Assembly: GCA_002898535.1 (NCBI GenBank)
Contig: BEHN01000004.1
Coordinates: 1-64,000 of the forward strand
From: a bacterium HR11
GTDB taxonomy: Bacteria > Acidobacteriota > HRBIN11
Direction of reading: 5' to 3'
Length of the DNA: 64,000 nt
Both the position numbers and the translations under genes were made by a program. The notes under the pieces are model-generated. The model was not told the origin of the DNA. It was given only the letters and a program-made list of their open reading frames with translations, and made no database searches. Shown in pieces: positions 1 through 64,000 of the stretch; positions within the stretch are counted from its first letter, which is position 1, and every line of letters begins with the position of its first letter.

Positions 1-168
1 CAGATAGGCAGATAGAAGCCGGGTGGGCAAGGATCAGCCCCAGGGCTTTTGGGACCATCTGCCCATCTGCCGAACTGCCTATCTGCCAAAGCTTGAAAAA
101 CCATTCTTCCCGAAGGGTCGAAAAAGCCGAATCCATGCGGGTTTTCACGAACCGAACGGCTCTGCTAA
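1..168. repeat. Partial copy of the 267-bp TTAA inverted-repeat element
   Basis: This stretch matches bases 49121-49288 almost base for base, with only a handful of differences, so it is a copy of the same dispersed element cut by the window edge. It ends with ACCGAACGGCTCTGCTAA, the outer terminal repeat. The inside carries an inverted pair of tracts built on CAGATGGGCAGAT and ATCTGCCCATCTGCC. No protein is encoded. It is probably a non-autonomous miniature element. Confidence 0.8.
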
Positions 169-254
169 ATGAGCCGATGCCCACCGCTAAGCGCATCGTT
201 CGGAATCGCACCCCATCGAGTCGTCGGGCGGAGGCACACCGGAGGTCCAAAATA

Positions 255-268
255 CGATAATCTTATCG
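255..268. promoter_or_regulatory. Perfect inverted repeat just before the pilin operon start
   Basis: CGATAATCTTATCG has 6-base arms and a 2-base centre and ends two bases before the ATG of the GspH/FimT-like gene. It could be an operator or a small hairpin in the leader. No good -35/-10 pair or Shine-Dalgarno site is visible beside it, so the role is open. Confidence 0.35.
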
Positions 269-270
269 CG

Positions 271-771
271 ATGGCGGAAATGACGGAGAGGCCACCCGTG
301 GGTCGGCGCGGTTTTACGACCCTGGAGCTCTTGGTCGTCTTGGCCCTGATGAGTCTCTTCCTGTTGGCCGCCATGCCGGCCCTCGTGCGGTTTTACCAGA
401 CCTATCAGCTCCGGACGGCGGCCAGTCAGATCCAGATTCATATGCGCCTGGCCCGCTATTTGGCCGTCAAGCAGAAGACGCCGTATCGGGTCCTGATTTT
501 TCCTGAAACAGATGGGACCTCGCCCAATTCCTACGTCGTCGAGCGCTTGGACGGAAGCGGCTGGACCCCCTTGCCCGCCTATCGATTTTCGTTCGCCCGC
601 GGGGGCGTCCGAATCCTGGAGGGGAGCGTCGTCGAGGTCCGATTCGACACCTTCGGCGGGGCGACGACGGTAGGTGGTTCCGGAGCGGGTCTCATCTTCT
701 TACAGGGTCGGTACCGGTCGGCCGAGATCGCCGTCAGTCCGGCGGGGGCGGTCGAGATCACGGAGCGATGA
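271..771 (+). CDS. GspH/FimT-like minor type IV pseudopilin
   Basis: A 166-residue minor pilin or pseudopilin. After a short basic leader comes the prepilin cleavage site G-FTTLE (residues 13-18), then a hydrophobic helix (LLVVLALMSLFLLAAMPAL), as in GspH/FimT proteins processed by the prepilin peptidase. The rest is a short beta-rich domain. An upstream in-frame ATG at 169 would add 34 residues of no pilin character, so 271 is preferred. It is the first of four minor-pilin genes; its stop overlaps the pilV-like start (ATGA). Such proteins prime type IV pilus or type II pseudopilus assembly in the inner membrane. Confidence 0.85.
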   Translation: MAEMTERPPVGRRGFTTLELLVVLALMSLFLLAAMPALVRFYQTYQLRTAASQIQIHMRLARYLAVKQKTPYRVLIFPETDGTSPNSYVVERLDGSGWTPLPAYRFSFARGGVRILEGSVVEVRFDTFGGATTVGGSGAGLIFLQGRYRSAEIAVSPAGAVEITER

Positions 772-1250
772 GCCGGGAGAGAGAGGCGGAGGAGTTGGGG
801 GCGTGGGCCTCCGGCCGGGGCTTCTCCCTGGTCGAGGCCCTGGTCGCCATGGCCATCCTTATCGTCGGGGTCTTGGGCCTCGTGACGATGTTCGTCTATG
901 CGACCCGCATGGGGGTCCGGGCCGGTCACATGTCGGTCCTGAATCACTTGGCGGCCGAGAAGTTGGACCAGCTTCGGGGCCTGGACTTTGACGACCCGGC
1001 CTTGAGTCCGGGCATTCACCCGGCGATCGCCCCCGTCGGTGGCGGGAGCGCCGAATACTATTACCCGGTCCCGGGCTTTTCGGCCGACTGGTCCCTACGG
1101 TGGATCGTCACGGCGAACGCGCCCGAGCCGAACATGAAGACGGTCGTCGTCGAGGCCGGCTACCTGGTCCGGTACGACAGCGCCGGGAATCGACTTCCAC
1201 TCCCGCGGGGAGCCGTCCTCGTGCGACACGTCACGTTCCTGGCCCGGTGA
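768..1250 (+). CDS. pilV: PilV-like minor type IV pilin
   Basis: 160 residues. The prepilin motif G-FSLVE sits near residue 20, followed by the hydrophobic segment ALVAMAILIVGVLGLVTMF. The region after it (HLAAEKLDQLRGLDFDDP) follows the usual PilV layout, in which a conserved helix precedes a variable globular domain. It overlaps the preceding pilin gene by four bases and lies 22 bases before the PilW-like gene, so translation is probably coupled. PilV takes part in priming pilus assembly and can be displayed at the tip complex. The family assignment rests on the N-terminal pattern and gene order. Confidence 0.8.
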   Translation: MSREREAEELGAWASGRGFSLVEALVAMAILIVGVLGLVTMFVYATRMGVRAGHMSVLNHLAAEKLDQLRGLDFDDPALSPGIHPAIAPVGGGSAEYYYPVPGFSADWSLRWIVTANAPEPNMKTVVVEAGYLVRYDSAGNRLPLPRGAVLVRHVTFLAR

Positions 1251-1272
1251 GGGGGGGGCACGGAGTGGGTCG

Positions 1273-2163
1273 ATGAAGCGGGACTCCGCCGACGGCTTTA
1301 CCCTGGCCGAGATGCTCGTCTCGATGGTCATCTTCCTGTTCCTGCTGATGGCCCTCTACTCGATCCTGACCCAATCCCAATGGCTCCGCTTCCGGAACGA
1401 CCGCCGAGTCAACATCCAGGACAACGCCCGCATCGCCCTGGAGCTGATGGAGCGCGACTTTCGGATGATCGGGTACGGCGTCCCGACCGGCTTTCAGGTG
1501 AACGGAGAAGCCCGATGGACGCCGGCCATCTTCTATGCGACGGACACGGCCCTCGGCTTCCGGGCTGAGGTCGACAACGGCCACACGGTCCTGACCCGGT
1601 CGGCGACGTCCTCGGGCGGGGGCACGGACCGGCTGTACGTCGAGGACGCCCGATACTATGCAGATGCGACCCGGTGCGGGGGTTCCCCGTGGCCCCTGGT
1701 CGTCATGGCTCGTCGGAAGCGGTGGGAGCCGGTCTCCTGCACGGGCGTCGACCTTCGGAGTAACGTCCTCTTCATCACGCCGGGTGTGACCGACGGCATC
1801 TTTCAGGCGGCCCAAAGCGAGGTCATCACCATCGAGCAGGTTTATTATCAGTACGTCCGAAACCCGGACTACCCCTTCGGGACCCTGCACCGACAAGTCT
1901 GGACGACCCACCGGCCCGACGATACCTTCCCGCCGGCGAACCCCAACTGGTCCGTCCTGGCGACCCACATCTCGGCCTTGACCCTCCAGTACCTGGACGC
2001 CCAGGGCAATCCCTTACAGCCGACCCCCTTGGACGCGGCTCAGCGGGCCCGCGTGGCCCGCATCGTGATCACGCTGGTCGCCACGGACCGGGCCGGGCCG
2101 ATGCAGGCGCTCCAAAGCGTTCGCTTGCGGACCGAGGTCCATCTTCGAAATGACCCGATGTAA
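1273..2163 (+). CDS. pilW: PilW-like minor type IV pilin
   Basis: 296 residues, within the size range of PilW proteins and longer than major pilins. The prepilin motif G-FTLAE is at about residues 8-13, followed by MLVSMVIFLFLLMALYSIL. The next part (NIQDNARIALELMERDFRMIGYG) is the hallmark of PilW: an amphipathic helix ending in an aromatic/glycine turn. The C-terminal half is a beta-rich globular domain. It lies between the PilV- and PilX-like genes. With them it would form the minor-pilin complex that initiates pilus fibres. Confidence 0.85.
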   Translation: MKRDSADGFTLAEMLVSMVIFLFLLMALYSILTQSQWLRFRNDRRVNIQDNARIALELMERDFRMIGYGVPTGFQVNGEARWTPAIFYATDTALGFRAEVDNGHTVLTRSATSSGGGTDRLYVEDARYYADATRCGGSPWPLVVMARRKRWEPVSCTGVDLRSNVLFITPGVTDGIFQAAQSEVITIEQVYYQYVRNPDYPFGTLHRQVWTTHRPDDTFPPANPNWSVLATHISALTLQYLDAQGNPLQPTPLDAAQRARVARIVITLVATDRAGPMQALQSVRLRTEVHLRNDPM

Positions 2164-2248
2164 TACCGGACTTCGTGACGGCGTGACGCAGGGACGGGGT
2201 TCAGGCAAGGCGGCCGCTCCGTCCCTCCATCATCTGTTCCCCTGGACC

Positions 2249-4333
2249 ATGGGGTATGGCCAGTCTTTGAGATTCGTCCGGCGGACCCGTGCGGACCGGC
2301 GGGGGAACGCCCTCATCGCCACGATGCTCGTCATGACGGTCCTGGTGCTCCTGGGCTTTGCGATGGTCCTCCAGGGCGACACGGAGGGCCTCATCGCCGT
2401 CAACGAGCAGGACCACATGAAGGCCCTGAGCCTGGCTGAGGCAGGTCTCCAGTGGGCGAAGCGGCGGGTCCTGGATGCCGCTGGCGGCACGGCTACCTTC
2501 ACGGCCCTCCTGCAGGGCCCCAGCGTGCCCGCCTGCACGGCGGTCCCGGGTCGATGTAGCCACCTCCTGGGACTTCGGGACCTGAGCCTGAACGAGGTGA
2601 CGGAGTTCAACCGGCTCAATGAGGACACGGCCTCGGCCGTCGTCTTCCGGGACTTCGACGGCGACGGGACGCCCGAAAAGTACGAGGCCATCCGCATCCG
2701 GGACGGCGAGGACCGGGGCCTCGTCTATGTGCGCATCGAGGACAACTACGACGAGGACCCCCTGCCGAATCGGCCCCTTGAGGACCAGGACCGCCGGATC
2801 CGCGTGACGGTCGTCGCCGAGTACCCCATCTTCGTGGACGCCGACGGCGTACAACTCAGCGGGACGGCGGCCCGCCGGGGCGTCGCCCGCCGGACGCTCC
2901 GGGCCTGGTTCGGTCCGCCCGTCGACGTCCCGGCCGTCTTGGTCAACGGTGCCCTGGAGGTCACGGACGGCGTGCTGATATGCGGCGAGTGCGGGTCGGT
3001 CCACGCCAACGGAGACCTTCGGCTGGGGAACCCGGGCGCCGACGTCGGGATCTGTCAGGACGCCACGGCGGTCGGGAATTTCTCCCAGCAGGGAAGCGTG
3101 TTCATCGGCGGCGAGGCCGGCGGCGGCCGTTCGCCCATGACCGTGCCCGTCATCAATCCCTACCACGAACGCTTCGTACCCCGACCTGAGGTGTTCGATA
3201 CTTCCAGCGACATGACCCTGCCGGCTCAACTCCGATGCGATGCCCCGAAGTACTTCGCCCTGGTCGCCAGCACGACGGGCGTCGGCCGGGTCTACAAGGC
3301 ATACTGGAATGCGGTCCTCCAGCGTTGGACCTGGCGCCTGATCGACGACCTCAGCGACCCCTATGACGTCCAGCTCGATGACTGCGGTCGGGTGGCGGCC
3401 TGCAACGGTGCCCCCGGATGTACGGAAGACGCCGGTGCCGGGCCCCCCGTGCCGGACGGCGGGGCAGGTGAATTCTATGGCTTTCAATTTTTCGGTGCCG
3501 AGGCCCCGGTGGCCTGCGACGCGCCGGACGCCAGCCTGAACTCGCTTCAGGACAACGACCTGAACCGGGAGGACTTTTACGATACCGGTGGACTCCTTCA
3601 GAGCGTGCCCGATTCGAACATCCGCGCCCTGCCGGGAAGCCCCGACCCCAGTGGCCGTGACCCGGACGGCGTCCCGGACTTCGACGGAAGTGTCATCCTG
3701 GGCACGCCGCCCGGAAACCCGGAATGGCGCCTCCGGCCGACCGGCTTCGTCTATTCCCCCCTCCATGGGGCCGTCCTCTTCGTATATGGCGACGTCCGCC
3801 TGGAGCTGAACGTATCCGAAACCCTGTGCGGTTCGGCGGCCCTCGGTTGTGGGATAGGTATGCCCAAGGGCGCCTGGCCCCTGGCCGTCATCGCTTACGG
3901 AAACATCCGAGCCGAGGAAGACTTTCAGATGATTCCCGTGTCGCCCCGATTTCCCTATGCCCTGGTCGCTGGCCGGGACGTCCGCATTCAGGACAACGTC
4001 GTCATCGGCCGGCGCGGATGCCGTCGGGACATCAAGGCCGCTCAAGGGGAGGCGGCCGCCTGTGGGGCCCTGCCAACGCCCGGGAATCCTGCGGCGGCGG
4101 CCATCGTGGCGGCCCACGAACAGGTCCAGGTCGTGGGAAACGCCCAGATCGACGGGTTCGTCCTCGCCGAGGACGCCAACGACTGCTCGACCCTCGTGCG
4201 GCGGGTCGGGTCGGCCCCGGACGACCGGGTCATGCGCATCGGCGGGAACGCCTCCATCCACTACGACTGCGAACATCCGCCCAACGGCTTCCTGATCCCC
4301 GTCCGGATGACCGGCTGGCAGGAAATCCAGTGA
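2249..4333 (+). CDS. Large PilX-like pilus assembly protein with a calcium-loop motif
   Basis: About 694 residues. The N-terminus (RGNALIATMLVMTVLVLLGFAMV) resembles PilX: a single hydrophobic segment followed by a long helix (AEAGLQWAKRRVLD). It is far longer than a classic PilX of about 200 residues. Around residue 135 is DFDGDG, a DxDxDG-type calcium-binding loop. The middle has Cys pairs (CGEC, CNGAPGC) and Gly/Asn/Asp-rich stretches (HANGDLRLGN) that look like a beta-solenoid surface domain. The frame is open from ATG 2150, inside the PilW-like gene; ATG 2249 is preferred because the extra residues have no pilin character. It is probably a surface-exposed pilus component. Confidence 0.7.
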   Translation: MGYGQSLRFVRRTRADRRGNALIATMLVMTVLVLLGFAMVLQGDTEGLIAVNEQDHMKALSLAEAGLQWAKRRVLDAAGGTATFTALLQGPSVPACTAVPGRCSHLLGLRDLSLNEVTEFNRLNEDTASAVVFRDFDGDGTPEKYEAIRIRDGEDRGLVYVRIEDNYDEDPLPNRPLEDQDRRIRVTVVAEYPIFVDADGVQLSGTAARRGVARRTLRAWFGPPVDVPAVLVNGALEVTDGVLICGECGSVHANGDLRLGNPGADVGICQDATAVGNFSQQGSVFIGGEAGGGRSPMTVPVINPYHERFVPRPEVFDTSSDMTLPAQLRCDAPKYFALVASTTGVGRVYKAYWNAVLQRWTWRLIDDLSDPYDVQLDDCGRVAACNGAPGCTEDAGAGPPVPDGGAGEFYGFQFFGAEAPVACDAPDASLNSLQDNDLNREDFYDTGGLLQSVPDSNIRALPGSPDPSGRDPDGVPDFDGSVILGTPPGNPEWRLRPTGFVYSPLHGAVLFVYGDVRLELNVSETLCGSAALGCGIGMPKGAWPLAVIAYGNIRAEEDFQMIPVSPRFPYALVAGRDVRIQDNVVIGRRGCRRDIKAAQGEAAACGALPTPGNPAAAAIVAAHEQVQVVGNAQIDGFVLAEDANDCSTLVRRVGSAPDDRVMRIGGNASIHYDCEHPPNGFLIPVRMTGWQEIQ

Positions 4334-4443
4334 CGGACGGCGTGGGATGCGGGACGTCGGTGTTCGTACTGGGTATGGAGCCTCGACCCAAACCCGACGC
4401 CTAAGATCGCGGAACACCCGCCGTCGCGCGGGCGTTAGCCTTA

Positions 4444-4459
4444 TGGGGCGCGCGCCCCA
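4444..4459. promoter_or_regulatory. 16-bp perfect GC palindrome upstream of the TonB receptor gene
   Basis: TGGGGCGCGCGCCCCA is fully symmetric and lies in the 161-base gap between the PilX-like gene and the TonB receptor gene, 35 bases before the receptor ATG. It could be an operator or a strong hairpin. There is no T tract, so it is not an obvious terminator. Nothing else recognisable fills this gap. Confidence 0.4.
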
Positions 4460-4494
4460 AGACGCACGGCGTCCAACCCGGGAGGACTCCCTCG

Positions 4495-6684
4495 ATGACG
4501 CGGCGATGGGCGATGAGCCTTATCATCTGGATGAGCCTGGCCGGCTGGGTCGGCGCAGGCGAGGCGGGCTCCGTCCAGGGGCGGGTCCTCACGGCGGACG
4601 GTCGGCCCGCCGACGACGCGACGGTACGGGTCGTCCAGTCGGGCCGTCAGGTCCCGGTCGGGTCGGACGGGACGTTCCGCCTCGAGGGCCTGCCGCCGGG
4701 GACCTACCTGGTCGAGGCCGTCAGCCCCCGGTGGGGCCGGGCCGTGCGGTCGGTGACCGTAAAGGCCGGCGAGACGTCGTCCGTCGAGCTCGTCGTGAGC
4801 CATCTTCTGGGGGCCGCCGAGGTCGTCGTCACGGCGGCGCCCCAGCCCCGGACGGCCTTCGAGGCCTATCCGCCGACCCGCGTCGTCGCCGGTCCCGAGC
4901 TGGACCTGCGTCTGCAGGCGTCCCTCGGCGAGACGCTGGCCGGCGAGGTGGGGGTCCACTCGACTTACTTCGGGCCGGCCGCCAGTCAGCCGGTCATCCG
5001 GGGCCTCGGCGGCGAGCGGGTCCTCGTCTTGGAAGACGGTCTCGGCACGGGCGACCTCTATGCCGTCACGCCGGACAGCGCCGTGAGCGTCGAGCCGCTG
5101 AGCCTCGAACGGGCCGAGATCGTCCGAGGCCCGACTGCACTGCTGTACGGCGGCGGCGCCATCGGCGGCGTGGTCCACGCGACCAGCGAGGCCATCCCTT
5201 CGGTCCTACCGACGCGCATCCTGAGCGGAAGCCTCCGGCTCCTCGGGAGTAGCGGCCCCAAAGAACGGGGCGGCTCGGCCGACCTGACCGGCCGCATCGC
5301 CGCCCGATGGGCCTGGCAGGCGGGCTTCCTGAAGCGGGTCACGGGCGACTATGCCGTCCCGGGCGGACGGCTCCCGAACAGCGCCGTCGAGGCCCAGCAG
5401 GGCCGCCTCGGCGTCGCCTACCGGACGGACCCCCTCGCCGTCGGGCTGGCCGTCTCGGGCCTCCGGTCGGACTACGGCGTGCCGGGCACGCCGGACCGCA
5501 TCGAGATGGAGAAGGCCCGCCTGCATTTCCGGCTCGAGGCCCGTCCCGCCTCGGGCCTCACGCAGGGCCTGCGGCTCCTGGGAGGCTATACCGACTACCG
5601 ACACCGGGAGGCCGAGGAGGTCGGCGAGGAAGAAGACGAGGAGGAAGAGGGCGGGACCCGCTTCACGAACCGGGAATGGCAGGCCCGGCTCGAGTGGCTT
5701 CATCGACCGGTCGGCCCCCTGACGGGCGCCCTGGGCATGCAGGTCACGCAAAAGCGTTTCCAGACGACGGGGCCGGAGGCCTTCCTGCCCCGGTCGGTGA
5801 CCCGCCAGTGGGCCGTCTTCCTCATGGAAGAAGTCCCGACGCCTCGGGTCCGCTTCCAGTTCGGCCTGCGGTACGAACGTCAGACGGCCGAAGACCTGGA
5901 CCGGTCCGTCCGGCGTAGCTTCCAGGGGCTGTCGGCCTCGGCCGGCGCCCTGTGGCCCCTGTTCAAGGATTTGTACCTGGCGCTGTGGGCGACCCGGAGC
6001 GTCCGTTCCCCGACCGTCGAGGAGCTCTTCGCCGATGGGCCCGACCCGCCGGCCCGGGTCTTCTTGGTCGGACGCTCCGACCTGACGCAGGAGGTCAGCA
6101 CCTCGGTGGACCTTTCGCTCCGCAAGGCCGAGGGTCGCCTGCAGGTCGAACTGAACGGCTTCGTGTACTGGTTCTCCGACTACGTCTACGCGGCCCCGAC
6201 GGGCCAGGTCCGGGCGTCCTTCCCCGTCGCCCGGTTCATGCAGGGGCCGGCCCGCTTCATCGGCGGAGAAACCCGGGTCGCCCTCGACCTGAGCCGGCGC
6301 CCTGAGGCCCGCTGGACCCTCATCGGATGGGCCGATGCCGTGCGGGCTGAACTGCGCCCGACGGGCGAACCGGTCCCCCGGGTCCCGCCCCTGCGGTTCG
6401 GCGCCCGTCTGGCGTACCGGGGCCGGTCGGCATGGGGAAGCCTGGAGGTCTTCCGGGTGACGGCCCAGCGGCGGGTCGCGCCCCACGAGACGACGACCCC
6501 CGGCTACACGATGGTCCACGCCGCCGTCGGCTACCGCTTCTTCCAGGGCCGGGTCGTCCACGACGTCCTCCTCCGGGGGACGAACCTGCTGGACGAGACG
6601 GCCCGGAATCACCTGTCGTTTCTGAAGGATGTCGCCCCCCTGCCGGGCCGGAGCTTCAGCCTCATGTACCGCGTGACGTTCTGA
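4495..6684 (+). CDS. TonB-dependent outer-membrane receptor, possibly for metal
   Basis: 729 residues. Order: signal peptide (1 to about 21); a carboxypeptidase-regulatory-like beta domain (about 25-105, VQGRVLTADGRPADDATVRV); a plug domain (about 110-235, with VIRGLGGERVLVLEDG and ERAEIVRGPTALLYGGGAIGG); then a 22-strand-type barrel ending in an aromatic residue (YRVTF), the usual C-terminal signal for outer-membrane insertion. An acidic loop at about residues 372-387 (EEVGEEEDEEEEGG) and the overall pattern recall ZnuD-like metal receptors; that substrate is an inference. A GGGAGG ribosome site lies 9 bases before the start. No TonB or permease genes are adjacent. Confidence 0.85.
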   Translation: MTRRWAMSLIIWMSLAGWVGAGEAGSVQGRVLTADGRPADDATVRVVQSGRQVPVGSDGTFRLEGLPPGTYLVEAVSPRWGRAVRSVTVKAGETSSVELVVSHLLGAAEVVVTAAPQPRTAFEAYPPTRVVAGPELDLRLQASLGETLAGEVGVHSTYFGPAASQPVIRGLGGERVLVLEDGLGTGDLYAVTPDSAVSVEPLSLERAEIVRGPTALLYGGGAIGGVVHATSEAIPSVLPTRILSGSLRLLGSSGPKERGGSADLTGRIAARWAWQAGFLKRVTGDYAVPGGRLPNSAVEAQQGRLGVAYRTDPLAVGLAVSGLRSDYGVPGTPDRIEMEKARLHFRLEARPASGLTQGLRLLGGYTDYRHREAEEVGEEEDEEEEGGTRFTNREWQARLEWLHRPVGPLTGALGMQVTQKRFQTTGPEAFLPRSVTRQWAVFLMEEVPTPRVRFQFGLRYERQTAEDLDRSVRRSFQGLSASAGALWPLFKDLYLALWATRSVRSPTVEELFADGPDPPARVFLVGRSDLTQEVSTSVDLSLRKAEGRLQVELNGFVYWFSDYVYAAPTGQVRASFPVARFMQGPARFIGGETRVALDLSRRPEARWTLIGWADAVRAELRPTGEPVPRVPPLRFGARLAYRGRSAWGSLEVFRVTAQRRVAPHETTTPGYTMVHAAVGYRFFQGRVVHDVLLRGTNLLDETARNHLSFLKDVAPLPGRSFSLMYRVTF

Positions 6685-6719
6685 GACTCGCCATGGGGCA
6701 TCCTGTCCCGGATTTCCCT

Positions 6720-9059
6720 TCAGAGGGCCAGACGGAGCCATATCCGGCGCCACCGGTAGTCCAGCCGCCAGAGGCCGAACGCCCGGGCATACCGCAGGGC
6801 CGTCTCGTACTCCTCCGGCGTGATGGGTCGGTTCAGCTCGGGATAGCGGGTCTCGTTGACCATCCCGGCCGGATGGTACTGGTCCATGATGTTGACGTAC
6901 GTGTCCCGACCGAGGTTTTCGGCGATCCACCGGAGGATCTCCCGGGTGTCGTCCAGCGCCCCCGGCATGACCAGATGCCGGACGAGGACGCCCCGGAGGG
7001 CGAGGCCGTTTTCGTCGAAGACCAAGTCTCCGACCTGGCGATGCATCTCGAGGATGGCCCGACGGGCGGCCTCGGGGTAGTCCTCGGCCTTCAGGTACTT
7101 GCGGGCCTTGGCGGGGTCCCAGTACTTGAAGTCGGGCATGTAGATGTCGACGAGGCCGTCCATGAGGGCGAGGCTTTCGAGGCTGTCGTAGGCGCTGGTG
7201 TTGTAGACGATGGGGAGGCGGAGGCCCCGCTCGATGGCGATGGGCAGGGCCTCGACGATCTGGGGGACGACGTGCTCGGGGGTCACGAGGTTGATGTTGT
7301 GACAGCCCCGGGCCTGGAGCTCCAGCATCATCTCGGCGAGCCGCTCGGGCGGCGTCGGGACGCAGCCGATATTTAATCGGCTAATATCGAAATTTTGGCA
7401 ATTGGCCACTGCAATGAATGGAGCCGTATAGGAGTGGTCCGGGTCATCGACCTCCAGGTTGAAGACCCAGCCGCTGTAAGGTCGGCGCCCGACCTTATGG
7501 ACGGGGACGAGGAAGTAGGCCCCGCAGTCCTTCCACTTCGTACGCCGTCGAGGACCCTTCGGGAATTTCACATAGAACAGGGGGGATTGACGGACTTCCC
7601 GCCCCTCTAAGACCTTTCGGGGTGGGGCCTGCCGTCGATGGTAGGAAGGCAACATCCCTAAACGGAGACCCAGCTCAAAGAGCCCGACGGCCAGTCCCTC
7701 AGACACCGTGTTCACGGCATAATGTCGGCCTTGGTCATACCCATCCCCGTCGATGACGCCTTGGAGGAATGCCCGCAGGACCGGGGGGCGGGCCTGGAAG
7801 AGAGGCGCCGGGACCCGCTTGGTATAGGCATTCGACCCACACAATTCCCGAAAGAATAAGGCCAGAGAGGCCTTTCCGACCTCGACCGTCACCGTCGTCC
7901 GTCGCCACCGCACCTGGGGCGCGACGCCGAACACCCGCCGCAATTCACTCGCGACCCGGTCTGCCAGGGCGGACTCGTGGTGCCCGAAGGAAAAAACGAC
8001 GCGATACGAGTTGGGCCGACTCCGGACGGCCGTCACATGCCCTTCCGCACAGTAAATCCCCAGGAGCCATGCCAACGATTCATCCAGCGGTAGCCGGGCG
8101 GGAATGCCGGGACGCCGTTCGGTCTTAAAGCGGACCCTCTCGCCTTCTGGGACCAGGGTATTGGCCTGGTGCTCGTCCGTAGACCAGGTCCCCCCGTTGG
8201 GCCACAGGCCGCGGAGTTTGCGAATGTAAGCCGGATGGTAGCCCGTCATGCCGGCCAGTTCAGCCGAAGTCCATGACTGGGCGAACAGGGGGGCCAGTTC
8301 CTGGATGGACATACGCGCGCGGCGGGGCTTGCGGAGAGACCGACCGGCGTCGGCGATGATGGCCGGGACGTCCAAAACGACGTCCCGACCTCGGACCTGT
8401 CGCTTCGGCACGATGAGGTAGTCGCCCTTGGACACGGCATCCGCCCGGATTCGGACGGGACCGTCGGAGGCGGACCCCCGTACGATGAAGAGCTCATGAT
8501 TCGGCGTCAGGCTGACCGGGGGACAATTGTAAGGTTTGATCCATACGAGTTCGCCCGCATAGGGGTGGCGGAAGGCCTTGCCGATCGGGGCGGGCGTCCC
8601 GTGGCGGGTCCAGGCGTAGAGTCGGCCGTCCACGAATCGGACGACGCCGCCGGGCCCGGGGGTTTCATCGGCGCCGGTCTCAAATATGTGGGAGATGGGG
8701 AGCGGACCTCGGTCGGTCGCCACGTAGGCCTCGGGCGGCAGGCAAAAAACGCACTTTAAATTGCATCTTCCAAAGAATATTGTTCCACTCCCCCGCCAGC
8801 CCCGAAGGACGTCCTCCTCGCCCAAGTGGGGAAAGTAGCTGGCGACGTCCGCATACCGGCCCGAAGCGCACGTCCCCAGCTGACCGTTCCAGCGGTCGAC
8901 GTCGCAGTTGCGGGGACACACCCGACACCGCCGAAGCATGGCCCGGGCTTGCTCGACCTTCTCGGCCAGGCACCCGCTCCGATAGGCCTCCATGTAAGCG
9001 GGCTCGAATTGCTTCCGCGGGCGGACGAAGCCCCTGCAAAAGTCGGGTAGCTGGGTCAT
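6720..9059 (-). CDS. PflX-like radical SAM protein interrupted by an intein
   Basis: A 779-residue precursor. The host protein (residues 1-105 plus 554-779, 331 residues) matches the PflX-type relatives of pyruvate formate-lyase activase: an N-terminal Cys cluster (CRVCPRNCDVDR, CASG), RGSGTIFFGRCNLKCVFC, then after the intein CQNFDIS, NINLVTPEH, NTSAYDS and IYMPDFKYW. The radical SAM motif CxxxCxxC is C99, C103 and, in the spliced protein, C554. These enzymes bind a 4Fe-4S cluster and cleave S-adenosylmethionine; the target of this subfamily is not known to me. A GGAGG ribosome site precedes the ATG. It converges with the TonB receptor gene. Activity should require intein splicing. Confidence 0.9.
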   Translation of the reverse strand: MTQLPDFCRGFVRPRKQFEPAYMEAYRSGCLAEKVEQARAMLRRCRVCPRNCDVDRWNGQLGTCASGRYADVASYFPHLGEEDVLRGWRGSGTIFFGRCNLKCVFCLPPEAYVATDRGPLPISHIFETGADETPGPGGVVRFVDGRLYAWTRHGTPAPIGKAFRHPYAGELVWIKPYNCPPVSLTPNHELFIVRGSASDGPVRIRADAVSKGDYLIVPKRQVRGRDVVLDVPAIIADAGRSLRKPRRARMSIQELAPLFAQSWTSAELAGMTGYHPAYIRKLRGLWPNGGTWSTDEHQANTLVPEGERVRFKTERRPGIPARLPLDESLAWLLGIYCAEGHVTAVRSRPNSYRVVFSFGHHESALADRVASELRRVFGVAPQVRWRRTTVTVEVGKASLALFFRELCGSNAYTKRVPAPLFQARPPVLRAFLQGVIDGDGYDQGRHYAVNTVSEGLAVGLFELGLRLGMLPSYHRRQAPPRKVLEGREVRQSPLFYVKFPKGPRRRTKWKDCGAYFLVPVHKVGRRPYSGWVFNLEVDDPDHSYTAPFIAVANCQNFDISRLNIGCVPTPPERLAEMMLELQARGCHNINLVTPEHVVPQIVEALPIAIERGLRLPIVYNTSAYDSLESLALMDGLVDIYMPDFKYWDPAKARKYLKAEDYPEAARRAILEMHRQVGDLVFDENGLALRGVLVRHLVMPGALDDTREILRWIAENLGRDTYVNIMDQYHPAGMVNETRYPELNRPITPEEYETALRYARAFGLWRLDYRWRRIWLRLAL
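7401..8744 (-). other. 448-residue intein with LAGLIDADG homing endonuclease
   Basis: Residues 106-553 of the radical SAM precursor. Splicing block A begins with Cys1 (CLPPEAYVATDRGPLPI). Block B has the TxxH motif TPNH (185-188). Block F is VFNLEVDDPDHSYTA. Block G ends IAVAN followed by Cys554 as the +1 residue. The penultimate residue is Ala instead of the usual His. Two LAGLIDADG motifs are present, LAWLLGIYCAEGH (329-341) and FLQGVIDGDGY (431-441), both with acidic residues, so the endonuclease may be active. Between blocks B and C, residues about 250-285 (ELAPLFAQSWTSAELAGMTG) look like a helix-turn-helix. Excision would join CNLKCVF to CQN, restoring the cluster motif. Confidence 0.93.
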
Positions 9060-9098
9060 ACCCGGTCCTCCGGCATGTCCAGCCTCTCAAGATAGCAT

Positions 9099-9130
9099 AG
9101 CCGTTCGGTTCGTGAAAACCCGTAGGATTC
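9099..9130. repeat. Fragment of the TTAA inverted-repeat element
   Basis: AGCCGTTCGGTTCGTGAAAA followed by CCCGTAGGATTC matches the reverse complement of one end of the element at 49022-49288. The match stops one base before the IS remnant that begins at 9132, so the IS insertion or a linked deletion probably cut this copy. Confidence 0.7.
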
Positions 9131-9211
9131 ACTGACCTTCAGAGATGAGTTCGGACATCCCGCCTGTCCTGTTTTATACTGGACTCCATCATCCCAAGAC
9201 AGGCGGGTCCG

Positions 9212-9599
9212 ATGGTCTCCCTTTCGAAGACCCAGGTGGAAATTCGCGGATGATCTCTTGGACCGGGCCGATGTATCGAGCCAGGCGGCCCGGATTCTCC
9301 GGGCCATTGGGGAAGCCCGTTCGCCCCGGTGGTCAGAGATGGCCCCGAGGATGCCTGGGGACCCCCAGGCCCATGATAAGACGATTCAGAGGTTTTTGGA
9401 GGAGGCGGACCCGAAGAGGGCTCTGGGGCGGCTTTTCCACGAGGAGGCCCCCTTCGTGTGGGTGGACGTGACCGAGATGCCGCGGCGGCAGGCCCGGAGG
9501 ACGGAGTCCGTGGGCCGGCTCCGGGACGGGAAAACGAGGGGGTTTTGGCTGTTGGTATGGGCGACGCCTGACCGAGGCCGGGCGATTCCCTTTTCCTTG
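9212..9599 (+). pseudogene. Truncated, frameshifted DDE transposase
   Basis: Translation from ATG 9212 gives MVSLSKTQVEIR and then a stop. Removing one G near 9249-9251 restores LLDRADVSSQAARILRAIGE, which continues to FVWVDVTEMPRRQARRTESV and GFWLLVWATPDRGRAIPF. The segment VDVTE with the following basic and aromatic motif is the first-aspartate region of IS4/IS701-like transposases. The second and third acidic regions are missing: the frame runs straight into the right terminal repeat. So there are two lesions, a one-base frameshift and loss of the C-terminal two thirds. Confidence 0.75.
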
Positions 9600-9608
9600 A
9601 ACTCATCT

Positions 9609-9736
9609 GGCTCTGTTGACATCCCTGAGCCATCGTCTCAAAGCCCCCTGCGGCGTCCATCCCATCTGAATTTTTTGGGCTTGCTTCGGCGGGCCCAGGG
9701 CCTCCCCAGAAGCCTGAAGAGGATATCAACAGAGCC
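9609..9736. mobile_element. 128-bp mini-element with IS903-like ends and 9-bp target duplication
   Basis: The ends are GGCTCTGTTGACATCC (9609-9624) and the reverse complement of GGCTCTGTTGATATCC (9721-9736), 15 of 16 matching. It is flanked by the direct repeat AACTCATCT at 9600-9608 and 9737-9745. The end sequence and 9-base duplication closely resemble the IS903 group of the IS5 family, whose ends begin GGCTTTGTTGA. No transposase is encoded. It sits inside the right terminal repeat of the older IS remnant. Confidence 0.8.
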
Positions 9737-9758
9737 AACTCATCTCTGAAGGTCAGCA

Positions 9759-9808
9759 CCCACCGACTTTGGAACAGTTACATTCGTGACTGTTCCAAAA
9801 CCGGTGGG
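9759..9808. repeat. 20-bp-stem inverted repeat
   Basis: Arms 9759-9778 and 9789-9808 pair over 20 positions with two mismatches (CCCACCGACTTTGGAACAGT against CCCACCGGTTTTGGAACAGT), leaving a 10-base loop. It begins two bases after the IS remnant ends. It could be a pair of terminal repeats left by a further deletion derivative, or a transcribed hairpin. From 9809 to 10020 there is only a degenerate 7-bp periodic tract (about 9920-9975). Confidence 0.6.
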
Positions 9809-10020
9809 GGAGAGGGCGGAAAAGCTTATCCCAGCGGACCGCGGCTCGGACCCGGGGGCGGATTCCAAGAAAAACCGCGCCAGGCCTACATATCTGACCG
9901 ATTCGCCCACCCAAAATGAAACAGTCACCACTCCATCACTTCGTCGCTCCGTCACTCCGTCACTTGCATCTTCCATCCTCCGTCCTGTACGATCATTCTT
10001 CCCCGTCGGACGTTTCGACC

Positions 10021-10422
10021 ATGCGATGGGTCGACGGGATATGCTTGACGCTGAGCGTCGTCCTCCTGGCGGCCCCGGCCTGTCCGGTCCGGCTGAACTC
10101 CCCAGGTACGCCGGACAGCGGCCTCACGGGCCGTATCTTCATCGGTCCGACCTGTCCGGGCCCCGTCCGGGCAGACGACCCCGCCTGTCAGGATAAGCCC
10201 TACTCGGCGACCGTCCGCGTCCTTACGGAAGACGACCTCCGGGAAGTCGTCCGATTCACGGCCGACGCCGAGGGCCGTTTTCGGGTACCCCTCCCGCCGG
10301 GTCGGTACCGCCTGGTCCCCGAATCCCAAGGCCGCTATCCCCGGGCCGAGCCCCAGACCGTGACCGTCCGTCCTGGGGAATGGACCTACGTGGAAATCCA
10401 CTACGACTCGGGCATCCGGTAG
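10021..10422 (+). CDS. Small secreted protein with carboxypeptidase-regulatory-like fold
   Basis: 133 residues. An N-terminal hydrophobic segment (ICLTLSVVLLAAPAC) is a signal peptide, possibly of lipoprotein type with the Cys as anchor. The rest reads as one beta-sandwich domain: GRIFIGPTCPGP, DDPACQDKPYSATVRVL, then FTADAEGRFRVPLPPGRYRL, a carboxypeptidase-regulatory-like pattern found in small exported proteins of unknown role. The frame is open upstream to 9916, but that extension is translated from periodic repeat DNA, so ATG 10021 at the signal peptide is chosen. It converges with the helicase-fusion gene. Confidence 0.7.
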   Translation: MRWVDGICLTLSVVLLAAPACPVRLNSPGTPDSGLTGRIFIGPTCPGPVRADDPACQDKPYSATVRVLTEDDLREVVRFTADAEGRFRVPLPPGRYRLVPESQGRYPRAEPQTVTVRPGEWTYVEIHYDSGIR

Positions 10423-10431
10423 GGCCTTCAA

Positions 10432-10534
10432 GCAAGATGCGGGATGCGAGATCCTGAGCCATTGGCCCGTCGGCCGACCTGCCGACTGCCCACCCGCCGG
10501 CAAGGATGCCGGCGCTCCACATCCCGCATCTTGC
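10432..10534. repeat. 103-bp element with perfect 15-bp inverted ends between convergent genes
   Basis: GCAAGATGCGGGATG (10432-10446) and CATCCCGCATCTTGC (10520-10534) are exact inverted repeats. Inside is a second hairpin, GCCGGCA-AGGA-TGCCGGC (10496-10513). It lies between the 3' ends of the small secreted-protein gene and the helicase-fusion gene, so it could fold in transcripts from either side. There is no T tract of the usual terminator kind. Confidence 0.65.
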
Positions 10535-10554
10535 ACCCGGATATCGTCACGTCG

Positions 10555-13500
10555 TCAGGCGGACGCTGACTTCGGGAGGCGGACCCGCAGGCGCTGGGCC
10601 TGCTTGGGTTGGCCGGCCCGTTCATACAGCTCGATGGCGTATTGGTACTGGCGTCGTCGAGCGAAGAACCGGGCCCCTTCGGCCAAGTACTTGGTCCGGA
10701 GGCAAAACTGGTAGGCCTTCTTAGGACCCTTCAAGTAGTAGATCCACCGGAGCATAGAGGCCCGTTCTTCCGGACTGAGCATCCGGAGGGCCCGTCTCTC
10801 GAATCCGGCCAGGGCCAAGCAGTGGGCGTTATACGGCGTGGCTGGGACGGGTCGGAAGCACGCCCGGGCCTGTTTCGACATGCGGAGGGCGAGGAAGCGC
10901 ACGCCGGCCCGTTCCCATTGCCCTTGTCGGGCCAGCGCTTCGGCTTCCTGCTGGAGTCGGCGGCGCATGGAATCATTACAGGATATGTGCATTTCCAAGA
11001 TATTTTGCAGGATATCCATCCAACCGTGGGTTTCGCAGATTTCTATCTGAACATCGACCTCCAAGAGGCCCCGGAGTCGATGAAAGACGGTATAGGCCGG
11101 TTCTTGGAGGTGGGCGGGGAGGGGTCCTTTCAGCCATTGCTCGCATTGGGCGACGACTGCCGGGGGGATCGGCATGGAGTGGGTGGGACGGGAGACGAAC
11201 GTCGGCATGATCGAGGCCAGACGGCTCAGGCACAGGAGGCCCGTCTCCATGTCCCGCACCCGCGGCCATGCGGCCTCAAGAAAATCGTACACGTACATGC
11301 CCGACTGGAACAGCCCCAGGGCCCTATCGGCATATAGGCTGGCCGCTTCAAGGATGCGGTCGGCCTGCAAGAGACAATGGATCGCCTCCTCGAGTCTTTC
11401 GTTTTCCCGGTAACACAGGGCGGCGCCGTAGTCCAGGCCGGCCTTTTTCATCTGTTGGGCCAGCCGGTCAAGTTCCGAGGAAGGGTCGGGCGTGGACCGA
11501 GCCCACCGGCGGAGGGTCCGCAAGAACTCGGTGACCTGTCGTTCGTCGGTCGGAAGCGCACGGGCCCAGGCGATGAGCGCCTGGGGAGCGTCCTGGATTT
11601 TGAGATACATCCGAGCGGCTTCGGCGTACTGCCCGCTTCTTTCATAGCACAGGGCGGCCAGGCGGTATTCCCGGAGGCGTTTCCATAAGGGGGCGGCCTC
11701 GGCATACTTTTTCAGAAGGGTGAGCCGCAAGGCGTAGGGTCCGTGGGCTCGGACTTTTGGGGGGCGCCGGGCGATGTCGCTTTCCCACGCCCGCATGCGT
11801 TCGGGGGTCCGGGCTTTGTCGTAGGACTCATAGGCGCGAAGCCATTCTTTCTTTTCTTCGTAGTACTGGCCGAAGAGGTAGGGATCGTTGATCCGTTGGA
11901 GGCAACGCAGGCGGTCCTTGTCCGCTCCGACTTGACGCCACACCCGGAGGGCATCCGTGTAAGCTTGGGCGACTTCGTAGCACCGACCGGCGTCGGCGAG
12001 GCGGCCGGCCTGTTCGTAACAGAGGGCCGCTTGGGCATACCGGCTGGCCCGTTCGTAAGCCTGGGCGGCGGTCGCCGGGTCGCCGGCCCGTTCGGCCGCC
12101 CGAGCGGCGGCTTCCCAGTGACCGGCCCGTTGCCAGTACTGGGCGGCCCGGGACCAGTCATGGCGTTCCTCAGCCCACCGGGCGAGTTCGTCGAAGCGGC
12201 CCTGTTGCTCCAGGAGGGCCGTCCGGCAGGCCATCGCCCGTTCTTCATCGCCGAGGCGGGTCCAGATTTCGAGGGCTCCGCCGTAATCGCCGGCCCGTTC
12301 CAGGCAGGCGGCCGCCGGGGGCCACGCTTCGATGGAGGTCCAGTGTTCGGCGGCCATGCGCCAGTCTTCACGCCGTTCGGCGTCCAGGGCGAGGGCCCGG
12401 TGCATGGCCTGAGGGAGCTGGGCGTTGCGGTAGCATTCGGCGGCGGCCCGGTAATGACCGTGGTCCATGAAGTAGTCGCCCTGTCGCTTCCAATCTTCCG
12501 GCGAGGACGTCCGACGCCATCGAGTGTCAAAGACGTGGAGGTCCGTCGTGACGAACACGATGTCCCGGACGGGGGGCCACCGCCAGATCGGGGCCCCTTC
12601 GGGGCCGTCGTAGACGATGAGGTCGTGGCGGGCCCGGGTGATGCCCACGTAGAGCAGGTTGATCTCGTGCTGAATATAGGCGTGGTGGAGTCGGCGGAGC
12701 GACTCGGGGTCGCCCTGGAGGATCTGCCGCCACAGGGCCTGGACCGTCGGGTCGCTACAGAACTTCCAGAGGACCACGGTATGGAATTCCAGACCCTTGG
12801 CTTCCCGGATGGTGAAGATCCGCTCAGTCCCCAGGGTCTGACGCAGGAGGTCCCGCTCGTCCGTGGTCCGGGTCAGGATCGTCTGGTCGGCGGCAAAGGC
12901 CCGGAGGTGGTCCAACAGGTCCGTCTCCCGGATGTTCTCCAGGACGAATGGGGGGTGCCCCTGGAACTTCCACTCGTCCGGGCGTTCATCGTGGGCCACG
13001 CCGATGCGTTCCTGCTTCAGGCGGAGCAGGGTGTTGGCGAGTTGCACGATACTGCCCGTATTGCGAAAGTTCAGCGACAGGTAGTGGATTTCCGGGACGG
13101 CCAGGCCCCGTTCATAGAAGAGTCGTCGGACCTCTTCCCATCGGAACCCGCTCGGGTTGATGCTCTGCTTCGTGTCGCCCGTGAGGACGATGTGAGCCGG
13201 ATTCCGCGCCAGCCGGAACAAGAAGGTCAGCTGAATTTCCGTCAGGTCCTGGACTTCGTCACAGACCACGAAGTCGTACAAGTCCGCCTCCCGAGCGGTC
13301 CGGTCCAGGGCCGTCAGGGCCGCCCGCGTGAGGTCGATTTCGTCCCAGGCCTGACGTCGTTCGAGAGCGTCCTGGTACCAGGCGGCGATGGCGTATATCG
13401 CCTTTCGGTCGGCGGCGAAGAGGGGCGCGCGTTTGCGGCTGAGGCGTTCGTACTCGGCCCACGTGAGCAGGGGCTGGTCAAACTCGGCGGCGGCCCGGGC

Positions 13501-14682
13501 GACCTCTTGGCCGATGGTGTGGAGAGCCCGGAGGAGTCGTTCCGGCTCCCGTTGGTATAACTCGGAGAGGCGTCGGATGGCCTCGGACCAGGCGAGGCCG
13601 AGCAGTCGCTGAAAGACCGGTTCGACCTTCGGGAACACACGAGTATTCGGCAGGGCGAGCAAACAGGCCTGTATCGTCTGGAGCGTTTCCGGGTCACCCG
13701 AGCCCCGGCCTAAAGCGGAGAGGGCTTCCTTCCAGCGGTCGAGGTTGAGCTGGGGTTTGGCGCCCTTGATGATGGCTCGGATCTCTTCCCAGACCAGGAT
13801 GGGGTCGTACCGTTCGGCGTCGGGGTAGCCCCGGAAGAGGCGCACGAACCGGAAGACATCGACTTCTCGGTCAGGCGGGAAACGGCGTTCGGCGTCGGGA
13901 ACCCAGCGTCGGCAGAGGTCGACAAAGGTAACGAATTCCGGGGGGACGGGGTCCACGGATCCGGTGGCCCGGCCGAGTCCCTCGTATAAGTGCCGGGTGA
14001 ATCGGTTCAGGTACGGATGATACGTGACATAAAGTTTCCGGCGTCCGTGGAGCCAGGGACTGCAGAGGTAATAGACCGTCAGCGTGGTCTTGCCGCTACC
14101 GGCCGTCCCGGCGATGAGCAGAGGCGGCCGCCGCTGGAGAAGGCTCCGCTGTTCTTCCGTCAGGTACAGATAGGGCTCGAACTCTCCCGCCTCATAGAGG
14201 AGCAGGTGACGCCACTCGTCCTCCGTCAGGACGAACCATCGTTGCGGACCGCTCTCGTAGGCCACCCGGGCTTCGATGGGCTCCTGCGTGCGATAGTCCT
14301 CCCGGAAGGCCGTGAAGTCTGCGTCCCGGTGTTCCTCCACCTGATAAGGGGTGAAGTGAAGGAAGGGGGCCAGTTCGGGCTCGATCCGACGGGCCTCCCG
14401 AACGACGGCGTCATGTTCGGCGATCGCCCACACGTAGACCAGGAGGGTTTCCGGGTCGCGAAGCGGATGCCCCAGCGTGAAGAGCAGGCGGCCGCCCCGG
14501 GAGACACGCCCCTCAAAGACGACCTTACCCGACAGTTGCTTGAGCTTTTTGACCCGTAGCCCGCCGTCCCACAGGCCACATTCGAGGAATTCAAAGACCT
14601 TGCGGAGTTGCTGACGTCGTTCCTTCGACAGTTGAAGCAGGTGCCGTTTCACCGAGTCGTTGACCAGGACGACCACACGCAT
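10555..14682 (-). CDS. RelE-like domain / SF1 (UvrD-type) helicase / TPR-like solenoid fusion
   Basis: 1375 residues in three parts. Residues 1 to about 95 look like a RelE/ParE-fold domain (VKKLKQLSGKVVFEGRV, LLVYVWAIAEHDAVVREA). About 165-720 is a superfamily 1 helicase: Walker A GTAGSGKTT (192-200), Walker B VVCDEVQDL (472-480), GDTKQSINP (502-510), NFRNT (538-542), AKGLEFHTVVL (628-638) and LLYVGITRARHDL (676-688). About 730-1375 is a long helical-repeat array (for example AAAECYRNA, AALCYEQAGRLADAGRCYE), probably for protein binding. The key helicase motifs are intact. The ribosome site GAGGGTG precedes the ATG. It stands alone, with mobile-element debris nearby. Function unknown; RNA/DNA processing or defence are possibilities. 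Confidence 0.85.
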   Translation of the reverse strand: MRVVVLVNDSVKRHLLQLSKERRQQLRKVFEFLECGLWDGGLRVKKLKQLSGKVVFEGRVSRGGRLLFTLGHPLRDPETLLVYVWAIAEHDAVVREARRIEPELAPFLHFTPYQVEEHRDADFTAFREDYRTQEPIEARVAYESGPQRWFVLTEDEWRHLLLYEAGEFEPYLYLTEEQRSLLQRRPPLLIAGTAGSGKTTLTVYYLCSPWLHGRRKLYVTYHPYLNRFTRHLYEGLGRATGSVDPVPPEFVTFVDLCRRWVPDAERRFPPDREVDVFRFVRLFRGYPDAERYDPILVWEEIRAIIKGAKPQLNLDRWKEALSALGRGSGDPETLQTIQACLLALPNTRVFPKVEPVFQRLLGLAWSEAIRRLSELYQREPERLLRALHTIGQEVARAAAEFDQPLLTWAEYERLSRKRAPLFAADRKAIYAIAAWYQDALERRQAWDEIDLTRAALTALDRTAREADLYDFVVCDEVQDLTEIQLTFLFRLARNPAHIVLTGDTKQSINPSGFRWEEVRRLFYERGLAVPEIHYLSLNFRNTGSIVQLANTLLRLKQERIGVAHDERPDEWKFQGHPPFVLENIRETDLLDHLRAFAADQTILTRTTDERDLLRQTLGTERIFTIREAKGLEFHTVVLWKFCSDPTVQALWRQILQGDPESLRRLHHAYIQHEINLLYVGITRARHDLIVYDGPEGAPIWRWPPVRDIVFVTTDLHVFDTRWRRTSSPEDWKRQGDYFMDHGHYRAAAECYRNAQLPQAMHRALALDAERREDWRMAAEHWTSIEAWPPAAACLERAGDYGGALEIWTRLGDEERAMACRTALLEQQGRFDELARWAEERHDWSRAAQYWQRAGHWEAAARAAERAGDPATAAQAYERASRYAQAALCYEQAGRLADAGRCYEVAQAYTDALRVWRQVGADKDRLRCLQRINDPYLFGQYYEEKKEWLRAYESYDKARTPERMRAWESDIARRPPKVRAHGPYALRLTLLKKYAEAAPLWKRLREYRLAALCYERSGQYAEAARMYLKIQDAPQALIAWARALPTDERQVTEFLRTLRRWARSTPDPSSELDRLAQQMKKAGLDYGAALCYRENERLEEAIHCLLQADRILEAASLYADRALGLFQSGMYVYDFLEAAWPRVRDMETGLLCLSRLASIMPTFVSRPTHSMPIPPAVVAQCEQWLKGPLPAHLQEPAYTVFHRLRGLLEVDVQIEICETHGWMDILQNILEMHISCNDSMRRRLQQEAEALARQGQWERAGVRFLALRMSKQARACFRPVPATPYNAHCLALAGFERRALRMLSPEERASMLRWIYYLKGPKKAYQFCLRTKYLAEGARFFARRRQYQYAIELYERAGQPKQAQRLRVRLPKSASA

Positions 14683-14772
14683 GGGCGCACCCTCAGGATA
14701 GGAAGACTATGATCTCAAGATGCGGCATGCAAGATACTACTTCATCCACTTTTGATTTTGTGTGTTTGACCT

Positions 14773-14795
14773 GTAGCCCACTATACGTGGGCTAC
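14773..14795 (-). terminator. Perfect 9-bp hairpin downstream of the SH3/barrel gene
   Basis: GTAGCCCAC (14773-14781) and GTGGGCTAC (14787-14795) form a 9-bp stem with a 5-base loop. It lies 75 bases past the stop of the SH3/barrel gene on the minus strand and before the helicase-fusion gene. Without a U-run it is at best an atypical terminator; GGGCTACC recurs about 15 bases further along. A 7-bp periodic tract (AAGATGCGGCATGCAAGATA) lies at about 14715-14735. Confidence 0.4.
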
Positions 14796-14869
14796 CAGTA
14801 ATTCTGGATGTCCATATCTGGGCTACCTGCGGCGGTTCTTGAACGATCCGCTTTCGGTGGACCCATCCT

Positions 14870-15676
14870 TTACCACAGGTAGAGGACGCCGCCGGCGACG
14901 ACGAACTGTTCCCCGCCACCGGCCTCGACTCGGAGCTCACCAAAAATGAGGAGTCGGGATAGGGGATACTTCACGCCGCCCAGGAAGTTGACCCCGATGT
15001 CAGTATCGGACGCCTCGAAGCCAAAAAAACCTTCGACGGAGGCATGGGCGATGTTAAGGCCCAAGCCGGCATAAGGGGTGAGGGACGTCTGACGAAGGTG
15101 GAAGTTGTAGACGAGGTTCCCATTGATCTCAAAATAGGACAGACCGCCGCCTGGGAAGAAGTAATCGAAGGTCGTTAGGAGTTCCAAATTCCGAGCGAGG
15201 CGGCGGAGATTCCAGAAAGCTCGAACGCCCAGGCCCACGTCGACGTCGTCGGCGATGCTCAGCGTGGCTCCCACACTGGCCGTCCCGGCCGTTTGGGACG
15301 CTCGAGGGGGAGGTGGAGGACCCGGCGGCCGTCGGGGGGACGGTACCGGCTCTGCCTGCGGCGGGGGAGACGGCTCTACCCGAGACGGAGGGGACGGCGA
15401 AGGCGTGGGTTTCTGAGGTTCGACAAACTCGACCAGGGAATCGGCGACAAAGCCCTCGATGTCGCCGTAGCGGACTTTCAGCCATCCGTCCCTCCGCTCC
15501 AGGACTTCCAAGGCCTGGCCTTGGGGGACCTGGGTGATGATGGGGGCGTCCTTCCGCGGAGCGGCCCGTAGGTTGGCCCGACGGACCTTCACGACGGCCT
15601 GTTCGGCCCAGGCCGTGGAGGCCACCCAAACCGCCAGGAGTCCTAAAATCCATGGGCATCCAAGGTGCCGGTGCAT
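14870..15676 (-). CDS. Exported SH3-domain protein with outer-membrane barrel
   Basis: 268 residues. Signal peptide (1-24, ending STAWA); an SH3b-type domain at about 26-85 (VRRANLRAAPRKDAPIITQV, GWLKVRYGDIEGFVADSLVE); a Pro-rich linker (about 90-130); then a predicted small beta-barrel of outer-membrane type (TPYAGLGLNIAHA, INGNLVYNFHL, GVLYLW), ending in a terminal aromatic. Bacterial SH3 domains of this sort often bind cell-wall peptides, so the protein may link the envelope layers; that is an inference. A strong GAGGAGGGG ribosome site lies just before the ATG. Confidence 0.75.
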   Translation of the reverse strand: MHRHLGCPWILGLLAVWVASTAWAEQAVVKVRRANLRAAPRKDAPIITQVPQGQALEVLERRDGWLKVRYGDIEGFVADSLVEFVEPQKPTPSPSPPSRVEPSPPPQAEPVPSPRRPPGPPPPPRASQTAGTASVGATLSIADDVDVGLGVRAFWNLRRLARNLELLTTFDYFFPGGGLSYFEINGNLVYNFHLRQTSLTPYAGLGLNIAHASVEGFFGFEASDTDIGVNFLGGVKYPLSRLLIFGELRVEAGGGEQFVVAGGVLYLW

Positions 15677-15715
15677 AGGTTCCCCTCCTCGTCCATGGGT
15701 GTATTCTTAACAAGA

Positions 15716-15930
15716 AAGATACAAGATGCAGGGCACAAGATGGAAAGAGGGTGCCGAGACCCGGGGGCCGGGTCCCCTACACAGCCGCTCAGTCAGCGAA
15801 TGGCGAATGACGAATGGTCCGGGGTCTATTTCGCGACCCCGCCCGGGCGAGCGGGGCCTGAATGAAAAATGGCCGGTCCGCCCATCGGCCCACTTGCCGA
15901 ACGCCCGGACTCCCGGATTCCCGACCCTGG
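15716..15930. repeat. Repeat-filled spacer upstream of glnA
   Basis: The 375-base gap before glnA holds a degenerate 7-bp tract (AAGATACAAGATGCAGGGCA, from about 15716), the dispersed palindrome CCCCGC...GCGGGG (15837-15856) with its conserved flank (CCTGAATGAAAAATGGCC), and an 8-bp-period tract (GCCGAACGCCCGGACTCCCG, about 15896-15925). All three types recur elsewhere in the window. No gene is seen here. The glnA promoter follows at 15992. Confidence 0.75.
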
Positions 15931-15991
15931 GCCCCGCACCCGGGACCGGAGACCGGATTTTGAAATAACTTGTCGGTTCGCGGTCTGGGGT

Positions 15992-16020
15992 TTGACAAAG
16001 CGTGGGCGCGTCGATACATT
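15992..16020 (+). promoter_or_regulatory. Sigma70-type promoter for glnA
   Basis: TTGACA (15992-15997), a 17-base spacer, then TACATT (16015-16020). A start near 16027 would give a leader of about 25 bases before ATG 16052. The -35 is consensus and the -10 has four of six matches. Confidence 0.65.
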
Positions 16021-16051
16021 GTCGAACTTCCAAAACCCGGCCGACTCGGCC

Positions 16052-17383
16052 ATGGAGTCGAACCCTATGAGCGGTGTATCCGATGCCATCGCCACTTTGC
16101 AGAAGAACGGCGTGGACGTCATCACCCTCGTCTTCACGGACGTCCTGGGACGCCTGAAGGGCTTCAATCTCAGCGTCAACGAGATCGAGCGGGCCTTCTC
16201 GGAGGGGATCGTCTTCGACGGCTCCTCCGTCGAGGGGTTCGTACGTATCGAAGAGTCCGACCTCATCGCCCGACCGGACCCGCAAGCCGTGTTTGTGGCG
16301 CCGGCCCAGGTCAGCGGCTTCAAGACGGCCTTCATCGTTTGCGACGTCCTGCGGGTCGATGGCCAGCCCTTCGAGCGGGATCCCCGGCATATCTTGAAGC
16401 GGGCCCTCGAACAGATCCAAAAGCAGGGTTACCAGTACTACGTCGGCCCCGAGCTCGAGTACTTTTACTTCGGGAGCGACTCGACGCCGACGCCGTTGGA
16501 CGACGCCGGCTACTTCGACACCCTGCCGTCCTATCGACCGACCCTGGCCCGGGAGGAGACGGTCAAGGTCCTGCGGGAGATGGGCATCGAGGTCGAGGCG
16601 TCCCACCATGAAGTCTCCCCGAGTCAGCACGAGATCGACTTTCGGTACCGGGACGCCCTGCGCATGGCCGACACGCTTCAGATCTCCAAGATGATCATCA
16701 AAGAGGTCGCCCGGAAGTACGACCTCTATGCGTCTTTCATGCCGAAGCCCATCTTCGGGATCAACGGAAGCGGCATGCACATCCACATGTCCCTGTGGCG
16801 GGGGGACGAGAATCTCTTTTACGACCCGAAGGACCCCTACCAGCTTTCGAGCCTGGCCCGGCACTTCCTGGGGGGCCTCCTGACGTACGTCAAGTACATC
16901 GCCCTCGTCACGAACCAGTGGGTCAACTCCTACAAGCGGCTCGTCGTCGGCTACGAGGCGCCGGTCTACATCTCCTGGGGCCGGTTCAACCGGTCGGCCC
17001 TCGTGCGGGTCCCGGCCTTCAAGAAGCCGGCCTCGGCCCGGCTGGAGTTCCGGGCCCCCGACCCGGGGACCAATCCCTACTTGGCCCTTGCGTGTATCCT
17101 GACGGCCGGCATGCGGGGCATCGCCGAACGCATCGACCCGCCCGAGCCGATCGAGATGGACATCTACCATATGCCCGAGGCTGACCGTCAACGGCGGAAC
17201 ATCGACACGCTCCCGGCGTCCCTGCTGGAGGCCATCGACCTGGCCTGCCAGTCGCCCATCCTGGCGGAAGCGCTCGGAGAGCCGCTGTTCGAGAAGATCG
17301 TCGAGAACAAGCGGGTCGAGTGGGACAAGTTTCGGATGGCCGTGACGGACTACGAGATTCAGACCTACTACCGGATGCTGTGA
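16052..17383 (+). CDS. glnA: Glutamine synthetase (type I)
   Basis: 443 residues, the usual length for type I enzymes. It joins ammonia to glutamate using ATP in the cytoplasm. Visible landmarks: the N-terminal DVLGRLKGFNL and DGSSVEGF; YYVGPELEYF with catalytic-site glutamates; NGSGMHIHMSLW for substrate binding; and RLEFRAPDPGTNPYLALA near the C-terminus. The tyrosine loop adenylylated in the enterobacterial enzyme is not seen; this place reads IEMDIYHMPEADR, suggesting a non-adenylylated form. Start: ATG 16052 sits just after a good promoter; ATG 16067 is also possible. The longer open frame from 15869 is repeat DNA and is rejected. Confidence 0.95.
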   Translation: MESNPMSGVSDAIATLQKNGVDVITLVFTDVLGRLKGFNLSVNEIERAFSEGIVFDGSSVEGFVRIEESDLIARPDPQAVFVAPAQVSGFKTAFIVCDVLRVDGQPFERDPRHILKRALEQIQKQGYQYYVGPELEYFYFGSDSTPTPLDDAGYFDTLPSYRPTLAREETVKVLREMGIEVEASHHEVSPSQHEIDFRYRDALRMADTLQISKMIIKEVARKYDLYASFMPKPIFGINGSGMHIHMSLWRGDENLFYDPKDPYQLSSLARHFLGGLLTYVKYIALVTNQWVNSYKRLVVGYEAPVYISWGRFNRSALVRVPAFKKPASARLEFRAPDPGTNPYLALACILTAGMRGIAERIDPPEPIEMDIYHMPEADRQRRNIDTLPASLLEAIDLACQSPILAEALGEPLFEKIVENKRVEWDKFRMAVTDYEIQTYYRML

Positions 17384-17439
17384 GCCGGGGGGACGGAGGC
17401 GTCGGTCGGTTCCGATCGGACCCGCTTCGGAGTAGGGCC

Positions 17440-18666
17440 ATGCGGTGGGTCTGGGCGCTGGGTCTGCTTCTCTGCGGGCTTCTCGCCGGCCCGAGGCCTG
17501 CGCGCCCCGCAGACTCGTCGCCGCCTCGGGCCCTGACCCTGGCGGAGGCCGTCGCCCTGGCGTCCCAACGGAATGGCGACCTTCAAGTCCGCCGGTCCGA
17601 GGTCGAAGCGGCCCGGGGTCGGGCCCGGCAGATGACGGCGCCCCCGAATCCCGAGGTGGCGACCGAGCTGTTTACCGTCCAGGAGCGGATCCTGGGCCTT
17701 CAGCAACCCATCCGCTGGCCGGCCCAGACGCGAGCCCTCCGCCGCTTGGGTGAGCTGAATACCGAAGAGGCCGTCGTCGATTACCGGTTGAAGCTACAGG
17801 AACTCGTGCGGGACGTGCGCCTGCAGTTCATCGAGGCTCTGGCCCTGCGGGACCGGGTCGCTGTCCTGGCCGAGAGTCTCCAGATGGCCCAAGAGGTCCA
17901 TACGACGGCCGAAGCGCGGCTACGGCAGGGGTTCGGGAGCCTCGAGGAAGTCACCCGGGCGGCCATTGAGGCCGGTCGGATTCGCGCCCAGTGGGAGGTC
18001 GCACGGAGCGCTCTGGCCGTCCGCCTTACGGAGCTTCGGCGCCTGATCGGTCTCGACAGCGACGTGGACGTGGCCGGCGACCTGGCGGCAGTGGCTTTTG
18101 AATTGGGAAGTTTTTCCGGGGACCCGGCGGCCATCGATACGCATCCGTGGGTCGCGCAGGGCCGGGTCCAGGAGGCGCTCTGGGAGGCCCAGGCCGCCCT
18201 GGAACGGAGCTACCGGCGTCCGGTCATCGCCCTGGGGCCGGCCGTGGGCTTCTTCGAGGGCGGTCGGGTCTCGCCGGGCATCGCCGTTTCCGTCACGCTT
18301 TCGATCCTGGACCGGCGGCAGGGAAGCCTCCAGGAAGCGGCGGCCCGGGCCGAGGCCGCTCGAACGGCGACGGCCTACCGGCGTCGGGAGCTGGCCCTGA
18401 GGCTTGAAAGCCTGACGAAGCGGTACGAGAGCCTTCGGCAAAGTCTGGCGGCCTTCCAGCGGGACGTGCTCGGGCCGGCCGAGAACCTCCTGCGTCGTAG
18501 CCAGGACGCCTATCTTCAGGGGCGGCTTCCCTTTGTGACATACGTCGATGCCTTTCGGACCCTCGTCGAGGTCCGCCTCGAGCACTTAGGTATCTTGGAA
18601 GAGCTGGCCCGGACGGCCGTCGAGGTCCGGTTTATCACGGAGGGCCCGGATGCGACGTCGCCCTGA
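17440..18666 (+). CDS. TolC-family outer-membrane channel (CusC/CzcC-like)
   Basis: 408 residues. Signal peptide (WALGLLLCGLLAGPRPARPA), then two repeats of the outer-membrane efflux protein family: long coiled-coil helices (LTLAEAVALASQRNGDLQVRR; ALEQ-type segments rich in Ala/Arg/Glu) around short strand regions (RWPAQTRALRRLGELN, IALGPAVGFFEGGRVSPGIA). It forms the trimeric exit duct of the tripartite pump with the two genes that follow; it overlaps the adaptor gene by 17 bases. It lies 56 bases after glnA. ATG 17440 is chosen because it begins the signal peptide. Confidence 0.9.
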   Translation: MRWVWALGLLLCGLLAGPRPARPADSSPPRALTLAEAVALASQRNGDLQVRRSEVEAARGRARQMTAPPNPEVATELFTVQERILGLQQPIRWPAQTRALRRLGELNTEEAVVDYRLKLQELVRDVRLQFIEALALRDRVAVLAESLQMAQEVHTTAEARLRQGFGSLEEVTRAAIEAGRIRAQWEVARSALAVRLTELRRLIGLDSDVDVAGDLAAVAFELGSFSGDPAAIDTHPWVAQGRVQEALWEAQAALERSYRRPVIALGPAVGFFEGGRVSPGIAVSVTLSILDRRQGSLQEAAARAEAARTATAYRRRELALRLESLTKRYESLRQSLAAFQRDVLGPAENLLRRSQDAYLQGRLPFVTYVDAFRTLVEVRLEHLGILEELARTAVEVRFITEGPDATSP

Positions 18667-19609
18667 CGACCGACGTCGGCGGTTCCCGGCCGCCTTGCGG
18701 ATTCTCCTGGTAGGCCTCTTACTCCTCTTATCGGGGGTGCTGGCCTGTCGGAAGTCACCGGAGGCGTCCCGGGCCGAAGCGTCGGCGGCCCCGGCGGTCG
18801 CCAACCCCATCCCGTCCGGCGTCCCTTACGAAATCACCGTCGTGCAGAAGGAGCGTTTCCCCCTGTGGGTCTCTACGACGGGTGTGACGACCCTGGACCC
18901 GACCCGGCAGGTCGTACTGACGGCACCCCAGCGGAGTCTCCTCCGGTCCATCGCCGCCCTGGGCGAGCGGGTCCCGAAGGACGCCGTCGTGGCCGTCCTC
19001 GAGCCCCTGGCCTCGCCGGGTTTACGGGTCGAGGTGCGGACTCCGATCGCCGGCCTCGTGCTCCGGCCGTCGGCCCGGGTCGGGGAGATCGTCGAGGAGG
19101 GCGGCCGACTGTTGGAGATCGCCGACGATTCCGTCCTATGGGTGTGGGTCCGCATCTATGCTTCGGATCTGGACCGGGTGCGCCCCGGGACGCCGGCCGT
19201 CGTCTCGGTCCCCGGGAATGCCCGGACGTTTTCGGGCGTCCTGGACCTCATCCTGCCGGAGGTCGGGCCGGACCGGGTCGCCCAGGGACGGGTCGTCCTG
19301 CGGGATCGTCCGGGCCTCCCGGCGGGTCTCGTCGTGGACGTGCGCCTGCCGGTCGGTCAGCGGGAGGGGCTGGTCGTGCCCAGGGAAGCCGTCGTCTTCG
19401 AGGGGACCCGGCCGCTGGTGGCCCGCGTTCGCCTCAAATCCGACGGGACCGTCGCGGCCGTCGAGCCGGTCGAGGTCTCCCTGGGCGTCGAGACGGACCG
19501 TCTGTGGGAGGTCACGGGAGGTCTCCAGGCAGGCGATCGGGTGATCTCGAAGAACGCCTTCCTGATCCTGAAGGCCCGTCCCGGGGCGGCGGAGGAGGGC
19601 GACGATTAG
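18650..19609 (+). CDS. RND efflux periplasmic adaptor lipoprotein (CusB-like)
   Basis: 319 residues. A basic N-terminus and hydrophobic stretch end in a lipobox-like SGVLAC at about residues 28-33, so it is probably an inner-membrane-anchored lipoprotein. The body follows the adaptor layout: barrel-sandwich/lipoyl halves (TTGVTTLDPTRQVVLTAPQ, VRTPIAGLVLRPSARVGEIVEEG) and a beta-barrel plus membrane-proximal domain (LVVPREAVVFEG, VSLGVETDRLWEVTGGLQAGDRVI). The alpha-hairpin is short, since the two lipoyl halves are close together. It bridges the TolC-like channel and the RND pump encoded next to it. Confidence 0.88.
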   Translation: MRRRPDDRRRRFPAALRILLVGLLLLLSGVLACRKSPEASRAEASAAPAVANPIPSGVPYEITVVQKERFPLWVSTTGVTTLDPTRQVVLTAPQRSLLRSIAALGERVPKDAVVAVLEPLASPGLRVEVRTPIAGLVLRPSARVGEIVEEGGRLLEIADDSVLWVWVRIYASDLDRVRPGTPAVVSVPGNARTFSGVLDLILPEVGPDRVAQGRVVLRDRPGLPAGLVVDVRLPVGQREGLVVPREAVVFEGTRPLVARVRLKSDGTVAAVEPVEVSLGVETDRLWEVTGGLQAGDRVISKNAFLILKARPGAAEEGDD

Positions 19610-19639
19610 AGGTGTTCCGAACTCCCAAACGGTAGGGGC

Positions 19640-22600
19640 ATGATTCGGCGCATCGTCGAGTTCTCCGTGAACCGGCGGGGCCTCGTCCTGCTCATGACCC
19701 TGGCCCTGCTCGTCTGGGCCGTCCATGCGGTCGAGACGACGCCGACGGACGTCCTGCCGGACTTGCAGTCCCCGATATTTCAAGTCTTCATCGAGGCCCC
19801 GGGCCTGGCGCCCGGCGAAGTCGACCTCTTGCTGAGTCTGCCCGTCGAGTCGGCCCTGCGGGGTCTCCCCCAGGTCGTGCGAACCCGCTCGGTCTCCACG
19901 CAGGACCTGGGAACGGTCCTGGTTCAGTTTGAATGGGGCGTGGACTTCTATCGGGCCTACCAGTGGATCGTCAGCGAGGTCGCCCGGCTCCGGCCGACAC
20001 TCCCGCCCCAGGTCACGACCATCTCGGTCTCGAACGCCCTGACCCGGGTCGCCGAGGTCTACGAGATCAGCCTGTGGAGCGACCGGCTGTCGCTGAAGGA
20101 GCTTCGGGACTGGGCCGACTACGGGCTGGGCCTGGCTCTCCGGCAGGTGCCCGGCGTCTTTAAGGTCATCGCCCAGGGCGGGTATGCCCGGCAGTGGGAA
20201 GTCCTCGTCTCGCCGACGCGCCTCCAGCAGTACCAGGTGACGCTGACGGACGTGGTCCGGGCCGTCGAGCGGAACAATGAGAACTTCTTCGGGAGCGTGT
20301 GGATTCGGGAGTCCCAGGAGATCCCCATCGTCGGCTGGGGCCGTCTGGGAAATGCGGCGGACCTCGAAAACGTCGTGGTCCGGACCGTTCAGGGCACGCC
20401 GGTCCGGGTCAAGGACGTCGCCACCGTGCGGGACGGACAGGTCTTGCGCCGGGGTGCCTTCCTCATCGGAGACCGGGAGGGGGTCCACGTCCTGGTGACC
20501 AAGCAGTTCGGCATCTCGACGGCGCCCTTCCTGCGGGCCCTGGAGCAAGCCGTCGAGGACCTCCGGCGGACGGCCCCGCCGGGCCTCCATATCCAGGCCC
20601 ACTATAATCAACTCGAGCTGATCCAGACGGCCGTCCGGAGCCTGGCGGAGGCCCTGGCCATCGGGCTCCTGGCCGTCTTTCTGGTCCTGTGGGGCCTGAT
20701 GGGGAATGTCCGGATGACCCTCGTCATGGCCCTCGTCATGCCCGTCTCTATCCTGGTGGCCTTTATCTTTCTGGAGGCCTTCGGGTACAGCCTCAACGTG
20801 ATGACCCTGGGGGCCCTGGCCGTCGCCCTGGGCATCATGATCGATGCGGCCATCATCGACGCCGAGAACATCTTCCGCCACTGGCAGGCGTCGCCCCAGG
20901 ACCGCTTTCGGGCCGTCGTCGAGGGCGCCCTGGAGGTCCGCCGACCGGTCGTCTACTCGACGCTGGTCATCATGCTGATCTTCGTCCCCTTTCTGCTCCT
21001 CCCGGAGCTGGCCGGGCGGCTCTTTGCGCCCTTTGCGGCGACCGTCATCCTGTCGGTCGCCATCGGCTTCGTCCTGTCGGTGACGCTGACGCCGGCCCTG
21101 GCGTTCCTCCTGCTTCCGCGGGGCGACCATCGGACCGGGGGGCGGGACCCCTGGGTCGTCCGGGTCCTCCGGACGGGCTACGAGGCCGTCCTCCGGCGGG
21201 TCCTGGGATTTCCCGGCAACGGGGTCGCCGGCCTCCTGTTGGTAGCGCTTTTGGGCCTCACGGTCTGGATGGTCCCCCGCCTGAAGACCCGGCTGTTCCC
21301 GGCCCTCGACGAGGGGGCCTTCTGGATCGCCATGGACGCTCCGCCGGACATCAGCCTGGACAAGAACGTCGAGGTCGCCCGGACGGTCCAGCGGGTCCTC
21401 CGAGAAGTCCCGGACGTCGAGGCCGTCTACACGAAGATCGGTCGGACCGAAGGGGCCGAGCACGCCGAGCGGGTCAACCGGATTGAGGTCTTCGTCCGAC
21501 TCGTCCCGCCGGGTCGGCGCACGCTCGGTCTGGAAGAAATTCGACGGGCGATTCGGACAAAGCTGGCGCCCCTCGGGATCCCCTTCGAGGTCACGACGCC
21601 CCTCATCGGCGAACGCATCCAGGAGGCCATCGCCGGCGTCACGGCGGACCTGATGGTCCGGATTCACGGCGACGACGACCGCGTCCTGGACCGAGCGGCC
21701 CGGGCGCTGGAGCAGGCCATGCGGGACATCCCGGGCCTGGTCGACGTCCGGCGGGCCCAGACCTCGCCGGTGACCCAGCTCGTCGTCCGGCCCGACCGGC
21801 TTCGGCTCGGTCAGTGGGGACTGTCTATCGAAGACCTCGGCCGGACCGTCGAGACGGCCCTCGGGGGACGGGTCGCGACGTCCGTCGTCCGCGACGTACG
21901 GCAGTACGGCGTGCGGGTCCGTCTCGAGACGGGCCATCCGCAGAGTCCGAGAGACATCGAGGGCCTCCTCATCGGGGCCGAGGACGGGACCGTCGTGCCC
22001 CTCAAGGAAGTGGCGCGGGTGTCGCTCGAGGAGGTCCCGGCTCAGATCTTGCGGGAGAATCTCCGGAAGATGACGTTCGTGACGGCCAACGTCACCGGCA
22101 TCGGATTCGACGAGGCCGTCCGTCGGATTCGGGCCGTCGTCCCCCGGCTTCGTCTGCCGCCGGGTTACACCGTGGATTTCGGGGGTCAGTATGAGAGCAA
22201 GGAGCGGCTCGTCACGCAGGTCGCCTGGGCCGCCCTCGGGGTGTCCCTGGGGATCCTCATCGTGCTGTTGTATGCGTTCAACTCCTGGCGGGTCGCCCTG
22301 ACGGCCCTCTTCACGATCCCCCTGGCCCTGTCGGGCGGCGTGGCGGCCCTTCTCCTGACGGGCGAGACGCTCAACGTGTCGTCCCTCATCGGGTTCATGG
22401 CCCACTTCGGACTTTCCGTCCAGAAGGCCCTGATCCTCATCGAGTTCGTCCTCGACCGCCTGCGGGCCGGTGCCGACGTGAAGACGGCCTGTCGGGAAGC
22501 GGGCCTCGACCGCCTGCGGCCGGTCCTGATGACGGCCCTGGCGGCGGCCGTCGCCGTCCTGCCGATTGCCCTGGGGTACGGGACGGGGTCCGAACTCCAA

Positions 22601-22732
22601 CGGCCTCTGGCCATAGTCCTCATCGGGGGCCTGGTGACCTCGACGCCCCTGACGTTGGTGGGCCTGCCGGTCCTGCTGGCCTGGCTCCTCCGAGGCCGTA
22701 GGGCAGGTCGGGAATCCGGCGGGCCGGGGTAA
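19640..22732 (+). CDS. RND efflux permease, heavy-metal (CusA/CzcA) class
   Basis: 1030 residues, typical for an RND pump, with the 12-helix plan and two large periplasmic loops. Near the fourth helix is GIMIDAAIIDAENIFRHW, the acidic helix of the heavy-metal subclass that relays protons. The N-terminus (FSVNRRGLVLLMTLALLVWA, TPTDVLPDLQSP) and GFMAHFGLSVQKALILIEFV in the second half are also characteristic. The pump uses proton flow to drive export from inner membrane or periplasm through the adaptor and channel encoded upstream. The substrate (copper, silver, zinc or another cation) cannot be told from sequence alone. Confidence 0.92.
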   Translation: MIRRIVEFSVNRRGLVLLMTLALLVWAVHAVETTPTDVLPDLQSPIFQVFIEAPGLAPGEVDLLLSLPVESALRGLPQVVRTRSVSTQDLGTVLVQFEWGVDFYRAYQWIVSEVARLRPTLPPQVTTISVSNALTRVAEVYEISLWSDRLSLKELRDWADYGLGLALRQVPGVFKVIAQGGYARQWEVLVSPTRLQQYQVTLTDVVRAVERNNENFFGSVWIRESQEIPIVGWGRLGNAADLENVVVRTVQGTPVRVKDVATVRDGQVLRRGAFLIGDREGVHVLVTKQFGISTAPFLRALEQAVEDLRRTAPPGLHIQAHYNQLELIQTAVRSLAEALAIGLLAVFLVLWGLMGNVRMTLVMALVMPVSILVAFIFLEAFGYSLNVMTLGALAVALGIMIDAAIIDAENIFRHWQASPQDRFRAVVEGALEVRRPVVYSTLVIMLIFVPFLLLPELAGRLFAPFAATVILSVAIGFVLSVTLTPALAFLLLPRGDHRTGGRDPWVVRVLRTGYEAVLRRVLGFPGNGVAGLLLVALLGLTVWMVPRLKTRLFPALDEGAFWIAMDAPPDISLDKNVEVARTVQRVLREVPDVEAVYTKIGRTEGAEHAERVNRIEVFVRLVPPGRRTLGLEEIRRAIRTKLAPLGIPFEVTTPLIGERIQEAIAGVTADLMVRIHGDDDRVLDRAARALEQAMRDIPGLVDVRRAQTSPVTQLVVRPDRLRLGQWGLSIEDLGRTVETALGGRVATSVVRDVRQYGVRVRLETGHPQSPRDIEGLLIGAEDGTVVPLKEVARVSLEEVPAQILRENLRKMTFVTANVTGIGFDEAVRRIRAVVPRLRLPPGYTVDFGGQYESKERLVTQVAWAALGVSLGILIVLLYAFNSWRVALTALFTIPLALSGGVAALLLTGETLNVSSLIGFMAHFGLSVQKALILIEFVLDRLRAGADVKTACREAGLDRLRPVLMTALAAAVAVLPIALGYGTGSELQRPLAIVLIGGLVTSTPLTLVGLPVLLAWLLRGRRAGRESGGPG

Positions 22733-22752
22733 CTCAGCCCTCAGGGTCCAGG

Positions 22753-22877
22753 CCCCGCCCGTCAGAGCGGGGTCCCACGATGCCTGCATGACTGCGGACG
22801 AGCCCAGGCACCCCGGGACCGCTTCATCCTTCATGCTTCATCCTGTATCCTGCATCTTGCATCCCGTATCTCCCATC
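22753..22877. repeat. Dispersed palindrome and 7-bp periodic tract after the RND operon
   Basis: CCCCGCCCGTCAGAGCGGGG (22753-22772) is one of six related palindromes in the window. From about 22822 a 7-bp-period tract follows, with units such as CATCCTT, CATCCTG, CATCTTG and CATCCCG, up to 22877. The palindrome might act as a weak hairpin after the RND gene; there is no T tract. Confidence 0.7.
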
Positions 22878-22891
22878 TGGCCCTTGGGCTC

Positions 22892-23704
22892 ATGGAGTCC
22901 CTGTACGTCCTGGAAGGCGTGACGTTTCGGTACCCGCGAGCCGACCGACCCACGGTCGAGGACGTTCACCTCGTCATCCCGCCGGGTCGGTTCACGGCCA
23001 TCATCGGACCGAACGGGGCCGGCAAGAGCACGCTCTTGAAGCTCCTGGGCCGCCGGCTGGAGGCGACCGAGGGGACCGTCTTTTACCGTCAGCGGCCCGT
23101 CCAGACTTATCCGGCTCGGGCGTGGGCCCAGGCCGTCGCCTGGCTCCCCCAGAGCCCCTCTATCGCTTTTCCCATCCGGGTCGACGACTTGGTCCGCCTC
23201 GGGCGGTGGCCCCGCCGCCGGACGTGGTTTGACCGGCCGCAGGACGCCGAGGTCGTCGCCCGCGTCCTGGACGTCTTAGAGATCCGTCATCTCCGGGGCC
23301 GGTGGTTTCACGAGCTGAGCGGGGGCGAACAGCAGTTGGTCCATCTGGCCCGGGCCCTGGCTCAAGAGCCGGAAACGCTCCTCCTGGACGAGCCCCTGAC
23401 GTTCCTGGACTTCCGGCATACCGTGCACGTGCTGTCCAAGCTCCGCCAGTTGGTCGCCCAGGGCCTGCACGTCATCGTCATCCTGCACGACCTCAACCTG
23501 GTCGCCCACTACGCCGATTGGGTCATCTTGCTTCACGGCGGTCGGGTCATGGCGATGGGACTGCCCGACGAGGTCCTCCAGTACAAGCACCTGAAGGCGG
23601 CCTACGAGACGGAAGTCTACGTAGACCTCAACGACCTGACGGGCCGCCTCATCATCCTGCCGATGCCGGAAGGGTGGCAGAATCCGGGAGGCCACAGACC
23701 GTAG
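22892..23704 (+). CDS. ABC transporter ATPase, FecE/BtuD-like (iron-complex/cobalamin type)
   Basis: 270 residues, a single nucleotide-binding domain. Walker A GPNGAGKSTLL (about 47-57), Q-loop WLPQSPSIAFPIRVDDLVRLGRWP (typical of the iron-siderophore/B12 subfamily), signature LSGGEQQLVHLARAL, Walker B LLLDEPLTFLD and switch His in VILHDLNLVAHYAD. It would power a periplasmic-binding-protein-dependent importer in the inner membrane. No cognate permease or binding protein lies next to it. The signature has Leu-Val-His where Arg-Val-Xaa is usual. Substrate class is inferred from subfamily pattern only. Confidence 0.85.
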   Translation: MESLYVLEGVTFRYPRADRPTVEDVHLVIPPGRFTAIIGPNGAGKSTLLKLLGRRLEATEGTVFYRQRPVQTYPARAWAQAVAWLPQSPSIAFPIRVDDLVRLGRWPRRRTWFDRPQDAEVVARVLDVLEIRHLRGRWFHELSGGEQQLVHLARALAQEPETLLLDEPLTFLDFRHTVHVLSKLRQLVAQGLHVIVILHDLNLVAHYADWVILLHGGRVMAMGLPDEVLQYKHLKAAYETEVYVDLNDLTGRLIILPMPEGWQNPGGHRP

Positions 23705-23708
23705 ACCA

Positions 23709-23860
23709 TAGCAGGTCCGTTTGGCCCGTGAAACGCCGGATGAATGCGGCTTTTCGGACCCTTCGGGGAGGACGGTTTTCGAGTATTGGGCATTGGGCAG
23801 GTAGGCAGGTGGGCAGATGGGCAGATGGGCAGGTGGGCAGGTGGGCAGGGCAGGATGCGG
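23709..23860. repeat. Diverged half copy of the TTAA element plus 8-bp periodic tract
   Basis: GAATGCGGCTTTTCGGACCC and the following bases match the reverse complement of one half of the element at 49022-49288, with many changes. It runs into GGGCAGATGGGCAGATGGGC and GGGCAGGTGGGCAGGTGGGC, an 8-bp-period tract to about 23850. The spacer 23705-23923 holds no gene. Confidence 0.65.
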
Positions 23861-23923
23861 GATGGGGTGGGCCATTCGCCGTCCGCCGACTGAACGGCTG
23901 TGGGCGGGACGCGCCCCCGGGCC

Positions 23924-23967
23924 TTGACAGGGGGCGTGGGCCGGACTATACTTTGCAATGCAAAGTA
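23924..23967 (+). promoter_or_regulatory. Strong promoter with overlapping 19-bp operator
   Basis: TTGACA (23924-23929), a 17-base spacer and TATACT (23947-23952) form a near-consensus sigma70-type promoter. Overlapping the -10 and continuing downstream is the perfect palindrome TACTTTGCAATGCAAAGTA (23949-23967). A regulator bound there would block RNA polymerase. The nearest candidate is the winged-helix protein encoded in the same operon at 24718, giving a simple autoregulation model. Confidence 0.8.
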
Positions 23968-23986
23968 CTTTGTCAAGGAAGGCCAT

Positions 23987-24721
23987 ATGCGAACCCGCCC
24001 GTGGATCCTCGCCCTCGGCTGGATCGCCTTGACCACCTCCACGGCTACCCACGCCCAACCCCCCGGCTTCGACCGCGGTGGTGCCGGCTTTTTTACCCTC
24101 GGCCTCCGATGGACCGACCCCGGGGCCTTGAATCGGACCCTGACCCGGACCGGCTTCGCCCCCCTGCCGGACCGATTCGTCAGCCTCGGCGGTGGAGGAT
24201 GGGCCGTCCTCGGTCGCCTCCTCCTCGGCGGCGAGGGCCACGGCCTCCTCGACCGGCGAACGGCGGCCGACGGCCGGGAGGCCCGCCTCAGCGGCGGTTA
24301 TGGCTTTTTCGACCTCGGCTACGTCATCGCCCGTTCTTCCGCCTGGCAGGCCTATGGCCTCGTCGGTCTCGGCGGCGGCCGGTGGTCTCTTCGGATTCAG
24401 GAAGCGGGCCGCATTCCCGACTTTCCCGATCTCCTGCGGCGACCCGCCGGGGGCCTACGGCTGACGACCGGGGGCTTCCTGCTTCAGGCGGCCCTCGGCC
24501 TGGACGCCCGAGTTCCCCTCGTCCGTCGGCCTCGCTACCAGGGGGACTTCCTGCTGGGTCTCCGGGTCGGCTACGTCTGGCAGCCCGGCGAGGCGGCCTG
24601 GCGCCTGGAAGGCACGCCCGTCGTCGGGGGGCCGGATTTCCGCCTGACGGGTCCGGCCGTCCGTCTTAGCCTCGGCTGGCAGGGGCTTCGTATGCGCCGT
24701 TCCGAAGCGTCTCAGCCATGA
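23987..24721 (+). CDS. Exported Gly-rich protein, probable outer-membrane barrel
   Basis: 244 residues. Signal peptide (1 to about 24, ending THAQ), followed by alternating Gly/aromatic/Leu segments (GGYGFFDLGYVIARSS, YGLVGLGGGRWSLRI, GDFLLGLRVGYVWQP) that read as amphipathic strands of a small barrel, with a C-terminal VRLSLGWQG. No family is recognised with confidence. It is the first gene behind the operator-controlled promoter, with an AAGGAAGG ribosome site 4 bases before the ATG, and its stop overlaps the regulator start (ATGA). So it is probably induced when the regulator is released. Confidence 0.7.
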   Translation: MRTRPWILALGWIALTTSTATHAQPPGFDRGGAGFFTLGLRWTDPGALNRTLTRTGFAPLPDRFVSLGGGGWAVLGRLLLGGEGHGLLDRRTAADGREARLSGGYGFFDLGYVIARSSAWQAYGLVGLGGGRWSLRIQEAGRIPDFPDLLRRPAGGLRLTTGGFLLQAALGLDARVPLVRRPRYQGDFLLGLRVGYVWQPGEAAWRLEGTPVVGGPDFRLTGPAVRLSLGWQGLRMRRSEASQP

Positions 24722-25062
24722 AGCGTCCGGTCGACTTGACGGGCCTCGACCCTGTCTTTCACGAGCGGGTCCGGCTCGGGATTCTGGCCCTGCTCGTGGA
24801 AGCGGACGAACTGGATTTCAGGACGTTGAAGGAGACCCTGGGGGTGACCGACGGCAACCTGGCCCAGCATTTGCGGGTCCTCGAGGAGGCCGGTGTCGTG
24901 GCCGTCCGCAAGACGTTCGTGGGGCGTCGGCCCCGGACTTACTACCGGCTGACCCCGGAGGGCCGGCGGCGGTTCCTGGAATACCTGGACCGACTCCGCT
25001 CGGTGTTGGGGGCCTTGATGCCTGAATACAAGCGATCTCATAAATCCGACCATAGACCATAG
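24718..25062 (+). CDS. Winged-helix transcriptional regulator (HTH_34-type)
   Basis: 114 residues, essentially one winged-helix domain: helices DFRTLKETLGVTDGNLAQHL and RVLEEAGVVAV, then the wing KTFVGRRPRTYYRLTPEGRRRF. This is the standard pattern of small MarR/ArsR-like regulators of the HTH_34 family, often encoded beside a membrane or exported protein. It overlaps the upstream gene by four bases, so the two are translationally coupled. The likely target is the palindrome at 23949-23967. The signal it senses is unknown; no Cys or metal-binding cluster is seen. Confidence 0.88.
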   Translation: MKRPVDLTGLDPVFHERVRLGILALLVEADELDFRTLKETLGVTDGNLAQHLRVLEEAGVVAVRKTFVGRRPRTYYRLTPEGRRRFLEYLDRLRSVLGALMPEYKRSHKSDHRP

Positions 25063-25147
25063 ACCGGCTTGGGCCCAGAGGGTCTATGGTCCATAGCCCG
25101 GGGTCTGATGTCGAGGGTACGATCCCGGTGCCGGGTCCTGGGAAAGG
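25049..25147. repeat. GACCATAGACC inverted-repeat element, copy 1
   Basis: GACCATAGACC (25055-25065) and GGTCTATGGTC (25081-25091) are exact inverted repeats around a 15-base loop. The loop and the downstream part (TCGAGGGTACGATCCCGGTG) also occur at about 51085-51206, so the whole block is a dispersed element. Its left edge overlaps the last codons of the winged-helix regulator gene. The rest of the gap to 25210 shows nothing else. Confidence 0.7.
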
Positions 25148-25210
25148 ACGGCGTAGATTGCGGAATCCAAGGCAGGGTCCGAAGTCATTCGGCAATACGG
25201 AGGCAGGCCC

Positions 25211-25942
25211 ATGAGGGACGCCGACTTGCAGGCCTTGATCGACACGGTGGACGTCCTGCGTCTGTTGGCCCTTCGGGGACGTCAGGAGGTCCGGGAGTTT
25301 ACGCGGTGGCTGGTCGTGTTTGGTGTTTACATGTGCGTCAACGTCGTCGTCCACGTCCTGTGGGGTCGGCCGTACTGGTTCGAGTCGTTGTTCCCCGCCT
25401 TCTGGCTGGCGACGGTCCCCGTGGCGGGCTTCCTCTTGCCGTCGCTTGTCTGGCCGGCGGCCGCTGGACTGACCTATGGGGCCTACACCTGGAGCCGGAG
25501 CGGCGTCATTACCGTCGGGGTGTCGGTCTTGGCGATTGCCCTGGGGTTGATAGCGATCTACGGTTACGGCGTTTGGACCGGTCGGTATCGGCCGGCTCGA
25601 CCCCTCAAGCTCAGCATCGCCCCGAAGGTCGGATGGTCCTGGAGCGTCGTCATGGGGGGGATGGCCCTTTTGCAAGCGGTCTTACGGCGTCACGGCGGTC
25701 TGGACGCCGGGGACTACGCGGCCCTGTGGGGCTATGCCGCCGGCCTCGGGCTATTCATCAGCGGGATTATGGCGCCGGGCTTCTTTGTCCTGGGCGTCGT
25801 CGGCATTTGGGGGATCCCCCTGCTCAGCCTCTGGACTCCTCAGGGGGCCTACCTGATGCATGGCGGCCTCGGCCTCCTGATGGCGCTCTATGCCCTGTGG
25901 CTCCGACGGACCGGAGACCACGGGCATAGCCATAGACCATAG
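25211..25942 (+). CDS. Polytopic membrane protein of unknown function
   Basis: 243 residues with about six hydrophobic segments, including FTRWLVVFGVYMCVNVVVHVL, FPAFWLATVPVAGFLLPSLVW, ITVGVSVLAIALGLIAIYGYG, LGLFISGIMAPGFFVLGVVG and GGLGLLMALYALWL. The first pair, preceded by a charged helix, is reminiscent of 2TM-type domains found next to small winged-helix regulators. A GGAGG ribosome site lies just upstream of the ATG. It follows the regulator after a 148-base repeat-bearing gap and may belong to the same unit. No catalytic motif is seen; the His-rich C-terminus (GDHGHSHRP) is the only possible ligand site. Confidence 0.65.
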   Translation: MRDADLQALIDTVDVLRLLALRGRQEVREFTRWLVVFGVYMCVNVVVHVLWGRPYWFESLFPAFWLATVPVAGFLLPSLVWPAAAGLTYGAYTWSRSGVITVGVSVLAIALGLIAIYGYGVWTGRYRPARPLKLSIAPKVGWSWSVVMGGMALLQAVLRRHGGLDAGDYAALWGYAAGLGLFISGIMAPGFFVLGVVGIWGIPLLSLWTPQGAYLMHGGLGLLMALYALWLRRTGDHGHSHRP

Positions 25943-25963
25943 ACTATGGACCGTGGACTTGCC

Positions 25964-26118
25964 TAAGAGCCGTTCGGTTCGCGGGAGTGGCGACGGGGTG
26001 ACGGGCGACGGTCTTAGGCCGGTTGGCCGATCGGCCGATAGAGCCCTGGATGGGCCAGGGGCGGCCCCAGGACCTTTGGGACCCTCTGCCCATCTACCGA
26101 GCTCCCGAATTCCCGAAT
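25964..26118. repeat. Diverged copy of the TTAA element
   Basis: It starts AAGAGCCGTTCGGTTCGCGG and later has CCCCAGGACCTTTGGGACCC followed by TCTGCCCATCT, both matching the element at 49022-49288, but the middle is replaced by other sequence including a GTGACGG-type 7-bp tract. It ends in the 8-bp-period tract CCCGAATTCCCGAATGGCG. It fills the gap before the MacA-like gene. Confidence 0.65.
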
Positions 26119-26134
26119 GGCGTCGGAGGCTGGG

Positions 26135-27337
26135 ATGAAGCGGGAAGAGCTGGAGGCCCTGCGGATTCCCGCCGAGGCTCGGGCGGCCCGGGTGCGGCCC
26201 TGGGGCTGGGTAGCGGTCGCCGTCCTGGGGGCCGTGGCTCTTGTCGTGGCCGTGGGGCTCTTGAGGAATCCCCGGATTTGGGTCTCCATAGCGGAAGCGC
26301 AGGCCGTGACGGGTGCCGGGCGTCGGTCGGTGGTCCTGGATGCCTCGGGCTACGTCACACCCCGACGGCGGGCGACGGTGGCGGCAAAGGTCACGGCGCG
26401 GGTCATGGAGATCCGTGTGGACGAAGGGATGCTGGTCCGGGCCGGCGACGTCCTGGCCGTCTTGGACGCCAGCGATGCCCAGAAGCGTCTGGCGACGGCC
26501 GAGGCGCAGGTCCGGGTCAGCCAAGCGGCCGTGCGGGTCTTGGAGGCGGACTTGGCCGATGCGGAGCGGGAGCTGGAACGCCAGGAAAAGCTTTGGGCGG
26601 CCGGCGTGACGAGCCAGCAGGCCGTGGACCAGGCGAGGACTCGTGTCGAGAGCCTACGGGCCCAGCTCCGGCAGGCCGAGGCCGCCGTGCGACTTGCCCA
26701 GGCCCAGGCGGACCAGGCGAGGCAAGACGTGGAAAACTGCATCGTCCGAGCGCCTTTTTCGGGCGTCGTCGTCAGCAAGGACGCCCAGCCGGGGGAGATG
26801 GTATCGCCGATCTCGGCCGGGGGCGGCTATACCCGGACGGGGATCGCGACCCTGGTCGATATGGACTCCCTGGAAATCGAGGTGGACGTGAATGAGTCCT
26901 ATATATCCAAAGTCCGGCCGGGACAGACTGTCGAGGCGACTCTGGATGCCTATCCCGACTGGAAGATCCCGGGGACGGTGCGGACCGTCATCCCGACGGC
27001 CGACCGACAGAAGGCGACCGTCAAGGTCCGGATCGCCCTCGGGATCCGGGACGCCCGGGTCCTGCCGGATATGGGCGTGAAGGTGGCCTTTCTGGGAGAA
27101 GGGGTCGCTGAATCGGGCCCCCGGGTCTCCATTCCGGCGCAGGCCCTCCGGGAGGAGGGCGGCCAGGCGATCGTATACGTCTTACGGGAGGACCGACTGG
27201 AGCGGCGGGCCGTTCGGGTGACCGAAAAGCAGGCCGACCGGGTCCTGCTGGAGAGCGGTCTTCTGCCCGGAGACCCGGTCGTCGTCGAGGCCGGCGGCCC
27301 CTTAAAAGACGGGATCCGTGTGCGTGTAAGGAGGTAA
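26135..27337 (+). CDS. MacA-like periplasmic adaptor of an ABC export system
   Basis: 400 residues. One N-terminal membrane anchor (VAVAVLGAVALVVAVGLL, about 28-45). Then the HlyD/MacA plan: lipoyl half (ASGYVTPRRRATVAAKVTARV, VDEGMLVRAGDVLAVLD), a long coiled-coil hairpin rich in Ala/Gln/Glu/Arg (about 115-205), the second lipoyl half (NCIVRAPFSGVVVSKDAQPGEMVSP), and a beta-barrel (DMDSLEIEVDVNESYISKVRPGQ). A GGAGG site before ATG 26135 decides the start over ATG 26117. It begins a four-gene unit with an ATPase and two FtsX-type permeases; the adaptor would link them to an outer-membrane channel. Confidence 0.88.
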   Translation: MKREELEALRIPAEARAARVRPWGWVAVAVLGAVALVVAVGLLRNPRIWVSIAEAQAVTGAGRRSVVLDASGYVTPRRRATVAAKVTARVMEIRVDEGMLVRAGDVLAVLDASDAQKRLATAEAQVRVSQAAVRVLEADLADAERELERQEKLWAAGVTSQQAVDQARTRVESLRAQLRQAEAAVRLAQAQADQARQDVENCIVRAPFSGVVVSKDAQPGEMVSPISAGGGYTRTGIATLVDMDSLEIEVDVNESYISKVRPGQTVEATLDAYPDWKIPGTVRTVIPTADRQKATVKVRIALGIRDARVLPDMGVKVAFLGEGVAESGPRVSIPAQALREEGGQAIVYVLREDRLERRAVRVTEKQADRVLLESGLLPGDPVVVEAGGPLKDGIRVRVRR

Positions 27338-27340
27338 GCT

Positions 27341-28057
27341 ATGGTTCGCGTAGACGGCCGGGGCCAGGGCCTGATTCAGGTCCGGGGTCTGGACAAGGTC
27401 TATCACCGGGGGACTGAGGTCATCCACGTCCTGCAGGGTCTGAACCTGGACGTGGACGCCGGTGAGTTCATCGCCTTCATGGGGCCTTCGGGCTCCGGCA
27501 AGACGACGCTCTTGAATCTCCTGGGGGGCTTGGACCGACCCAGCGCCGGGCGCATTACGGTCGACGGCGTGGATATCACGGGCCTTTCGAGTTCCCAGCT
27601 GGCCCGGTGGCGGGCCCGTCACGTGGGCTTCGTGTTTCAGACGTTTAACCTCATCCCCGTCCTGACCGCCTTCCAGAACGTGGAGCTCCCCTTGCTCCTG
27701 ACCCGGCTCTCTCGGGCAGAACGTCGGCGACGGGTCGAGACCGCCTTGCGTCTCGTCGGCCTGGCGGACCGCATGCATCACTACCCGCGTGAACTCTCGG
27801 GCGGTGAGGAGCAGAGGGTCGCCATCGCCCGAGCCGTCGTGACGGACCCCACGCTTCTGCTATGCGATGAGCCGACCGGAGACTTGGACCGACGGAGCGC
27901 CGAGGAGGTCTTGGACCTCCTGGTGGCCCTTCACCGAGAATTCGGCAAGACGATCCTCCTGGTGACCCACGACGTGCGGGCCGCCGAGCGGGCTCAGGTC
28001 GTCCTTCATTTGGACAAGGGGGTCCTGGTCGAAGGCCGAGGAGGAGTGGGCGTATGA
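27341..28057 (+). CDS. MacB/LolD-like ABC transporter ATPase
   Basis: 238 residues, a single ATPase domain. Walker [20 protein letters not shown]-loop [19 protein letters not shown] (typical of the LolD/MacB subfamily), signature [14 protein letters not shown], Walker [13 protein letters not shown] and switch His in [11 protein letters not shown]. The signature has Glu-Glu where Gln-Gln is usual (SGGEEQ). The GGAGG ribosome site lies in the last codons of the adaptor gene, and the stop overlaps the next start by four bases. It drives mechanotransmission-type ABC systems with the two permeases that follow. Confidence 0.9.
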
Positions 28058-29193
28058 AGTTCGGGACACTGATTTGGGCCAACCTGCGACGCAGGAAGTT
28101 CCGGACTTTGCTGACGATAGCCTCCTTCGGGACAGCCCTGTTCCTGTATGGCATCCTCCAGGCCCTCCACGGAGCCTTTTATGGAGGCCTGGAGCTGGCC
28201 TCGGCGAATCGGCTGGTCGTCATCAATCGGGTCTCTCTCATTCAACCCCTTCCCCGGGCCTACCGGGAAAAGATCCGGCAGGTCCCTGGCGTCGTCGCGG
28301 TCACCAGCGCCCATTGGTTCGGGGGCGTGTATCGGGAAGAGAGGAATTTCTTCCCTCAGTTTGCCATCGAGGCCCAAACCTACCGGGACATGTATCCGGA
28401 GTTCGTGGTCCCCGACGATCAATGGCAGGCCTTTCTCCAGGACCGACAGGGGTGCATCATCGGTGAAGCCACGGCCCGGCGGTTCGGCTTCCAGGTCGGC
28501 GACCGGGTCACCCTGCGGGGCACGATCTTCCCCGGCACGTGGGAGTTCAACGTCCGGGGTATCTACCGGGGAACGCGAGACCTGGACGACACGACCCAGT
28601 TCTGGTTCCACCGGGAATACTTGGAGGAACGCGCCGGCGGCTGGGTCCGGGGGATGGTCGGTTGGTACGTCGTGCGGGTCGCCGACCCGGACCGAGCCCT
28701 GGAAGTCGCCCGAGCCATCGATGCCCGCTTTGCCAACTCGCCGTGGGAGACGAAGACGGAACCCGAGCAGGCCTTTGCGGCATCCTTCGTGAAGCAGATG
28801 GGCAACGTCCGGTTCCTGATCCTGACGGTGGGGACCGTCGTAGTGGCGACCCTGCTACTGGTCACGGGCAACACGATGGCGATGGCTGTCCGGGAGCGGG
28901 CCGGTGAGCTCGGCGTCCTGAAAGCATTGGGATTTACCGACCCGGGCTTTCTGTTCCTGGTCGAGGCCGAAATCCTGGTCCAGGCCCTGATGGGCGGGTG
29001 CCTGGGCATCCTGGCCGCCCGAGCCGTCGTGCCGGGTCTGTCCCGGGCGATCCCGGGCATGGTCTTCCACCTGTCCCTGCCCGAGCTGGCGGGCGGGATC
29101 TTGTTGGCCTTGGGCGTCGGCGGTCTGGCGGGTCTCCTGCCGGCTCTGTCGGCGATGCGGCTCTCGGTGGCGGCGGTCCTGCGGAGGGTATGA
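28054..29193 (+). CDS. FtsX-type ABC permease, first of a pair
   Basis: 379 residues. N-terminal helix after a basic start ([20 protein letters not shown]), a large extracytoplasmic MacB-core-type domain (about 45-250, with GEATARRFGFQVGDRVTLRG), then three C-terminal helices: FLILTVGTVVVATLLLVTGN, ILVQALMGGCLGILAARAVV and GGILLALGVGGLAGLLPALSA. GELGVLKALGFTD, between the first two helices, is the conserved coupling region of FtsX permeases. It ends PALSAMRLSVAAVLRRV, also typical. It overlaps both neighbours by four bases. It probably pairs with the next permease. Confidence 0.88.
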   Translation: MKFGTLIWANLRRRKFRTLLTIASFGTALFLYGILQALHGAFYGGLELASANRLVVINRVSLIQPLPRAYREKIRQVPGVVAVTSAHWFGGVYREERNFFPQFAIEAQTYRDMYPEFVVPDDQWQAFLQDRQGCIIGEATARRFGFQVGDRVTLRGTIFPGTWEFNVRGIYRGTRDLDDTTQFWFHREYLEERAGGWVRGMVGWYVVRVADPDRALEVARAIDARFANSPWETKTEPEQAFAASFVKQMGNVRFLILTVGTVVVATLLLVTGNTMAMAVRERAGELGVLKALGFTDPGFLFLVEAEILVQALMGGCLGILAARAVVPGLSRAIPGMVFHLSLPELAGGILLALGVGGLAGLLPALSAMRLSVAAVLRRV

Positions 29194-30362
29194 TGGGCGT
29201 CCTGTTCCTTTATACGGTCCGTTCGGTCTGGGTTCGGCGGGTCCCGAACCTGGTCGCCGTCGTGAGCATCGCCGGTGCTGTCGCCGTCTTCGCGTCCATG
29301 TTGGCCCTGGCATCCGGCTTTCGGGCTACGCTGGTCGCCTCGGGGTCGGCGCAGAACGCTTTGGTCCGACGGGCCGGCTCGACGGCCGAAGTCGAGAGCG
29401 CCCTGTCGATCGAAGAGGTCCGCATCGTCCAGGACGCTCCGGGTATCGCCCGGGACGACCGAGGACCCCAGGTAAGTCCAGAAGTCCTCGTCATCATCGC
29501 CCGCCCCTTACGACAAACCGGGACAGACGCGAACGTCCAGGTTCGAGGCGTATCGTCTCGGGTTTGGGCCGTCCGGCCGGACGTCCGTATCGTGGCCGGA
29601 CGTGCGTTCACCCCAGGATTGGCCGAGGTCGTCGTCGGAAAATACGCGGCCCGAACGTATCAGGGGACCGAACTGGGCGGTACCCTTCAGTTCGGGGGCA
29701 CGACCTGGAAGGTCGTCGGTATCTTCGACGCCGGCGGGACGGCCTTCGACTCCGAGATTTGGTGCGACGCCGCCTTGCTGAATCAGGCGTTCCAACGACC
29801 CGCCCAGGTCTTTCAGTCCGTTACGGCTCGATTGGCCTCGCCGGACGCTTTTCTGACCTTTAAGGACGCCCTGACGGCCGACCCCCGTCTGCGGGTCCAG
29901 GTGGAGCGAGAAATCGACTACTACCGGAAAAACTCTCAGGCCGTCGCCCGCATGATCGAGGTCTTGGGCACGCTGGTCGCCTTCATCATGGGCATCGGGG
30001 CCGTCTTTGCCGGACTCAACACGATGTACTCGGCCCTGTCGGCCCGGGTGCGGGAGGTCGCCGTCCTGCGGGCCTTGGGGTTCGGAACTCCGAGCATCCT
30101 GGGCGCATTCTTGCTGGAGGCCCTCCTCATCGCCGCCATGGGCGGTCTGGCCGGCCTCCTCTTGGTGCTTCCCCTGAACGGCTGGACGACCTCGACCATT
30201 AACTGGCAGACCTTTTCCCATCTCAGCTTTGCGTTTCGGCTGACGCCCCGTCTTGCTTTCGAGGGCTTTTTCTTTGCCCTCGGCATCGGTTTCCTGGGCG
30301 GCCTGCCGCCGGCCTGGCGGGCCGCCCGATGGTCCGTCGTCCGAGCCCTGCGGGAGCTGTAG
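29190..30362 (+). CDS. FtsX-type ABC permease, second of a pair
   Basis: 390 residues with the same design as its neighbour: N-terminal helix (VAVVSIAGAVAVFASMLALAS), a periplasmic core domain with GEATARR-like replacement KYAARTYQGTELGGTLQFGG, coupling motif REVAVLRALGFGT, and three helices ending LPPAWRAARWSVVRALREL. ATG 29190 overlaps the previous stop (ATGATGG); the frame is open further upstream to 28998 but that part belongs to the other gene. With the adaptor and ATPase it forms a complete four-part exporter or lipoprotein/peptide translocation system; the cargo is not evident. Confidence 0.87.
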   Translation: MMGVLFLYTVRSVWVRRVPNLVAVVSIAGAVAVFASMLALASGFRATLVASGSAQNALVRRAGSTAEVESALSIEEVRIVQDAPGIARDDRGPQVSPEVLVIIARPLRQTGTDANVQVRGVSSRVWAVRPDVRIVAGRAFTPGLAEVVVGKYAARTYQGTELGGTLQFGGTTWKVVGIFDAGGTAFDSEIWCDAALLNQAFQRPAQVFQSVTARLASPDAFLTFKDALTADPRLRVQVEREIDYYRKNSQAVARMIEVLGTLVAFIMGIGAVFAGLNTMYSALSARVREVAVLRALGFGTPSILGAFLLEALLIAAMGGLAGLLLVLPLNGWTTSTINWQTFSHLSFAFRLTPRLAFEGFFFALGIGFLGGLPPAWRAARWSVVRALREL

Positions 30363-30414
30363 GGAGATAGGGCTCCATCCGCTGTCCACCCTGAACAGGA
30401 GGATGGGTACCGAT

Positions 30415-31299
30415 CTACCCATCGGCCGACCGGCCCACCTGCGTCCCACGGACCCGCCTGTACAGGACGTTGGCCGGCTGGCCCGTCCAGCGGGCCAGAA
30501 GCCGCACGGCCGCCCGGGGCTTCAGACCCGCCGTCACGAGGTCCCGATACATCGCCGGGAGGTCCGCCTCGATGCGAGCCGCCTCGACTTCTGGGACCTT
30601 CCCGGTCGGCTCGGCGACATGGACTAAGAGGACCCACTCGCCGGCCGTCTCGTCGGGGTTCGCCCGAAAGTGGTCGGTCAGCCGCCCCGGCGTGTCGAGG
30701 TACCGCCGCTCGTGGACCTTCGTGAGCTCCTTGATCAGGCATACGGCCTGCTCGGGCCGCCAGGCGTGCAGGCGCTCGAGGGTCTTTAAAAGTCGGCGGC
30801 CGGTCTCGAAGGCCATGTGGGTCGCCGGCCAGTGGGCCCACCGTTCGAAGAGCCGAATTTGGTCGGCTTCCCGGCGGGGCAGGAAGCCCCAGAAGACGAA
30901 GGGCTGAGTCGGCAGGCCCGCCATCGCCAGGGCCGCCACGATGGCCGACGGTCCCGGCACGACCCGGACCCGGCCGCCGGCGTCCCAGACGGCCCGCACG
31001 AGCCGCTCGCCGGGGTCTGACAGGCCGGGCATGCCGGCGTCGCTGACCAAGGCCAGGGCGGCCCCGGCCCGGAGTCGGCGGAGGACCTGGGGGATACGGC
31101 GGGCCTCGTTGTGGGCGTGAAAACTGACGAGGCGATTCCGAATCCCGTGGGCCTGCAGGAGGATGCGCGTCCGCCGGGTATCCTCACAGAGGACGGCGTC
31201 CACCGCCCGGAGGACCGCCAGGGCCCGCAGGGTGATGTCCTGCAGATGCCCGATGGGCGTGGCGACCAGGTACAACGTGCCGGCTTCGACGTCCGTCAT
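30415..31299 (-). CDS. rsmI: 16S rRNA (cytidine1402-2'-O)-methyltransferase
   Basis: 294 residues, the usual length. RsmI methylates the ribose of C1402 in the decoding centre of 16S rRNA; its partner for the base methylation, rsmH, is in the same cluster at 49285. Landmarks: TPIGHLQDITLRALAVLRAVD at the N-terminus, CEDTRRTRILL, SFHAHNEARR, LVSDAGMPGLSDPG, VVPGPSAIVAALAMAGLP and GFLPRR. The start at 31299 is decided by the TPIG motif; the open frame beyond it is repeat DNA. It is last in the minus-strand cell-wall cluster, separated from ddl by a repeat-bearing gap, and converges with the ABC permease gene. Confidence 0.93.
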   Translation of the reverse strand: MTDVEAGTLYLVATPIGHLQDITLRALAVLRAVDAVLCEDTRRTRILLQAHGIRNRLVSFHAHNEARRIPQVLRRLRAGAALALVSDAGMPGLSDPGERLVRAVWDAGGRVRVVPGPSAIVAALAMAGLPTQPFVFWGFLPRREADQIRLFERWAHWPATHMAFETGRRLLKTLERLHAWRPEQAVCLIKELTKVHERRYLDTPGRLTDHFRANPDETAGEWVLLVHVAEPTGKVPEVEAARIEADLPAMYRDLVTAGLKPRAAVRLLARWTGQPANVLYRRVRGTQVGRSADG

Positions 31300-31303
31300 G
31301 GCG

Positions 31304-31443
31304 AATACAGGATGCAGGGTGCAGGACGCGAGACGCAAGGGGAACACGGTCCCGGGACCCGGGACCGGGAATTCGGGAGTTCGGCAGTCGGGGAATTCGG
31401 CCGATGGGCCGTTTTTATCCAAGCCCCGCTCGTTAGAGCGGGG
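31304..31443. repeat. Repeat-filled gap between ddl and rsmI
   Basis: It holds a 7-bp tract (AATACAGGATGCAGGGTGCA, from about 31312), an 8-bp tract (GGGAATTCGGGAGTTCGGCA, from about 31366), and the best copy of the dispersed palindrome, CCCCGCTCGTTAGAGCGGGG (31424-31443), preceded by TTTTTATCCAAG. The T run is on the 5' side in the plus strand and so does not make a terminator for the minus-strand operon. Confidence 0.75.
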
Positions 31444-31521
31444 TCAGGCTTATCCAAAGCCCGCGTGCCCGGGCGGGGTCCGTTGGGATGGTCCCCGCCT
31501 GTCCGCCGGCCGATAGCTTCT

Positions 31522-32613
31522 TCAAGGCGTCAGCTTCAGGGACCGGCGGCGTCGGTGGCGTTCGAAGGCCAATGTCAGGAGCCGTTCCAGGAGCTCGTCG
31601 GCCGGGAGGCCCGTCGCCGCCCACAGGCGGTGGTACATGCTGTACCGCGTGAAGCCCGGGATCGTGTTGATCTCGTCGATGAACAGACCCCGCGTGGGGT
31701 GCAGGAAGAAGTCGACCCGGGCCATGCCCTGGCATCGCAGGGCCAGGAAGGCCTCGACGGCCATCCGGCGGACCCGGTCGGCGACGTCCGGGGGCAGGTC
31801 GGCGGGGATGTGCAGGCGGGTGCCTTCTTCGTCGTGGTACTTGGCGATGTAGTCGTAGAAGGGACGCCGATAGGTGATTTCCCCGACGACGGAGCTGACC
31901 GGCGGGTCGCCGTCCAGGACGCTACACTCGACCTCCCGGACGGGGACGAGGCCCTCCTCGACGAGGACGGTGTCGTCGTATTGAAAGGCCGTCTCGACGG
32001 CCGTCGCCAGGCAACTCCAGTCATCTACGCGCGTGATGCCGATCGACGACCCCAGGTTGCTGGGCTTGACGAAGACGGGCAGGGGGAGGCGTTCGCGGAT
32101 GTCTTGCTGGATGGCCTCCGGCCGATGGGACCAATCCCGGCGGTCGACGGCGACAAATCGGACGACGGGGAGGCCGACGGCTTGAAGGATGCGTTTCGCC
32201 GAGAGCTTGTCCATCCCGACGGCCGACCCCAGGACGCCGGCCCCGACGTAGGGGACGTCGAGCAGGTCCAGGAGGCCCTGGACGGTCCCGTCTTCGCCGT
32301 AAGGCCCGTGGAGGGCCGGAAACACGACGTCGACGGGCGCGTAGGGCCGGCCGGAGGTCGCGTCGCAGACCCATACGCCGTCGCCCCGTCGCCAGACGAA
32401 GGCGGTCGGCCACTCGCCGGCGCGTTCCGGAAAGGCCGGGAAGGCCTCGGCCGGGTAGGGCGGGGGGACGTAGTGCCACGCGCCGTCCCGTCGGATGTAG
32501 ACGACGTGGCACGTGTGCCGTCGGGCCAGGGTCTCCGTGATGAAGGCTGCCGACAGCAGGCTGATCTCATGCTCGGCCGATCGACCGCCGCATAAGACGA
32601 GTACGCAGGCCAT
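31522..32613 (-). CDS. ddl: D-alanine--D-alanine ligase
   Basis: 363 residues. It makes the D-Ala-D-Ala dipeptide that MurF adds to the peptidoglycan precursor. ATP-grasp landmarks: GGRSAEHEISLLSA at the N-terminus (catalytic Glu), ALHGPYGEDGTVQGLLD, KPSNLGSSIGIT (ATP lid), GMARVDFFLH, EINTIPGFTRYSMY (metal and D-Ala site). It lies 88 bases after ftsZ in the same orientation and closes the division/cell-wall run, with no membrane or export signal. The active-site Tyr-containing SMY and the Ser of GSS are as in D-Ala-D-Ala rather than D-Ala-D-Lac enzymes, though this is not certain. Confidence 0.95.
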   Translation of the reverse strand: MACVLVLCGGRSAEHEISLLSAAFITETLARRHTCHVVYIRRDGAWHYVPPPYPAEAFPAFPERAGEWPTAFVWRRGDGVWVCDATSGRPYAPVDVVFPALHGPYGEDGTVQGLLDLLDVPYVGAGVLGSAVGMDKLSAKRILQAVGLPVVRFVAVDRRDWSHRPEAIQQDIRERLPLPVFVKPSNLGSSIGITRVDDWSCLATAVETAFQYDDTVLVEEGLVPVREVECSVLDGDPPVSSVVGEITYRRPFYDYIAKYHDEEGTRLHIPADLPPDVADRVRRMAVEAFLALRCQGMARVDFFLHPTRGLFIDEINTIPGFTRYSMYHRLWAATGLPADELLERLLTLAFERHRRRRSLKLTP

Positions 32614-32701
32614 GCTACCTCGGTCTCAGGTCTCGGGTACCGGGCCACCGGTCCGTCCTCCGGAGTTCCCTTGGAGCCGGGACCCGGCAACCCGGCACCC
32701 G

Positions 32702-33967
32702 TTACTCCTCGTCCTTCTTGCGTGGACGAAAACCGGGGAACACGTATCGGGGCTGTTTTCGCTCGATGGCCGGTCGGCGAAGGGCCTCGGGGTCGATCTC
32801 CAGGGGCGATTCGGGCGTGGGCTCCTCGAACGCCCGCTCGAGGCGGGTCGGGGTCGGCGTGCGGCCGTCATAGTAGGAAGCCGTCCGTCGAGTCGTGGCG
32901 ACGATGGGTTCGGTCGCTACCCCGACGCCCTTGGTCTCCTCCTTCTCCGTCGGCGGTTCATTGGGAAAGCCCGAGACGATCATCGTGACCCGCATGCCGG
33001 CCGAATCGTTACGGGTCGAGTATCCGAAGTACATGTGGGAGTGCTCAGGATGCAGGAATTCGTAAATATAACTGCAGGCCGTCTCGACTTCCCGGAGGGT
33101 AATGCGGTTGCCGGTGATGTGGACCAAGACGTTGCGGGCGTCTTTGACGGAAGTATTCTCCAGGAGAGGGCAGTGCAGGGCCGTTTCGACGGCCTTCATC
33201 GCCCGGTCGGGGCCTTCGGCGTAACCGGACCCGAAGACGGCCCGGCCCTGGTCCTTCAGGACGTTGTAGACGTCGGCAAAGTCCAGGTTGATCTCACCGG
33301 GTCGGACGATCATATCCGTCAGGCCCTCGACGGCCCGATAGAGGATCTCGTCGGCCATCCAAAAGGCCTCGGCCAGAGGCAGGTCCGGGTCGGCGATCTG
33401 GACGATGTTCTGATTCGGGATCACGATGTAGGCGTCGACCTTCCTCTTGAGTTGGGCCAAGGCGACTTGAGCGTTACGCTGGCGGATGGGTCCCTCGAAG
33501 TAAAAGGGCAGGGTGACGACGGCGACGAGGAGGGTCTCGGGAAACGTCTTGCGGATCTCTTGGGCGATGACGGGCGTGGCGCCGCTCCCGGTCCCGCCGC
33601 CCAGGCCCGCCGTCAGGAAGATCATCTGCGCCCCGGCGATGACCTCCCGGATGCGCTCGATGTCCTCGAGGGCGGCCGTCTCGCCGGCCTTGGGGCTCCC
33701 CCCGGCACCGAGGCCCTTCGTGAGGCGGTGGCCGATCTGGATCTTGACAGGCGCCAGGGACTTCTGGAGGTCCTGGGCGTCCGTATTGATGGCCACGAAC
33801 TCGACGCCCTGGAGGCCCCGTTCGATCATGCGGTTCAAGGCGTTCCCGCCGGCCCCGCCGATGCCCAACACCCGGATGACCGGGATGAAGGCCGACGTCT
33901 CCTCGACCTCGGGGATGATCCTCGGCGTCCGCTCGCCGGGTCCGAAAAACCCGTGCAGGTTCGTCAT
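32702..33967 (-). CDS. ftsZ: Cell division GTPase FtsZ
   Basis: 421 residues. FtsZ polymerises at mid-cell into the Z ring. Landmarks: IRVLGIGGAGGNALNRMIE, the tubulin signature GGGTGSGATPVIA (about 120-132), the T7-loop region LDFADVYNVLKDQGRAVFGSG, and a variable linker. The C-terminus RKQPRYVFPGFRPRKKDEE resembles the conserved tail that binds FtsA. An AAGGAG ribosome site lies 8 bases before the ATG. The 131-base gap from ftsA contains GC-rich inverted stretches and might hold an extra promoter or processing site, but none is clear. Confidence 0.97.
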   Translation of the reverse strand: MTNLHGFFGPGERTPRIIPEVEETSAFIPVIRVLGIGGAGGNALNRMIERGLQGVEFVAINTDAQDLQKSLAPVKIQIGHRLTKGLGAGGSPKAGETAALEDIERIREVIAGAQMIFLTAGLGGGTGSGATPVIAQEIRKTFPETLLVAVVTLPFYFEGPIRQRNAQVALAQLKRKVDAYIVIPNQNIVQIADPDLPLAEAFWMADEILYRAVEGLTDMIVRPGEINLDFADVYNVLKDQGRAVFGSGYAEGPDRAMKAVETALHCPLLENTSVKDARNVLVHITGNRITLREVETACSYIYEFLHPEHSHMYFGYSTRNDSAGMRVTMIVSGFPNEPPTEKEETKGVGVATEPIVATTRRTASYYDGRTPTPTRLERAFEEPTPESPLEIDPEALRRPAIERKQPRYVFPGFRPRKKDEE

Positions 33968-34098
33968 GCCGAACTCCTTCAGGGGTCCTTCCCTGGGGCC
34001 TCCCGGCGGGGAAGCCTGCGAGGGAGGTTTAGGGGTTCCATGGGTTGCAGGTCGGACGCCCCGACGTCTCTCCTGGGAAAAGGCCGGAGCGCCGCCTT

Positions 34099-35361
34099 TC
34101 AGGGCACCATATTACGGACCCACTGCCACAGACGCTTGAGGATACCGACCCTCCGCTGCAGGCGGGAACGCCATTCGTCGTCCTGCGCTACCAGATGGAC
34201 GATCCCGCAGGCGACGGCGTAGACCGGCGAGTTCACGACGTCTCGGAGGCCCTCGATATTTATAGGATAGCCGACGCGAACGGGCATTTCAAACACGGCG
34301 CGTGCGACCCGGTCGAGGCCGCCCAGCAGAGCGCCGCCGCCCGTCAGGACGACCCGCTGGACGAGGTCGATCATCCGGACATGCTCCAGGTGCTGGCGGA
34401 TGAGATACAGGAGCTCCTCGGCCCGGGCCTCCAGGATCTCGGCGATCCGACGTCGCGGGACCAGCTGGGGCGAGGACCGGGGCTGGAGCGACGGCACGGC
34501 CACCATCTCCGTGTCGGGTTTGTCCTCGCCGGTCGGCTCGCCCGGCGGCGACGGCGCTTCGTAGACGGCCCCGACCAGACGCTTGAGGCGTTCCGCCTCG
34601 TGGGGCGGCGTGTCGAGCACGCTGGCCACGTCCAGGGTGAACTGATGACCGCCCAGGGGCAGGATGTACGAGTGGTAGAGGCTCTCGTTTTTGATGACGA
34701 CGAAACCCGTCGTCCCGGCCCCGATGTCCACGACCAGGACGCCCTGCTCCCGCTCGAAGTCGTTGGTGACGCTGTACGCCGACGCCAGGGGCGTCAGGAA
34801 GTACCGGAGCGCCCGTAAGCCGGCCATTTCCACGCACCGGTTCACGTTGTTGAGGACCGTCTGGGGGACTGTCACGACGTGAAAGTCGGCCTCCAGCTTG
34901 GTCCCCTCCATGTCGACGGGGTTACGCACGCCGGGCATGCTGTCGACGATGAACTGCTGGGCCAGCATGTGGAGGATGACCTGCCCCGACGGCAGGCTCA
35001 GGCTGTGGAGGGCGCTCTCCCGGACCCGCTCGACGTCGGGCCGCCGAATGGGCTGGGCCTGGCCCGTCGGCGTCAGCGTGATGATCCCCTTGACGTTAAA
35101 GCAAGTCACGAACTCGCCGTTGACATTGATGTATACCTCGTTCAATCGGACGCCGGCCATCTTGGAGGCTTCCAGGACCGTCTCCCGCAGGACCTTCACG
35201 AGGGGCTGGAGGTCCACGATACGCCCGTTCTCGACGCCAGCGCTCGTCTGTTTGGAAGCGCCCAGGACCTCGACGACGGGAGCGTCCTTCTTATCCCAGG
35301 TAATGCGGGCGATCACGCAACAGACTTTGTGTGAGCCGATATCCAGGGCGCCGACGATCAT
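34099..35361 (-). CDS. ftsA: Cell division actin-like protein FtsA
   Basis: 420 residues. FtsA tethers FtsZ filaments to the membrane. Landmarks: GALDIGSHKVCCVIARI (phosphate 1), EVYINVNGEFVTCFNVKG (1C domain), VLVVDIGAGTTGFVVIKN (phosphate 2), VVLTGGGALLGGL (adenosine site), and a basic/aromatic C-terminal helix (RVGILKRLWQWVRNMV) that fits the membrane-targeting amphipathic helix. An insertion of acidic/Pro-rich residues at about 265-290 (PSPPGEPTGEDKPDTE) is not typical. ftsQ overlaps its start by four bases. It is followed by ftsZ, the usual order. Confidence 0.95.
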   Translation of the reverse strand: MIVGALDIGSHKVCCVIARITWDKKDAPVVEVLGASKQTSAGVENGRIVDLQPLVKVLRETVLEASKMAGVRLNEVYINVNGEFVTCFNVKGIITLTPTGQAQPIRRPDVERVRESALHSLSLPSGQVILHMLAQQFIVDSMPGVRNPVDMEGTKLEADFHVVTVPQTVLNNVNRCVEMAGLRALRYFLTPLASAYSVTNDFEREQGVLVVDIGAGTTGFVVIKNESLYHSYILPLGGHQFTLDVASVLDTPPHEAERLKRLVGAVYEAPSPPGEPTGEDKPDTEMVAVPSLQPRSSPQLVPRRRIAEILEARAEELLYLIRQHLEHVRMIDLVQRVVLTGGGALLGGLDRVARAVFEMPVRVGYPINIEGLRDVVNSPVYAVACGIVHLVAQDDEWRSRLQRRVGILKRLWQWVRNMVP

Positions 35362-36176
35362 GAGCCGTCCCTAAGCGGGCGAAGGTAGATGTAGCCGTCG
35401 AACCGAAGGTCGATTTCCTTCCGTTCCCGAAGGACTTGCGGCAGGACCTGTTCGTCCCACTGCGCGCGGAGTTCTTGCAATCGCCGGCGATACCACCGGC
35501 GACATCGCTCGACGTCCGGCCCGCAGTCGTCCGTCAGCAGGATGCGGGTCCGGGGTTGGCTGAGTTCTAAAGCCATCTCAGGTCCCCATCGGAGCCAGAG
35601 CGTCTGGTCGAGGAGCCACGCGTGGTCCCGGCGTAAGACCTCGACGACCGCCCGAACCGGATAAAATCGAACGTCCGGCCGACCGACCCCATTATAGATG
35701 ATCAGGGGACGCCACGCCGGGTCGTTGAGGTCGCCCTGGAACCACAGGAAGGGAACGCCTTCGGCGTCCACGAGCCGCACGCCCGTAGCGTCTTGGAGGA
35801 CGGCGAAGGGCTTCCGCTCGACGATGAAGACGTGAATCGTGTCCGGCCATTGCTTGCGCACGACGACATGCCGGACGACCGGGACCCGTCGGAGGGATTC
35901 GGTGATCGCCCGGGTCGATACGGCCATCATCGGCTGGCCCACGACCGTCCACTCGAGGTTCGCCCGAAGTTTCGAGACGTCCAGGTAGTGGGCCCCGTGC
36001 CATATGACCGACCGGACTCGACCGACTGCCAGGCCATACAGCATCGCCCCGACGGTGGCACCCATCAGGAGCCACAGGGCGACGTGTCCCCAGAACCGCC
36101 CGGACCTCAGACGACGGGGCCGCTCGCCCCGCCTGGCCGGGTCAGTCGCCAGATTTCGATTTCGGGTTCGAGCCAT
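35358..36176 (-). CDS. ftsQ: Cell division protein FtsQ
   Basis: 272 residues. A basic cytoplasmic N-terminus (1-34), one membrane helix (FWGHVALWLLMGATVGAMLYGLAV), then the POTRA domain (VRSVIWHGAHYLDVSKLRANL, MMAVSTRAITESLRRVPVVRHVVVRKQWPDTIHVFIVERKP) and the beta domain. FtsQ links early and late divisome proteins in the periplasm. The start at 36176 is set by the basic tail; the open frame runs on to 36380 inside murB. It overlaps murB by 70 bases and ftsA by 4. The family is poorly conserved, so position between murB and ftsA supports the call. Confidence 0.88.
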   Translation of the reverse strand: MARTRNRNLATDPARRGERPRRLRSGRFWGHVALWLLMGATVGAMLYGLAVGRVRSVIWHGAHYLDVSKLRANLEWTVVGQPMMAVSTRAITESLRRVPVVRHVVVRKQWPDTIHVFIVERKPFAVLQDATGVRLVDAEGVPFLWFQGDLNDPAWRPLIIYNGVGRPDVRFYPVRAVVEVLRRDHAWLLDQTLWLRWGPEMALELSQPRTRILLTDDCGPDVERCRRWYRRRLQELRAQWDEQVLPQVLRERKEIDLRFDGYIYLRPLRDGS

Positions 36177-37051
36177 ACGTGAAACTGCTCCCACACCCTC
36201 GACCGGGCGTATTCGATGAGTCGGACCACGTCCGACCACGTGGCCGACCCCGTGTTGACGATGAAGTTCGCATGTTTGGGCGAAATCATCGCCCCACCGA
36301 CCCGGTAGCCCTTCAAGCCGGCCCGTTCGATCAGTTGACCGGCCGAGCCGGGCCCCTCCGGAGGATTCTTGAAAGCGCAACCGGCGCTCTTGTCCTGTAA
36401 GGGCTGGGTTTGCAGACGGTACCGCTTCATTTCCTGTAAGGCGGTCCGGATCGTCTCGGGCGACTGGGCTTCGACGCGAAAGTCGGCCTGCAGGATGACG
36501 CTCCGTCGCGCCTGGAAGGGGCTCTTCCGGTAACCGAATTCAGCCGGCGCCGGCGTGACCCGCGTCGCCGTCGCCTGGCCCGGCTCCCAGACCCATACGG
36601 CCGCCAAGACGTCGGCGACGGACCGGCCGAAGGCGCCGGCGTTCATCCACACAAGGCCGCCGACCTGGCCCGGGATGCCCGACATGAACTCGAGGCCGCC
36701 GAAGCCTCGCCGGGCCGCCCACATGCACAGCTTCGGGGCCGGGACGCCGGCGCCGGCCCGCACGACACCGTCCGCCGCCCGGACCGGGCGGAGGCGGTCC
36801 AGCTTCACGATGACCCAGGGCAGGACGCCCGTATCCGGGACGAGGACGTTGGAGCCCCCGCCCAGGACCCGCCAAGGGATGTCCCGACGAGTGAGAGTCT
36901 CTAAGATGGCGACGGCCTCTTCCAGGTCCCGGGGCCACAGGACCCATGGAGCGACGCCGCCGATTCGCAGGGTCGTCCACGGGGCCACCGGGACGTCGGT
37001 TCGAGCCAGCCACCGGTGACGCCGGACCTCATCCTGGAGGTGCTCAAACAT
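36107..37051 (-). CDS. murB: UDP-N-acetylenolpyruvoylglucosamine reductase
   Basis: 314 residues. MurB reduces the enolpyruvyl group to give UDP-MurNAc, using FAD and NADPH. Landmarks: APWTTLRIGGVAPWVLWP, LGGGSNVLVPDTG (FAD binding), LEFMSGIPGQVGGLVWMNAGAFG, the catalytic Ser in KSAGCAFKNPP, and KHANFIVN with the final Glu region (HVWLEPEIEIW). A type without the long type I insertion. ATG 37051 is chosen over 37105, since the first 18 residues of the longer frame lie inside murC. It overlaps murC by 8 and ftsQ by 70 bases. Confidence 0.93.
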   Translation of the reverse strand: MFEHLQDEVRRHRWLARTDVPVAPWTTLRIGGVAPWVLWPRDLEEAVAILETLTRRDIPWRVLGGGSNVLVPDTGVLPWVIVKLDRLRPVRAADGVVRAGAGVPAPKLCMWAARRGFGGLEFMSGIPGQVGGLVWMNAGAFGRSVADVLAAVWVWEPGQATATRVTPAPAEFGYRKSPFQARRSVILQADFRVEAQSPETIRTALQEMKRYRLQTQPLQDKSAGCAFKNPPEGPGSAGQLIERAGLKGYRVGGAMISPKHANFIVNTGSATWSDVVRLIEYARSRVWEQFHVWLEPEIEIWRLTRPGGASGPVV

Positions 37052-38426
37052 CGAGCCGTCCTCCTTCCAGACGTCGGGCCAGGGCTTCCCCGACCCGATA
37101 CACATGGCCGGCCCCGAGGGTCAAGACCAGGTCGCCGGGCTGGACCGTCGAGACCAGGACCTCGACGGCCTGCTCGAGGGAATCGCAGTACGTCACGGCC
37201 CGATGCCCGCTCTGATGGATGTCCTCGGCCAGACGCTCGGCGTCGACGCCGGGAATCGGGTCCTCGCCGGCCGGGTAAATCGGCAGGACGAGGAGGACGT
37301 CGGCCAGGTAAAAGCATCGGGCGAAGTCGTCCCACAGGAAAGAGACGCGTGAGTAGCGGTGGGGCTGGAAGACGACGACCAGGCGGCGGTGAAAGCCCCG
37401 GGCCGTCTCCAGCGTCCGCACGATCTCCGTCGGATGGTGGGCATAGTCGTCGACGACCCACACGTCGTCGACCTGGGCCTTCAGCTGAAAGCGCCGCTCG
37501 ACGCCCGTGAACCGGGCCAGGCTCTCCTCGATGCGGTCCCAGGGGATGCCGATGAAGCGGGCCGTGGCGACGGCCGCCAGGGCGTTCAGTACGTTGTGCG
37601 CCCCCGGGATGCTCAGTCGCAAGGCCCGGTCCTCGCCCTCGCCGTGGACCCGAAAGTGGACCTGCCAGCCGTCCAGCCGCACGTCGTCGGCCCAGTAATG
37701 ACTCTGCGGGTTCAGGCCGTACGTGATGACCCGCCGCTTCAGCCGAAACAGGATGCTCTGGACCTGAGGGTCCTCCAGACAGACGATGGCCGCCCCGTAG
37801 AAAGGGACTTGGTTGCAAAACTGCACGAAGGCGTCCTTCAAGGCGTCGAAATGACCGTATCGGTCCAGGTGCTCCCGGTCGATGTTCGTCACGACGGCGA
37901 TGATGGGCGTCAGTCGCAAAAACGAACCGTCGCTCTCGTCGCTCTCGACGACGATCCAGGAACCCTTCCCCAGGTAGGCATTCGTCCCCAGGGCCTTCAG
38001 TCGACCCCCGATGACCATCGTCGGGTCCAGGCCCGCGTCGGCCAGGACCATCCCGATCATCGAGGTCGTCGTCGTCTTCCCGTGCGCCCCGGCGATGGCG
38101 ATGCCCTGCTTCAGGCGCATGAGCTCCGTGAGCATTTCGACGCGATGGATCACGGGAATGCCCCGTCGCCGGGCCTCCAGGACCTCGGGATTGTCGTCTC
38201 GAATGGCCGACGAGATGACGACCACGTCGGCGCCTTCGACGTGCTCGGGCCGGTGCCCGATGAAAACCCGGGCCCCGAAACGCTCCAAGCGCTCCAGGAC
38301 CGGGGACGCCGCCAGGTCCGAACCCTGCACCCGATATCCCATGTTCAGGAGGAGTTCGGCGATCCCGCTCATGCCCGTGCCGCCGATGCCGACCATGTGG
38401 ATACACGTGGGCTTCGGTACGAACAT
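37044..38426 (-). CDS. murC: UDP-N-acetylmuramate--L-alanine ligase
   Basis: 460 residues. MurC adds the first amino acid, L-Ala, to UDP-MurNAc. Landmarks: HMVGIGGTGMSGIAELLL (uridine-binding Rossmann site), GAHGKTTTTSMIG (P-loop), ESDESDGSFL, TNIDREHLDRYG, IPGAHNVLNALAAVATA and VDDYAHHPTEI. It lies between murG (5 bases away) and murB (overlap 8). All the Mur ligase catalytic motifs are present. Confidence 0.96.
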   Translation of the reverse strand: MFVPKPTCIHMVGIGGTGMSGIAELLLNMGYRVQGSDLAASPVLERLERFGARVFIGHRPEHVEGADVVVISSAIRDDNPEVLEARRRGIPVIHRVEMLTELMRLKQGIAIAGAHGKTTTTSMIGMVLADAGLDPTMVIGGRLKALGTNAYLGKGSWIVVESDESDGSFLRLTPIIAVVTNIDREHLDRYGHFDALKDAFVQFCNQVPFYGAAIVCLEDPQVQSILFRLKRRVITYGLNPQSHYWADDVRLDGWQVHFRVHGEGEDRALRLSIPGAHNVLNALAAVATARFIGIPWDRIEESLARFTGVERRFQLKAQVDDVWVVDDYAHHPTEIVRTLETARGFHRRLVVVFQPHRYSRVSFLWDDFARCFYLADVLLVLPIYPAGEDPIPGVDAERLAEDIHQSGHRAVTYCDSLEQAVEVLVSTVQPGDLVLTLGAGHVYRVGEALARRLEGGRLDV

Positions 38427-38430
38427 CGTC

Positions 38431-39528
38431 TTACCCCACGGGAGACGTGAGCGTCTGAGACAAAGAGGGGTGAAGGGATTCGACCCACTCCCAAAAGGCC
38501 CTGGCCGCGTGAGGCCAGGCCAAGCGCCCGGCCTGCTCCCGGACTTCCCGCCACCGGTCAGGTCGATTATACAACTCGATCAAAAGGCGGGCCAAGTCGG
38601 CCGGGGCCATCGTTTGTCGAAAGACCAGGGCCGCGCCCCGGTCGGCCCAGTACTGGGCATTCGCCCGCTGGTGGTCTCCGGCGACGCCCTCCAGGGGCAC
38701 GAGGACAGCCGCCATCCGAGCCGCCGCGACCTCGGCCAGCGTCGTGCTCCCGGCCCGACAGACCACGACGTGCGCCCAGGCGTAATGGGGCCCGATCGGG
38801 TCCAAAAAGTCGGCGACCCGGGCCGGAATGCCGGCCGCCCGATACCGGGCCTGCACGACCTCTACCTCGTGGGGTCCCGCCTGGTGCACGACCTCGACTT
38901 CACAGCCGAGTCGCCGAACTTGTGCTAAGGCTACCGGGGCGACGGCGTTCAGAAAGCGCGAACCCTGACTGCCGCCGACGACGAGGACCCGAAAGGGCGG
39001 CCACGGCGGCCGCTCCCACGGAAGCTCAAAGAACTCCCGCCGGACCGGATTGCCGACCGTCTCCACGGGACACCGCCAGCGCCCCCCGACGGGATAGGTC
39101 AGGGCCAGGCCCCGAGCCCACCGACTGATCCACCGGGTCGCCCAGCCGGGCGCCACGTTCTGCTCGTGGAGAAAGACCGGCACGCCCAGCCATCGAGCCG
39201 CCACGGCGGCGGCGACGCCCGCATAGCCGCCCGAGCTGACGACGACGTCCGGCCTCCACCGACGCAGGCGCCGATAGGCTACCCAGAGGCTCTGCCCGAG
39301 CCCCAGGCCCGCTCGGAACGCCTCGACGGGCCGCTTCCCCCGCAGGCCCCGGACCGGCAGGAGGCAGACCTCCCAATCGTCCGGGAGGCGCCGGCGAGCC
39401 TCCACGCCGTAGCGGGAGCCCACGTAGAGACAACGCAGGCCGGCGTACCGCCGCCGGGCTTCCTCGCCCAAGGCGACCAGGGGGTACAGGTGGCCGCCGC
39501 TTCCGCCGCCCGTCAGGACGATGCGCAT
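38431..39528 (-). CDS. murG: Lipid II synthase MurG
   Basis: 365 residues, GT-B fold. MurG transfers GlcNAc to lipid I at the inner face of the membrane. Landmarks: MRIVLTGGGSGGHLYPLVAL, PDVVVSSGGYAGVAAAVAA, VPVFLHEQNVAPG, VLVVGGSQGSRFLN, and VVCRAGSTTLAEVAAARMAAVLVPLEGVAGDHQRANA with the UDP-GlcNAc-binding Glu and Gln region. The start is fixed by the first G-loop; an upstream continuation to 39702 runs through repeat DNA and is rejected. It is separated from ftsW by a 200-base repeat spacer. Confidence 0.96.
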   Translation of the reverse strand: MRIVLTGGGSGGHLYPLVALGEEARRRYAGLRCLYVGSRYGVEARRRLPDDWEVCLLPVRGLRGKRPVEAFRAGLGLGQSLWVAYRRLRRWRPDVVVSSGGYAGVAAAVAARWLGVPVFLHEQNVAPGWATRWISRWARGLALTYPVGGRWRCPVETVGNPVRREFFELPWERPPWPPFRVLVVGGSQGSRFLNAVAPVALAQVRRLGCEVEVVHQAGPHEVEVVQARYRAAGIPARVADFLDPIGPHYAWAHVVVCRAGSTTLAEVAAARMAAVLVPLEGVAGDHQRANAQYWADRGAALVFRQTMAPADLARLLIELYNRPDRWREVREQAGRLAWPHAARAFWEWVESLHPSLSQTLTSPVG

Positions 39529-39540
39529 GGGCCTATCCGA

Positions 39541-39680
39541 ATGGGCAGTAAGGCATTGGGCAGGTCGGCAGGTGGGCAGATGGTTAGAGCCCGAGAAGAC
39601 AGACGGTGAGAAGGCCACGAGGACAGGAGTCCACATCCCATGTCCACCTGACCCCGCTCCAGCGAGCGGGGCTTGGATTC
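39541..39680. repeat. Repeat spacer between ftsW and murG
   Basis: An 8-bp-type tract (GGGCAGGTCGGCAGGTGGGC, about 39560-39582) and the palindrome CCCCGCTCCAGCGAGCGGGG (39652-39671) with the shared flank CTTGGAT. The gap is 200 bases inside the minus-strand operon. No gene or clear promoter is seen. Confidence 0.7.
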
Positions 39681-39728
39681 CGCATCCTTTGCCGATGCGC
39701 AATTCGCAATCCTATCTCACATGCTACA

Positions 39729-40856
39729 TCAATCTGTCGTCCCCAACCGCACGTGGTCCTCGGCGATGCTGATCAGGATCCCCGTCGCCAGCGAATACAG
39801 CAGATACGCCGTGCCGCCGTACGATACAAAGGGCAGGACCGTCCCCTTCGGCGGCACCAGGCCGACCGATACCGTGATGTTCAAGAAGGCCTGAAAACAG
39901 ATCCATACGGCGATTCCGACGGCCATGACCCGACCGGCCGGGAGCCGAGCCCGCCGGGCCGCCGTCAGGCCCAGCCCAAAGTAGGCGCCATACAGTGCCA
40001 CGACCAAGAGGGTCGCCGGCAGGCCGAGTTCTTCCCCGAGAATGGCGAACACGTAGTCGTTATGGGGCTCGGGCAGGTAGTAGAGCTTCTGCAGGCTCCG
40101 GCCGTACCCCGTGCCCCACAAGCCGCCGTGCCCTAAGGCGATGAGGGCCTGCCGCTGTTGGTAGCCCGTCGTCTGCGCATGGGCCTCCAGGTCCAGGAAC
40201 GCCAGGACTCGGTCCTTCCAGTGACGGGGCACGTCGACCCACAGGAGGAACGCCAGGCCGATGACGGCCGCCGCCACGGCCGCTCCCAGGACCATCTGCC
40301 GGAGAGACACCTGGCCGATGAAGACCATGCTCCCGGCGATGCAGAGGAGGATCAGGGCATTGCCCAAGTCCGGCTCCCGCACGATCAGGACGGCCCAGAG
40401 AGCCGTCACGAGACCGGCGTAGGCCACCTGGCTGAGACGGTCCTGAAAGGCCTGGCGGCCCTGCCGGTGGACCAAAAAGGCGATGTAGACGATGATGCCC
40501 AGCTTGGCCAACTCGGACGGCTGAAACGATAGGAGGGGTCCCCACCGAATCCAGCGGTGGACACCCCGGACCGGCGGGAGCCAGAAGACGGCGATGAGGA
40601 GGGCCGGGCAGACGAAAAAGAAGGCCCGAGCTACCGACGGATAGACCCAGAAGTTGTAGGGGACCCGGGCCGCCAGGAGCAGAGCGCCGGCCCCGACCAA
40701 CGTGTAAAGGACCTGCCGCTTCAGAAAGAACAGGGGGTCGCCGAACCGTTCCTGCGCGATCAAGACAGGGGCGCTCCCGCCCATCAGGAGACCGATGCCC
40801 GAGAGGAGACCCCACACGACCAGGATGCCCGTCGAAATCCTCATCCAGCCCTTCAT
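39729..40856 (-). CDS. ftsW: Septal peptidoglycan polymerase FtsW
   Basis: 375 residues, about ten membrane helices, SEDS family. FtsW polymerises glycan strands from lipid II together with FtsI. Landmarks: GVHRWIRWGPLLSFQPSELAKLGIIVY, REPDLGNALILLCIAGSMVF, YQQRQALIALGHGGLWGTGYGRSLQKLYYLPEPHNDYVFAILGEELG (the region of the catalytic Asp in SEDS proteins), and VPPKGTVLPFVSYGGTAYLLYSLATGIL. The division-cluster position between murD and murG marks it as FtsW rather than RodA. It overlaps the murD stop by four bases. Confidence 0.95.
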   Translation of the reverse strand: MKGWMRISTGILVVWGLLSGIGLLMGGSAPVLIAQERFGDPLFFLKRQVLYTLVGAGALLLAARVPYNFWVYPSVARAFFFVCPALLIAVFWLPPVRGVHRWIRWGPLLSFQPSELAKLGIIVYIAFLVHRQGRQAFQDRLSQVAYAGLVTALWAVLIVREPDLGNALILLCIAGSMVFIGQVSLRQMVLGAAVAAAVIGLAFLLWVDVPRHWKDRVLAFLDLEAHAQTTGYQQRQALIALGHGGLWGTGYGRSLQKLYYLPEPHNDYVFAILGEELGLPATLLVVALYGAYFGLGLTAARRARLPAGRVMAVGIAVWICFQAFLNITVSVGLVPPKGTVLPFVSYGGTAYLLYSLATGILISIAEDHVRLGTTD

Positions 40857-42313
40857 GCAGTCGACTCCTCGAGCGTGCGCTTCAGGTCCAAGACGGCCTT
40901 TCGGAAGACGTCGCCCCGATGAGCGTAGCCCTGGAACATGTCGAAACTGGCACAGGCCGGCGACAACAGCACGGCATCGCCGGGCCGGGCCATCGTGAAG
41001 GCGACCTGCACGGCTTCTTCCATGTCAGCGGCCTCGACCATCGGTACGCCGGCCCCGGCCCACGCCGACCGGATTTGGGCCCGGTCCTCACCGATCAGGA
41101 CGACGGCCCGAGCCTTCTCGGCCAAGAGGGGTCGGAGGGGCCGCACGTCCTGGCCCTTGGCCTGGCCGCCGGCGATCAGGACGACGGGGCGAGTCATGCT
41201 GGTCAGGGCCCACCGGACGGCGTGCACGTTGGTCGCCTTCGAGTCATCGTAAAAGTCCACGTCCCGGATGCGGGCGACCCACTCGAGCCGATGGGGCGGC
41301 GCCGTCAAACGGCGAATGCTCGTCCGGACCTGAGGCAGTGTCAGGCGGAGCGCCACACCGGTCAGGACGACGGCCAGGAGGTTCGCCACCATGAAGGGCC
41401 ACGGGGTCGGCAAAAGCCCGACCGGGCCGATGGGGTAGGTCCGGCCCCACCAGAGCAGGAGCCAGTCGCCCTGGACGCCGGCGCCCGGGTACCACCGCCC
41501 GGAGAGGCCAAAGCTCAACAGCCGGGCCGGAATGGACCGATAAGCCTCCCAGAGGTGCCGCTCGTCGCCGTTAACGATAGCCCAGTCGTCGGGTCGCTGA
41601 CGCTCAAAAAGCCGAAGCTTGGCGGCCACGTAGTCGGCGACCGACCCATGCCAGTCCAGGTGGTCCTGGTCGACGTTCAGTAAGACGGCCACGTCGGGCC
41701 GAAAAATGTGCGAGCCATGAAGCTGGAAGCTACTCAACTCGAGGACGTAATAACTCCCCGGCCGAGCGTGGCGCACGAGTCGGGAGACAGGCTCGCCGAT
41801 GTTGCCCCCGACGACCGTCGGGAGCCCCGCCTCGGTCAGGACCTGGCCGACCCACCGGGTCGTCGTCGTCTTGCCGTTCGTGCCGGTGATGCCGATCCAC
41901 GTCCCCGGCGGGGCGACCATGTAGCCGAGCTCGAATTCCGGGAGGACCGCCTTACCCCGTGCTCGGGCCCGATCGAGCCATGGATGCCAGGGCCGAAAGC
42001 CGGGCGACACGACGAGGCAGTCCCAGGCGTCCACGAAGGCGGCGTCCGCCGGCCGGGCATACGTCTCGACGCCGGCGGCCGCCAGGGCCTGCCAGCAGGA
42101 CCGCCGGTCGGCGTCCCACGCCGCCGGGTCGCCCTCGTCGGCGACGGCCAGGGCCGCCGGCCGGGCGACCTCCCGGATGAGGTCGAGCGCCGCCTGACCC
42201 GAGACGCCAAAGCCCAGGACGAGAACCCGCCGGTCGTCGAGGAGGTCCCGGAGCGTCGAGACGCCGGGACCCGGGACTGCGACCGGAGTCGTCGCTTCCC
42301 CTGCTACAACCAT
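40853..42313 (-). CDS. murD: UDP-N-acetylmuramoylalanine--D-glutamate ligase
   Basis: 486 residues from ATG 42313. MurD adds D-Glu to UDP-MurNAc-L-Ala. Landmarks: RRVLVLGFGVSGQAALDLI (N-terminal nucleotide site), GITGTNGKTTTTRWVG (P-loop), NVDQDHLDWHGSVADYVAAK, HRLEWVARIRDVDFYDDSKATNVHAV and LIAGGQAKGQD. It is a little longer than usual at the N-terminus; the frame stays open to 42406, but that part is repeat-derived. Gap of 233 bases to mraY, filled with repeats. Confidence 0.95.
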   Translation of the reverse strand: MVVAGEATTPVAVPGPGVSTLRDLLDDRRVLVLGFGVSGQAALDLIREVARPAALAVADEGDPAAWDADRRSCWQALAAAGVETYARPADAAFVDAWDCLVVSPGFRPWHPWLDRARARGKAVLPEFELGYMVAPPGTWIGITGTNGKTTTTRWVGQVLTEAGLPTVVGGNIGEPVSRLVRHARPGSYYVLELSSFQLHGSHIFRPDVAVLLNVDQDHLDWHGSVADYVAAKLRLFERQRPDDWAIVNGDERHLWEAYRSIPARLLSFGLSGRWYPGAGVQGDWLLLWWGRTYPIGPVGLLPTPWPFMVANLLAVVLTGVALRLTLPQVRTSIRRLTAPPHRLEWVARIRDVDFYDDSKATNVHAVRWALTSMTRPVVLIAGGQAKGQDVRPLRPLLAEKARAVVLIGEDRAQIRSAWAGAGVPMVEAADMEEAVQVAFTMARPGDAVLLSPACASFDMFQGYAHRGDVFRKAVLDLKRTLEESTA

Positions 42314-42339
42314 AGAGCCTATCCTCAACCCCGGTACTC

Positions 42340-42520
42340 GGCGTTCGGTATGGGGTGTTCGGTCGCCGGAAGCGTACCCGATGTATATCTCGCGACCCCG
42401 CGCCAACGAGCGGGGCTGGGATGAAAATGCCCATCGGCCTGCCGGCCGACCTGCCCGATGGCCGAATTCCCGAACGCCCGAACTGCCGAATGGCCTCGGC
42501 CCCCGGGGTCTGAGACCCGA
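42340..42520. repeat. Repeat spacer between mraY and murD
   Basis: From one side to the other: GGTATGGGGTGTTCGG-type 7-bp repeats (about 42347), the palindrome CCCCGCGCCAACGAGCGGGG (42396-42415) with flank CTGGGATGAAAATGCCC, and the 8-bp tract GCCGAATTCCCGAACGCCCG and neighbours (about 42461-42495). This order matches that at 15835-15930. No gene is seen. Confidence 0.72.
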
Positions 42521-42546
42521 TTTTGCATGCCCGTCCCGCCATTACG

Positions 42547-43632
42547 TCATCGGAGCTTCAAGGTCGTCAGGCTCAGCAGGGCAAACAGAAAGGCGAGGAT
42601 CCAGAACCGGACGACGACCTTGCTCTCCGGCCACCCCAGGAGCTCGAAGTGGTGATGAAGCGGGGCCATCCGAAAGATGCGCCGGCCCCGGAGCCGAAAG
42701 GAAACGACCTGCAGGATGACCGATAGGGCTTCGAGGACAAACAAGCCGCCGACCATCACCAGGACCAGCTCCTGCTTGATCAGGACGCTCAGGATGCCCA
42801 GCGATGCCCCCAACGACAGAGCGCCCACATCCCCCATGAACACCTCGGCTGGGTGGGCATTAAACCACAGGAATCCGATACTGGCCCCCATCAGGGCCCC
42901 GCCGAAGATGACGACCTCAGCCGCCTGGGGCACGTGCAAGATGTTCAGGTACCCCGCAAAGACCCGATGGCCGGCGACGTAAGCGAAGCCCGTCAAGGCC
43001 GCCGACGCAAAGAGGACGGACCCGATGGCCAGCCCGTCCAGGCCGTCCGTCAAATTCACGGCGTTGGAGGCTCCAGCCAAGACAAGCCACAAAAAGGCCA
43101 GGTACCACCAACCCAGGTCCGGGTGGAGCCACTTCAGAAAGGGGAACCACACCTCGGTCGAGAACATGCCTCGATGCCGCAAGTACATCAGGGCTAAGCC
43201 GACGACCAGGATGATGGCCGTCTGGGCGAGCAATTTCCCACGGCCCGTCAGCCCCAGGTTCCGCCGCTTTCGGAGCTTCGCCCAGTCGTCCCAGAAGCCC
43301 AGGGCGCCGAAACTCCACAGCGTAAACAGGGCGATCCAGGGGTAGGGTTCGGCCAGGTCTGCCCACAGGAGGACGGCCACTGAGACGGCCAGGATGACCA
43401 AAAGGCCGCCCATCGTGGGCGTCCCCGCCTTCTGTTGATGGTGCTTCGGACCCTCTTCCCGGATGTACTGGCCCCACTGCCACTGACGCAGACGCCGGAT
43501 CAGCGGGGGGCCCAACAGGAAACTGATGACCATGGCCGTGACGATGGCCAGGGCCGTCCGGACGGTCACGTAGCGGAACACCCGTAAGGTGTCCCACCAG
43601 GGACGGAGGAGTTCAAACAGGAGGTACAACAT
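42547..43632 (-). CDS. mraY: Phospho-N-acetylmuramoyl-pentapeptide transferase
   Basis: 361 residues, about ten helices. MraY attaches UDP-MurNAc-pentapeptide to undecaprenyl phosphate, making lipid I. Landmarks: EGPKHHQQKAGTPTMGGLLVI, FWDDWAKLRKRRNLGL (Asp pair), NAVNLTDGLDGLAIG, and MGDVGALSLGASLG followed by PLHHHFELLGW with the His triad. ATG 43632 overlaps the end of murF by 20 bases; an in-frame ATG at 43686 is within murF and less likely. Confidence 0.96.
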   Translation of the reverse strand: MLYLLFELLRPWWDTLRVFRYVTVRTALAIVTAMVISFLLGPPLIRRLRQWQWGQYIREEGPKHHQQKAGTPTMGGLLVILAVSVAVLLWADLAEPYPWIALFTLWSFGALGFWDDWAKLRKRRNLGLTGRGKLLAQTAIILVVGLALMYLRHRGMFSTEVWFPFLKWLHPDLGWWYLAFLWLVLAGASNAVNLTDGLDGLAIGSVLFASAALTGFAYVAGHRVFAGYLNILHVPQAAEVVIFGGALMGASIGFLWFNAHPAEVFMGDVGALSLGASLGILSVLIKQELVLVMVGGLFVLEALSVILQVVSFRLRGRRIFRMAPLHHHFELLGWPESKVVVRFWILAFLFALLSLTTLKLR

Positions 43633-45046
43633 GGGGGTCTTCCTCGACCTCAAACTGCGTGCGGGCCCACTCGACCAAGCGCTCAAACCCCATGGCGTGG
43701 GACGCCTTCAGGAGCCATACGTCCCCCGGCCGCCAGGCTTGAGCCCACCACGGAAGGACGTCCTCGACGGTCGTAAAGTGCAGGACCTCGGCCCGGATGC
43801 CCCGGGACCGGAGCTCGTCGGCCAAAGCCGCCATGCGAGGCCCCACGGTGACGACGACGTCGACGGCCGACCAGTCGACTATCTCGGCCAGCCGCCGGTG
43901 CCAGGCCACCTCGTCGGGACCCAGCTCGAGCATGTCGCCGACGATGGCCCCCCGCCGTCGGGCGGGCCACCCGGCGAGCCACCGGACGGCCTGGACCATG
44001 GCGACCGGGTTGGCGTTATAGCTGTCGTCCAACAGCGTCCAGCCCTGCTTCCACCGATAGACTTCCCCTCGGTGGGCCGGGGGACGAAAGTCGGCCAAGG
44101 CCACCGCGACGGCGTCGCGGTCCATACAGAATAACGCCCGGGCGAGTCCGACGGCCGGCAGGAGGTTCCGCGCATTCCAAGGCTGGGGGATGGGCGCGGT
44201 CAGCGTCCAGCAGTCTTCGAGGGCCCCGTCCCGGTAGAAGCCGACCTCGACGGTCACGCCCGTCGGCGTGGGCGTCGCCCCGAGGAGTCGCACGTCTCCG
44301 TCGGTCTCCCCGAAGGTCCACACCGGGGCGTCCCAGAGGTTCTTCGGGGCGACCCAGTCCCGCAAGAGCGGGACGTCGCCCGGGATAAGGATCGCCCCGC
44401 CGGGGACCATAAAGCGCACGAGGTCCGTCTTCTCATCGGCCACCGTCTCGACCGTCTCGAAGGCCTCCAGATGGACGGGCCCGACGTTCAGGACGACCGG
44501 ATAGTGAGGTCGGAGGAGAGCGGCGATCCGGGCCATTTCCCCCCGCTGGTTGATGCCGACTTCCTGGACCCACCAGGCGTAGGCCCGGCCACGCCCGTAG
44601 TTGATCAGCGAGAGCGGCACGCCCGTGATGCTATTCCAGTTCCCCGGTGATACAAAGGTCGGGGCAACCTGACGGGCCAGATGACCGATGAGCTCCTTCG
44701 TCGTCGTCTTCCCCATACTCCCGGTGACGGCGATGACCCGAGCCGAGAGTCGGTCCCGGACGGCGGCGGCCCACCGGAACAGGGCCGTCCAGGTGGCCGG
44801 GACCCGGACGACCCCGACGTGCGAGGGGACCTCGACGGCCCGCTCGACCAAGACGGCCGCGGCCCCCCGCTGGACGGCGTCGGCGACGAACCGATGCCCG
44901 TCGTCGTGACGACCCCGGAGCGCCACGAACAGGCTACCGGCCGTGCACTGGCGACTGTCGATATGAACGGCCGTCACGGCCTGCAAGGGGTCGCCCTGCT
45001 GGACAGAGCCGCCCGTGAAGGCGGCGATCTCACCGAGTCTCCACAT
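43613..45046 (-). CDS. murF: UDP-N-acetylmuramoyl-tripeptide--D-alanyl-D-alanine ligase
   Basis: 477 residues. MurF adds the D-Ala-D-Ala made by Ddl. Landmarks: DSRQCTAGSLFVALRGRHDDGHRFV at the N-terminus, GSMGKTTTKELIGHLA (P-loop), TPGNWNS-like SPGNWNSITGVPLSL, NVGPVHLEAFETVE, and LLDDSYNANPVAMVQAVRWLA. It overlaps murE by 17 bases and mraY by 20, so coupled translation is likely. Confidence 0.95.
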   Translation of the reverse strand: MWRLGEIAAFTGGSVQQGDPLQAVTAVHIDSRQCTAGSLFVALRGRHDDGHRFVADAVQRGAAAVLVERAVEVPSHVGVVRVPATWTALFRWAAAVRDRLSARVIAVTGSMGKTTTKELIGHLARQVAPTFVSPGNWNSITGVPLSLINYGRGRAYAWWVQEVGINQRGEMARIAALLRPHYPVVLNVGPVHLEAFETVETVADEKTDLVRFMVPGGAILIPGDVPLLRDWVAPKNLWDAPVWTFGETDGDVRLLGATPTPTGVTVEVGFYRDGALEDCWTLTAPIPQPWNARNLLPAVGLARALFCMDRDAVAVALADFRPPAHRGEVYRWKQGWTLLDDSYNANPVAMVQAVRWLAGWPARRRGAIVGDMLELGPDEVAWHRRLAEIVDWSAVDVVVTVGPRMAALADELRSRGIRAEVLHFTTVEDVLPWWAQAWRPGDVWLLKASHAMGFERLVEWARTQFEVEEDPHVVPPV

Positions 45047-46592
45047 GGTCGATCATCCACTCGAGGACCGTCTGCCGGTCCGAGTAGGAGACCTTGGTCG
45101 TCCCATAAATCTGGTAGTCCTCGTGCCCCTTTCCCGCTAAGAGCAAGCAGTCCCCCGGTCGTAGCATGGCCAGCCCCGTGTGGACGGCCGTCCGTCGATC
45201 GTGGATGACCGACCAGGGCGGTGCCCCCGGGACAGCCCGGAGGCCGGCCTCGATGTCGGCCACGATGCGCTGGGGGTCCTCCCGGCGGGGGTTGTCGTCG
45301 GTCAGGATGACGAAGTCGGCGTAGCGGGCGGCGACGGCTCCCATCCGGGGGCGTTTGGTGACGTCCCGTTCCCCGCCGCATCCGAACAGGACGATCAGCC
45401 GACCCGGGACCTGCGGTCGCAGGTGCTGGAGGACCAGCTCCAGCGACTCGGGCGTGTGGGCATAGTCGATGACGACGACCCGGCCGTCGGGGAACTCCAG
45501 ACGTTCCATCCGACCCGGGGCACCCGAGAAGGCCGCCATCGCCTCCACGAGGTCGGGCCAACGGTCGGCCGGCAGGACGCTGGCCGCCATCGCCCAGGCG
45601 ACCAGGAAATTCGATATGTTGTACGACCCGCTCAAGCGGATCGACCACTCCAGGGGCTTCTCCAGACCGGGCCCCCAAAGCACGCCCCGGGCACCCCAGA
45701 GACCGCTGGACCGGACGACACCGTGGATCGTATGCTCACACGCCGTCGTCGGATCTCCGCACGTCCCGACAGTCACTACAGTCGCTCGACGGAAAGCCCG
45801 GTCCCGGAGGATCGCCCGCCCGAAGGGGTCGTCCGTATGAAGGACGACATGCCGAAGGCCCCAGTAGTCCTCATCAAAGAGCCGAAGCTTGGCCCGATAG
45901 TAGGCCTCCATGTCTCCGTGATAATCCAAATGGTCGTGGCCCAGGTTCGTAAAGGCCGCCACCGTCACCCGGAGACCGTCGATCCGGTACTGGTCCAGGC
46001 CGATGGAAGACGCCTCGATAGCCATGTGGGAAATGCCTTGACGGACCAAGTGATGAGCATACTCGCCCAGGTCGGGTGCCTCTGGAGTCGTCAAGCCGGT
46101 CCAGAGGCCGACGTCGGGGTCCATCCCCAGCGTCCCGACCCGGGCACAGGGCACGCCCAGCCGACGGAGGGCGTCCTGGACCCAGTGGACGGTCGTCGTC
46201 TTGCCCTTCGTGCCGGTCACGGCCATCACGACCAGGCGGTCCAGGGCCGGCCCGTAGAGGACTCGCGTGAGTCGGGCGGCCGCCGGTCGAGCCGCCCGGA
46301 CGACCCAATAGGGGATCGAAGGGGCTTGGGTCCGAAACCACTCGACCCACGTGGGGTCCTCCCCGACGACCCCGACGGCGCCCCTTCGGACGGCGTCCGG
46401 AATCCAGACGTGGCCATCTGTCTGGCGGCCCCGTAAGGCGACAAAGAGGCTCGCCACCTGAACCCGCCGAGAGTCCGTCGTGACATGCAGGGCGGCTTCC
46501 ATCGCCGGGGGCCACCAGCCGCCGACGCTAAGGTCGGCCAGCGTCTCGTGGATGAGGGGGATAGACAACGGGTACCGGGTAGGCTCGGTCAT
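45030..46592 (-). CDS. murE: MurE ligase, diaminopimelate-adding type
   Basis: 520 residues. MurE adds the third residue of the stem peptide. Landmarks: TTDSRRVQVASLFVALRG, VTGTKGKTTTVHWVQDALRR (P-loop), TTPEAPDLGEYAHHLVRQG, TNLGHDHLDYHGDMEAYYRAKLRLFD, DYAHTPESLELVLQHLRP and LTDDNPRREDP. The DNPR motif (about residue 430) points to meso-diaminopimelate rather than lysine, which fits a diderm. It overlaps ftsI by 65 bases; an internal start at 46502 would remove that overlap but would cut conserved N-terminal residues. Confidence 0.95.
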   Translation of the reverse strand: MTEPTRYPLSIPLIHETLADLSVGGWWPPAMEAALHVTTDSRRVQVASLFVALRGRQTDGHVWIPDAVRRGAVGVVGEDPTWVEWFRTQAPSIPYWVVRAARPAAARLTRVLYGPALDRLVVMAVTGTKGKTTTVHWVQDALRRLGVPCARVGTLGMDPDVGLWTGLTTPEAPDLGEYAHHLVRQGISHMAIEASSIGLDQYRIDGLRVTVAAFTNLGHDHLDYHGDMEAYYRAKLRLFDEDYWGLRHVVLHTDDPFGRAILRDRAFRRATVVTVGTCGDPTTACEHTIHGVVRSSGLWGARGVLWGPGLEKPLEWSIRLSGSYNISNFLVAWAMAASVLPADRWPDLVEAMAAFSGAPGRMERLEFPDGRVVVIDYAHTPESLELVLQHLRPQVPGRLIVLFGCGGERDVTKRPRMGAVAARYADFVILTDDNPRREDPQRIVADIEAGLRAVPGAPPWSVIHDRRTAVHTGLAMLRPGDCLLLAGKGHEDYQIYGTTKVSYSDRQTVLEWMIDHVETR

Positions 46593-48543
46593 CCCTACGT
46601 GCCTCGGCCGCCTCTATGAGGAGATGCTGCCGATCGCTTACGCGTTCGACCCATACGATCCCGTGCCGGACTTCCAGGGGGGTCCCCGCCGGGGGAAGCT
46701 GACGGACGACCCGGCGACCCTGCCCGATCATTGTAATGGAAACGCCGACCTGACGGGACCAGTCCAGGACTTCCTGTAAGTCCCGACCGGCCCAATCCGG
46801 CCAACGGTCCGGTCCCGCCGACACGCCGGGCGACCACCGGACCGGCACCGGCATCGGACCCGCCGTCTCGACCGGCGGCGCCAGTCGCCATCGGGTCGCT
46901 AAGAGACGGGCCACGACCTGGAATAGGGGCGCCGCCACCTCGGACCCGTAAAAAAGCCCCTCGGGTTCGTCTAACATGACCAGTAGAACGACCCGGGGCG
47001 CCTCGACCGGGAAAAAACCCACAAAGGAGGCAATGTACCGGCCGCTCTCGTAGGTCCCACTCGGACCGATCTTCTGAGCTGTGCCCGTCTTGCCCGCAAT
47101 CCGAAGGCCCGGGACTTGCGCCCGCTGGCCCGTCCCCCGCGTCACGACGGCCTCCAGGATCTCCGTCATCGAGCGGACCAGGTCGGCCGGAATCCGACGC
47201 GGCCCCAACGGTCGGGTGAGGACGTGGGTCTGGCCCATCGGGTCGATGAAGCGCCGCGCCAAACGCGGCGTGACCTCGAAGCCTCCGTTGGCCAGCATGG
47301 CGTAAAAACGAACGATCTGCAGAGGCGTGACCTCGATGCCCTGGCCGATGGCCAGATAGGCCGGGTCGACCCGGGACCACTGGTCGGGGGGACGTAACAG
47401 ACCCGGCCGCTCCCCCGGGGCATCCACGCCCGTGGGCCGACCGAATCCAAAGGCCCGCAGACGTTCATATAAACGGGCCGGCGGCACCGTCATCCCGACC
47501 CGAATGGCACCCACGTTGCTGGAGTAAACGAAGACGTCGTCAAACCGGAGCCATCCAAAGGGGCGGTGGTCCCGAATCGTTACGCCCAGGACCTGAATCT
47601 GGCCTTGCTCTCCATAAAATTGCTGGTCTCGAATCGCCGGATCTTCCCACAAGGCCGCCAAGCCGATGGCCGGCTTGAGGGTCGAACCCGGCTCATAGGT
47701 CCACCGGCCTCCACAGAAATTCCAGGCCCAGGGCTCGTCCAGGTAACGAACATACTGGGTCGGGTCCAAGAAGGGATACTGGGCATGGACCAGGACCTCG
47801 CCCGTCCAGGGGTCCATCGCCAAGACCAGGCCCCGTCGGGCCCCCGTCCGCTGGACCCACTCGGCCAGGACCTTCTCAGCCATGTACTGAGCGGGAAGGT
47901 CCAGGGCCAGCTCCAACCGGGCTGGTCCCCGGCCGGCGACCGGGACGCCGACGTCATTCCAGAAGTACCGCTGAAGCCCGTCCCGACCGACCGACACGGG
48001 CCGCCGCTCGCCCCGGAGCCAAGCATCGTATTGAAATTCGACCCCGCTCAGGCCCTGATTGTCGATGCCGGTCCATCCCAGCAAGGCCCCGGCCAAGTGG
48101 TGCTGGGGATACACCCGCTCCTCTTCCGGCGTGACGTAAACGCCCGCCAGGTCCAGGGCCTGGATCGCCTGGGCCTTGGCCGCATCGAGACGCTTCCGAG
48201 CCACCCAAACGAAGTGAGGCCGCTCGGACGCCTGCTCGCGAACGGTATCGACCGAGAAGGGAATGTACTGCCGGAGAACCCTCAGCGTCTCCTCCAGGTC
48301 CGGCACCTCCACGGGCCGAATATACAGGCTGTAAACCGTCCGATTCATCGCCAGCTCATAGCCCCATCGGTCCGTGATGACCCCACGGCCGACCGACACG
48401 TGGACTTCCGTGTAATACTGCCGGACCGCCCGCTCACTCCATACTGCCCGCTCCAAGACCTGGACCTGGATCAGCCGGCCCCACAGGACGAGGGCCCAGA
48501 CCCCGAAAAAGCCGATGAGTACACGAAGCCGCCATCCCGTCAT
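46528..48543 (-). CDS. ftsI: Septal transpeptidase FtsI (PBP3) with C-terminal PASTA domain
   Basis: 671 residues. One N-terminal helix (VLIGFFGVWALVLWGRLIQV), dimerisation/pedestal domain, then the class B transpeptidase: active-site S-x-x-K in YEPGSTLKPAIGLA (about 286), SSN (about 340), and KTGTAQK (about 484). The last part (DLQEVLDWSRQVGVSITMIG, PPAGTPLEVRHGIVWV) is a PASTA domain, seen in FtsI of several phyla but not in the enterobacterial protein. It crosslinks septal peptidoglycan with FtsW. It is 8 bases from ftsL. Confidence 0.95.
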   Translation of the reverse strand: MTGWRLRVLIGFFGVWALVLWGRLIQVQVLERAVWSERAVRQYYTEVHVSVGRGVITDRWGYELAMNRTVYSLYIRPVEVPDLEETLRVLRQYIPFSVDTVREQASERPHFVWVARKRLDAAKAQAIQALDLAGVYVTPEEERVYPQHHLAGALLGWTGIDNQGLSGVEFQYDAWLRGERRPVSVGRDGLQRYFWNDVGVPVAGRGPARLELALDLPAQYMAEKVLAEWVQRTGARRGLVLAMDPWTGEVLVHAQYPFLDPTQYVRYLDEPWAWNFCGGRWTYEPGSTLKPAIGLAALWEDPAIRDQQFYGEQGQIQVLGVTIRDHRPFGWLRFDDVFVYSSNVGAIRVGMTVPPARLYERLRAFGFGRPTGVDAPGERPGLLRPPDQWSRVDPAYLAIGQGIEVTPLQIVRFYAMLANGGFEVTPRLARRFIDPMGQTHVLTRPLGPRRIPADLVRSMTEILEAVVTRGTGQRAQVPGLRIAGKTGTAQKIGPSGTYESGRYIASFVGFFPVEAPRVVLLVMLDEPEGLFYGSEVAAPLFQVVARLLATRWRLAPPVETAGPMPVPVRWSPGVSAGPDRWPDWAGRDLQEVLDWSRQVGVSITMIGQGRRVVRQLPPAGTPLEVRHGIVWVERVSDRQHLLIEAAEARRDDRAYPVPVVYPPHPRDAGRP

Positions 48544-48551
48544 CGGACCCC

Positions 48552-48884
48552 TCAGGGCCGAGACGCCGGGGCTCGATCAGAAGCCGCCCCATTCGGCCAC
48601 GAATGGGGTAAGACCTGCGTCGGCTGAAGAAGCCGGAGATGCAAATAGCCCTGCGCCAGCCGGTCGACCCGGGACAGGGCCGTCAACTCCCGGTACTGGG
48701 CCTCCAGCGACCCCAGAACCTGCTGGAGCTCCTGGCGTTGCTGGTACAGGGCCTGGACGGTGTAGCGCTTCTGCATGATTTGGGTCGAGACCCAAACATG
48801 AACGTAGGCCGCCATGACCAGCAGGACGATGCCCGCCCCCACCCAGCCTACGTCCTTCGCCCGGAAGCGGTCGGTTCGCGCCAC
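48552..48884 (-). CDS. ftsL: Cell division protein FtsL
   Basis: 110 residues with a GTG start at 48884, chosen because AGGAGG lies 6 bases before it. No ATG exists in this frame for over 380 bases. A short cytoplasmic tail (VARTDRFRAKDVGW), one membrane helix (VGAGIVLLVMAAYVHVWV), then a leucine-zipper-like coiled coil (QALYQQRQELQQVLGSLEAQYRELTALSRVDRLAQ). FtsL scaffolds FtsQ and FtsI/FtsW at the septum. Sequence conservation in this family is low; topology and position between rsmH and ftsI make the call. Confidence 0.85.
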   Translation of the reverse strand: MARTDRFRAKDVGWVGAGIVLLVMAAYVHVWVSTQIMQKRYTVQALYQQRQELQQVLGSLEAQYRELTALSRVDRLAQGYLHLRLLQPTQVLPHSWPNGAASDRAPASRP

Positions 48885-49021
48885 GACAGACCTCCTCGCA
48901 TCCGATTCCCTTGGATTCGCTTCCCCGTCCCCATCGGGTTCAGTGTCGGGTGTTCGGTGTCGGGGTGGGTTTTCAGGAGTCCGACCAGGCCCGGCCCGAA
49001 CGCCCAGCACCCAACCCCGAC

Positions 49022-49288
49022 TTAACAGAGCCGTTCGGTCCGTGAGAATGGCGTCAGAACAACCTTTTCCAACGCCTGGGAAGCACGGTTTTTCAGGCAT
49101 CCGGCAGATGGGCAGGTCGGCAGATAGGCAGATAGAAGCCGGGTGGGCAAGGATCAGCCCCAGGGCTTTTGGGACCATCTGCCCATCTGCCGAACTGCCT
49201 ATCTGCCAAAGCTTGAAAAACCGTCCCTCCCGAAGGGTCGAAAAAGCCGAATCCATACGGGTTTTCACCAACCGAACGGCTCTGTTAA
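49022..49288. mobile_element. 267-bp TTAA inverted-repeat miniature element (full copy)
   Basis: The left end TTAACAGAGCCGTTCGGT (49022-49039) and the right end ACCGAACGGCTCTGTTAA (49271-49288) are exact inverted repeats, and the similarity goes a further 8-10 bases inward. The interior has an inverted pair of CAGATGGGCAG-type tracts and no coding capacity. Five other full or partial copies lie in this window. TTAA at both outer edges may be the target duplication or part of the element. It is inserted between rsmH and ftsL; its edge provides the rsmH stop codon. The rest of the gap (48897-49021) holds only GGTGTTCGGTGTCGG-type 7-bp repeats. Confidence 0.82.
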
Positions 49289-50283
49289 CCCACTCCCCCA
49301 GGCCACGAGACCCGAGGCTTGGGCTCCCGGTACACCAGGTCCCGAAACCGGACGGGCGCCAACTTCTCGATGACCCGTAGACGAGCGCTTCGCGACGCCG
49401 GATTCTGCCGGACTTCCGCTCGATCCGGCCGCTCCGGCTTCGGCGTCAAAACCCTACCAAGGGGTTGACCTTCACACACACAAACCCCAACCTGGGGTTC
49501 ACACCGACACGGTAGGGCCAGCCGATGAAAGATGCGCTTGACGACTCGGTCTTCCAGACTGTGATACGCCAGGACGGCCAGGCGACCGCCGACCCGGAGG
49601 ACGTGAAAGGCGTCGACGAGGAAAACATCCAGGCCTTCCAGCTCCCGGTTGACGGCGATCCGCAGGGCCATGAAGACTCGCGTGGCCGGGTCCGTCCGAC
49701 CCCGACGGCGGACGACGTTTCGCACGATCTCGGCCAGTTGAGTCGTCGTCGTGATGGGTCCCCGCTTCCGGGCTTCCACGATGGCCCGGGCGACAGCCTC
49801 GGCCCGGGGCTCTTCCCCGTACTCTCGAAAGATCCGCACGAGCTCCTCGAAGGACCGCTGGTTCACGATCCGCTCGGCCGTCTCGGCGTCCCAGGGATTC
49901 ATCCGCATGTCTAAGGGGCCTTCCTGCTCGAAGCTGAAGCCCCGACTCGGGTCTTTCAATTGGTCCATGCTGATGCCCAGGTCGACCAGGACGGCGTCGA
50001 CGAGGCCCAGGGGCGCATGCGACAAGGCGATTTTCAGGATGTGCCGAAAGTCTTCGTGCACGTAGGTGACCCGGTCGCCCCACTCGGCCAGCCGCTGGCG
50101 GGCCCGCTGAAGGGCCTCGGGGTCCCGGTCGACGGCGATGAGACGCCCCGCCCCGGCCCGGAGGAGGGCCTCGGCATGACCGCCCGAGCCGACGGTCGCG
50201 TCGATGACGACCGAACCTTCACCCAGGACGGGGCGCAGGTAGTCGACGACCTTCTCCCGTAACACCGGCTGATGCAGAAACAT
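49285..50283 (-). CDS. rsmH: 16S rRNA (cytosine1402-N4)-methyltransferase
   Basis: 332 residues. RsmH methylates N4 of C1402 in 16S rRNA, the base partner of RsmI. Landmarks: HQPVLREKVVDYLRP at the N-terminus, DATVGSGGHAEALL (S-adenosylmethionine binding), VDAVLVDLGISMDQLKDPSRGFSFEQEGPLDMRM, FRRYG-like FREYGEEPRAEAVARAI, FMALRIAVNRELEGL and LAYHSLEDRVVKRIF. It follows mraZ by 53 bases. Its TAA stop lies inside the TTAA end of the miniature element at 49022-49288, so the original C-terminus may have been changed slightly. Confidence 0.96.
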   Translation of the reverse strand: MFLHQPVLREKVVDYLRPVLGEGSVVIDATVGSGGHAEALLRAGAGRLIAVDRDPEALQRARQRLAEWGDRVTYVHEDFRHILKIALSHAPLGLVDAVLVDLGISMDQLKDPSRGFSFEQEGPLDMRMNPWDAETAERIVNQRSFEELVRIFREYGEEPRAEAVARAIVEARKRGPITTTTQLAEIVRNVVRRRGRTDPATRVFMALRIAVNRELEGLDVFLVDAFHVLRVGGRLAVLAYHSLEDRVVKRIFHRLALPCRCEPQVGVCVCEGQPLGRVLTPKPERPDRAEVRQNPASRSARLRVIEKLAPVRFRDLVYREPKPRVSWPGGVG

Positions 50284-50336
50284 GCCGCCTCCGTGGGGCT
50301 TACCTTTACGCCCTATCGGCCCACTGGCCGACCCGC

Positions 50337-50813
50337 CTATACCGAAATCTTCTGAATCCGCCGGACCAGCTCGGGCGTCCAGGGAACCTGCGCCTGAAAG
50401 GCCTCCAGCAAGTCTGGGTTCCAGACCTGTATCGTGTTGAAGTATCCGACGAGGACGACCCGGGACGACAAACGGGCATACTCCCGCAGTTCCGACGGGA
50501 TCAGGATACGGCCCTTATCGTCCAGCTCCGTCTCGACGCCCTTGGTATTCAGGCGGTACATGAGGGCCATCTTTTGTTGGGGCTCGATATCGGTTTGGAG
50601 ACGGATTTCGGCCTCGATGGTCTCCCACACGGGCAGGGGGTAGATGACGATATGGGGGAATTCGAGCAGGAAACTCTGAGTGACGAACACCTGCGCCCCG
50701 TAGTGCTCTAGGAGGCGCTTGCGGAAGTTGGTCGGCACGACCATCCGGCCGGCGGTATCGAACTGGGTCCACCCGGCGCCCCGAAAAAACACGTCCGTTC
50801 GAGGCCTTTCCAT
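50337..50813 (-). CDS. mraZ: MraZ, transcriptional regulator of the cell-wall cluster
   Basis: 158 residues from ATG 50813. Two MraZ/AbrB-like swapped-hairpin repeats: FDTAGRMVVPTNFRKRLLEHYG and LDDKGRILIPSELREYARLSSRVVLVGYFNTIQVWN. MraZ forms rings and binds TGGGN repeats in front of its own operon, repressing it. Just such repeats lie immediately upstream (50818-50842). ATG 50849 in the same frame would overlap the -10 box and so is rejected. It is the first gene of the minus-strand division/cell-wall operon. Confidence 0.95.
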   Translation of the reverse strand: MERPRTDVFFRGAGWTQFDTAGRMVVPTNFRKRLLEHYGAQVFVTQSFLLEFPHIVIYPLPVWETIEAEIRLQTDIEPQQKMALMYRLNTKGVETELDDKGRILIPSELREYARLSSRVVLVGYFNTIQVWNPDLLEAFQAQVPWTPELVRRIQKISV

Positions 50814-50817
50814 GCCG

Positions 50818-50877
50818 TCCCATTTTCTCCCAAAACGTCCCAGACCCAATTATAGGCCCCCGGTACCCTGCTGTCAA
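50818..50877 (-). promoter_or_regulatory. Consensus promoter and MraZ-box operator of the cell-wall operon
   Basis: Read on the minus strand: TTGACA (50877-50872), exactly 17 bases, TATAAT (50854-50849), both full consensus. The start point should be near 50842. Directly after it come three TGGGA boxes at 50842-50838, 50832-50828 and 50822-50818, each separated by 5 bases (10-bp period), preceded by a TGGGT at 50848-50844. This is the known MraZ operator layout, here placed in the first transcribed bases so that bound MraZ would block promoter escape and the ribosome site. Confidence 0.92.
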
Positions 50878-50989
50878 ACTATATTCGGAGGGAAGGATAA
50901 GGATAGAAAAAAGAGGTAAATAAAAGACAAAAATTTGGCAAATATCGACCCCCGTGTCTGCCGTCGCCCGTCCCTGGCGGCCCCGGAAA

Positions 50990-51206
50990 GTCGCCCATGA
51001 CCCATGTGGGCTCATGGCTCATGGGAAATTCCCCATGAGCTACGAGCCATCAGCCATGAGCCATGAGCATGGGGCATGGACCATAGACCACAGACCATAG
51101 ATCACAGACCTGCTTGGGCCCAGGGGGGGCTATGGTCCATGGTCCGCGGTCCATGGTTTGTGGTCGGATATCGAGGGTCCGATCCCGGTCCCGTCGGATT
51201 TATGAG
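50990..51206. repeat. Repeat-rich divergent spacer between mraZ and hisZ
   Basis: First a tract of CATGAGC/CCATGAG-like 7-base units with self-complementary parts (about 50996-51072), then a copy of the GACCATAGACC element (about 51075-51206), whose central GCTTGGGCCCAG and distal TCGAGGGT-CGATCCCGGT match 25049-25147. No gene is seen in 50878-51233; the bases at 50880-50950 are AT-richer than elsewhere. Confidence 0.7.
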
Positions 51207-51233
51207 GCTGGTTCAGGTCGGGCCCTGCCCGAC

Positions 51234-51261
51234 TTGACTTTTGGATCCCGTCGCCTATCCT
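51234..51261 (+). promoter_or_regulatory. Likely promoter of the his operon
   Basis: TTGACT (51234-51239), a 16-base spacer and TATCCT (51256-51261). Start near 51268 would leave about 19 bases before the hisZ ATG at 51287. No His-rich leader peptide or attenuator is seen. Confidence 0.55.
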
Positions 51262-51286
51262 TAAGAATTCATCTCGTCGACTCCCT

Positions 51287-52091
51287 ATGGAACGCGCGAG
51301 GCGTGCGGTGGTGTTTTCCCAAATCCCCTTAGAGGACTGTCTTCACGCAGTGGCGAGCCCTGTTCGAGGCCCAAGGCGCTCGTGAACTGCATCTTCCCCT
51401 CTTAGTCCCCTGGGACGACCTGGACCGACCCGTCCGGATCCTCTGGCAATCGGCCCCCAAGGTCATCGACGGTCAGGGTCGTGTCTTCGTCCTGCGGCCC
51501 GAGATGACCGTCCAGATGGCCCTGACCGAGCGAAGGGCCGGCACCCGACTCCTGTACTATATCGACCGGGTTTTTCGTCTCCGGCCGGGCGGGGCGATTG
51601 CGGAGTTCCTCCAGGTCGGCCTGGAGATCCTGGAGCCGGACGACCGGGCCTGGGAGACCCTCCTGGAGGTCGCCGTCCAGAGCTTGCGGGTCCTGTCGCC
51701 CACGTTCACGCTGGACATCGCCCATCGGGCCCTTCAGGACCAGCTCCCGTCGGAGCCCTGGAATGTAGCCGAGATGGCCGTCGACCCGACCATCGTCCGG
51801 GGACGGGCCGAGACCCTTCGATGGATGGAGCAATGGGGCATCGGGACGTCTGAACAGCGGGCCCGGTTGGCCGCCTGGGTCGAGCGTTTTGCCCCTCACG
51901 TCGTCATCGACCTCACGATGAGCCCCCTGTTTCCGTATTACACGGGCTGGCTCGTAGAAGGCTTCGTGGACTTTCTCCCCCATGAAGTTTTGCGGGGCGG
52001 GGAGTACGTCATCGGGTCGACTTACGGGATGGGTTTTGCGATGGAGTTTCCCTATGATGCGCTTAGCCCTTTCGAAAGGTCGGCTCCTTGA
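51287..52091 (+). pseudogene. hisZ: hisZ, ATP phosphoribosyltransferase regulatory subunit, apparently frameshifted
   Basis: HisZ resembles histidyl-tRNA synthetase and activates short-form HisG. From ATG 51287 the frame gives MERARRAVVFSQIPLED and then runs out of frame. The main frame, open from 51333, continues VFTQWRALFEAQGARELHLP and holds the synthetase-like motif VFVLRPEMTVQMALTERRAG. Deleting one base (c51337) joins them as IPLEDVFTQWRALF. The main frame has no ATG, GTG or TTG before 51504, which lies inside the conserved motif, so a start there is unlikely. Either a real mutation, a sequencing error or a programmed shift. The joined protein (about 267 residues) is short for HisZ but plausible. 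Confidence 0.7.
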
Positions 52092-52713
52092 GCCGTCGGT
52101 CGCCTATCTCCGCCGGTTGGGCCTCCAGGTCCCGCCGGAGATCGTCGAGGAGCGTCAACTCATCGGGGTCCTGCCGGGCGCGCCCGTCGAGGTCGTCTTG
52201 CTCAAGCCGGCCGATGTACCCGTATGCGTGGCCCTCGGGGCGGCCGACCTGGGGATCGCCGGTTACGACCAAGTCCTTGAAAGCGGCCAACGGGTCTTGA
52301 TCCTCAAAGACTTTGGCTTCGGTCGAGCCCAGTTCGTCGTCGCCGTGCCCCAGGAGAGTCCCGTTCAGCGCTTGGAGGACCTGGCCGGGGGTCGCATCGC
52401 TACGAAGTATCCCAACGTCGCTCGGAGTCGCATCCGCGTTCCCGACGTCCGGTTCGTCCCCATGCAGGGGTCGGTCGAGATCGCCTGCTCGCTCGGCCTG
52501 GCCGACGCCATCTTCGACCTGCGCCAGACGGGCCGCACCCTGCAGGCCCACCGCCTGCGGGTCGTCGCCGTCTTGGGCGAAACGACGGCCCGGCTCATCG
52601 TGAGCCGTCACCGCTTCAAGATGGAGGCCGACAAGGTCCACCGATGGCTTCGTCTCTTCCAAACGCCCTCGGACGAGGAGGTCGCCGTTGGTCGTCCGGC
52701 TTCATCTGAATGA
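52057..52713 (+). CDS. hisG: ATP phosphoribosyltransferase, short form
   Basis: 218 residues. HisG joins ATP and PRPP, the first step of histidine synthesis. Landmarks: LALSKGRLLEPSVAYLRRLG, ADLGIAGYDQVLESG, RIATKYPNVARSR (PRPP-binding region), GSVEIACSLGLADAIFDLRQTGRTL. It lacks the C-terminal regulatory domain of the long form, as expected when hisZ is present. ATG 52057 (or 52054) overlaps hisZ by about 35 bases; the frame beyond it is hisZ sequence. It overlaps hisC by 26 bases. Confidence 0.95.
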   Translation: MRLALSKGRLLEPSVAYLRRLGLQVPPEIVEERQLIGVLPGAPVEVVLLKPADVPVCVALGAADLGIAGYDQVLESGQRVLILKDFGFGRAQFVVAVPQESPVQRLEDLAGGRIATKYPNVARSRIRVPDVRFVPMQGSVEIACSLGLADAIFDLRQTGRTLQAHRLRVVAVLGETTARLIVSRHRFKMEADKVHRWLRLFQTPSDEEVAVGRPASSE

Positions 52714-53680
52714 AAACCCGTGGGACCTGCCCCCGGAGGCGAAGGCCTGGGTCGCCGACCAGCGATGGCACCTGTACCCGGACGAAGGCCTGTACGACCT
52801 CGTCCGGGCGAGGGTTGCCGCGCACTGGGGCGTCCCGGCGGAGTCGGTCCTCCTGACGAATGGAGCCGACGAAGCTATCGCCCTGCTGATGTTGTGGTAC
52901 CGTCGGGTCGCCTTCTGGCGACCGGCCTTCTCGGGCTACGCCTGGGTCGCCCGGGGCTGGGAGCTGGACGCCGTCGAAATCCCCCTGGGGCCGGACTTTG
53001 AGGTCCCCTGGGACGCCATGCTCGAGGCCCGGGACCGCCTCCTGTTCATCGACCGCCCTCACAACCCGTCGGGCCTGTGCCTACTCGGGCGGGCCGAGCT
53101 GGCGGACTTGCTCGAGCGGTGGGCGGCGTGGGTCGTCTTGGACGAGACGTACGCCGACTTTGCCCGGGCGTCGCTGACGGACATGTTCGACCCGGAGGGA
53201 CGCCTGATCGTCCTGCGGAGCTTCTCGAAGAGCTTCTGCATGGCCGGCCTGCGTCTGGGCTTCATGGTCGCGCCCCGGTCTGTCCTGAAGCCCTTAGAGG
53301 TCCGCCGCCTGCCCTTTAACGTCAACCGCCTGGCCCTGTACACGGCCCTGTGGGTCTTAGACCGTCCTGAGCTCTTCCGGACTTACGTCGACGCCGTCCG
53401 TCGGGAACGCCAAGCCATGCTCGAACGGATGGCCCGCCTGCCGGGCCTGCGGGTGTGGCCCTCCGAGGCCAACTTTATCCTCTTTCAGGGCCCGCGTCCC
53501 ATCGAGGGCCTCGTCCGACGCTTGGCCGAATACGGCATCCAAATCCGAAATTTGGAAAACGTCGTGGGTCCCGGCGCTGGGCGGGTCAGCGTGGGACGGC
53601 CCGAGGACAACGCCCGATTCTTGAACACCTTGGAGGCTTACTATGCCGCTGAAGTTCCAGGCCGACTGGCAGTCCCGTGA
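52688..53680 (+). CDS. hisC: Histidinol-phosphate aminotransferase
   Basis: 330 residues with a TTG start after GAGGAGG. A PLP enzyme of fold type I. Landmarks: RLHLNENPWDLP, LTNGADEAIALL, DRPHNPSGLCL, VVLDETYADF and the PLP lysine in SFSKSFCMAGLRLGFM. It converts imidazole acetol phosphate to histidinol phosphate with glutamate. The C-terminal region EANFILFQ and GIQIRNLENVVGPGAGRVSVG is typical. It overlaps hisG by 26 bases and hisB by 38. Confidence 0.94.
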   Translation: MVVRLHLNENPWDLPPEAKAWVADQRWHLYPDEGLYDLVRARVAAHWGVPAESVLLTNGADEAIALLMLWYRRVAFWRPAFSGYAWVARGWELDAVEIPLGPDFEVPWDAMLEARDRLLFIDRPHNPSGLCLLGRAELADLLERWAAWVVLDETYADFARASLTDMFDPEGRLIVLRSFSKSFCMAGLRLGFMVAPRSVLKPLEVRRLPFNVNRLALYTALWVLDRPELFRTYVDAVRRERQAMLERMARLPGLRVWPSEANFILFQGPRPIEGLVRRLAEYGIQIRNLENVVGPGAGRVSVGRPEDNARFLNTLEAYYAAEVPGRLAVP

Positions 53681-54203
53681 GACCCATGTCCGGCTTCAGG
53701 GCCAGTTTCCCGGTCAGGGCCGGATCGATATCCAGACGCCGGATGCCTTGTTTACACACTTTCTCCACGCGTTGAGCTTTTATGCTGAATGGGACTTTCA
53801 GTGCCAGACCGTCAGTCAAGACGGGATCTACCACCACTTCGTGGAGGACACGGGCATCGCCCTGGGCAATGCCCTCCGGGAAGCCCTCCAGGCGGCCGGG
53901 CCCGTGACTCGCTTTGCGCACCAGGTCGTTCCCATGGACGAGGCCCTCGTCCTCGTCGCCATGGACCTGTCGGGACGAGCTGGGTTGTTTATGCGGCGGG
54001 TGCCGACTCACGAGATCACCGAATTTTACGCTGGTCTGACCCGGTCTCTTCGGATGACGCTTCACCTGCGGGTCCTTCGGCCGGGTCACTGGCATCACGT
54101 CATGGAGGCCTTCTTTAAGGCTACGGGTCGTTGCCTGGCCCAGGCCCTGACGCCCCGGGCTGGCGAGGGCCCGACGTCGACCAAGGGCGTCGTCTGGACG
54201 TGA
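53643..54203 (+). CDS. hisB: Imidazoleglycerol-phosphate dehydratase
   Basis: 186 residues, the monofunctional length. Removes water from imidazoleglycerol phosphate. The two manganese-binding His-His motifs are visible: HHFVEDTGIALGNAL (His64-His65) and HHVMEAFFKATGR near residue 151, plus DALFTHFLHALSFYAEWDF and PMDEALVLVAMDLSGR between. There is no histidinol phosphatase domain, so that step must be encoded elsewhere. It overlaps the end of hisC. Confidence 0.93.
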   Translation: MPLKFQADWQSRETHVRLQGQFPGQGRIDIQTPDALFTHFLHALSFYAEWDFQCQTVSQDGIYHHFVEDTGIALGNALREALQAAGPVTRFAHQVVPMDEALVLVAMDLSGRAGLFMRRVPTHEITEFYAGLTRSLRMTLHLRVLRPGHWHHVMEAFFKATGRCLAQALTPRAGEGPTSTKGVVWT

Positions 54204-54266
54204 AACCGCATCGGGCCCATCTGCCCGAGCCTATGGCTTGTCACTCCATCCCTTTGGAGGGACGCG

Positions 54267-55013
54267 ATGGACATGAGCGCCGTTCCGGCCACGGGTCCAC
54301 GCTCCCGGGCGGCAAGGCCTGAACGCCCGTCGGTCGTCATCGTCGACTACCAAGCCGGGAACCTGCGGAGCCTGACGGCCGCCTTTACGGCCTTGGGCGC
54401 TCGGGTGACCCTCCTGGACCGGCCGAGGCCCGGACTTCGGTTCGACCGACTCGTCGTTCCCGGCGTCGGGGCCTTCGACTGGGCCTGCCAGCGTCTGAAT
54501 TCCACAGGACTGAAAGAATTGATTCAACAGTCGGTAGCCGAGGGTGTGCCAGTCCTCGGGATCTGCCTGGGCATGCAGTGGCTGTGGGAGACCAGCGAGG
54601 AGGGTCGCGAGCCGGGTCTGGGACTTTGGCCCGGCCGGGTCATCCGCTTTCGAAACGTCCCCCGGGTCCCTCACATGGGATGGAATCAGGTCGAGTGGGT
54701 CGCCGGGACCCGGCGGTCGGCCTGGCTGGTCGGGTTCCCGTCGGGGTACGCCTACTTTGCCCATAGTTACTACCCCGAACCGGCCGACCCAGACCTCGTT
54801 TGGGCCGTCACTGAGTACGGCTCCGTTCGATTTCCCTCGGTCGTGGGGCGGGACCACGTCGTGGGCGTGCAATTTCATCCGGAGAAGTCCGGCACCTGGG
54901 GTCTGGCGTTCCTCCAGCGCTGGCTGGAAGAGGGTAGGGCGCCCTGCATCCCATCCGCCTATCTGCCCTCTATAGGTGATGAAGTCGATGCTGGAAGTCA
55001 TTCCGGCCATTGA
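54267..55013 (+). CDS. hisH: Imidazole glycerol phosphate synthase, glutaminase subunit
   Basis: 248 residues. Class I glutamine amidotransferase: the catalytic Cys100 in VLGICLGMQWLW, and HPEKSGTWGLAFLQRW with the catalytic His and Glu. Other landmarks: VIVDYQAGNLRSL and VPGVGAFDWACQRL. It feeds ammonia to HisF through a tunnel. A GGAGGG ribosome site precedes ATG 54267. Unusually long at both ends: about 20 extra N-terminal residues (SAVPATGPRSRAARPERP) and a C-terminal tail that overlaps hisA by 38 bases. Confidence 0.94.
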   Translation: MDMSAVPATGPRSRAARPERPSVVIVDYQAGNLRSLTAAFTALGARVTLLDRPRPGLRFDRLVVPGVGAFDWACQRLNSTGLKELIQQSVAEGVPVLGICLGMQWLWETSEEGREPGLGLWPGRVIRFRNVPRVPHMGWNQVEWVAGTRRSAWLVGFPSGYAYFAHSYYPEPADPDLVWAVTEYGSVRFPSVVGRDHVVGVQFHPEKSGTWGLAFLQRWLEEGRAPCIPSAYLPSIGDEVDAGSHSGH

Positions 55014-55716
55014 CCTCATGGGGGGTCACGTCGTCCGTCTGACGCAAGGCGACTTCCGGCGGGTGCGGCGGTATCCGTGGACGCCGGTCGAACTGGCCCG
55101 GCACTTGGAAGGCCTGGGCTTTCGATGGCTCCACGTCGTCGACTTGGACGGCGCCCGGACGGGCCGTTGGACACACGGCCCGGTCATCGCCGAAATCTGT
55201 CAGCAGACCCGCCTCCAGATTCAAGTCGGGGGTGGCCTCCGTACGCTGGACGTCCTGCGCACGGTCCGGACCTGGGGTATCGACCGCATCGTCGTCGGGA
55301 CCCAGGCGGCCGACCTGGCCTTCTTACGGCAGGCCGTCGACCTATGGGAGGGACGAGTCCTCGTAGCCTTGGATGTGCGGGGTTCCCGATGGGTCGTCCG
55401 GGGATGGCAGCAAGAGGCCCCCGAAGAAGTCGATGCATGGCTCCGACGATGGGCACCGATCCCCTTCGAGGGGTTTCTTATCACGGACACGGAACGGGAC
55501 GGCACCTGTCAAGGCATCGACCCCGAACGGATTCGTCGCTGGACTGAGCGGGTCGGCCGACCTGTGTGGTGGGCCGGCGGCGTCGGGTCGGTCGAGGACT
55601 TGACGGTCCTGGCGTCGCTGGGTATCGACGGCCTTCGGGGCGTCATCGTCGGCCGGGCCCTCTTAGACGGCCGGATCGATTTCAACATATTGAATGTGTT
55701 ACTTCAAAAAACTTGA
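54976..55716 (+). CDS. hisA: ProFAR isomerase
   Basis: About 246 residues. A (beta/alpha)8 barrel that isomerises ProFAR to PRFAR. Landmarks: IPAIDLMGGHVVRLTQGDF (catalytic Asp), VDLDGARTGR, QVGGGLRTLDVLRT, DVRGSRWVVRGWQQ, ITDTERDGTCQGID (second catalytic Asp region) and WWAGGVGSVEDL. The start may be GTG 54976 or ATG 54979/54988; the first Pro-Ala-Ile-Asp motif is retained in all cases. It overlaps hisH by up to 38 bases. Confidence 0.94.
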   Translation: MMKSMLEVIPAIDLMGGHVVRLTQGDFRRVRRYPWTPVELARHLEGLGFRWLHVVDLDGARTGRWTHGPVIAEICQQTRLQIQVGGGLRTLDVLRTVRTWGIDRIVVGTQAADLAFLRQAVDLWEGRVLVALDVRGSRWVVRGWQQEAPEEVDAWLRRWAPIPFEGFLITDTERDGTCQGIDPERIRRWTERVGRPVWWAGGVGSVEDLTVLASLGIDGLRGVIVGRALLDGRIDFNILNVLLQKT

Positions 55717-55738
55717 TAGACGACTTGAGGTCCTCCCC

Positions 55739-56491
55739 ATGCTGGCGCGACGTCTGATCCCCTGCCTGGACGTCGACCGGGGGGTCGTCGTCAAAGGCGT
55801 TCGGTTCAATGCCCTTCAGCGGGCCGGCGACCCCGTCGAACTGGCTCGGCGGTATGAGACCGAAGGGGCCGACGAGGTCGTCTTTCTCGACATCACGGCG
55901 ACGACGGAAGGCCGGGCGACGCTCGTCCGGGTCGTCGAGCGAACGGCCGAGGTCCTCCGTATTCCCTTTACCGTCGGCGGCGGCATCCGGAGCGTGGCCG
56001 ACGCCGACGTCTTGTTTCGGGCCGGTGCCGACAAGGTCAGTGTCAACACGGCGGCTGTCGAAAATCCTCGGCTCATCGCCGATCTGGCGGACCGGTACGG
56101 CTGTCAGGCCGTCGTCGTGGCCATCGACGTGAATTTGGAACCCGGTGGGGGGTACCGTGTATACACTCATGCGGGCAAGAAACCCACGACCTGGGAGGCC
56201 CGGGCGTGGGCCCAAACGGCCGCCCGGATGGGGGCCGGGGAGCTCCTCGTGACGGCCATCCATCGAGACGGGACGGGCCTCGGGTACGATCTGGATTTGT
56301 TAAAGCAGATTGTTGAATCTGTGGAAATCCCCGTCATCGCCTCAGGCGGGGCCGGCCGGCCGGACCACCTGCGGGACGCCCTCCTCGTCGGGGCCGATGC
56401 CGTCCTTCTTGCCTCCCGCCTTCACCGGTCCCAATTCCGGATCTGGGAGCTAAAGAAGTACTTAAAGCAGTGTGGAATTCCAATCCGCTGA
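55739..56491 (+). CDS. hisF: Imidazole glycerol phosphate synthase, cyclase subunit
   Basis: 250 residues. Landmarks: [18 protein letters not shown] (catalytic Asp11 equivalent), [53 protein letters not shown] (second catalytic Asp), [35 protein letters not shown], and [15 protein letters not shown]. It forms the ammonia-tunnelling complex with HisH and yields imidazoleglycerol phosphate and AICAR. ATG 55739 is chosen because the conserved N-terminus begins there; the frame is open from 55694. Confidence 0.96.
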
Positions 56492-57158
56492 ATGGACCGC
56501 CCCGTACCGGAGGACACCCATGCCTGACGCGAACCTCATGCCCGTCGTCGTCCAGCACGCCGTTACCGGCGAAATCCTCATGGTCGCCTTCGCCGACGCC
56601 GAGGCCCTTGAGCGAACTCGCCAGACCGGATGGGCCCACTTTTTCTCCCGTCGCCGGCACCGTCTCTGGCGGAAGGGTGAAACGTCCGGCCATGGGCTCC
56701 AGGTCCTCCGGATCCGAACCGACTGTGACCAGGATGCCTGGGTCTATGAAGCGCTTCCGACGGGTCCGGTCTGTCACACAGGGGCGGCTTCTTGTTTCGA
56801 CGCCGTCCCGTCCGGCGTCTTGGCGACGTGGTTATGGACCCTGGAGCAGATCGTCCGGGACCGTCAGGGGACCGATCCGGGGGTTTCTTACACGGCCCGT
56901 CTCTTTCAGGCGGGACTTCCGCACGTCGCCCGGAAAGTCGGCGAGGAGGCCCTGGAGGTCCTTATAGCGGCGCTTCGGGAGGGTCCCGACCGGTGTGTCC
57001 AGGAGGTGGCCGACCTCGTGTATCACCTGACGGTCCTCCTGGTCGCCCAGGGGCGGTCTTGGCAGGACGTATTTGGGGAATTACGGACCCGTCATCTTCA
57101 GGCGTCTTCTGAGGCGGCCGGCGGGTCTTCCGGGGCGGCCGGCCGGCCCGAACCATAG
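56472..57158 (+). CDS. hisI: Bifunctional PR-AMP cyclohydrolase / PR-ATP pyrophosphatase
   Basis: 228 residues, a HisIE fusion. The N-terminal half is HisI: LMPVVVQHAVTGEILMVAF, ARR-equivalent FFSRRRHRLWRKGETSGH, RTDCDQDAW and VCHTGAASCF with the metal-binding Cys residues. The C-terminal half is HisE: YTARLFQAGLPHVARKVGEEALEVLIAAL and EVADLVYHLTVLL with the acidic metal site. The start is GTG 56472, overlapping hisF by 20 bases; ATG 56520 is an alternative. The last 61 bases overlap the end of the convergent ABC exporter gene. The Ala/Gly/Ser-rich tail is non-conserved. Confidence 0.94.
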   Translation: MEFQSAEWTAPYRRTPMPDANLMPVVVQHAVTGEILMVAFADAEALERTRQTGWAHFFSRRRHRLWRKGETSGHGLQVLRIRTDCDQDAWVYEALPTGPVCHTGAASCFDAVPSGVLATWLWTLEQIVRDRQGTDPGVSYTARLFQAGLPHVARKVGEEALEVLIAALREGPDRCVQEVADLVYHLTVLLVAQGRSWQDVFGELRTRHLQASSEAAGGSSGAAGRPEP

Positions 57159-58906
57159 GCTTCTAAGGCCTGGACCCGAAGCAGGCTGGCGAACACGGAG
57201 TCTCGCCGAAGCAGTTCCTGGGGCGGACCCTCTTCGACGATCTGGCCATCCCACAGGACGATGACCCGGTCGACGGCCGGAAGCGTGTACAGGCGATGGG
57301 CGATCAGGAGGACCGTGCGTCCCCGGGTGACGGACTCGATGAGTTCGTAGAGGTCGCGCTCGGTCTGGGGGTCCAGGGCCGAGAGGGCTTCATCCAGGAT
57401 GAGGACCCGGGGGTCGGTGGCGATGCCCCGCAGGACGGCGATGGCTTGGCGTTCGCTTTGGGCCAGGTTGCTCCCCCGTTCGTGCAGGGTCTCGTGAAGC
57501 TTCTGGTGAAGGCCCCGGACGAGAGCGTTGTGTCGGAGCCGTTGGAACCACCGTTCCAGCTCGGCGCGAGCCGTCCCGTCACGGTAAAGCAGGATGTTCT
57601 GCAGGGCGGTGTCGGAGAATAGAAAGGGCTCCTGGAAGATCATGCGGATGGCCCGTCGAAGGTCTCGGGCATCGACTTCTTGAATCGACTGGTGGCCGAA
57701 TTCGATGGAACCCAGGGTCGGGTCGTAGAGTCGGAGTAGGAGGGCGGCCAGCGTCGTTTTTCCGGCGCCGGTCGGTCCGACGAGGGCGACCCGCTCGCCA
57801 GGACGGATGACGAGATTCACGTCTTTGAGGACCCAGGGCCCATCCGGTGTATACCGAAAGGTCACGTGACGGAAGGCGATGGGGGCCGGGCCGGTGACGT
57901 TCAGGGGCTGCCCCCGGTAGGCCGGGTCAGACAGAGTCTGATGGATTTCCTGGATGCGGGCCTCGGCCACAAAGGCTTGGAGGAAGGCGTTGTACTTGTC
58001 GCTCAGGTCGGCGAGGGGCTCGAAGAACCGCTGGACGTATTGAAAGAAGGCGACGAGCGTCCCCAGGGTCAGCCGACCTTCGTAGAAGAGCCAGCCGCCC
58101 AGTACGAGGACCAGGACCGACGTCAGGACCTCCAGAGCGCGGATCACGGGATAGTACCAGGCGTAGTGGAATACGGCCGATACATAGGCCTGCGTGTAAC
58201 CCTGATTGAGGGTCTGGAGCTCCCGGAAGGCCTGGGCCTCGGCTCGGTGAACCTGAAGGGTCGAGATGCCTCCGATGTGCTCCTGGAGGAAGCCGTTCAG
58301 CCGCGCCAGCCAGGTGCGAATGTCTTCCTGGGCCCGCTGAGCGTATCGCTGAAAGAGGAAGCTCACGCCGACGACCATCAGGGCCGTCGCCGTGACAGAC
58401 AGGGCCAGGACGGGGCTGATCCACCAGAGGAGGCCGAAGATGGCGACGCTGGTCCCGACGTCGGCGATGATGCTGAGGATGCCCTGACCCAGGATTTCCT
58501 GGAGGGCATCCACGTCGTTGGTCACGCGCGTGACCAACTTACCGGTCGGCTGGCGCTGGAAGAAGGCGATGGGCAGGGTCAGGAGGTGGCGGAACGTGTG
58601 GCACCGCAGGTCCCGCATCGCCCGGTAGGCCGTGACGTCGATGAAGTAGCCCTGGAGGTACTGAAGCAGGCCGATCAGGCCCAGGGTCAGAGCGTACACG
58701 CCGAGGAGCCAGACGCCGGCCGACCACCGGCCCGGGACGAAGTATCGGTCGATGGCCAGCTTGGTCCAGAGAGGAAGGGTCAATTCGAGACCGGCGAGGA
58801 GGCCCAGATAGACGAGGCCACCCAAGAATCGGTAGCGATAGGGCCGGACGTAGGGCCACACCCGTCGGAGGAATGCTCGAACCGACATGCCTGCCGTCGT
58901 CCTCAT
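57098..58906 (-). CDS. ABC exporter half, canonical Walker sites but degenerate signature
   Basis: 602 residues: six-helix type IV (exporter) transmembrane domain (about 15-320), then an ATPase domain. Walker A GPTGAGKTT (about 377), Q-loop IFQEPFLFSD, Walker B LILDEALSALD with catalytic Glu, switch His in LLIAHRLYTL. The signature is LAQSERQ instead of LSGGQ. With its partner (58903-60696), whose signature is intact but whose Walker B Glu and switch His are replaced, it makes a heterodimer with one active and one degenerate ATP site, as in TM287/288 or BmrCD. ATG 58906 overlaps the partner stop by four bases. The substrate is unknown. Confidence 0.9.
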   Translation of the reverse strand: MRTTAGMSVRAFLRRVWPYVRPYRYRFLGGLVYLGLLAGLELTLPLWTKLAIDRYFVPGRWSAGVWLLGVYALTLGLIGLLQYLQGYFIDVTAYRAMRDLRCHTFRHLLTLPIAFFQRQPTGKLVTRVTNDVDALQEILGQGILSIIADVGTSVAIFGLLWWISPVLALSVTATALMVVGVSFLFQRYAQRAQEDIRTWLARLNGFLQEHIGGISTLQVHRAEAQAFRELQTLNQGYTQAYVSAVFHYAWYYPVIRALEVLTSVLVLVLGGWLFYEGRLTLGTLVAFFQYVQRFFEPLADLSDKYNAFLQAFVAEARIQEIHQTLSDPAYRGQPLNVTGPAPIAFRHVTFRYTPDGPWVLKDVNLVIRPGERVALVGPTGAGKTTLAALLLRLYDPTLGSIEFGHQSIQEVDARDLRRAIRMIFQEPFLFSDTALQNILLYRDGTARAELERWFQRLRHNALVRGLHQKLHETLHERGSNLAQSERQAIAVLRGIATDPRVLILDEALSALDPQTERDLYELIESVTRGRTVLLIAHRLYTLPAVDRVIVLWDGQIVEEGPPQELLRRDSVFASLLRVQALEAYGSGRPAAPEDPPAASEDA

Positions 58907-60696
58907 CGGGTCCGCTCCTGGGCCGGGGGTCCGTCCGAACGTTGCTGGAGTCGGAGCCACGTACGGAACCACTCGGAGGTCTGCAAGACCTCCTGGGGCG
59001 GGCCGTAAGCCTGCCACTGGCCCTCGTGGAGGACGTACACGACGTCGCTGTCCAGGATCGGGCGGGGCCGCTGGGTGACCAGCAGGACGGTCGTCGAGCC
59101 GTCCAGGTGCCGGCGGAGGGCCTGCCAGATACGGGCCTCGGTCTCCAGGTCGACCTGCGAGAAGGGGTCGTCCAAGAGGAGGACCCGAGGCCGACGGAGC
59201 CAGGCCCGGGCGAGGGCCAAGCGCTGGCGCTGGCCGCCCGACAGGGTCACGCCCCGTTCCCCGATGAGGGTGTCCAGGCCGGCCGGGAGGGCCCGGACCT
59301 CATCGGCGAGGCCGACCCAGGCCAGGACCTCCCAGAGGGCTTCATCCGGCAGGGGTTCCGACCAACCCAGGAGCAGATTCTCCCGAATGGTCCGGGAGAA
59401 CAGGACCGGCTCTTGAAAGACTATCAGGACGGACCGTCGGAGGGCCTCGACGGGCCAGGCTTGGACCGGCCGGTCGTCCCACAGGACGTCCCCCTGGGTC
59501 GGGGGATACAGACCGGCGACGACCCGCAGGAGGGTCGACTTGCCGCTGGCCGAGGGACCCACGACGGCGACCCACGTCCCGGGCTCGACCGTCATGTCGA
59601 GGCCCCGCAAGACGGGCCGGTCGGGTCGATAGCCGAAGACCACTGCCCGGAGGGTCAACCGCCCCTGGAAGGTCGGCGCGACGACATTATTCATAGACTG
59701 GTTCAAATCTCTTAGAGTAATGGCTGACGGATTGTGAAAATCTCGGACCAGCCGTTGGATCCGCCGCCACGAGGCCCGACCCCGTTGCCACAGGCTGAGG
59801 ATCCAGCCGACCGAGATCAGCGGCCAGGCCAGCATCCCCAGATACGCCTGAAAGGCGACAAACGTGCCGATACTCATCCGACCCCGGGCGATCAGCCACC
59901 CCCCGTAGCCCAGCAGGACCAAGAAGGCCGTCCCCATCAGGACGGTGATGACCGGCCGCATCAGGTTCTGGACCTGGGCGAGCCGGGTCTGATCGTGGAC
60001 GTACTGGTCGGCGACGGCGTCGAAGCGTTCTGCCTGGAGGTCCTCCATGTCATAGGCCTTCACTTCCCGCATCCCGGCGATGATTTCCTGGGCCGTCGTC
60101 GAAAGCCGTCCGAAGGTGTCCTGGACTTTCTCGAAACGGACCTTGATCTGGTGTGAACCCCATACCATGATCAGCAGGATGCCGACGGCGGGGAGGAGCA
60201 TCGCCAGCGTGAGTCGGGGATGAGTCACGGCCATCCACGTGACGGCCCACACGATGGAGAAGGCCGACATGGCGGCATACATGAAGGCGGGTCCGATGGC
60301 CATCCGGAGGGCATTCAGGTCGTTCGTCAGGTGGGCCATCAGGTCGCCGGTGTAAAAGCGGTCGAAGAAGGCCGGGGGCTGGACCAGCAGGCGGGCCCAC
60401 AGGTCCTGGCGGATCTGATACTCCATATGGCGGGAGGCCGTCACGATCAGGAGGCGGGACAAGAAACGGCCGAGGCCTTGCAAGAGCATGAGGCCCAGCA
60501 CGGCCCAGGCCACGTGGAGGACCGTCGTCAGGGGGGCCCGCTGGGTCAGTCGGTCGACGCCTTCCCGTAAGAGAAGTGGGATCTGCATCTGCAGGACGAC
60601 CGACGCCAGGAGGGCGCCGAAGCCGATCGAGAGGCGGAGCCACTGAGACCGAACGTAATGCCACAGTGCGAGGGTCGTCAAAGTTGCGTCTCCCAT
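58903..60696 (-). CDS. ABC exporter half, intact signature but degenerate catalytic Glu and His
   Basis: 597 residues. Six-helix exporter domain (about 15-320) with WARLLVQPPAFFDRFYTGDLMAHLTNDLNALRMAIG, typical of the coupling region. ATPase domain: Walker A GPSASGKSTLL (about 380), Q-loop VFQEPVLFSRT, signature TLSGGQRQRLALARA, Walker B VLLLDDPFSQVD with Asp in the catalytic Glu position, and Gln in place of the switch His (LVTQRPRP). So its own ATP site is degenerate, complementing the partner encoded next. First gene of the two-gene minus-strand unit; the spacer before it holds 7-bp repeats. Confidence 0.9.
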   Translation of the reverse strand: MGDATLTTLALWHYVRSQWLRLSIGFGALLASVVLQMQIPLLLREGVDRLTQRAPLTTVLHVAWAVLGLMLLQGLGRFLSRLLIVTASRHMEYQIRQDLWARLLVQPPAFFDRFYTGDLMAHLTNDLNALRMAIGPAFMYAAMSAFSIVWAVTWMAVTHPRLTLAMLLPAVGILLIMVWGSHQIKVRFEKVQDTFGRLSTTAQEIIAGMREVKAYDMEDLQAERFDAVADQYVHDQTRLAQVQNLMRPVITVLMGTAFLVLLGYGGWLIARGRMSIGTFVAFQAYLGMLAWPLISVGWILSLWQRGRASWRRIQRLVRDFHNPSAITLRDLNQSMNNVVAPTFQGRLTLRAVVFGYRPDRPVLRGLDMTVEPGTWVAVVGPSASGKSTLLRVVAGLYPPTQGDVLWDDRPVQAWPVEALRRSVLIVFQEPVLFSRTIRENLLLGWSEPLPDEALWEVLAWVGLADEVRALPAGLDTLIGERGVTLSGGQRQRLALARAWLRRPRVLLLDDPFSQVDLETEARIWQALRRHLDGSTTVLLVTQRPRPILDSDVVYVLHEGQWQAYGPPQEVLQTSEWFRTWLRLQQRSDGPPAQERTR

Positions 60697-60715
60697 CCAC
60701 GGGATACCTGTTCAA

Positions 60716-60990
60716 GATACGGGATGCAGGATGCAGGATACAAGATCAGAGTCGTTCGGTTCGTGAGAATGGCGTCGGAACAATCTTTCCCAACGCCCGG
60801 GAAGCACGATTTTTTCAAAGTGACGGAGTGACGAGCGACGGTCTTGGGCCGGTCGGGGGTTCGGGAATTCGGGAGTTCGGCAGGTTGGGCCGGTCGACCA
60901 TTTTTATCCAAGCCCTGCTCGTTAGAGCGGGGTCCGGAGCTATCCGGCCGTTCGGGAGTTCGGGAACTCGGGCATCGGGGGGCCGGCCGG
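60716..60990. repeat. Compound repeat spacer before the membrane glycosyltransferase gene
   Basis: In order: 7-bp tract (GATACGGGATGCAGGATGCA, about 60716-60745); partial copy of the TTAA element (60747-60820, matching the left half of 49022-49288); a GTGACGGAGTGACGA 7-bp tract (about 60824-60838); 8-bp tract (GGGTTCGGGAATTCGGGAGT, about 60855-60880); palindrome CCCTGCTCGTTAGAGCGGGG (60913-60932) with flank TTTTTATCCAAG; and another TTCGGGAGTTCGGGAACTCG tract. No gene is seen in 60697-61218. Confidence 0.75.
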
Positions 60991-61128
60991 GGCGGGGATG
61001 AGGCCTGGAGGCCGGCGCCGGCGGTCGGCGACAGGAGCGGCGAAGAGTCAGGAAAACTTCAGGGAGACGTGGGGACTTGAAACGATACATGTCCCCTTGC
61101 CTTCTATGTAGGCCGTCGAACGGCTTTC

Positions 61129-61195
61129 CCGAACTGCCGAATTGCCGAACTCCCGAATTCCCGAATGGCCGAATTCCCGGACCGCCGGACCGTCG
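61129..61195. repeat. 8-bp periodic tract
   Basis: Units such as CGAACTGC, CGAATTGC, CGAACTCC, CGAATTCC, CGAATGGC and CGGACCGC follow each other for about 65 bases. The tract is the reverse complement in character of the one at 60855-60880. An ATG inside it (61165) is not taken as a real start. Confidence 0.75.
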
Positions 61196-61218
61196 AATTC
61201 CGGATTGAGGTTCAGTCC

Positions 61219-63003
61219 GTGACGTACGTGCAAGCCGTACGTATCCTCTGGCTCGCCGGTCTGGTCGGGGGGCTGGCCTGTATCGGGGCTCCGTTCCTTT
61301 CACTCCGCCTGCAGAGCTTCCAGGGCGACGAAGCGACCTACTACATGATCGCCCAGAGTCTGGCCTTAGACGGCGACCTGCGGTATACCCGGGCGGACCT
61401 GTACCGGGTGTACCGAGACTTTCCCGATGGGCCCCAGGGCCTGTTCCTGCGAACCGGTCGAGACGGCGACCTCTTTTATGCCAAGTCGTTCATCTATCCC
61501 CTGTGGGTCGCGCCCTTTTTCCGCCTTTTGGGGGTGAACAGTTTCGTCTTCGTGAACGTAGTATTGTTGTGGGTCGTCTGGATCCTGGGATTTCGATGGG
61601 GACATGCCTTGGGGTGGCCTCCCGGGCGGGCCCTCCTGTGGGCCTTGGCCTTTATCGGCCTCTCGGTCGTCCCGGCGTACGCCGTGTGGCTGACCCCGGA
61701 GGTATTCAACTTTGCGACCGTCTTCATCGCCTTGTTCTTCCTTTGGTATCCAGACCTTCGGTCGGCCGACGGGCCGTCCCGGTGGTGGGACCTGGTCGGT
61801 GCGGTCGTCGCCGGGATGGGGACGTTTTCAAAGCCCGTCATCGGCGTCCTCTTCATCGTCGCCACGGGGACCTTGCTCGTACGTCGTCAGTGGGGCCGTT
61901 GGATTCGGTGGGTCGTCGGGGGCGGCCTGGTCGCTCTGGCTCTGTTTAGTCTGTACTGGTGGAACGTCGGGGACTGGAATTACATGGGCGGACTTCGGAA
62001 GACGTTCTATGGATATTTTCCCCTGGAGACCCCGTCATTGACCTTCGAGCGGGTCGGCATCTACCACTCGGCCGACATCACGTATGAGCAGGAGCACTAC
62101 ATTGACGTCCGGACGGTCGTTCAGGACGTCTTCTACTACTTCATGGGTCGCTATGCGGGCGTCGCATGGTACTTCACGCCGGCTCTGGTCGGTCTGGGGA
62201 TGGCTCTGCGGCGGCCGCAAGCTCGCTCGATTTGGCTCTTGATAGGATTTGGCCTGATGGTCGCGGCCTTTATCGTGTCCCAGCCTCACAACTACCTCGG
62301 CGGGGGTGGGACGATCGCCAATCGGTACTTTCTGTGCGTATATCCCTGGACGTTCTTCATGGTGACGGCGCCGCCGCGGGGTCGGACGCTGGGCCTCACG
62401 GCGGCCGTGGCGGCCGTCTTCAGCCTGCCGATCGTCACGGCACCCTTCTTGACGGCCCGGTCCCCGTGGCGGTATGCGACCGGCCCGGTCCATGCGTGGC
62501 TTCCCTTGGAGTACACCCAGCTGGAGAATCTACCCTCGAACACGTATCCTCATGGATTCAACGTGCCGTTTCCGGACCCGGGCCGGCCGGACTACTTTGC
62601 GTTTTTCCTGAACGATGCCTTCTATCCCCGGGAGGGTCCGGGGTTCTGGGTCCGGGGGGGCCACACGCTCCGGATGGTCCTCAAGCGGCATCAGCCCCTG
62701 GCGGGCGTCCGGATTCACCTACAGAACGGACCCGTCCCGGACCACCGGGTCCGGGTCCGATTCGGGTCGGCCTGGTTCCGGCTTCGTCTGCACAGCCGGG
62801 AGCATCGGACGATCGAGCTCGCAACCCCGCGGGGCTATCGTGTACGAAACGTCTGGATGTGGCCCGTGGAGATATCGGCCGCGTCCGGCTTCGTCCCGGC
62901 TTTTGAAGAGCCTGGCAACCGGGACCGGCGGTACCTGGGCGTATTTGTCGTCATCGAGCCGTGGACGCCGGCGTCGGCCGGGTCTGGGGGAGGGTCGCCA
63001 TGA
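61219..63003 (+). CDS. Integral membrane glycosyltransferase-like protein (GT-C type)
   Basis: 594 residues from GTG 61219, with GAGG about 9 bases upstream. About ten hydrophobic segments, after an N-terminal helix (VRILWLAGLVGGLACIGAPF) and an extracytoplasmic loop with FQGDEATYYMIAQSLALDGDL, where the acidic pair fits GT-C enzymes that use lipid-linked sugars. A soluble C-terminal domain (about 450-590) is beta-rich. The frame is open to 61165 but those residues come from repeat DNA. The stop overlaps the mlaE start (ATGA), so it may be co-transcribed with the Mla genes, though a functional link is unproven. Confidence 0.7.
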   Translation: MTYVQAVRILWLAGLVGGLACIGAPFLSLRLQSFQGDEATYYMIAQSLALDGDLRYTRADLYRVYRDFPDGPQGLFLRTGRDGDLFYAKSFIYPLWVAPFFRLLGVNSFVFVNVVLLWVVWILGFRWGHALGWPPGRALLWALAFIGLSVVPAYAVWLTPEVFNFATVFIALFFLWYPDLRSADGPSRWWDLVGAVVAGMGTFSKPVIGVLFIVATGTLLVRRQWGRWIRWVVGGGLVALALFSLYWWNVGDWNYMGGLRKTFYGYFPLETPSLTFERVGIYHSADITYEQEHYIDVRTVVQDVFYYFMGRYAGVAWYFTPALVGLGMALRRPQARSIWLLIGFGLMVAAFIVSQPHNYLGGGGTIANRYFLCVYPWTFFMVTAPPRGRTLGLTAAVAAVFSLPIVTAPFLTARSPWRYATGPVHAWLPLEYTQLENLPSNTYPHGFNVPFPDPGRPDYFAFFLNDAFYPREGPGFWVRGGHTLRMVLKRHQPLAGVRIHLQNGPVPDHRVRVRFGSAWFRLRLHSREHRTIELATPRGYRVRNVWMWPVEISAASGFVPAFEEPGNRDRRYLGVFVVIEPWTPASAGSGGGSP

Positions 63004-63794
63004 CGGTCGCCGTCTGGGCCGCCGACCGGGTCAAGCGGTGGCTGTACCACGTACAATCCTTTACCCAGTTTGTCCTCCATGTCCTCTGGTGCACGGCCAC
63101 GCCGCCCATCTATGTGAAGGACGGTCTGTACTACATGTACACGCTGGGGATCGGCTCGCTTCCGGTCATCCTGCTGACGGGGCTCTTTACGGGGATGGTC
63201 CTGTCGCTTCAGAGCGGCTACACGCTGGCCCAGTTTGGCGGCAAGTACTACCTGGCCCGCATCGTCTCTCTCTCGATGGTCCGAGAGCTGGGGCCTGTCC
63301 TGACGGCCTTGATGCTGGCCGGGCGGGTCGGGGCCGGAATCGCCTCGGAGTTGGGGGCGATGGCCGTGACCGAGCAGGTCAGCGCCCTGCGGGCGATGGG
63401 GGTCGACCCCGTCCGGAAGCTGGTCGTCCCCCGGTGGCTGGCCCTCCTGGGGATGGCCCCGACGCTGACGATCCTGTCGGCCTGGGTCGGCCTGTGGGGC
63501 GGGGCGATGGTCGCCGACATCAAGTACCAAGTCCGGCCGTCTTACTATTGGGCGACGGCCGCCTGGGTCTTATTCACCGACGACGTCATCCTGGGGTTCC
63601 TGAAGCCCTTTCTCTTTGGGACGCTAATCGCCTGGATCGGCTGTTACCAGGGCCTTACGACGGAGGGCGGCTCCCAGGGCGTCGGTCGCTCGACGACCTC
63701 GACGGTCGTCGTCACGTCCATCGCCATCTTGGTCGCCGACTACTTCTTCAACGAGGTTTTTATCACGATCATCATGATGACGGGTCACTTTTGA
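63000..63794 (+). CDS. mlaE: MlaE-like lipid ABC transporter permease
   Basis: 264 residues. The Mla system moves phospholipids between membranes. Landmarks: GIGSLPVILLTGLFTGMVLSLQSGYTLAQFGG, SMVRELGPVLTALMLAGRVGAGIASELGAMAVTEQVSALRAMGVDP (the strongly conserved core of MlaE) and CYQGLTTEGGSQGVGRSTTSTVV. Five to six helices. ATG 63000 overlaps the upstream stop. It is followed 10 bases later by the MlaF-like ATPase gene, as in known mla operons. Confidence 0.93.
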   Translation: MTVAVWAADRVKRWLYHVQSFTQFVLHVLWCTATPPIYVKDGLYYMYTLGIGSLPVILLTGLFTGMVLSLQSGYTLAQFGGKYYLARIVSLSMVRELGPVLTALMLAGRVGAGIASELGAMAVTEQVSALRAMGVDPVRKLVVPRWLALLGMAPTLTILSAWVGLWGGAMVADIKYQVRPSYYWATAAWVLFTDDVILGFLKPFLFGTLIAWIGCYQGLTTEGGSQGVGRSTTSTVVVTSIAILVADYFFNEVFITIIMMTGHF

Positions 63795-63804
63795 GGATTG
63801 TGGG

Positions 63805-64000
63805 ATGCGGTGGCCGGGGACGTGGCTGTCGAATCATGCCCGGGAGATTCACGAGCGGTTCCGACATTGTTATGAGGCGGCCGAATGTCCGGCCCTGCGG
63901 TTTGACGGGGTCGACTTTTGGGTCGACCCCGGGGAGCCGATCTTACAGGACATCTCGTTTGAAGTCTGGCCTCGGAAGACACTGATCATCCTGGGGGCCA
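63805..64000 (+). CDS. mlaF: MlaF-like ABC ATPase, 5' part only
   Basis: The window ends after 65 codons. Translation from ATG 63805 gives an unusual leader (MRWPGTWLSNHAREIHERFR), then LRFDGVDFWVDPGEPILQDISFEVWPRKTLIILGA, the start of an ABC ATPase just before Walker A. The leader of about 30 residues before the ATPase fold is longer than usual for MlaF; a later start is possible. The call rests on its place directly after mlaE. Confidence 0.75.
   Translation, partial: MRWPGTWLSNHAREIHERFRHCYEAAECPALRFDGVDFWVDPGEPILQDISFEVWPRKTLIILGA

Follow-up and report, generated by a model that had tools for sequence, protein, structure and literature searches.

The fusion gene and its genomic setting

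We analyzed a window of 64,000 nucleotides (the whole stretch of contig BEHN01000004.1 considered here) from bacterium HR11, an Acidobacteriota MAG, and found in it a gene whose single product joins an N-terminal RelE-like domain, an SF1A helicase core, and a long, predicted TPR solenoid (Table 1). The initial annotation, made from the sequence alone, had proposed this three-part architecture, and the profile comparisons, helicase motifs, and solenoid model described below all agree with it; its coordinates were also correct, with the strand left unstated. The ORF list places the ATG start at 14682 and the stop at 10555, on the minus strand. A congeneric genome carries a full-length copy that is 91% identical (contig JAUQPV010000133.1), and dN/dS between the two copies is well below 1 throughout the gene, so the ORF represents a real gene under selection.

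Table 1. Coordinates of the fusion gene, its predicted domains, and its neighbors in the window.
Feature	Position	Strand	Evidence
RelE-like/SF1A/TPR gene, 1375 aa	10555..14682	-	ORF list; full-length congeneric copy
RelE/ParE-superfamily (BECR-type) domain, residues 1-105	14368..14682	-	hhalign; weak Pfam matches in homologues; residue columns
Linker, residues ~106-170, with conserved E143-x-G...W149...E154-x-EW157	14173..14367	-	Family alignments
SF1A helicase core, residues ~171-705, no 2B domain	12568..14172	-	Pfam, motif spacing, alignment, tree
Predicted TPR alpha-solenoid, residues ~725-1375	10558..12510	-	AlphaFold, Foldseek, Pfam TPR-like matches, mosaic analysis
SH3-domain/outer-membrane barrel protein, upstream neighbor	14870..15676	-	Pfam; synteny
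glnA (glutamine synthetase)	15869..17383	+	Pfam; next syntenic neighbor in both congeneric genomes

Upstream, 187 bases separate the fusion ORF from the same-strand ORF of the SH3/outer-membrane protein, which was not found between the fusion gene and glnA at the congeneric locus. We rejected the idea that the gene occupies different genomic sites in the two congeners, since glnA is the next shared neighbor in both. Beyond glnA, the window contains RND efflux and ABC transporter genes (according to Pfam). No antitoxin-like gene adjoins the fusion among its Pfam-annotated neighbors in the window, as had been noted before, and no defense gene was found among the neighbors scanned, where glnA and the efflux genes lie instead. 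The mobile-element debris that had been reported nearby holds up in part only: we found dispersed short intergenic repeats, but no transposase among the neighboring ORFs tested with Pfam.

The N-terminal domain resembles RelE-type toxins

Profile-profile comparison (hhalign) placed residues ~1-100 in register with the RelE, YoeB, and HigB toxins. The N-domain profile of one branch of the family (the TPR branch, see below) scored 32.9 (probability 80, E-value 1.4e-5) against an alignment of 15 YoeB/RelE/HigB-like proteins from Acidobacteriota genomes, which were mildly selected, having been chosen among the matches of a family search for readable frame and clarity. By comparison, 150 column shuffles gave a mean score of 10.4 and a maximum of 19.4, and in an earlier version of the test none of 200 shuffles reached the real score (0/350 overall). 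The N-domain of the other (ankyrin) branch, which can be aligned with that of the TPR branch, scored 25.0 against the same toxins (shuffle maximum 18.4). Along the fusion protein, the N-terminal slice was the only one of 105 residues that scored against the toxin profile. Pfam gave no toxin match for the window copy itself, and weak ones at the same place in three homologues (HigB-like, 0.0032 in L041; YoeB, 0.0014 in L042; and ParE_like, 0.12 in L046); the N-domain profile had no significant match among PDB sequences. An AlphaFold model of residues 1-178, predicted from the single sequence without an alignment, reached a pLDDT of 41, with an order of strands and helices compatible with the RelE fold; this model was too poor for structural searches, and its Foldseek matches (acetyltransferases and NanoLuc) were discarded. 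The RelE-like character first proposed for this region is thus borne out by the sequence profile, and membership of the domain in the RelE/ParE superfamily is well supported at that level.

The putative active-site residues of the domain are E57, R59, R65, and H90. In the joint alignment, R59 and R65 coincide with the two arginines conserved in RelE-type toxins, and H90 with the histidine conserved near the toxins' C-terminus. These three residues are kept in all aligned TPR-type members except L045 and have equivalents in the ankyrin branch, a pattern compatible with a putative active RNase site. L045 has T, K, and no H at the three columns, so that three of its four site residues are gone; at position 57, the TPR branch and Cetobacterium have E, Paraclostridium has K, and the ankyrin branch has R; and the canonical RelE tyrosine is absent from the TPR branch. 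Given these differences, some of the members, or even all, may be inactive.

A UvrD-like motor without a 2B domain

The UvrD-like SF1A motif set of the fusion protein (I, II of the form DExxQD, III, IV, V, and VI) is complete: Walker A spans residues 192-200 and motif II (DEVQD) residues 475-479, and motifs IV, V, and VI are found at 537, 627, and 678. Pfam (UvrD-helicase, 6.6e-13; UvrD_C, 7e-9), alignment, and motif spacing all confirm the intact SF1 motifs that had been read from the translation. The core also contains a family motif, LVWEEIRAIIKGA, at residues 296-308, and the region between motifs I and II is enlarged in four Acidobacteriota members. By sequence, the core is closest to PcrA/UvrD (among PDB sequences, PcrA matches it best). 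The spacing of its motifs is different: motifs IV and V are separated by 89 residues in the window protein and by 88-93 in all 14 members of the family, compared to 266-294 in UvrD/PcrA relatives (where both motifs were found). This short gap indicates that the 2B domain is missing in 14/14 members.

The TPR solenoid and its mosaic structure

An AlphaFold model of the solenoid, built with the congener, is all-helical (mean pLDDT 74), with ~44 short helices over 685 residues, and Pfam gave weak TPR-type matches to this part of the protein. The C-terminal helical repeats of the initial annotation therefore hold up as a predicted TPR array of antiparallel helix pairs. The best PDB matches of the model, according to Foldseek, included IFT-A, Ctr9, Ski3, OGT, and consensus TPR proteins. 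Their TM-scores over the whole length were low, as expected for an arm that appears to be long, superhelical, and flexible and that is poorly predicted around residues 900-1000.

Comparison of the window copy with its congener revealed that the gene is a mosaic. Up to about residue 975-1000, dS is ~0.1; beyond residue 1030, dS is 0.50 and dN 0.166 (dN/dS ~0.33, not above 1). The best breakpoint lies near residue 1023, and no permutation out of 500 matched it in strength. For neighboring genes, dS between the same two genomes is 0.28-0.75. Because dS is raised in the distal solenoid as well, we rejected plain positive selection there and prefer recombination or exchange as the explanation: a recent exchange between lineages probably carried the N-domain, motor, and proximal arm, and the distal arm kept or gained its divergence. 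In the two genomes compared, this mosaic fits a module with a variable recognition end.

Relatives form one clade with a sporadic, often plasmid-borne distribution

A homologue search extended the domain order beyond a single genome: 14 proteins with both the N-domain and the motor form one clade (support 100/100) in the motor tree, apart from 16 UvrD-like sequences (some of these outgroup branches are long). The C-terminal arm consists of TPR in one branch and of ankyrin repeats in the other; the ankyrin group is itself monophyletic (100/100), Cetobacterium being its basal member. Searches of Pfam, NCBIfam, and PADLOC returned no model of the fusion family's own. The family is best read as rare and horizontally exchanged; its members combine a RelE-superfamily domain of nuclease type with a UvrD-like motor that lacks 2B and with a TPR or ankyrin arm.

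Among Acidobacteriota, we found the family in 8 of 396 genomes (~2%), six with the TPR type (two of these members belong to the window's genus) and two with the ankyrin type. The Acidobacteriota relatives are L045, L046, L047, L048, and L119, together with L118, which is cut by a contig end and consists of the N-domain only. Related genomes that do not have the fusion gene still carry ordinary UvrD genes. A known housekeeping role, which would have spoken against the initial annotation, is not what this distribution indicates; the family is accessory.

Plasmid-borne relatives were found in Crinalium, Euhalothece, Thermus, Polymorphobacter, Cetobacterium, Methylosinus, Deinococcus, and Paraclostridium, and the groups whose plasmids carry relatives comprise Cyanobacteria, Fusobacteriota, Clostridia, Deinococcota, Alphaproteobacteria, and Shigella/E. 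coli. In addition, 114 Shigella/E. coli and 10 Piscirickettsia plasmid records match the family, according to the record search alone. No relative of the fusion was found in the phage records searched, and the candidate viral contigs gave only generic UvrD helicases or nothing that could be confirmed. Two other candidates were rejected: phrog_1967 as a marker of the family (it is a broad UvrD family, and also matches in 13 of 14 control genomes), and L049 (G221) as a relative (a chance low-complexity match).

Genes adjoining the relatives

No antitoxin lies beside the window gene, and neither an antitoxin nor any other partner recurs beside the relatives examined; the fusion gene stands alone throughout, a point in favor of cis control. 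Known or candidate defense genes are found near three relatives (Crinalium, Euhalothece, and L045), all from the TPR branch. At the Crinalium locus, the adjoining gene set matches NsnA (3e-124), NsnB (7e-104), and NsnC (3.5e-123) in PADLOC; we take the Nsn gene names to denote Menshen, and the set to be a Menshen system. Its make-up, with DUF262 and OLD-like genes, agrees with Menshen (PMC10952713). At the Euhalothece locus, two NERD-UvrD genes adjoin the fusion and cas1 lies within ~8 kb, and at the L045 locus the adjoining gene encodes a candidate defense protein, the PDC-S01 ATPase. The visible neighbors in Cetobacterium, L046, and L118 are ordinary by inspection. The defense genes near the three relatives are suggestive only of a role in defense, because plasmids are rich in such genes and ATPases of the PDC-S01 type may be common. 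ParA-type partition genes adjoin the fusion in Crinalium and Paraclostridium, and ParB is nearby in Euhalothece.

Comparison with known systems

Each part of the fusion belongs to a known superfamily; the function of the combination we infer. RelE-superfamily toxins are normally restrained by a separate antitoxin, and a type II toxin-antitoxin module requires an adjacent or fused antitoxin, which we did not find with the fusion. The N-domain profile is in register with YoeB, RelE, and HigB and shares their R/R/H columns, but the fusion adds a helicase and a solenoid and comes without an antitoxin. A 2025 survey of RelE/ParE toxins with one or several domains makes no mention of a helicase, and it states that it excluded many multidomain proteins for which no antitoxin could be identified (PMC11980606).

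The motor has all core motifs in common with UvrD, PcrA, and Rep, but lacks 2B and forms a separate clade. Gabija GajB and the DRT-associated helicase (PADLOC RTasHel) are UvrD-like as well and matched the fusion weakly (RTasHel, 2.2e-16; GajB, 1.6e-10); these matches are partial and confined to the shared helicase core, and the RelE-like and repeat domains are extra in the fusion. Neither GajA (an OLD-like nuclease) nor a reverse transcriptase was found among the neighbors examined; the OLD-like gene at the Crinalium locus belongs to the Menshen set. In NERD-UvrD proteins (PADLOC C3a187), a UvrD-like motor is likewise preceded by a nuclease-type domain, but there NERD replaces the RelE-like domain, there is no long solenoid, and they fall outside the clade in the motor tree. 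A possible eukaryotic parallel is the TRANK1-type helicases, in which TPR and ankyrin repeats likewise accompany a UvrD-like motor. Full-text searches of a collection with few subscription journals found no description of a RelE-like/helicase/repeat fusion.

Possible functions of the fusion protein

The reading we prefer, with a probability of roughly 0.45, is that the gene encodes a cis-regulated sensor-translocase-RNase, probably directed against phages or mobile genetic elements; the fusion would probably be a self-contained alarm or immune protein. We infer its catalysis, autoinhibition, trigger, and role in defense as follows. In place of an antitoxin, the other parts of the protein would keep the RelE-like domain inactive in cis. 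Exposed DNA or RNA would be where the helicase core loads, and/or a trigger (such as a stalled machine, or a product of a phage or plasmid) would be bound by the repeat arm; movement driven by ATP would then expose the RelE-like domain, which would cleave RNA, probably mRNA at ribosomes, and growth would stop. The initial annotation had suggested a sensor-effector or surveillance factor, possibly for defense. The mobile, sporadic spread, the conserved toxin-site residues, the swappable arm, and the mosaic distal solenoid lend support to that idea. On the other side stand the variable or lost site residues noted above and the dN/dS of the distal arm, which does not exceed 1. Its defense part gains from the neighbors of the three relatives, but not from the window copy, which lies by glnA and efflux genes and in no defense island.

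Alternatively, the fusion may be a DNA-repair or replication helicase, with the RelE-like domain as a non-catalytic accessory that binds nucleic acid or protein, and the solenoid as a scaffold. ParE, which binds gyrase, provides a precedent for non-catalytic binding by a RelE-like domain, the core is closest to PcrA/UvrD, position 57 is variable, and L045 indicates that the domain can persist without R59, R65, and H90. We nevertheless find this alternative somewhat unlikely, given the very patchy distribution and plasmid carriage of the family, the retention of R59/R65/H90 in nearly all other members, and the ordinary UvrD genes of related genomes that lack the fusion.

A factor for RNA or ribosome surveillance, by analogy with NMD or Ski, appears improbable: such factors are normally conserved within a phylum, but the fusion is found in ~2% of the sampled genomes, and UvrD-like SF1A motors act mostly on DNA. 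In such a factor the motor would clear stalled ribosomes or RNA, the RelE-like domain would cut A-site mRNA, and the TPR arm would dock on the ribosome, which is consistent with the resemblance of the solenoid model to Ski3 and other TPR scaffolds and with RelE toxins being ribosome-dependent mRNases (PMC11980606). Very unlikely is a system for plasmid maintenance or against competitors, with a solitary toxin-like protein that mobile elements carried first and chromosomes acquired later. Such a system would account for the many plasmid-borne members and for the partition genes near three of them, but not for the lack of a recurring antitoxin near the fusion or for the purifying selection on chromosomal copies.

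A stronger form of the preferred reading, which we regard as doubtful, is that the family would be a new immune system made up of a single protein: a motor lacking 2B and an interchangeable repeat arm, which recognizes the invader, would together restrain a RelE-like RNase in cis. The family may also be the bacterial source of the eukaryotic TRANK1-type proteins with helicase, TPR, and ankyrin parts. If the cis-regulated reading is true, the clade would illustrate how a toxin may come under cis control and be tied to the sensing of nucleic acids or proteins; the copies in Crinalium, Deinococcus, and Thermus are proteins amenable to toxicity and phage assays.

Relatives on plasmids and neighboring genes

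Nearly full-length, highly conserved copies of the RelE-helicase gene in its ankyrin-branch form were found in plasmid records, 114 of them from Shigella/E. coli and 10 from Piscirickettsia. The existing annotation of these copies goes no further than UvrD-helicase, AAA protein or ankyrin repeat; the Deinococcus copy shares about 41% identity with those of Shigella. One ankyrin-branch member (G202) carries an additional DUF1186 domain at its C-terminus and a SEC-C motif.

Beside the TPR-branch relative on a Crinalium plasmid, genes matching all three proteins of the Menshen (Nsn) defense system lie 1.6 kb from the RelE-helicase gene. In an Acidobacteriota locus (L045) the TPR-branch gene is followed by a short ORF that resembles a HicB-type protein on visual inspection, and for which Pfam and PADLOC gave no match.

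Surroundings of the gene in the window

The initial annotation mentioned mobile-element debris near the gene; we saw none beyond dispersed short repeats, two of which have many copies in the congeneric genome (74-92%), with more surrounding the glnA locus. We also observed that a radical SAM protein in the window is split by an intein.

Coordinates of the features
Feature	Location	Strand	Remarks
Dispersed short repeats	window 9786-9928 and 23692-23854		about 143 and 110-160 bases
DUF1186/SEC-C member	L048 7065-11255		
Menshen (Nsn)-matching genes	L041 4095-7350		pCRI9333.06
Short ORF	L045 15627-15917		
Radical SAM protein, intein	window 6720-9059	-	matches LAGLIDADG homing-endonuclease and splicing-domain
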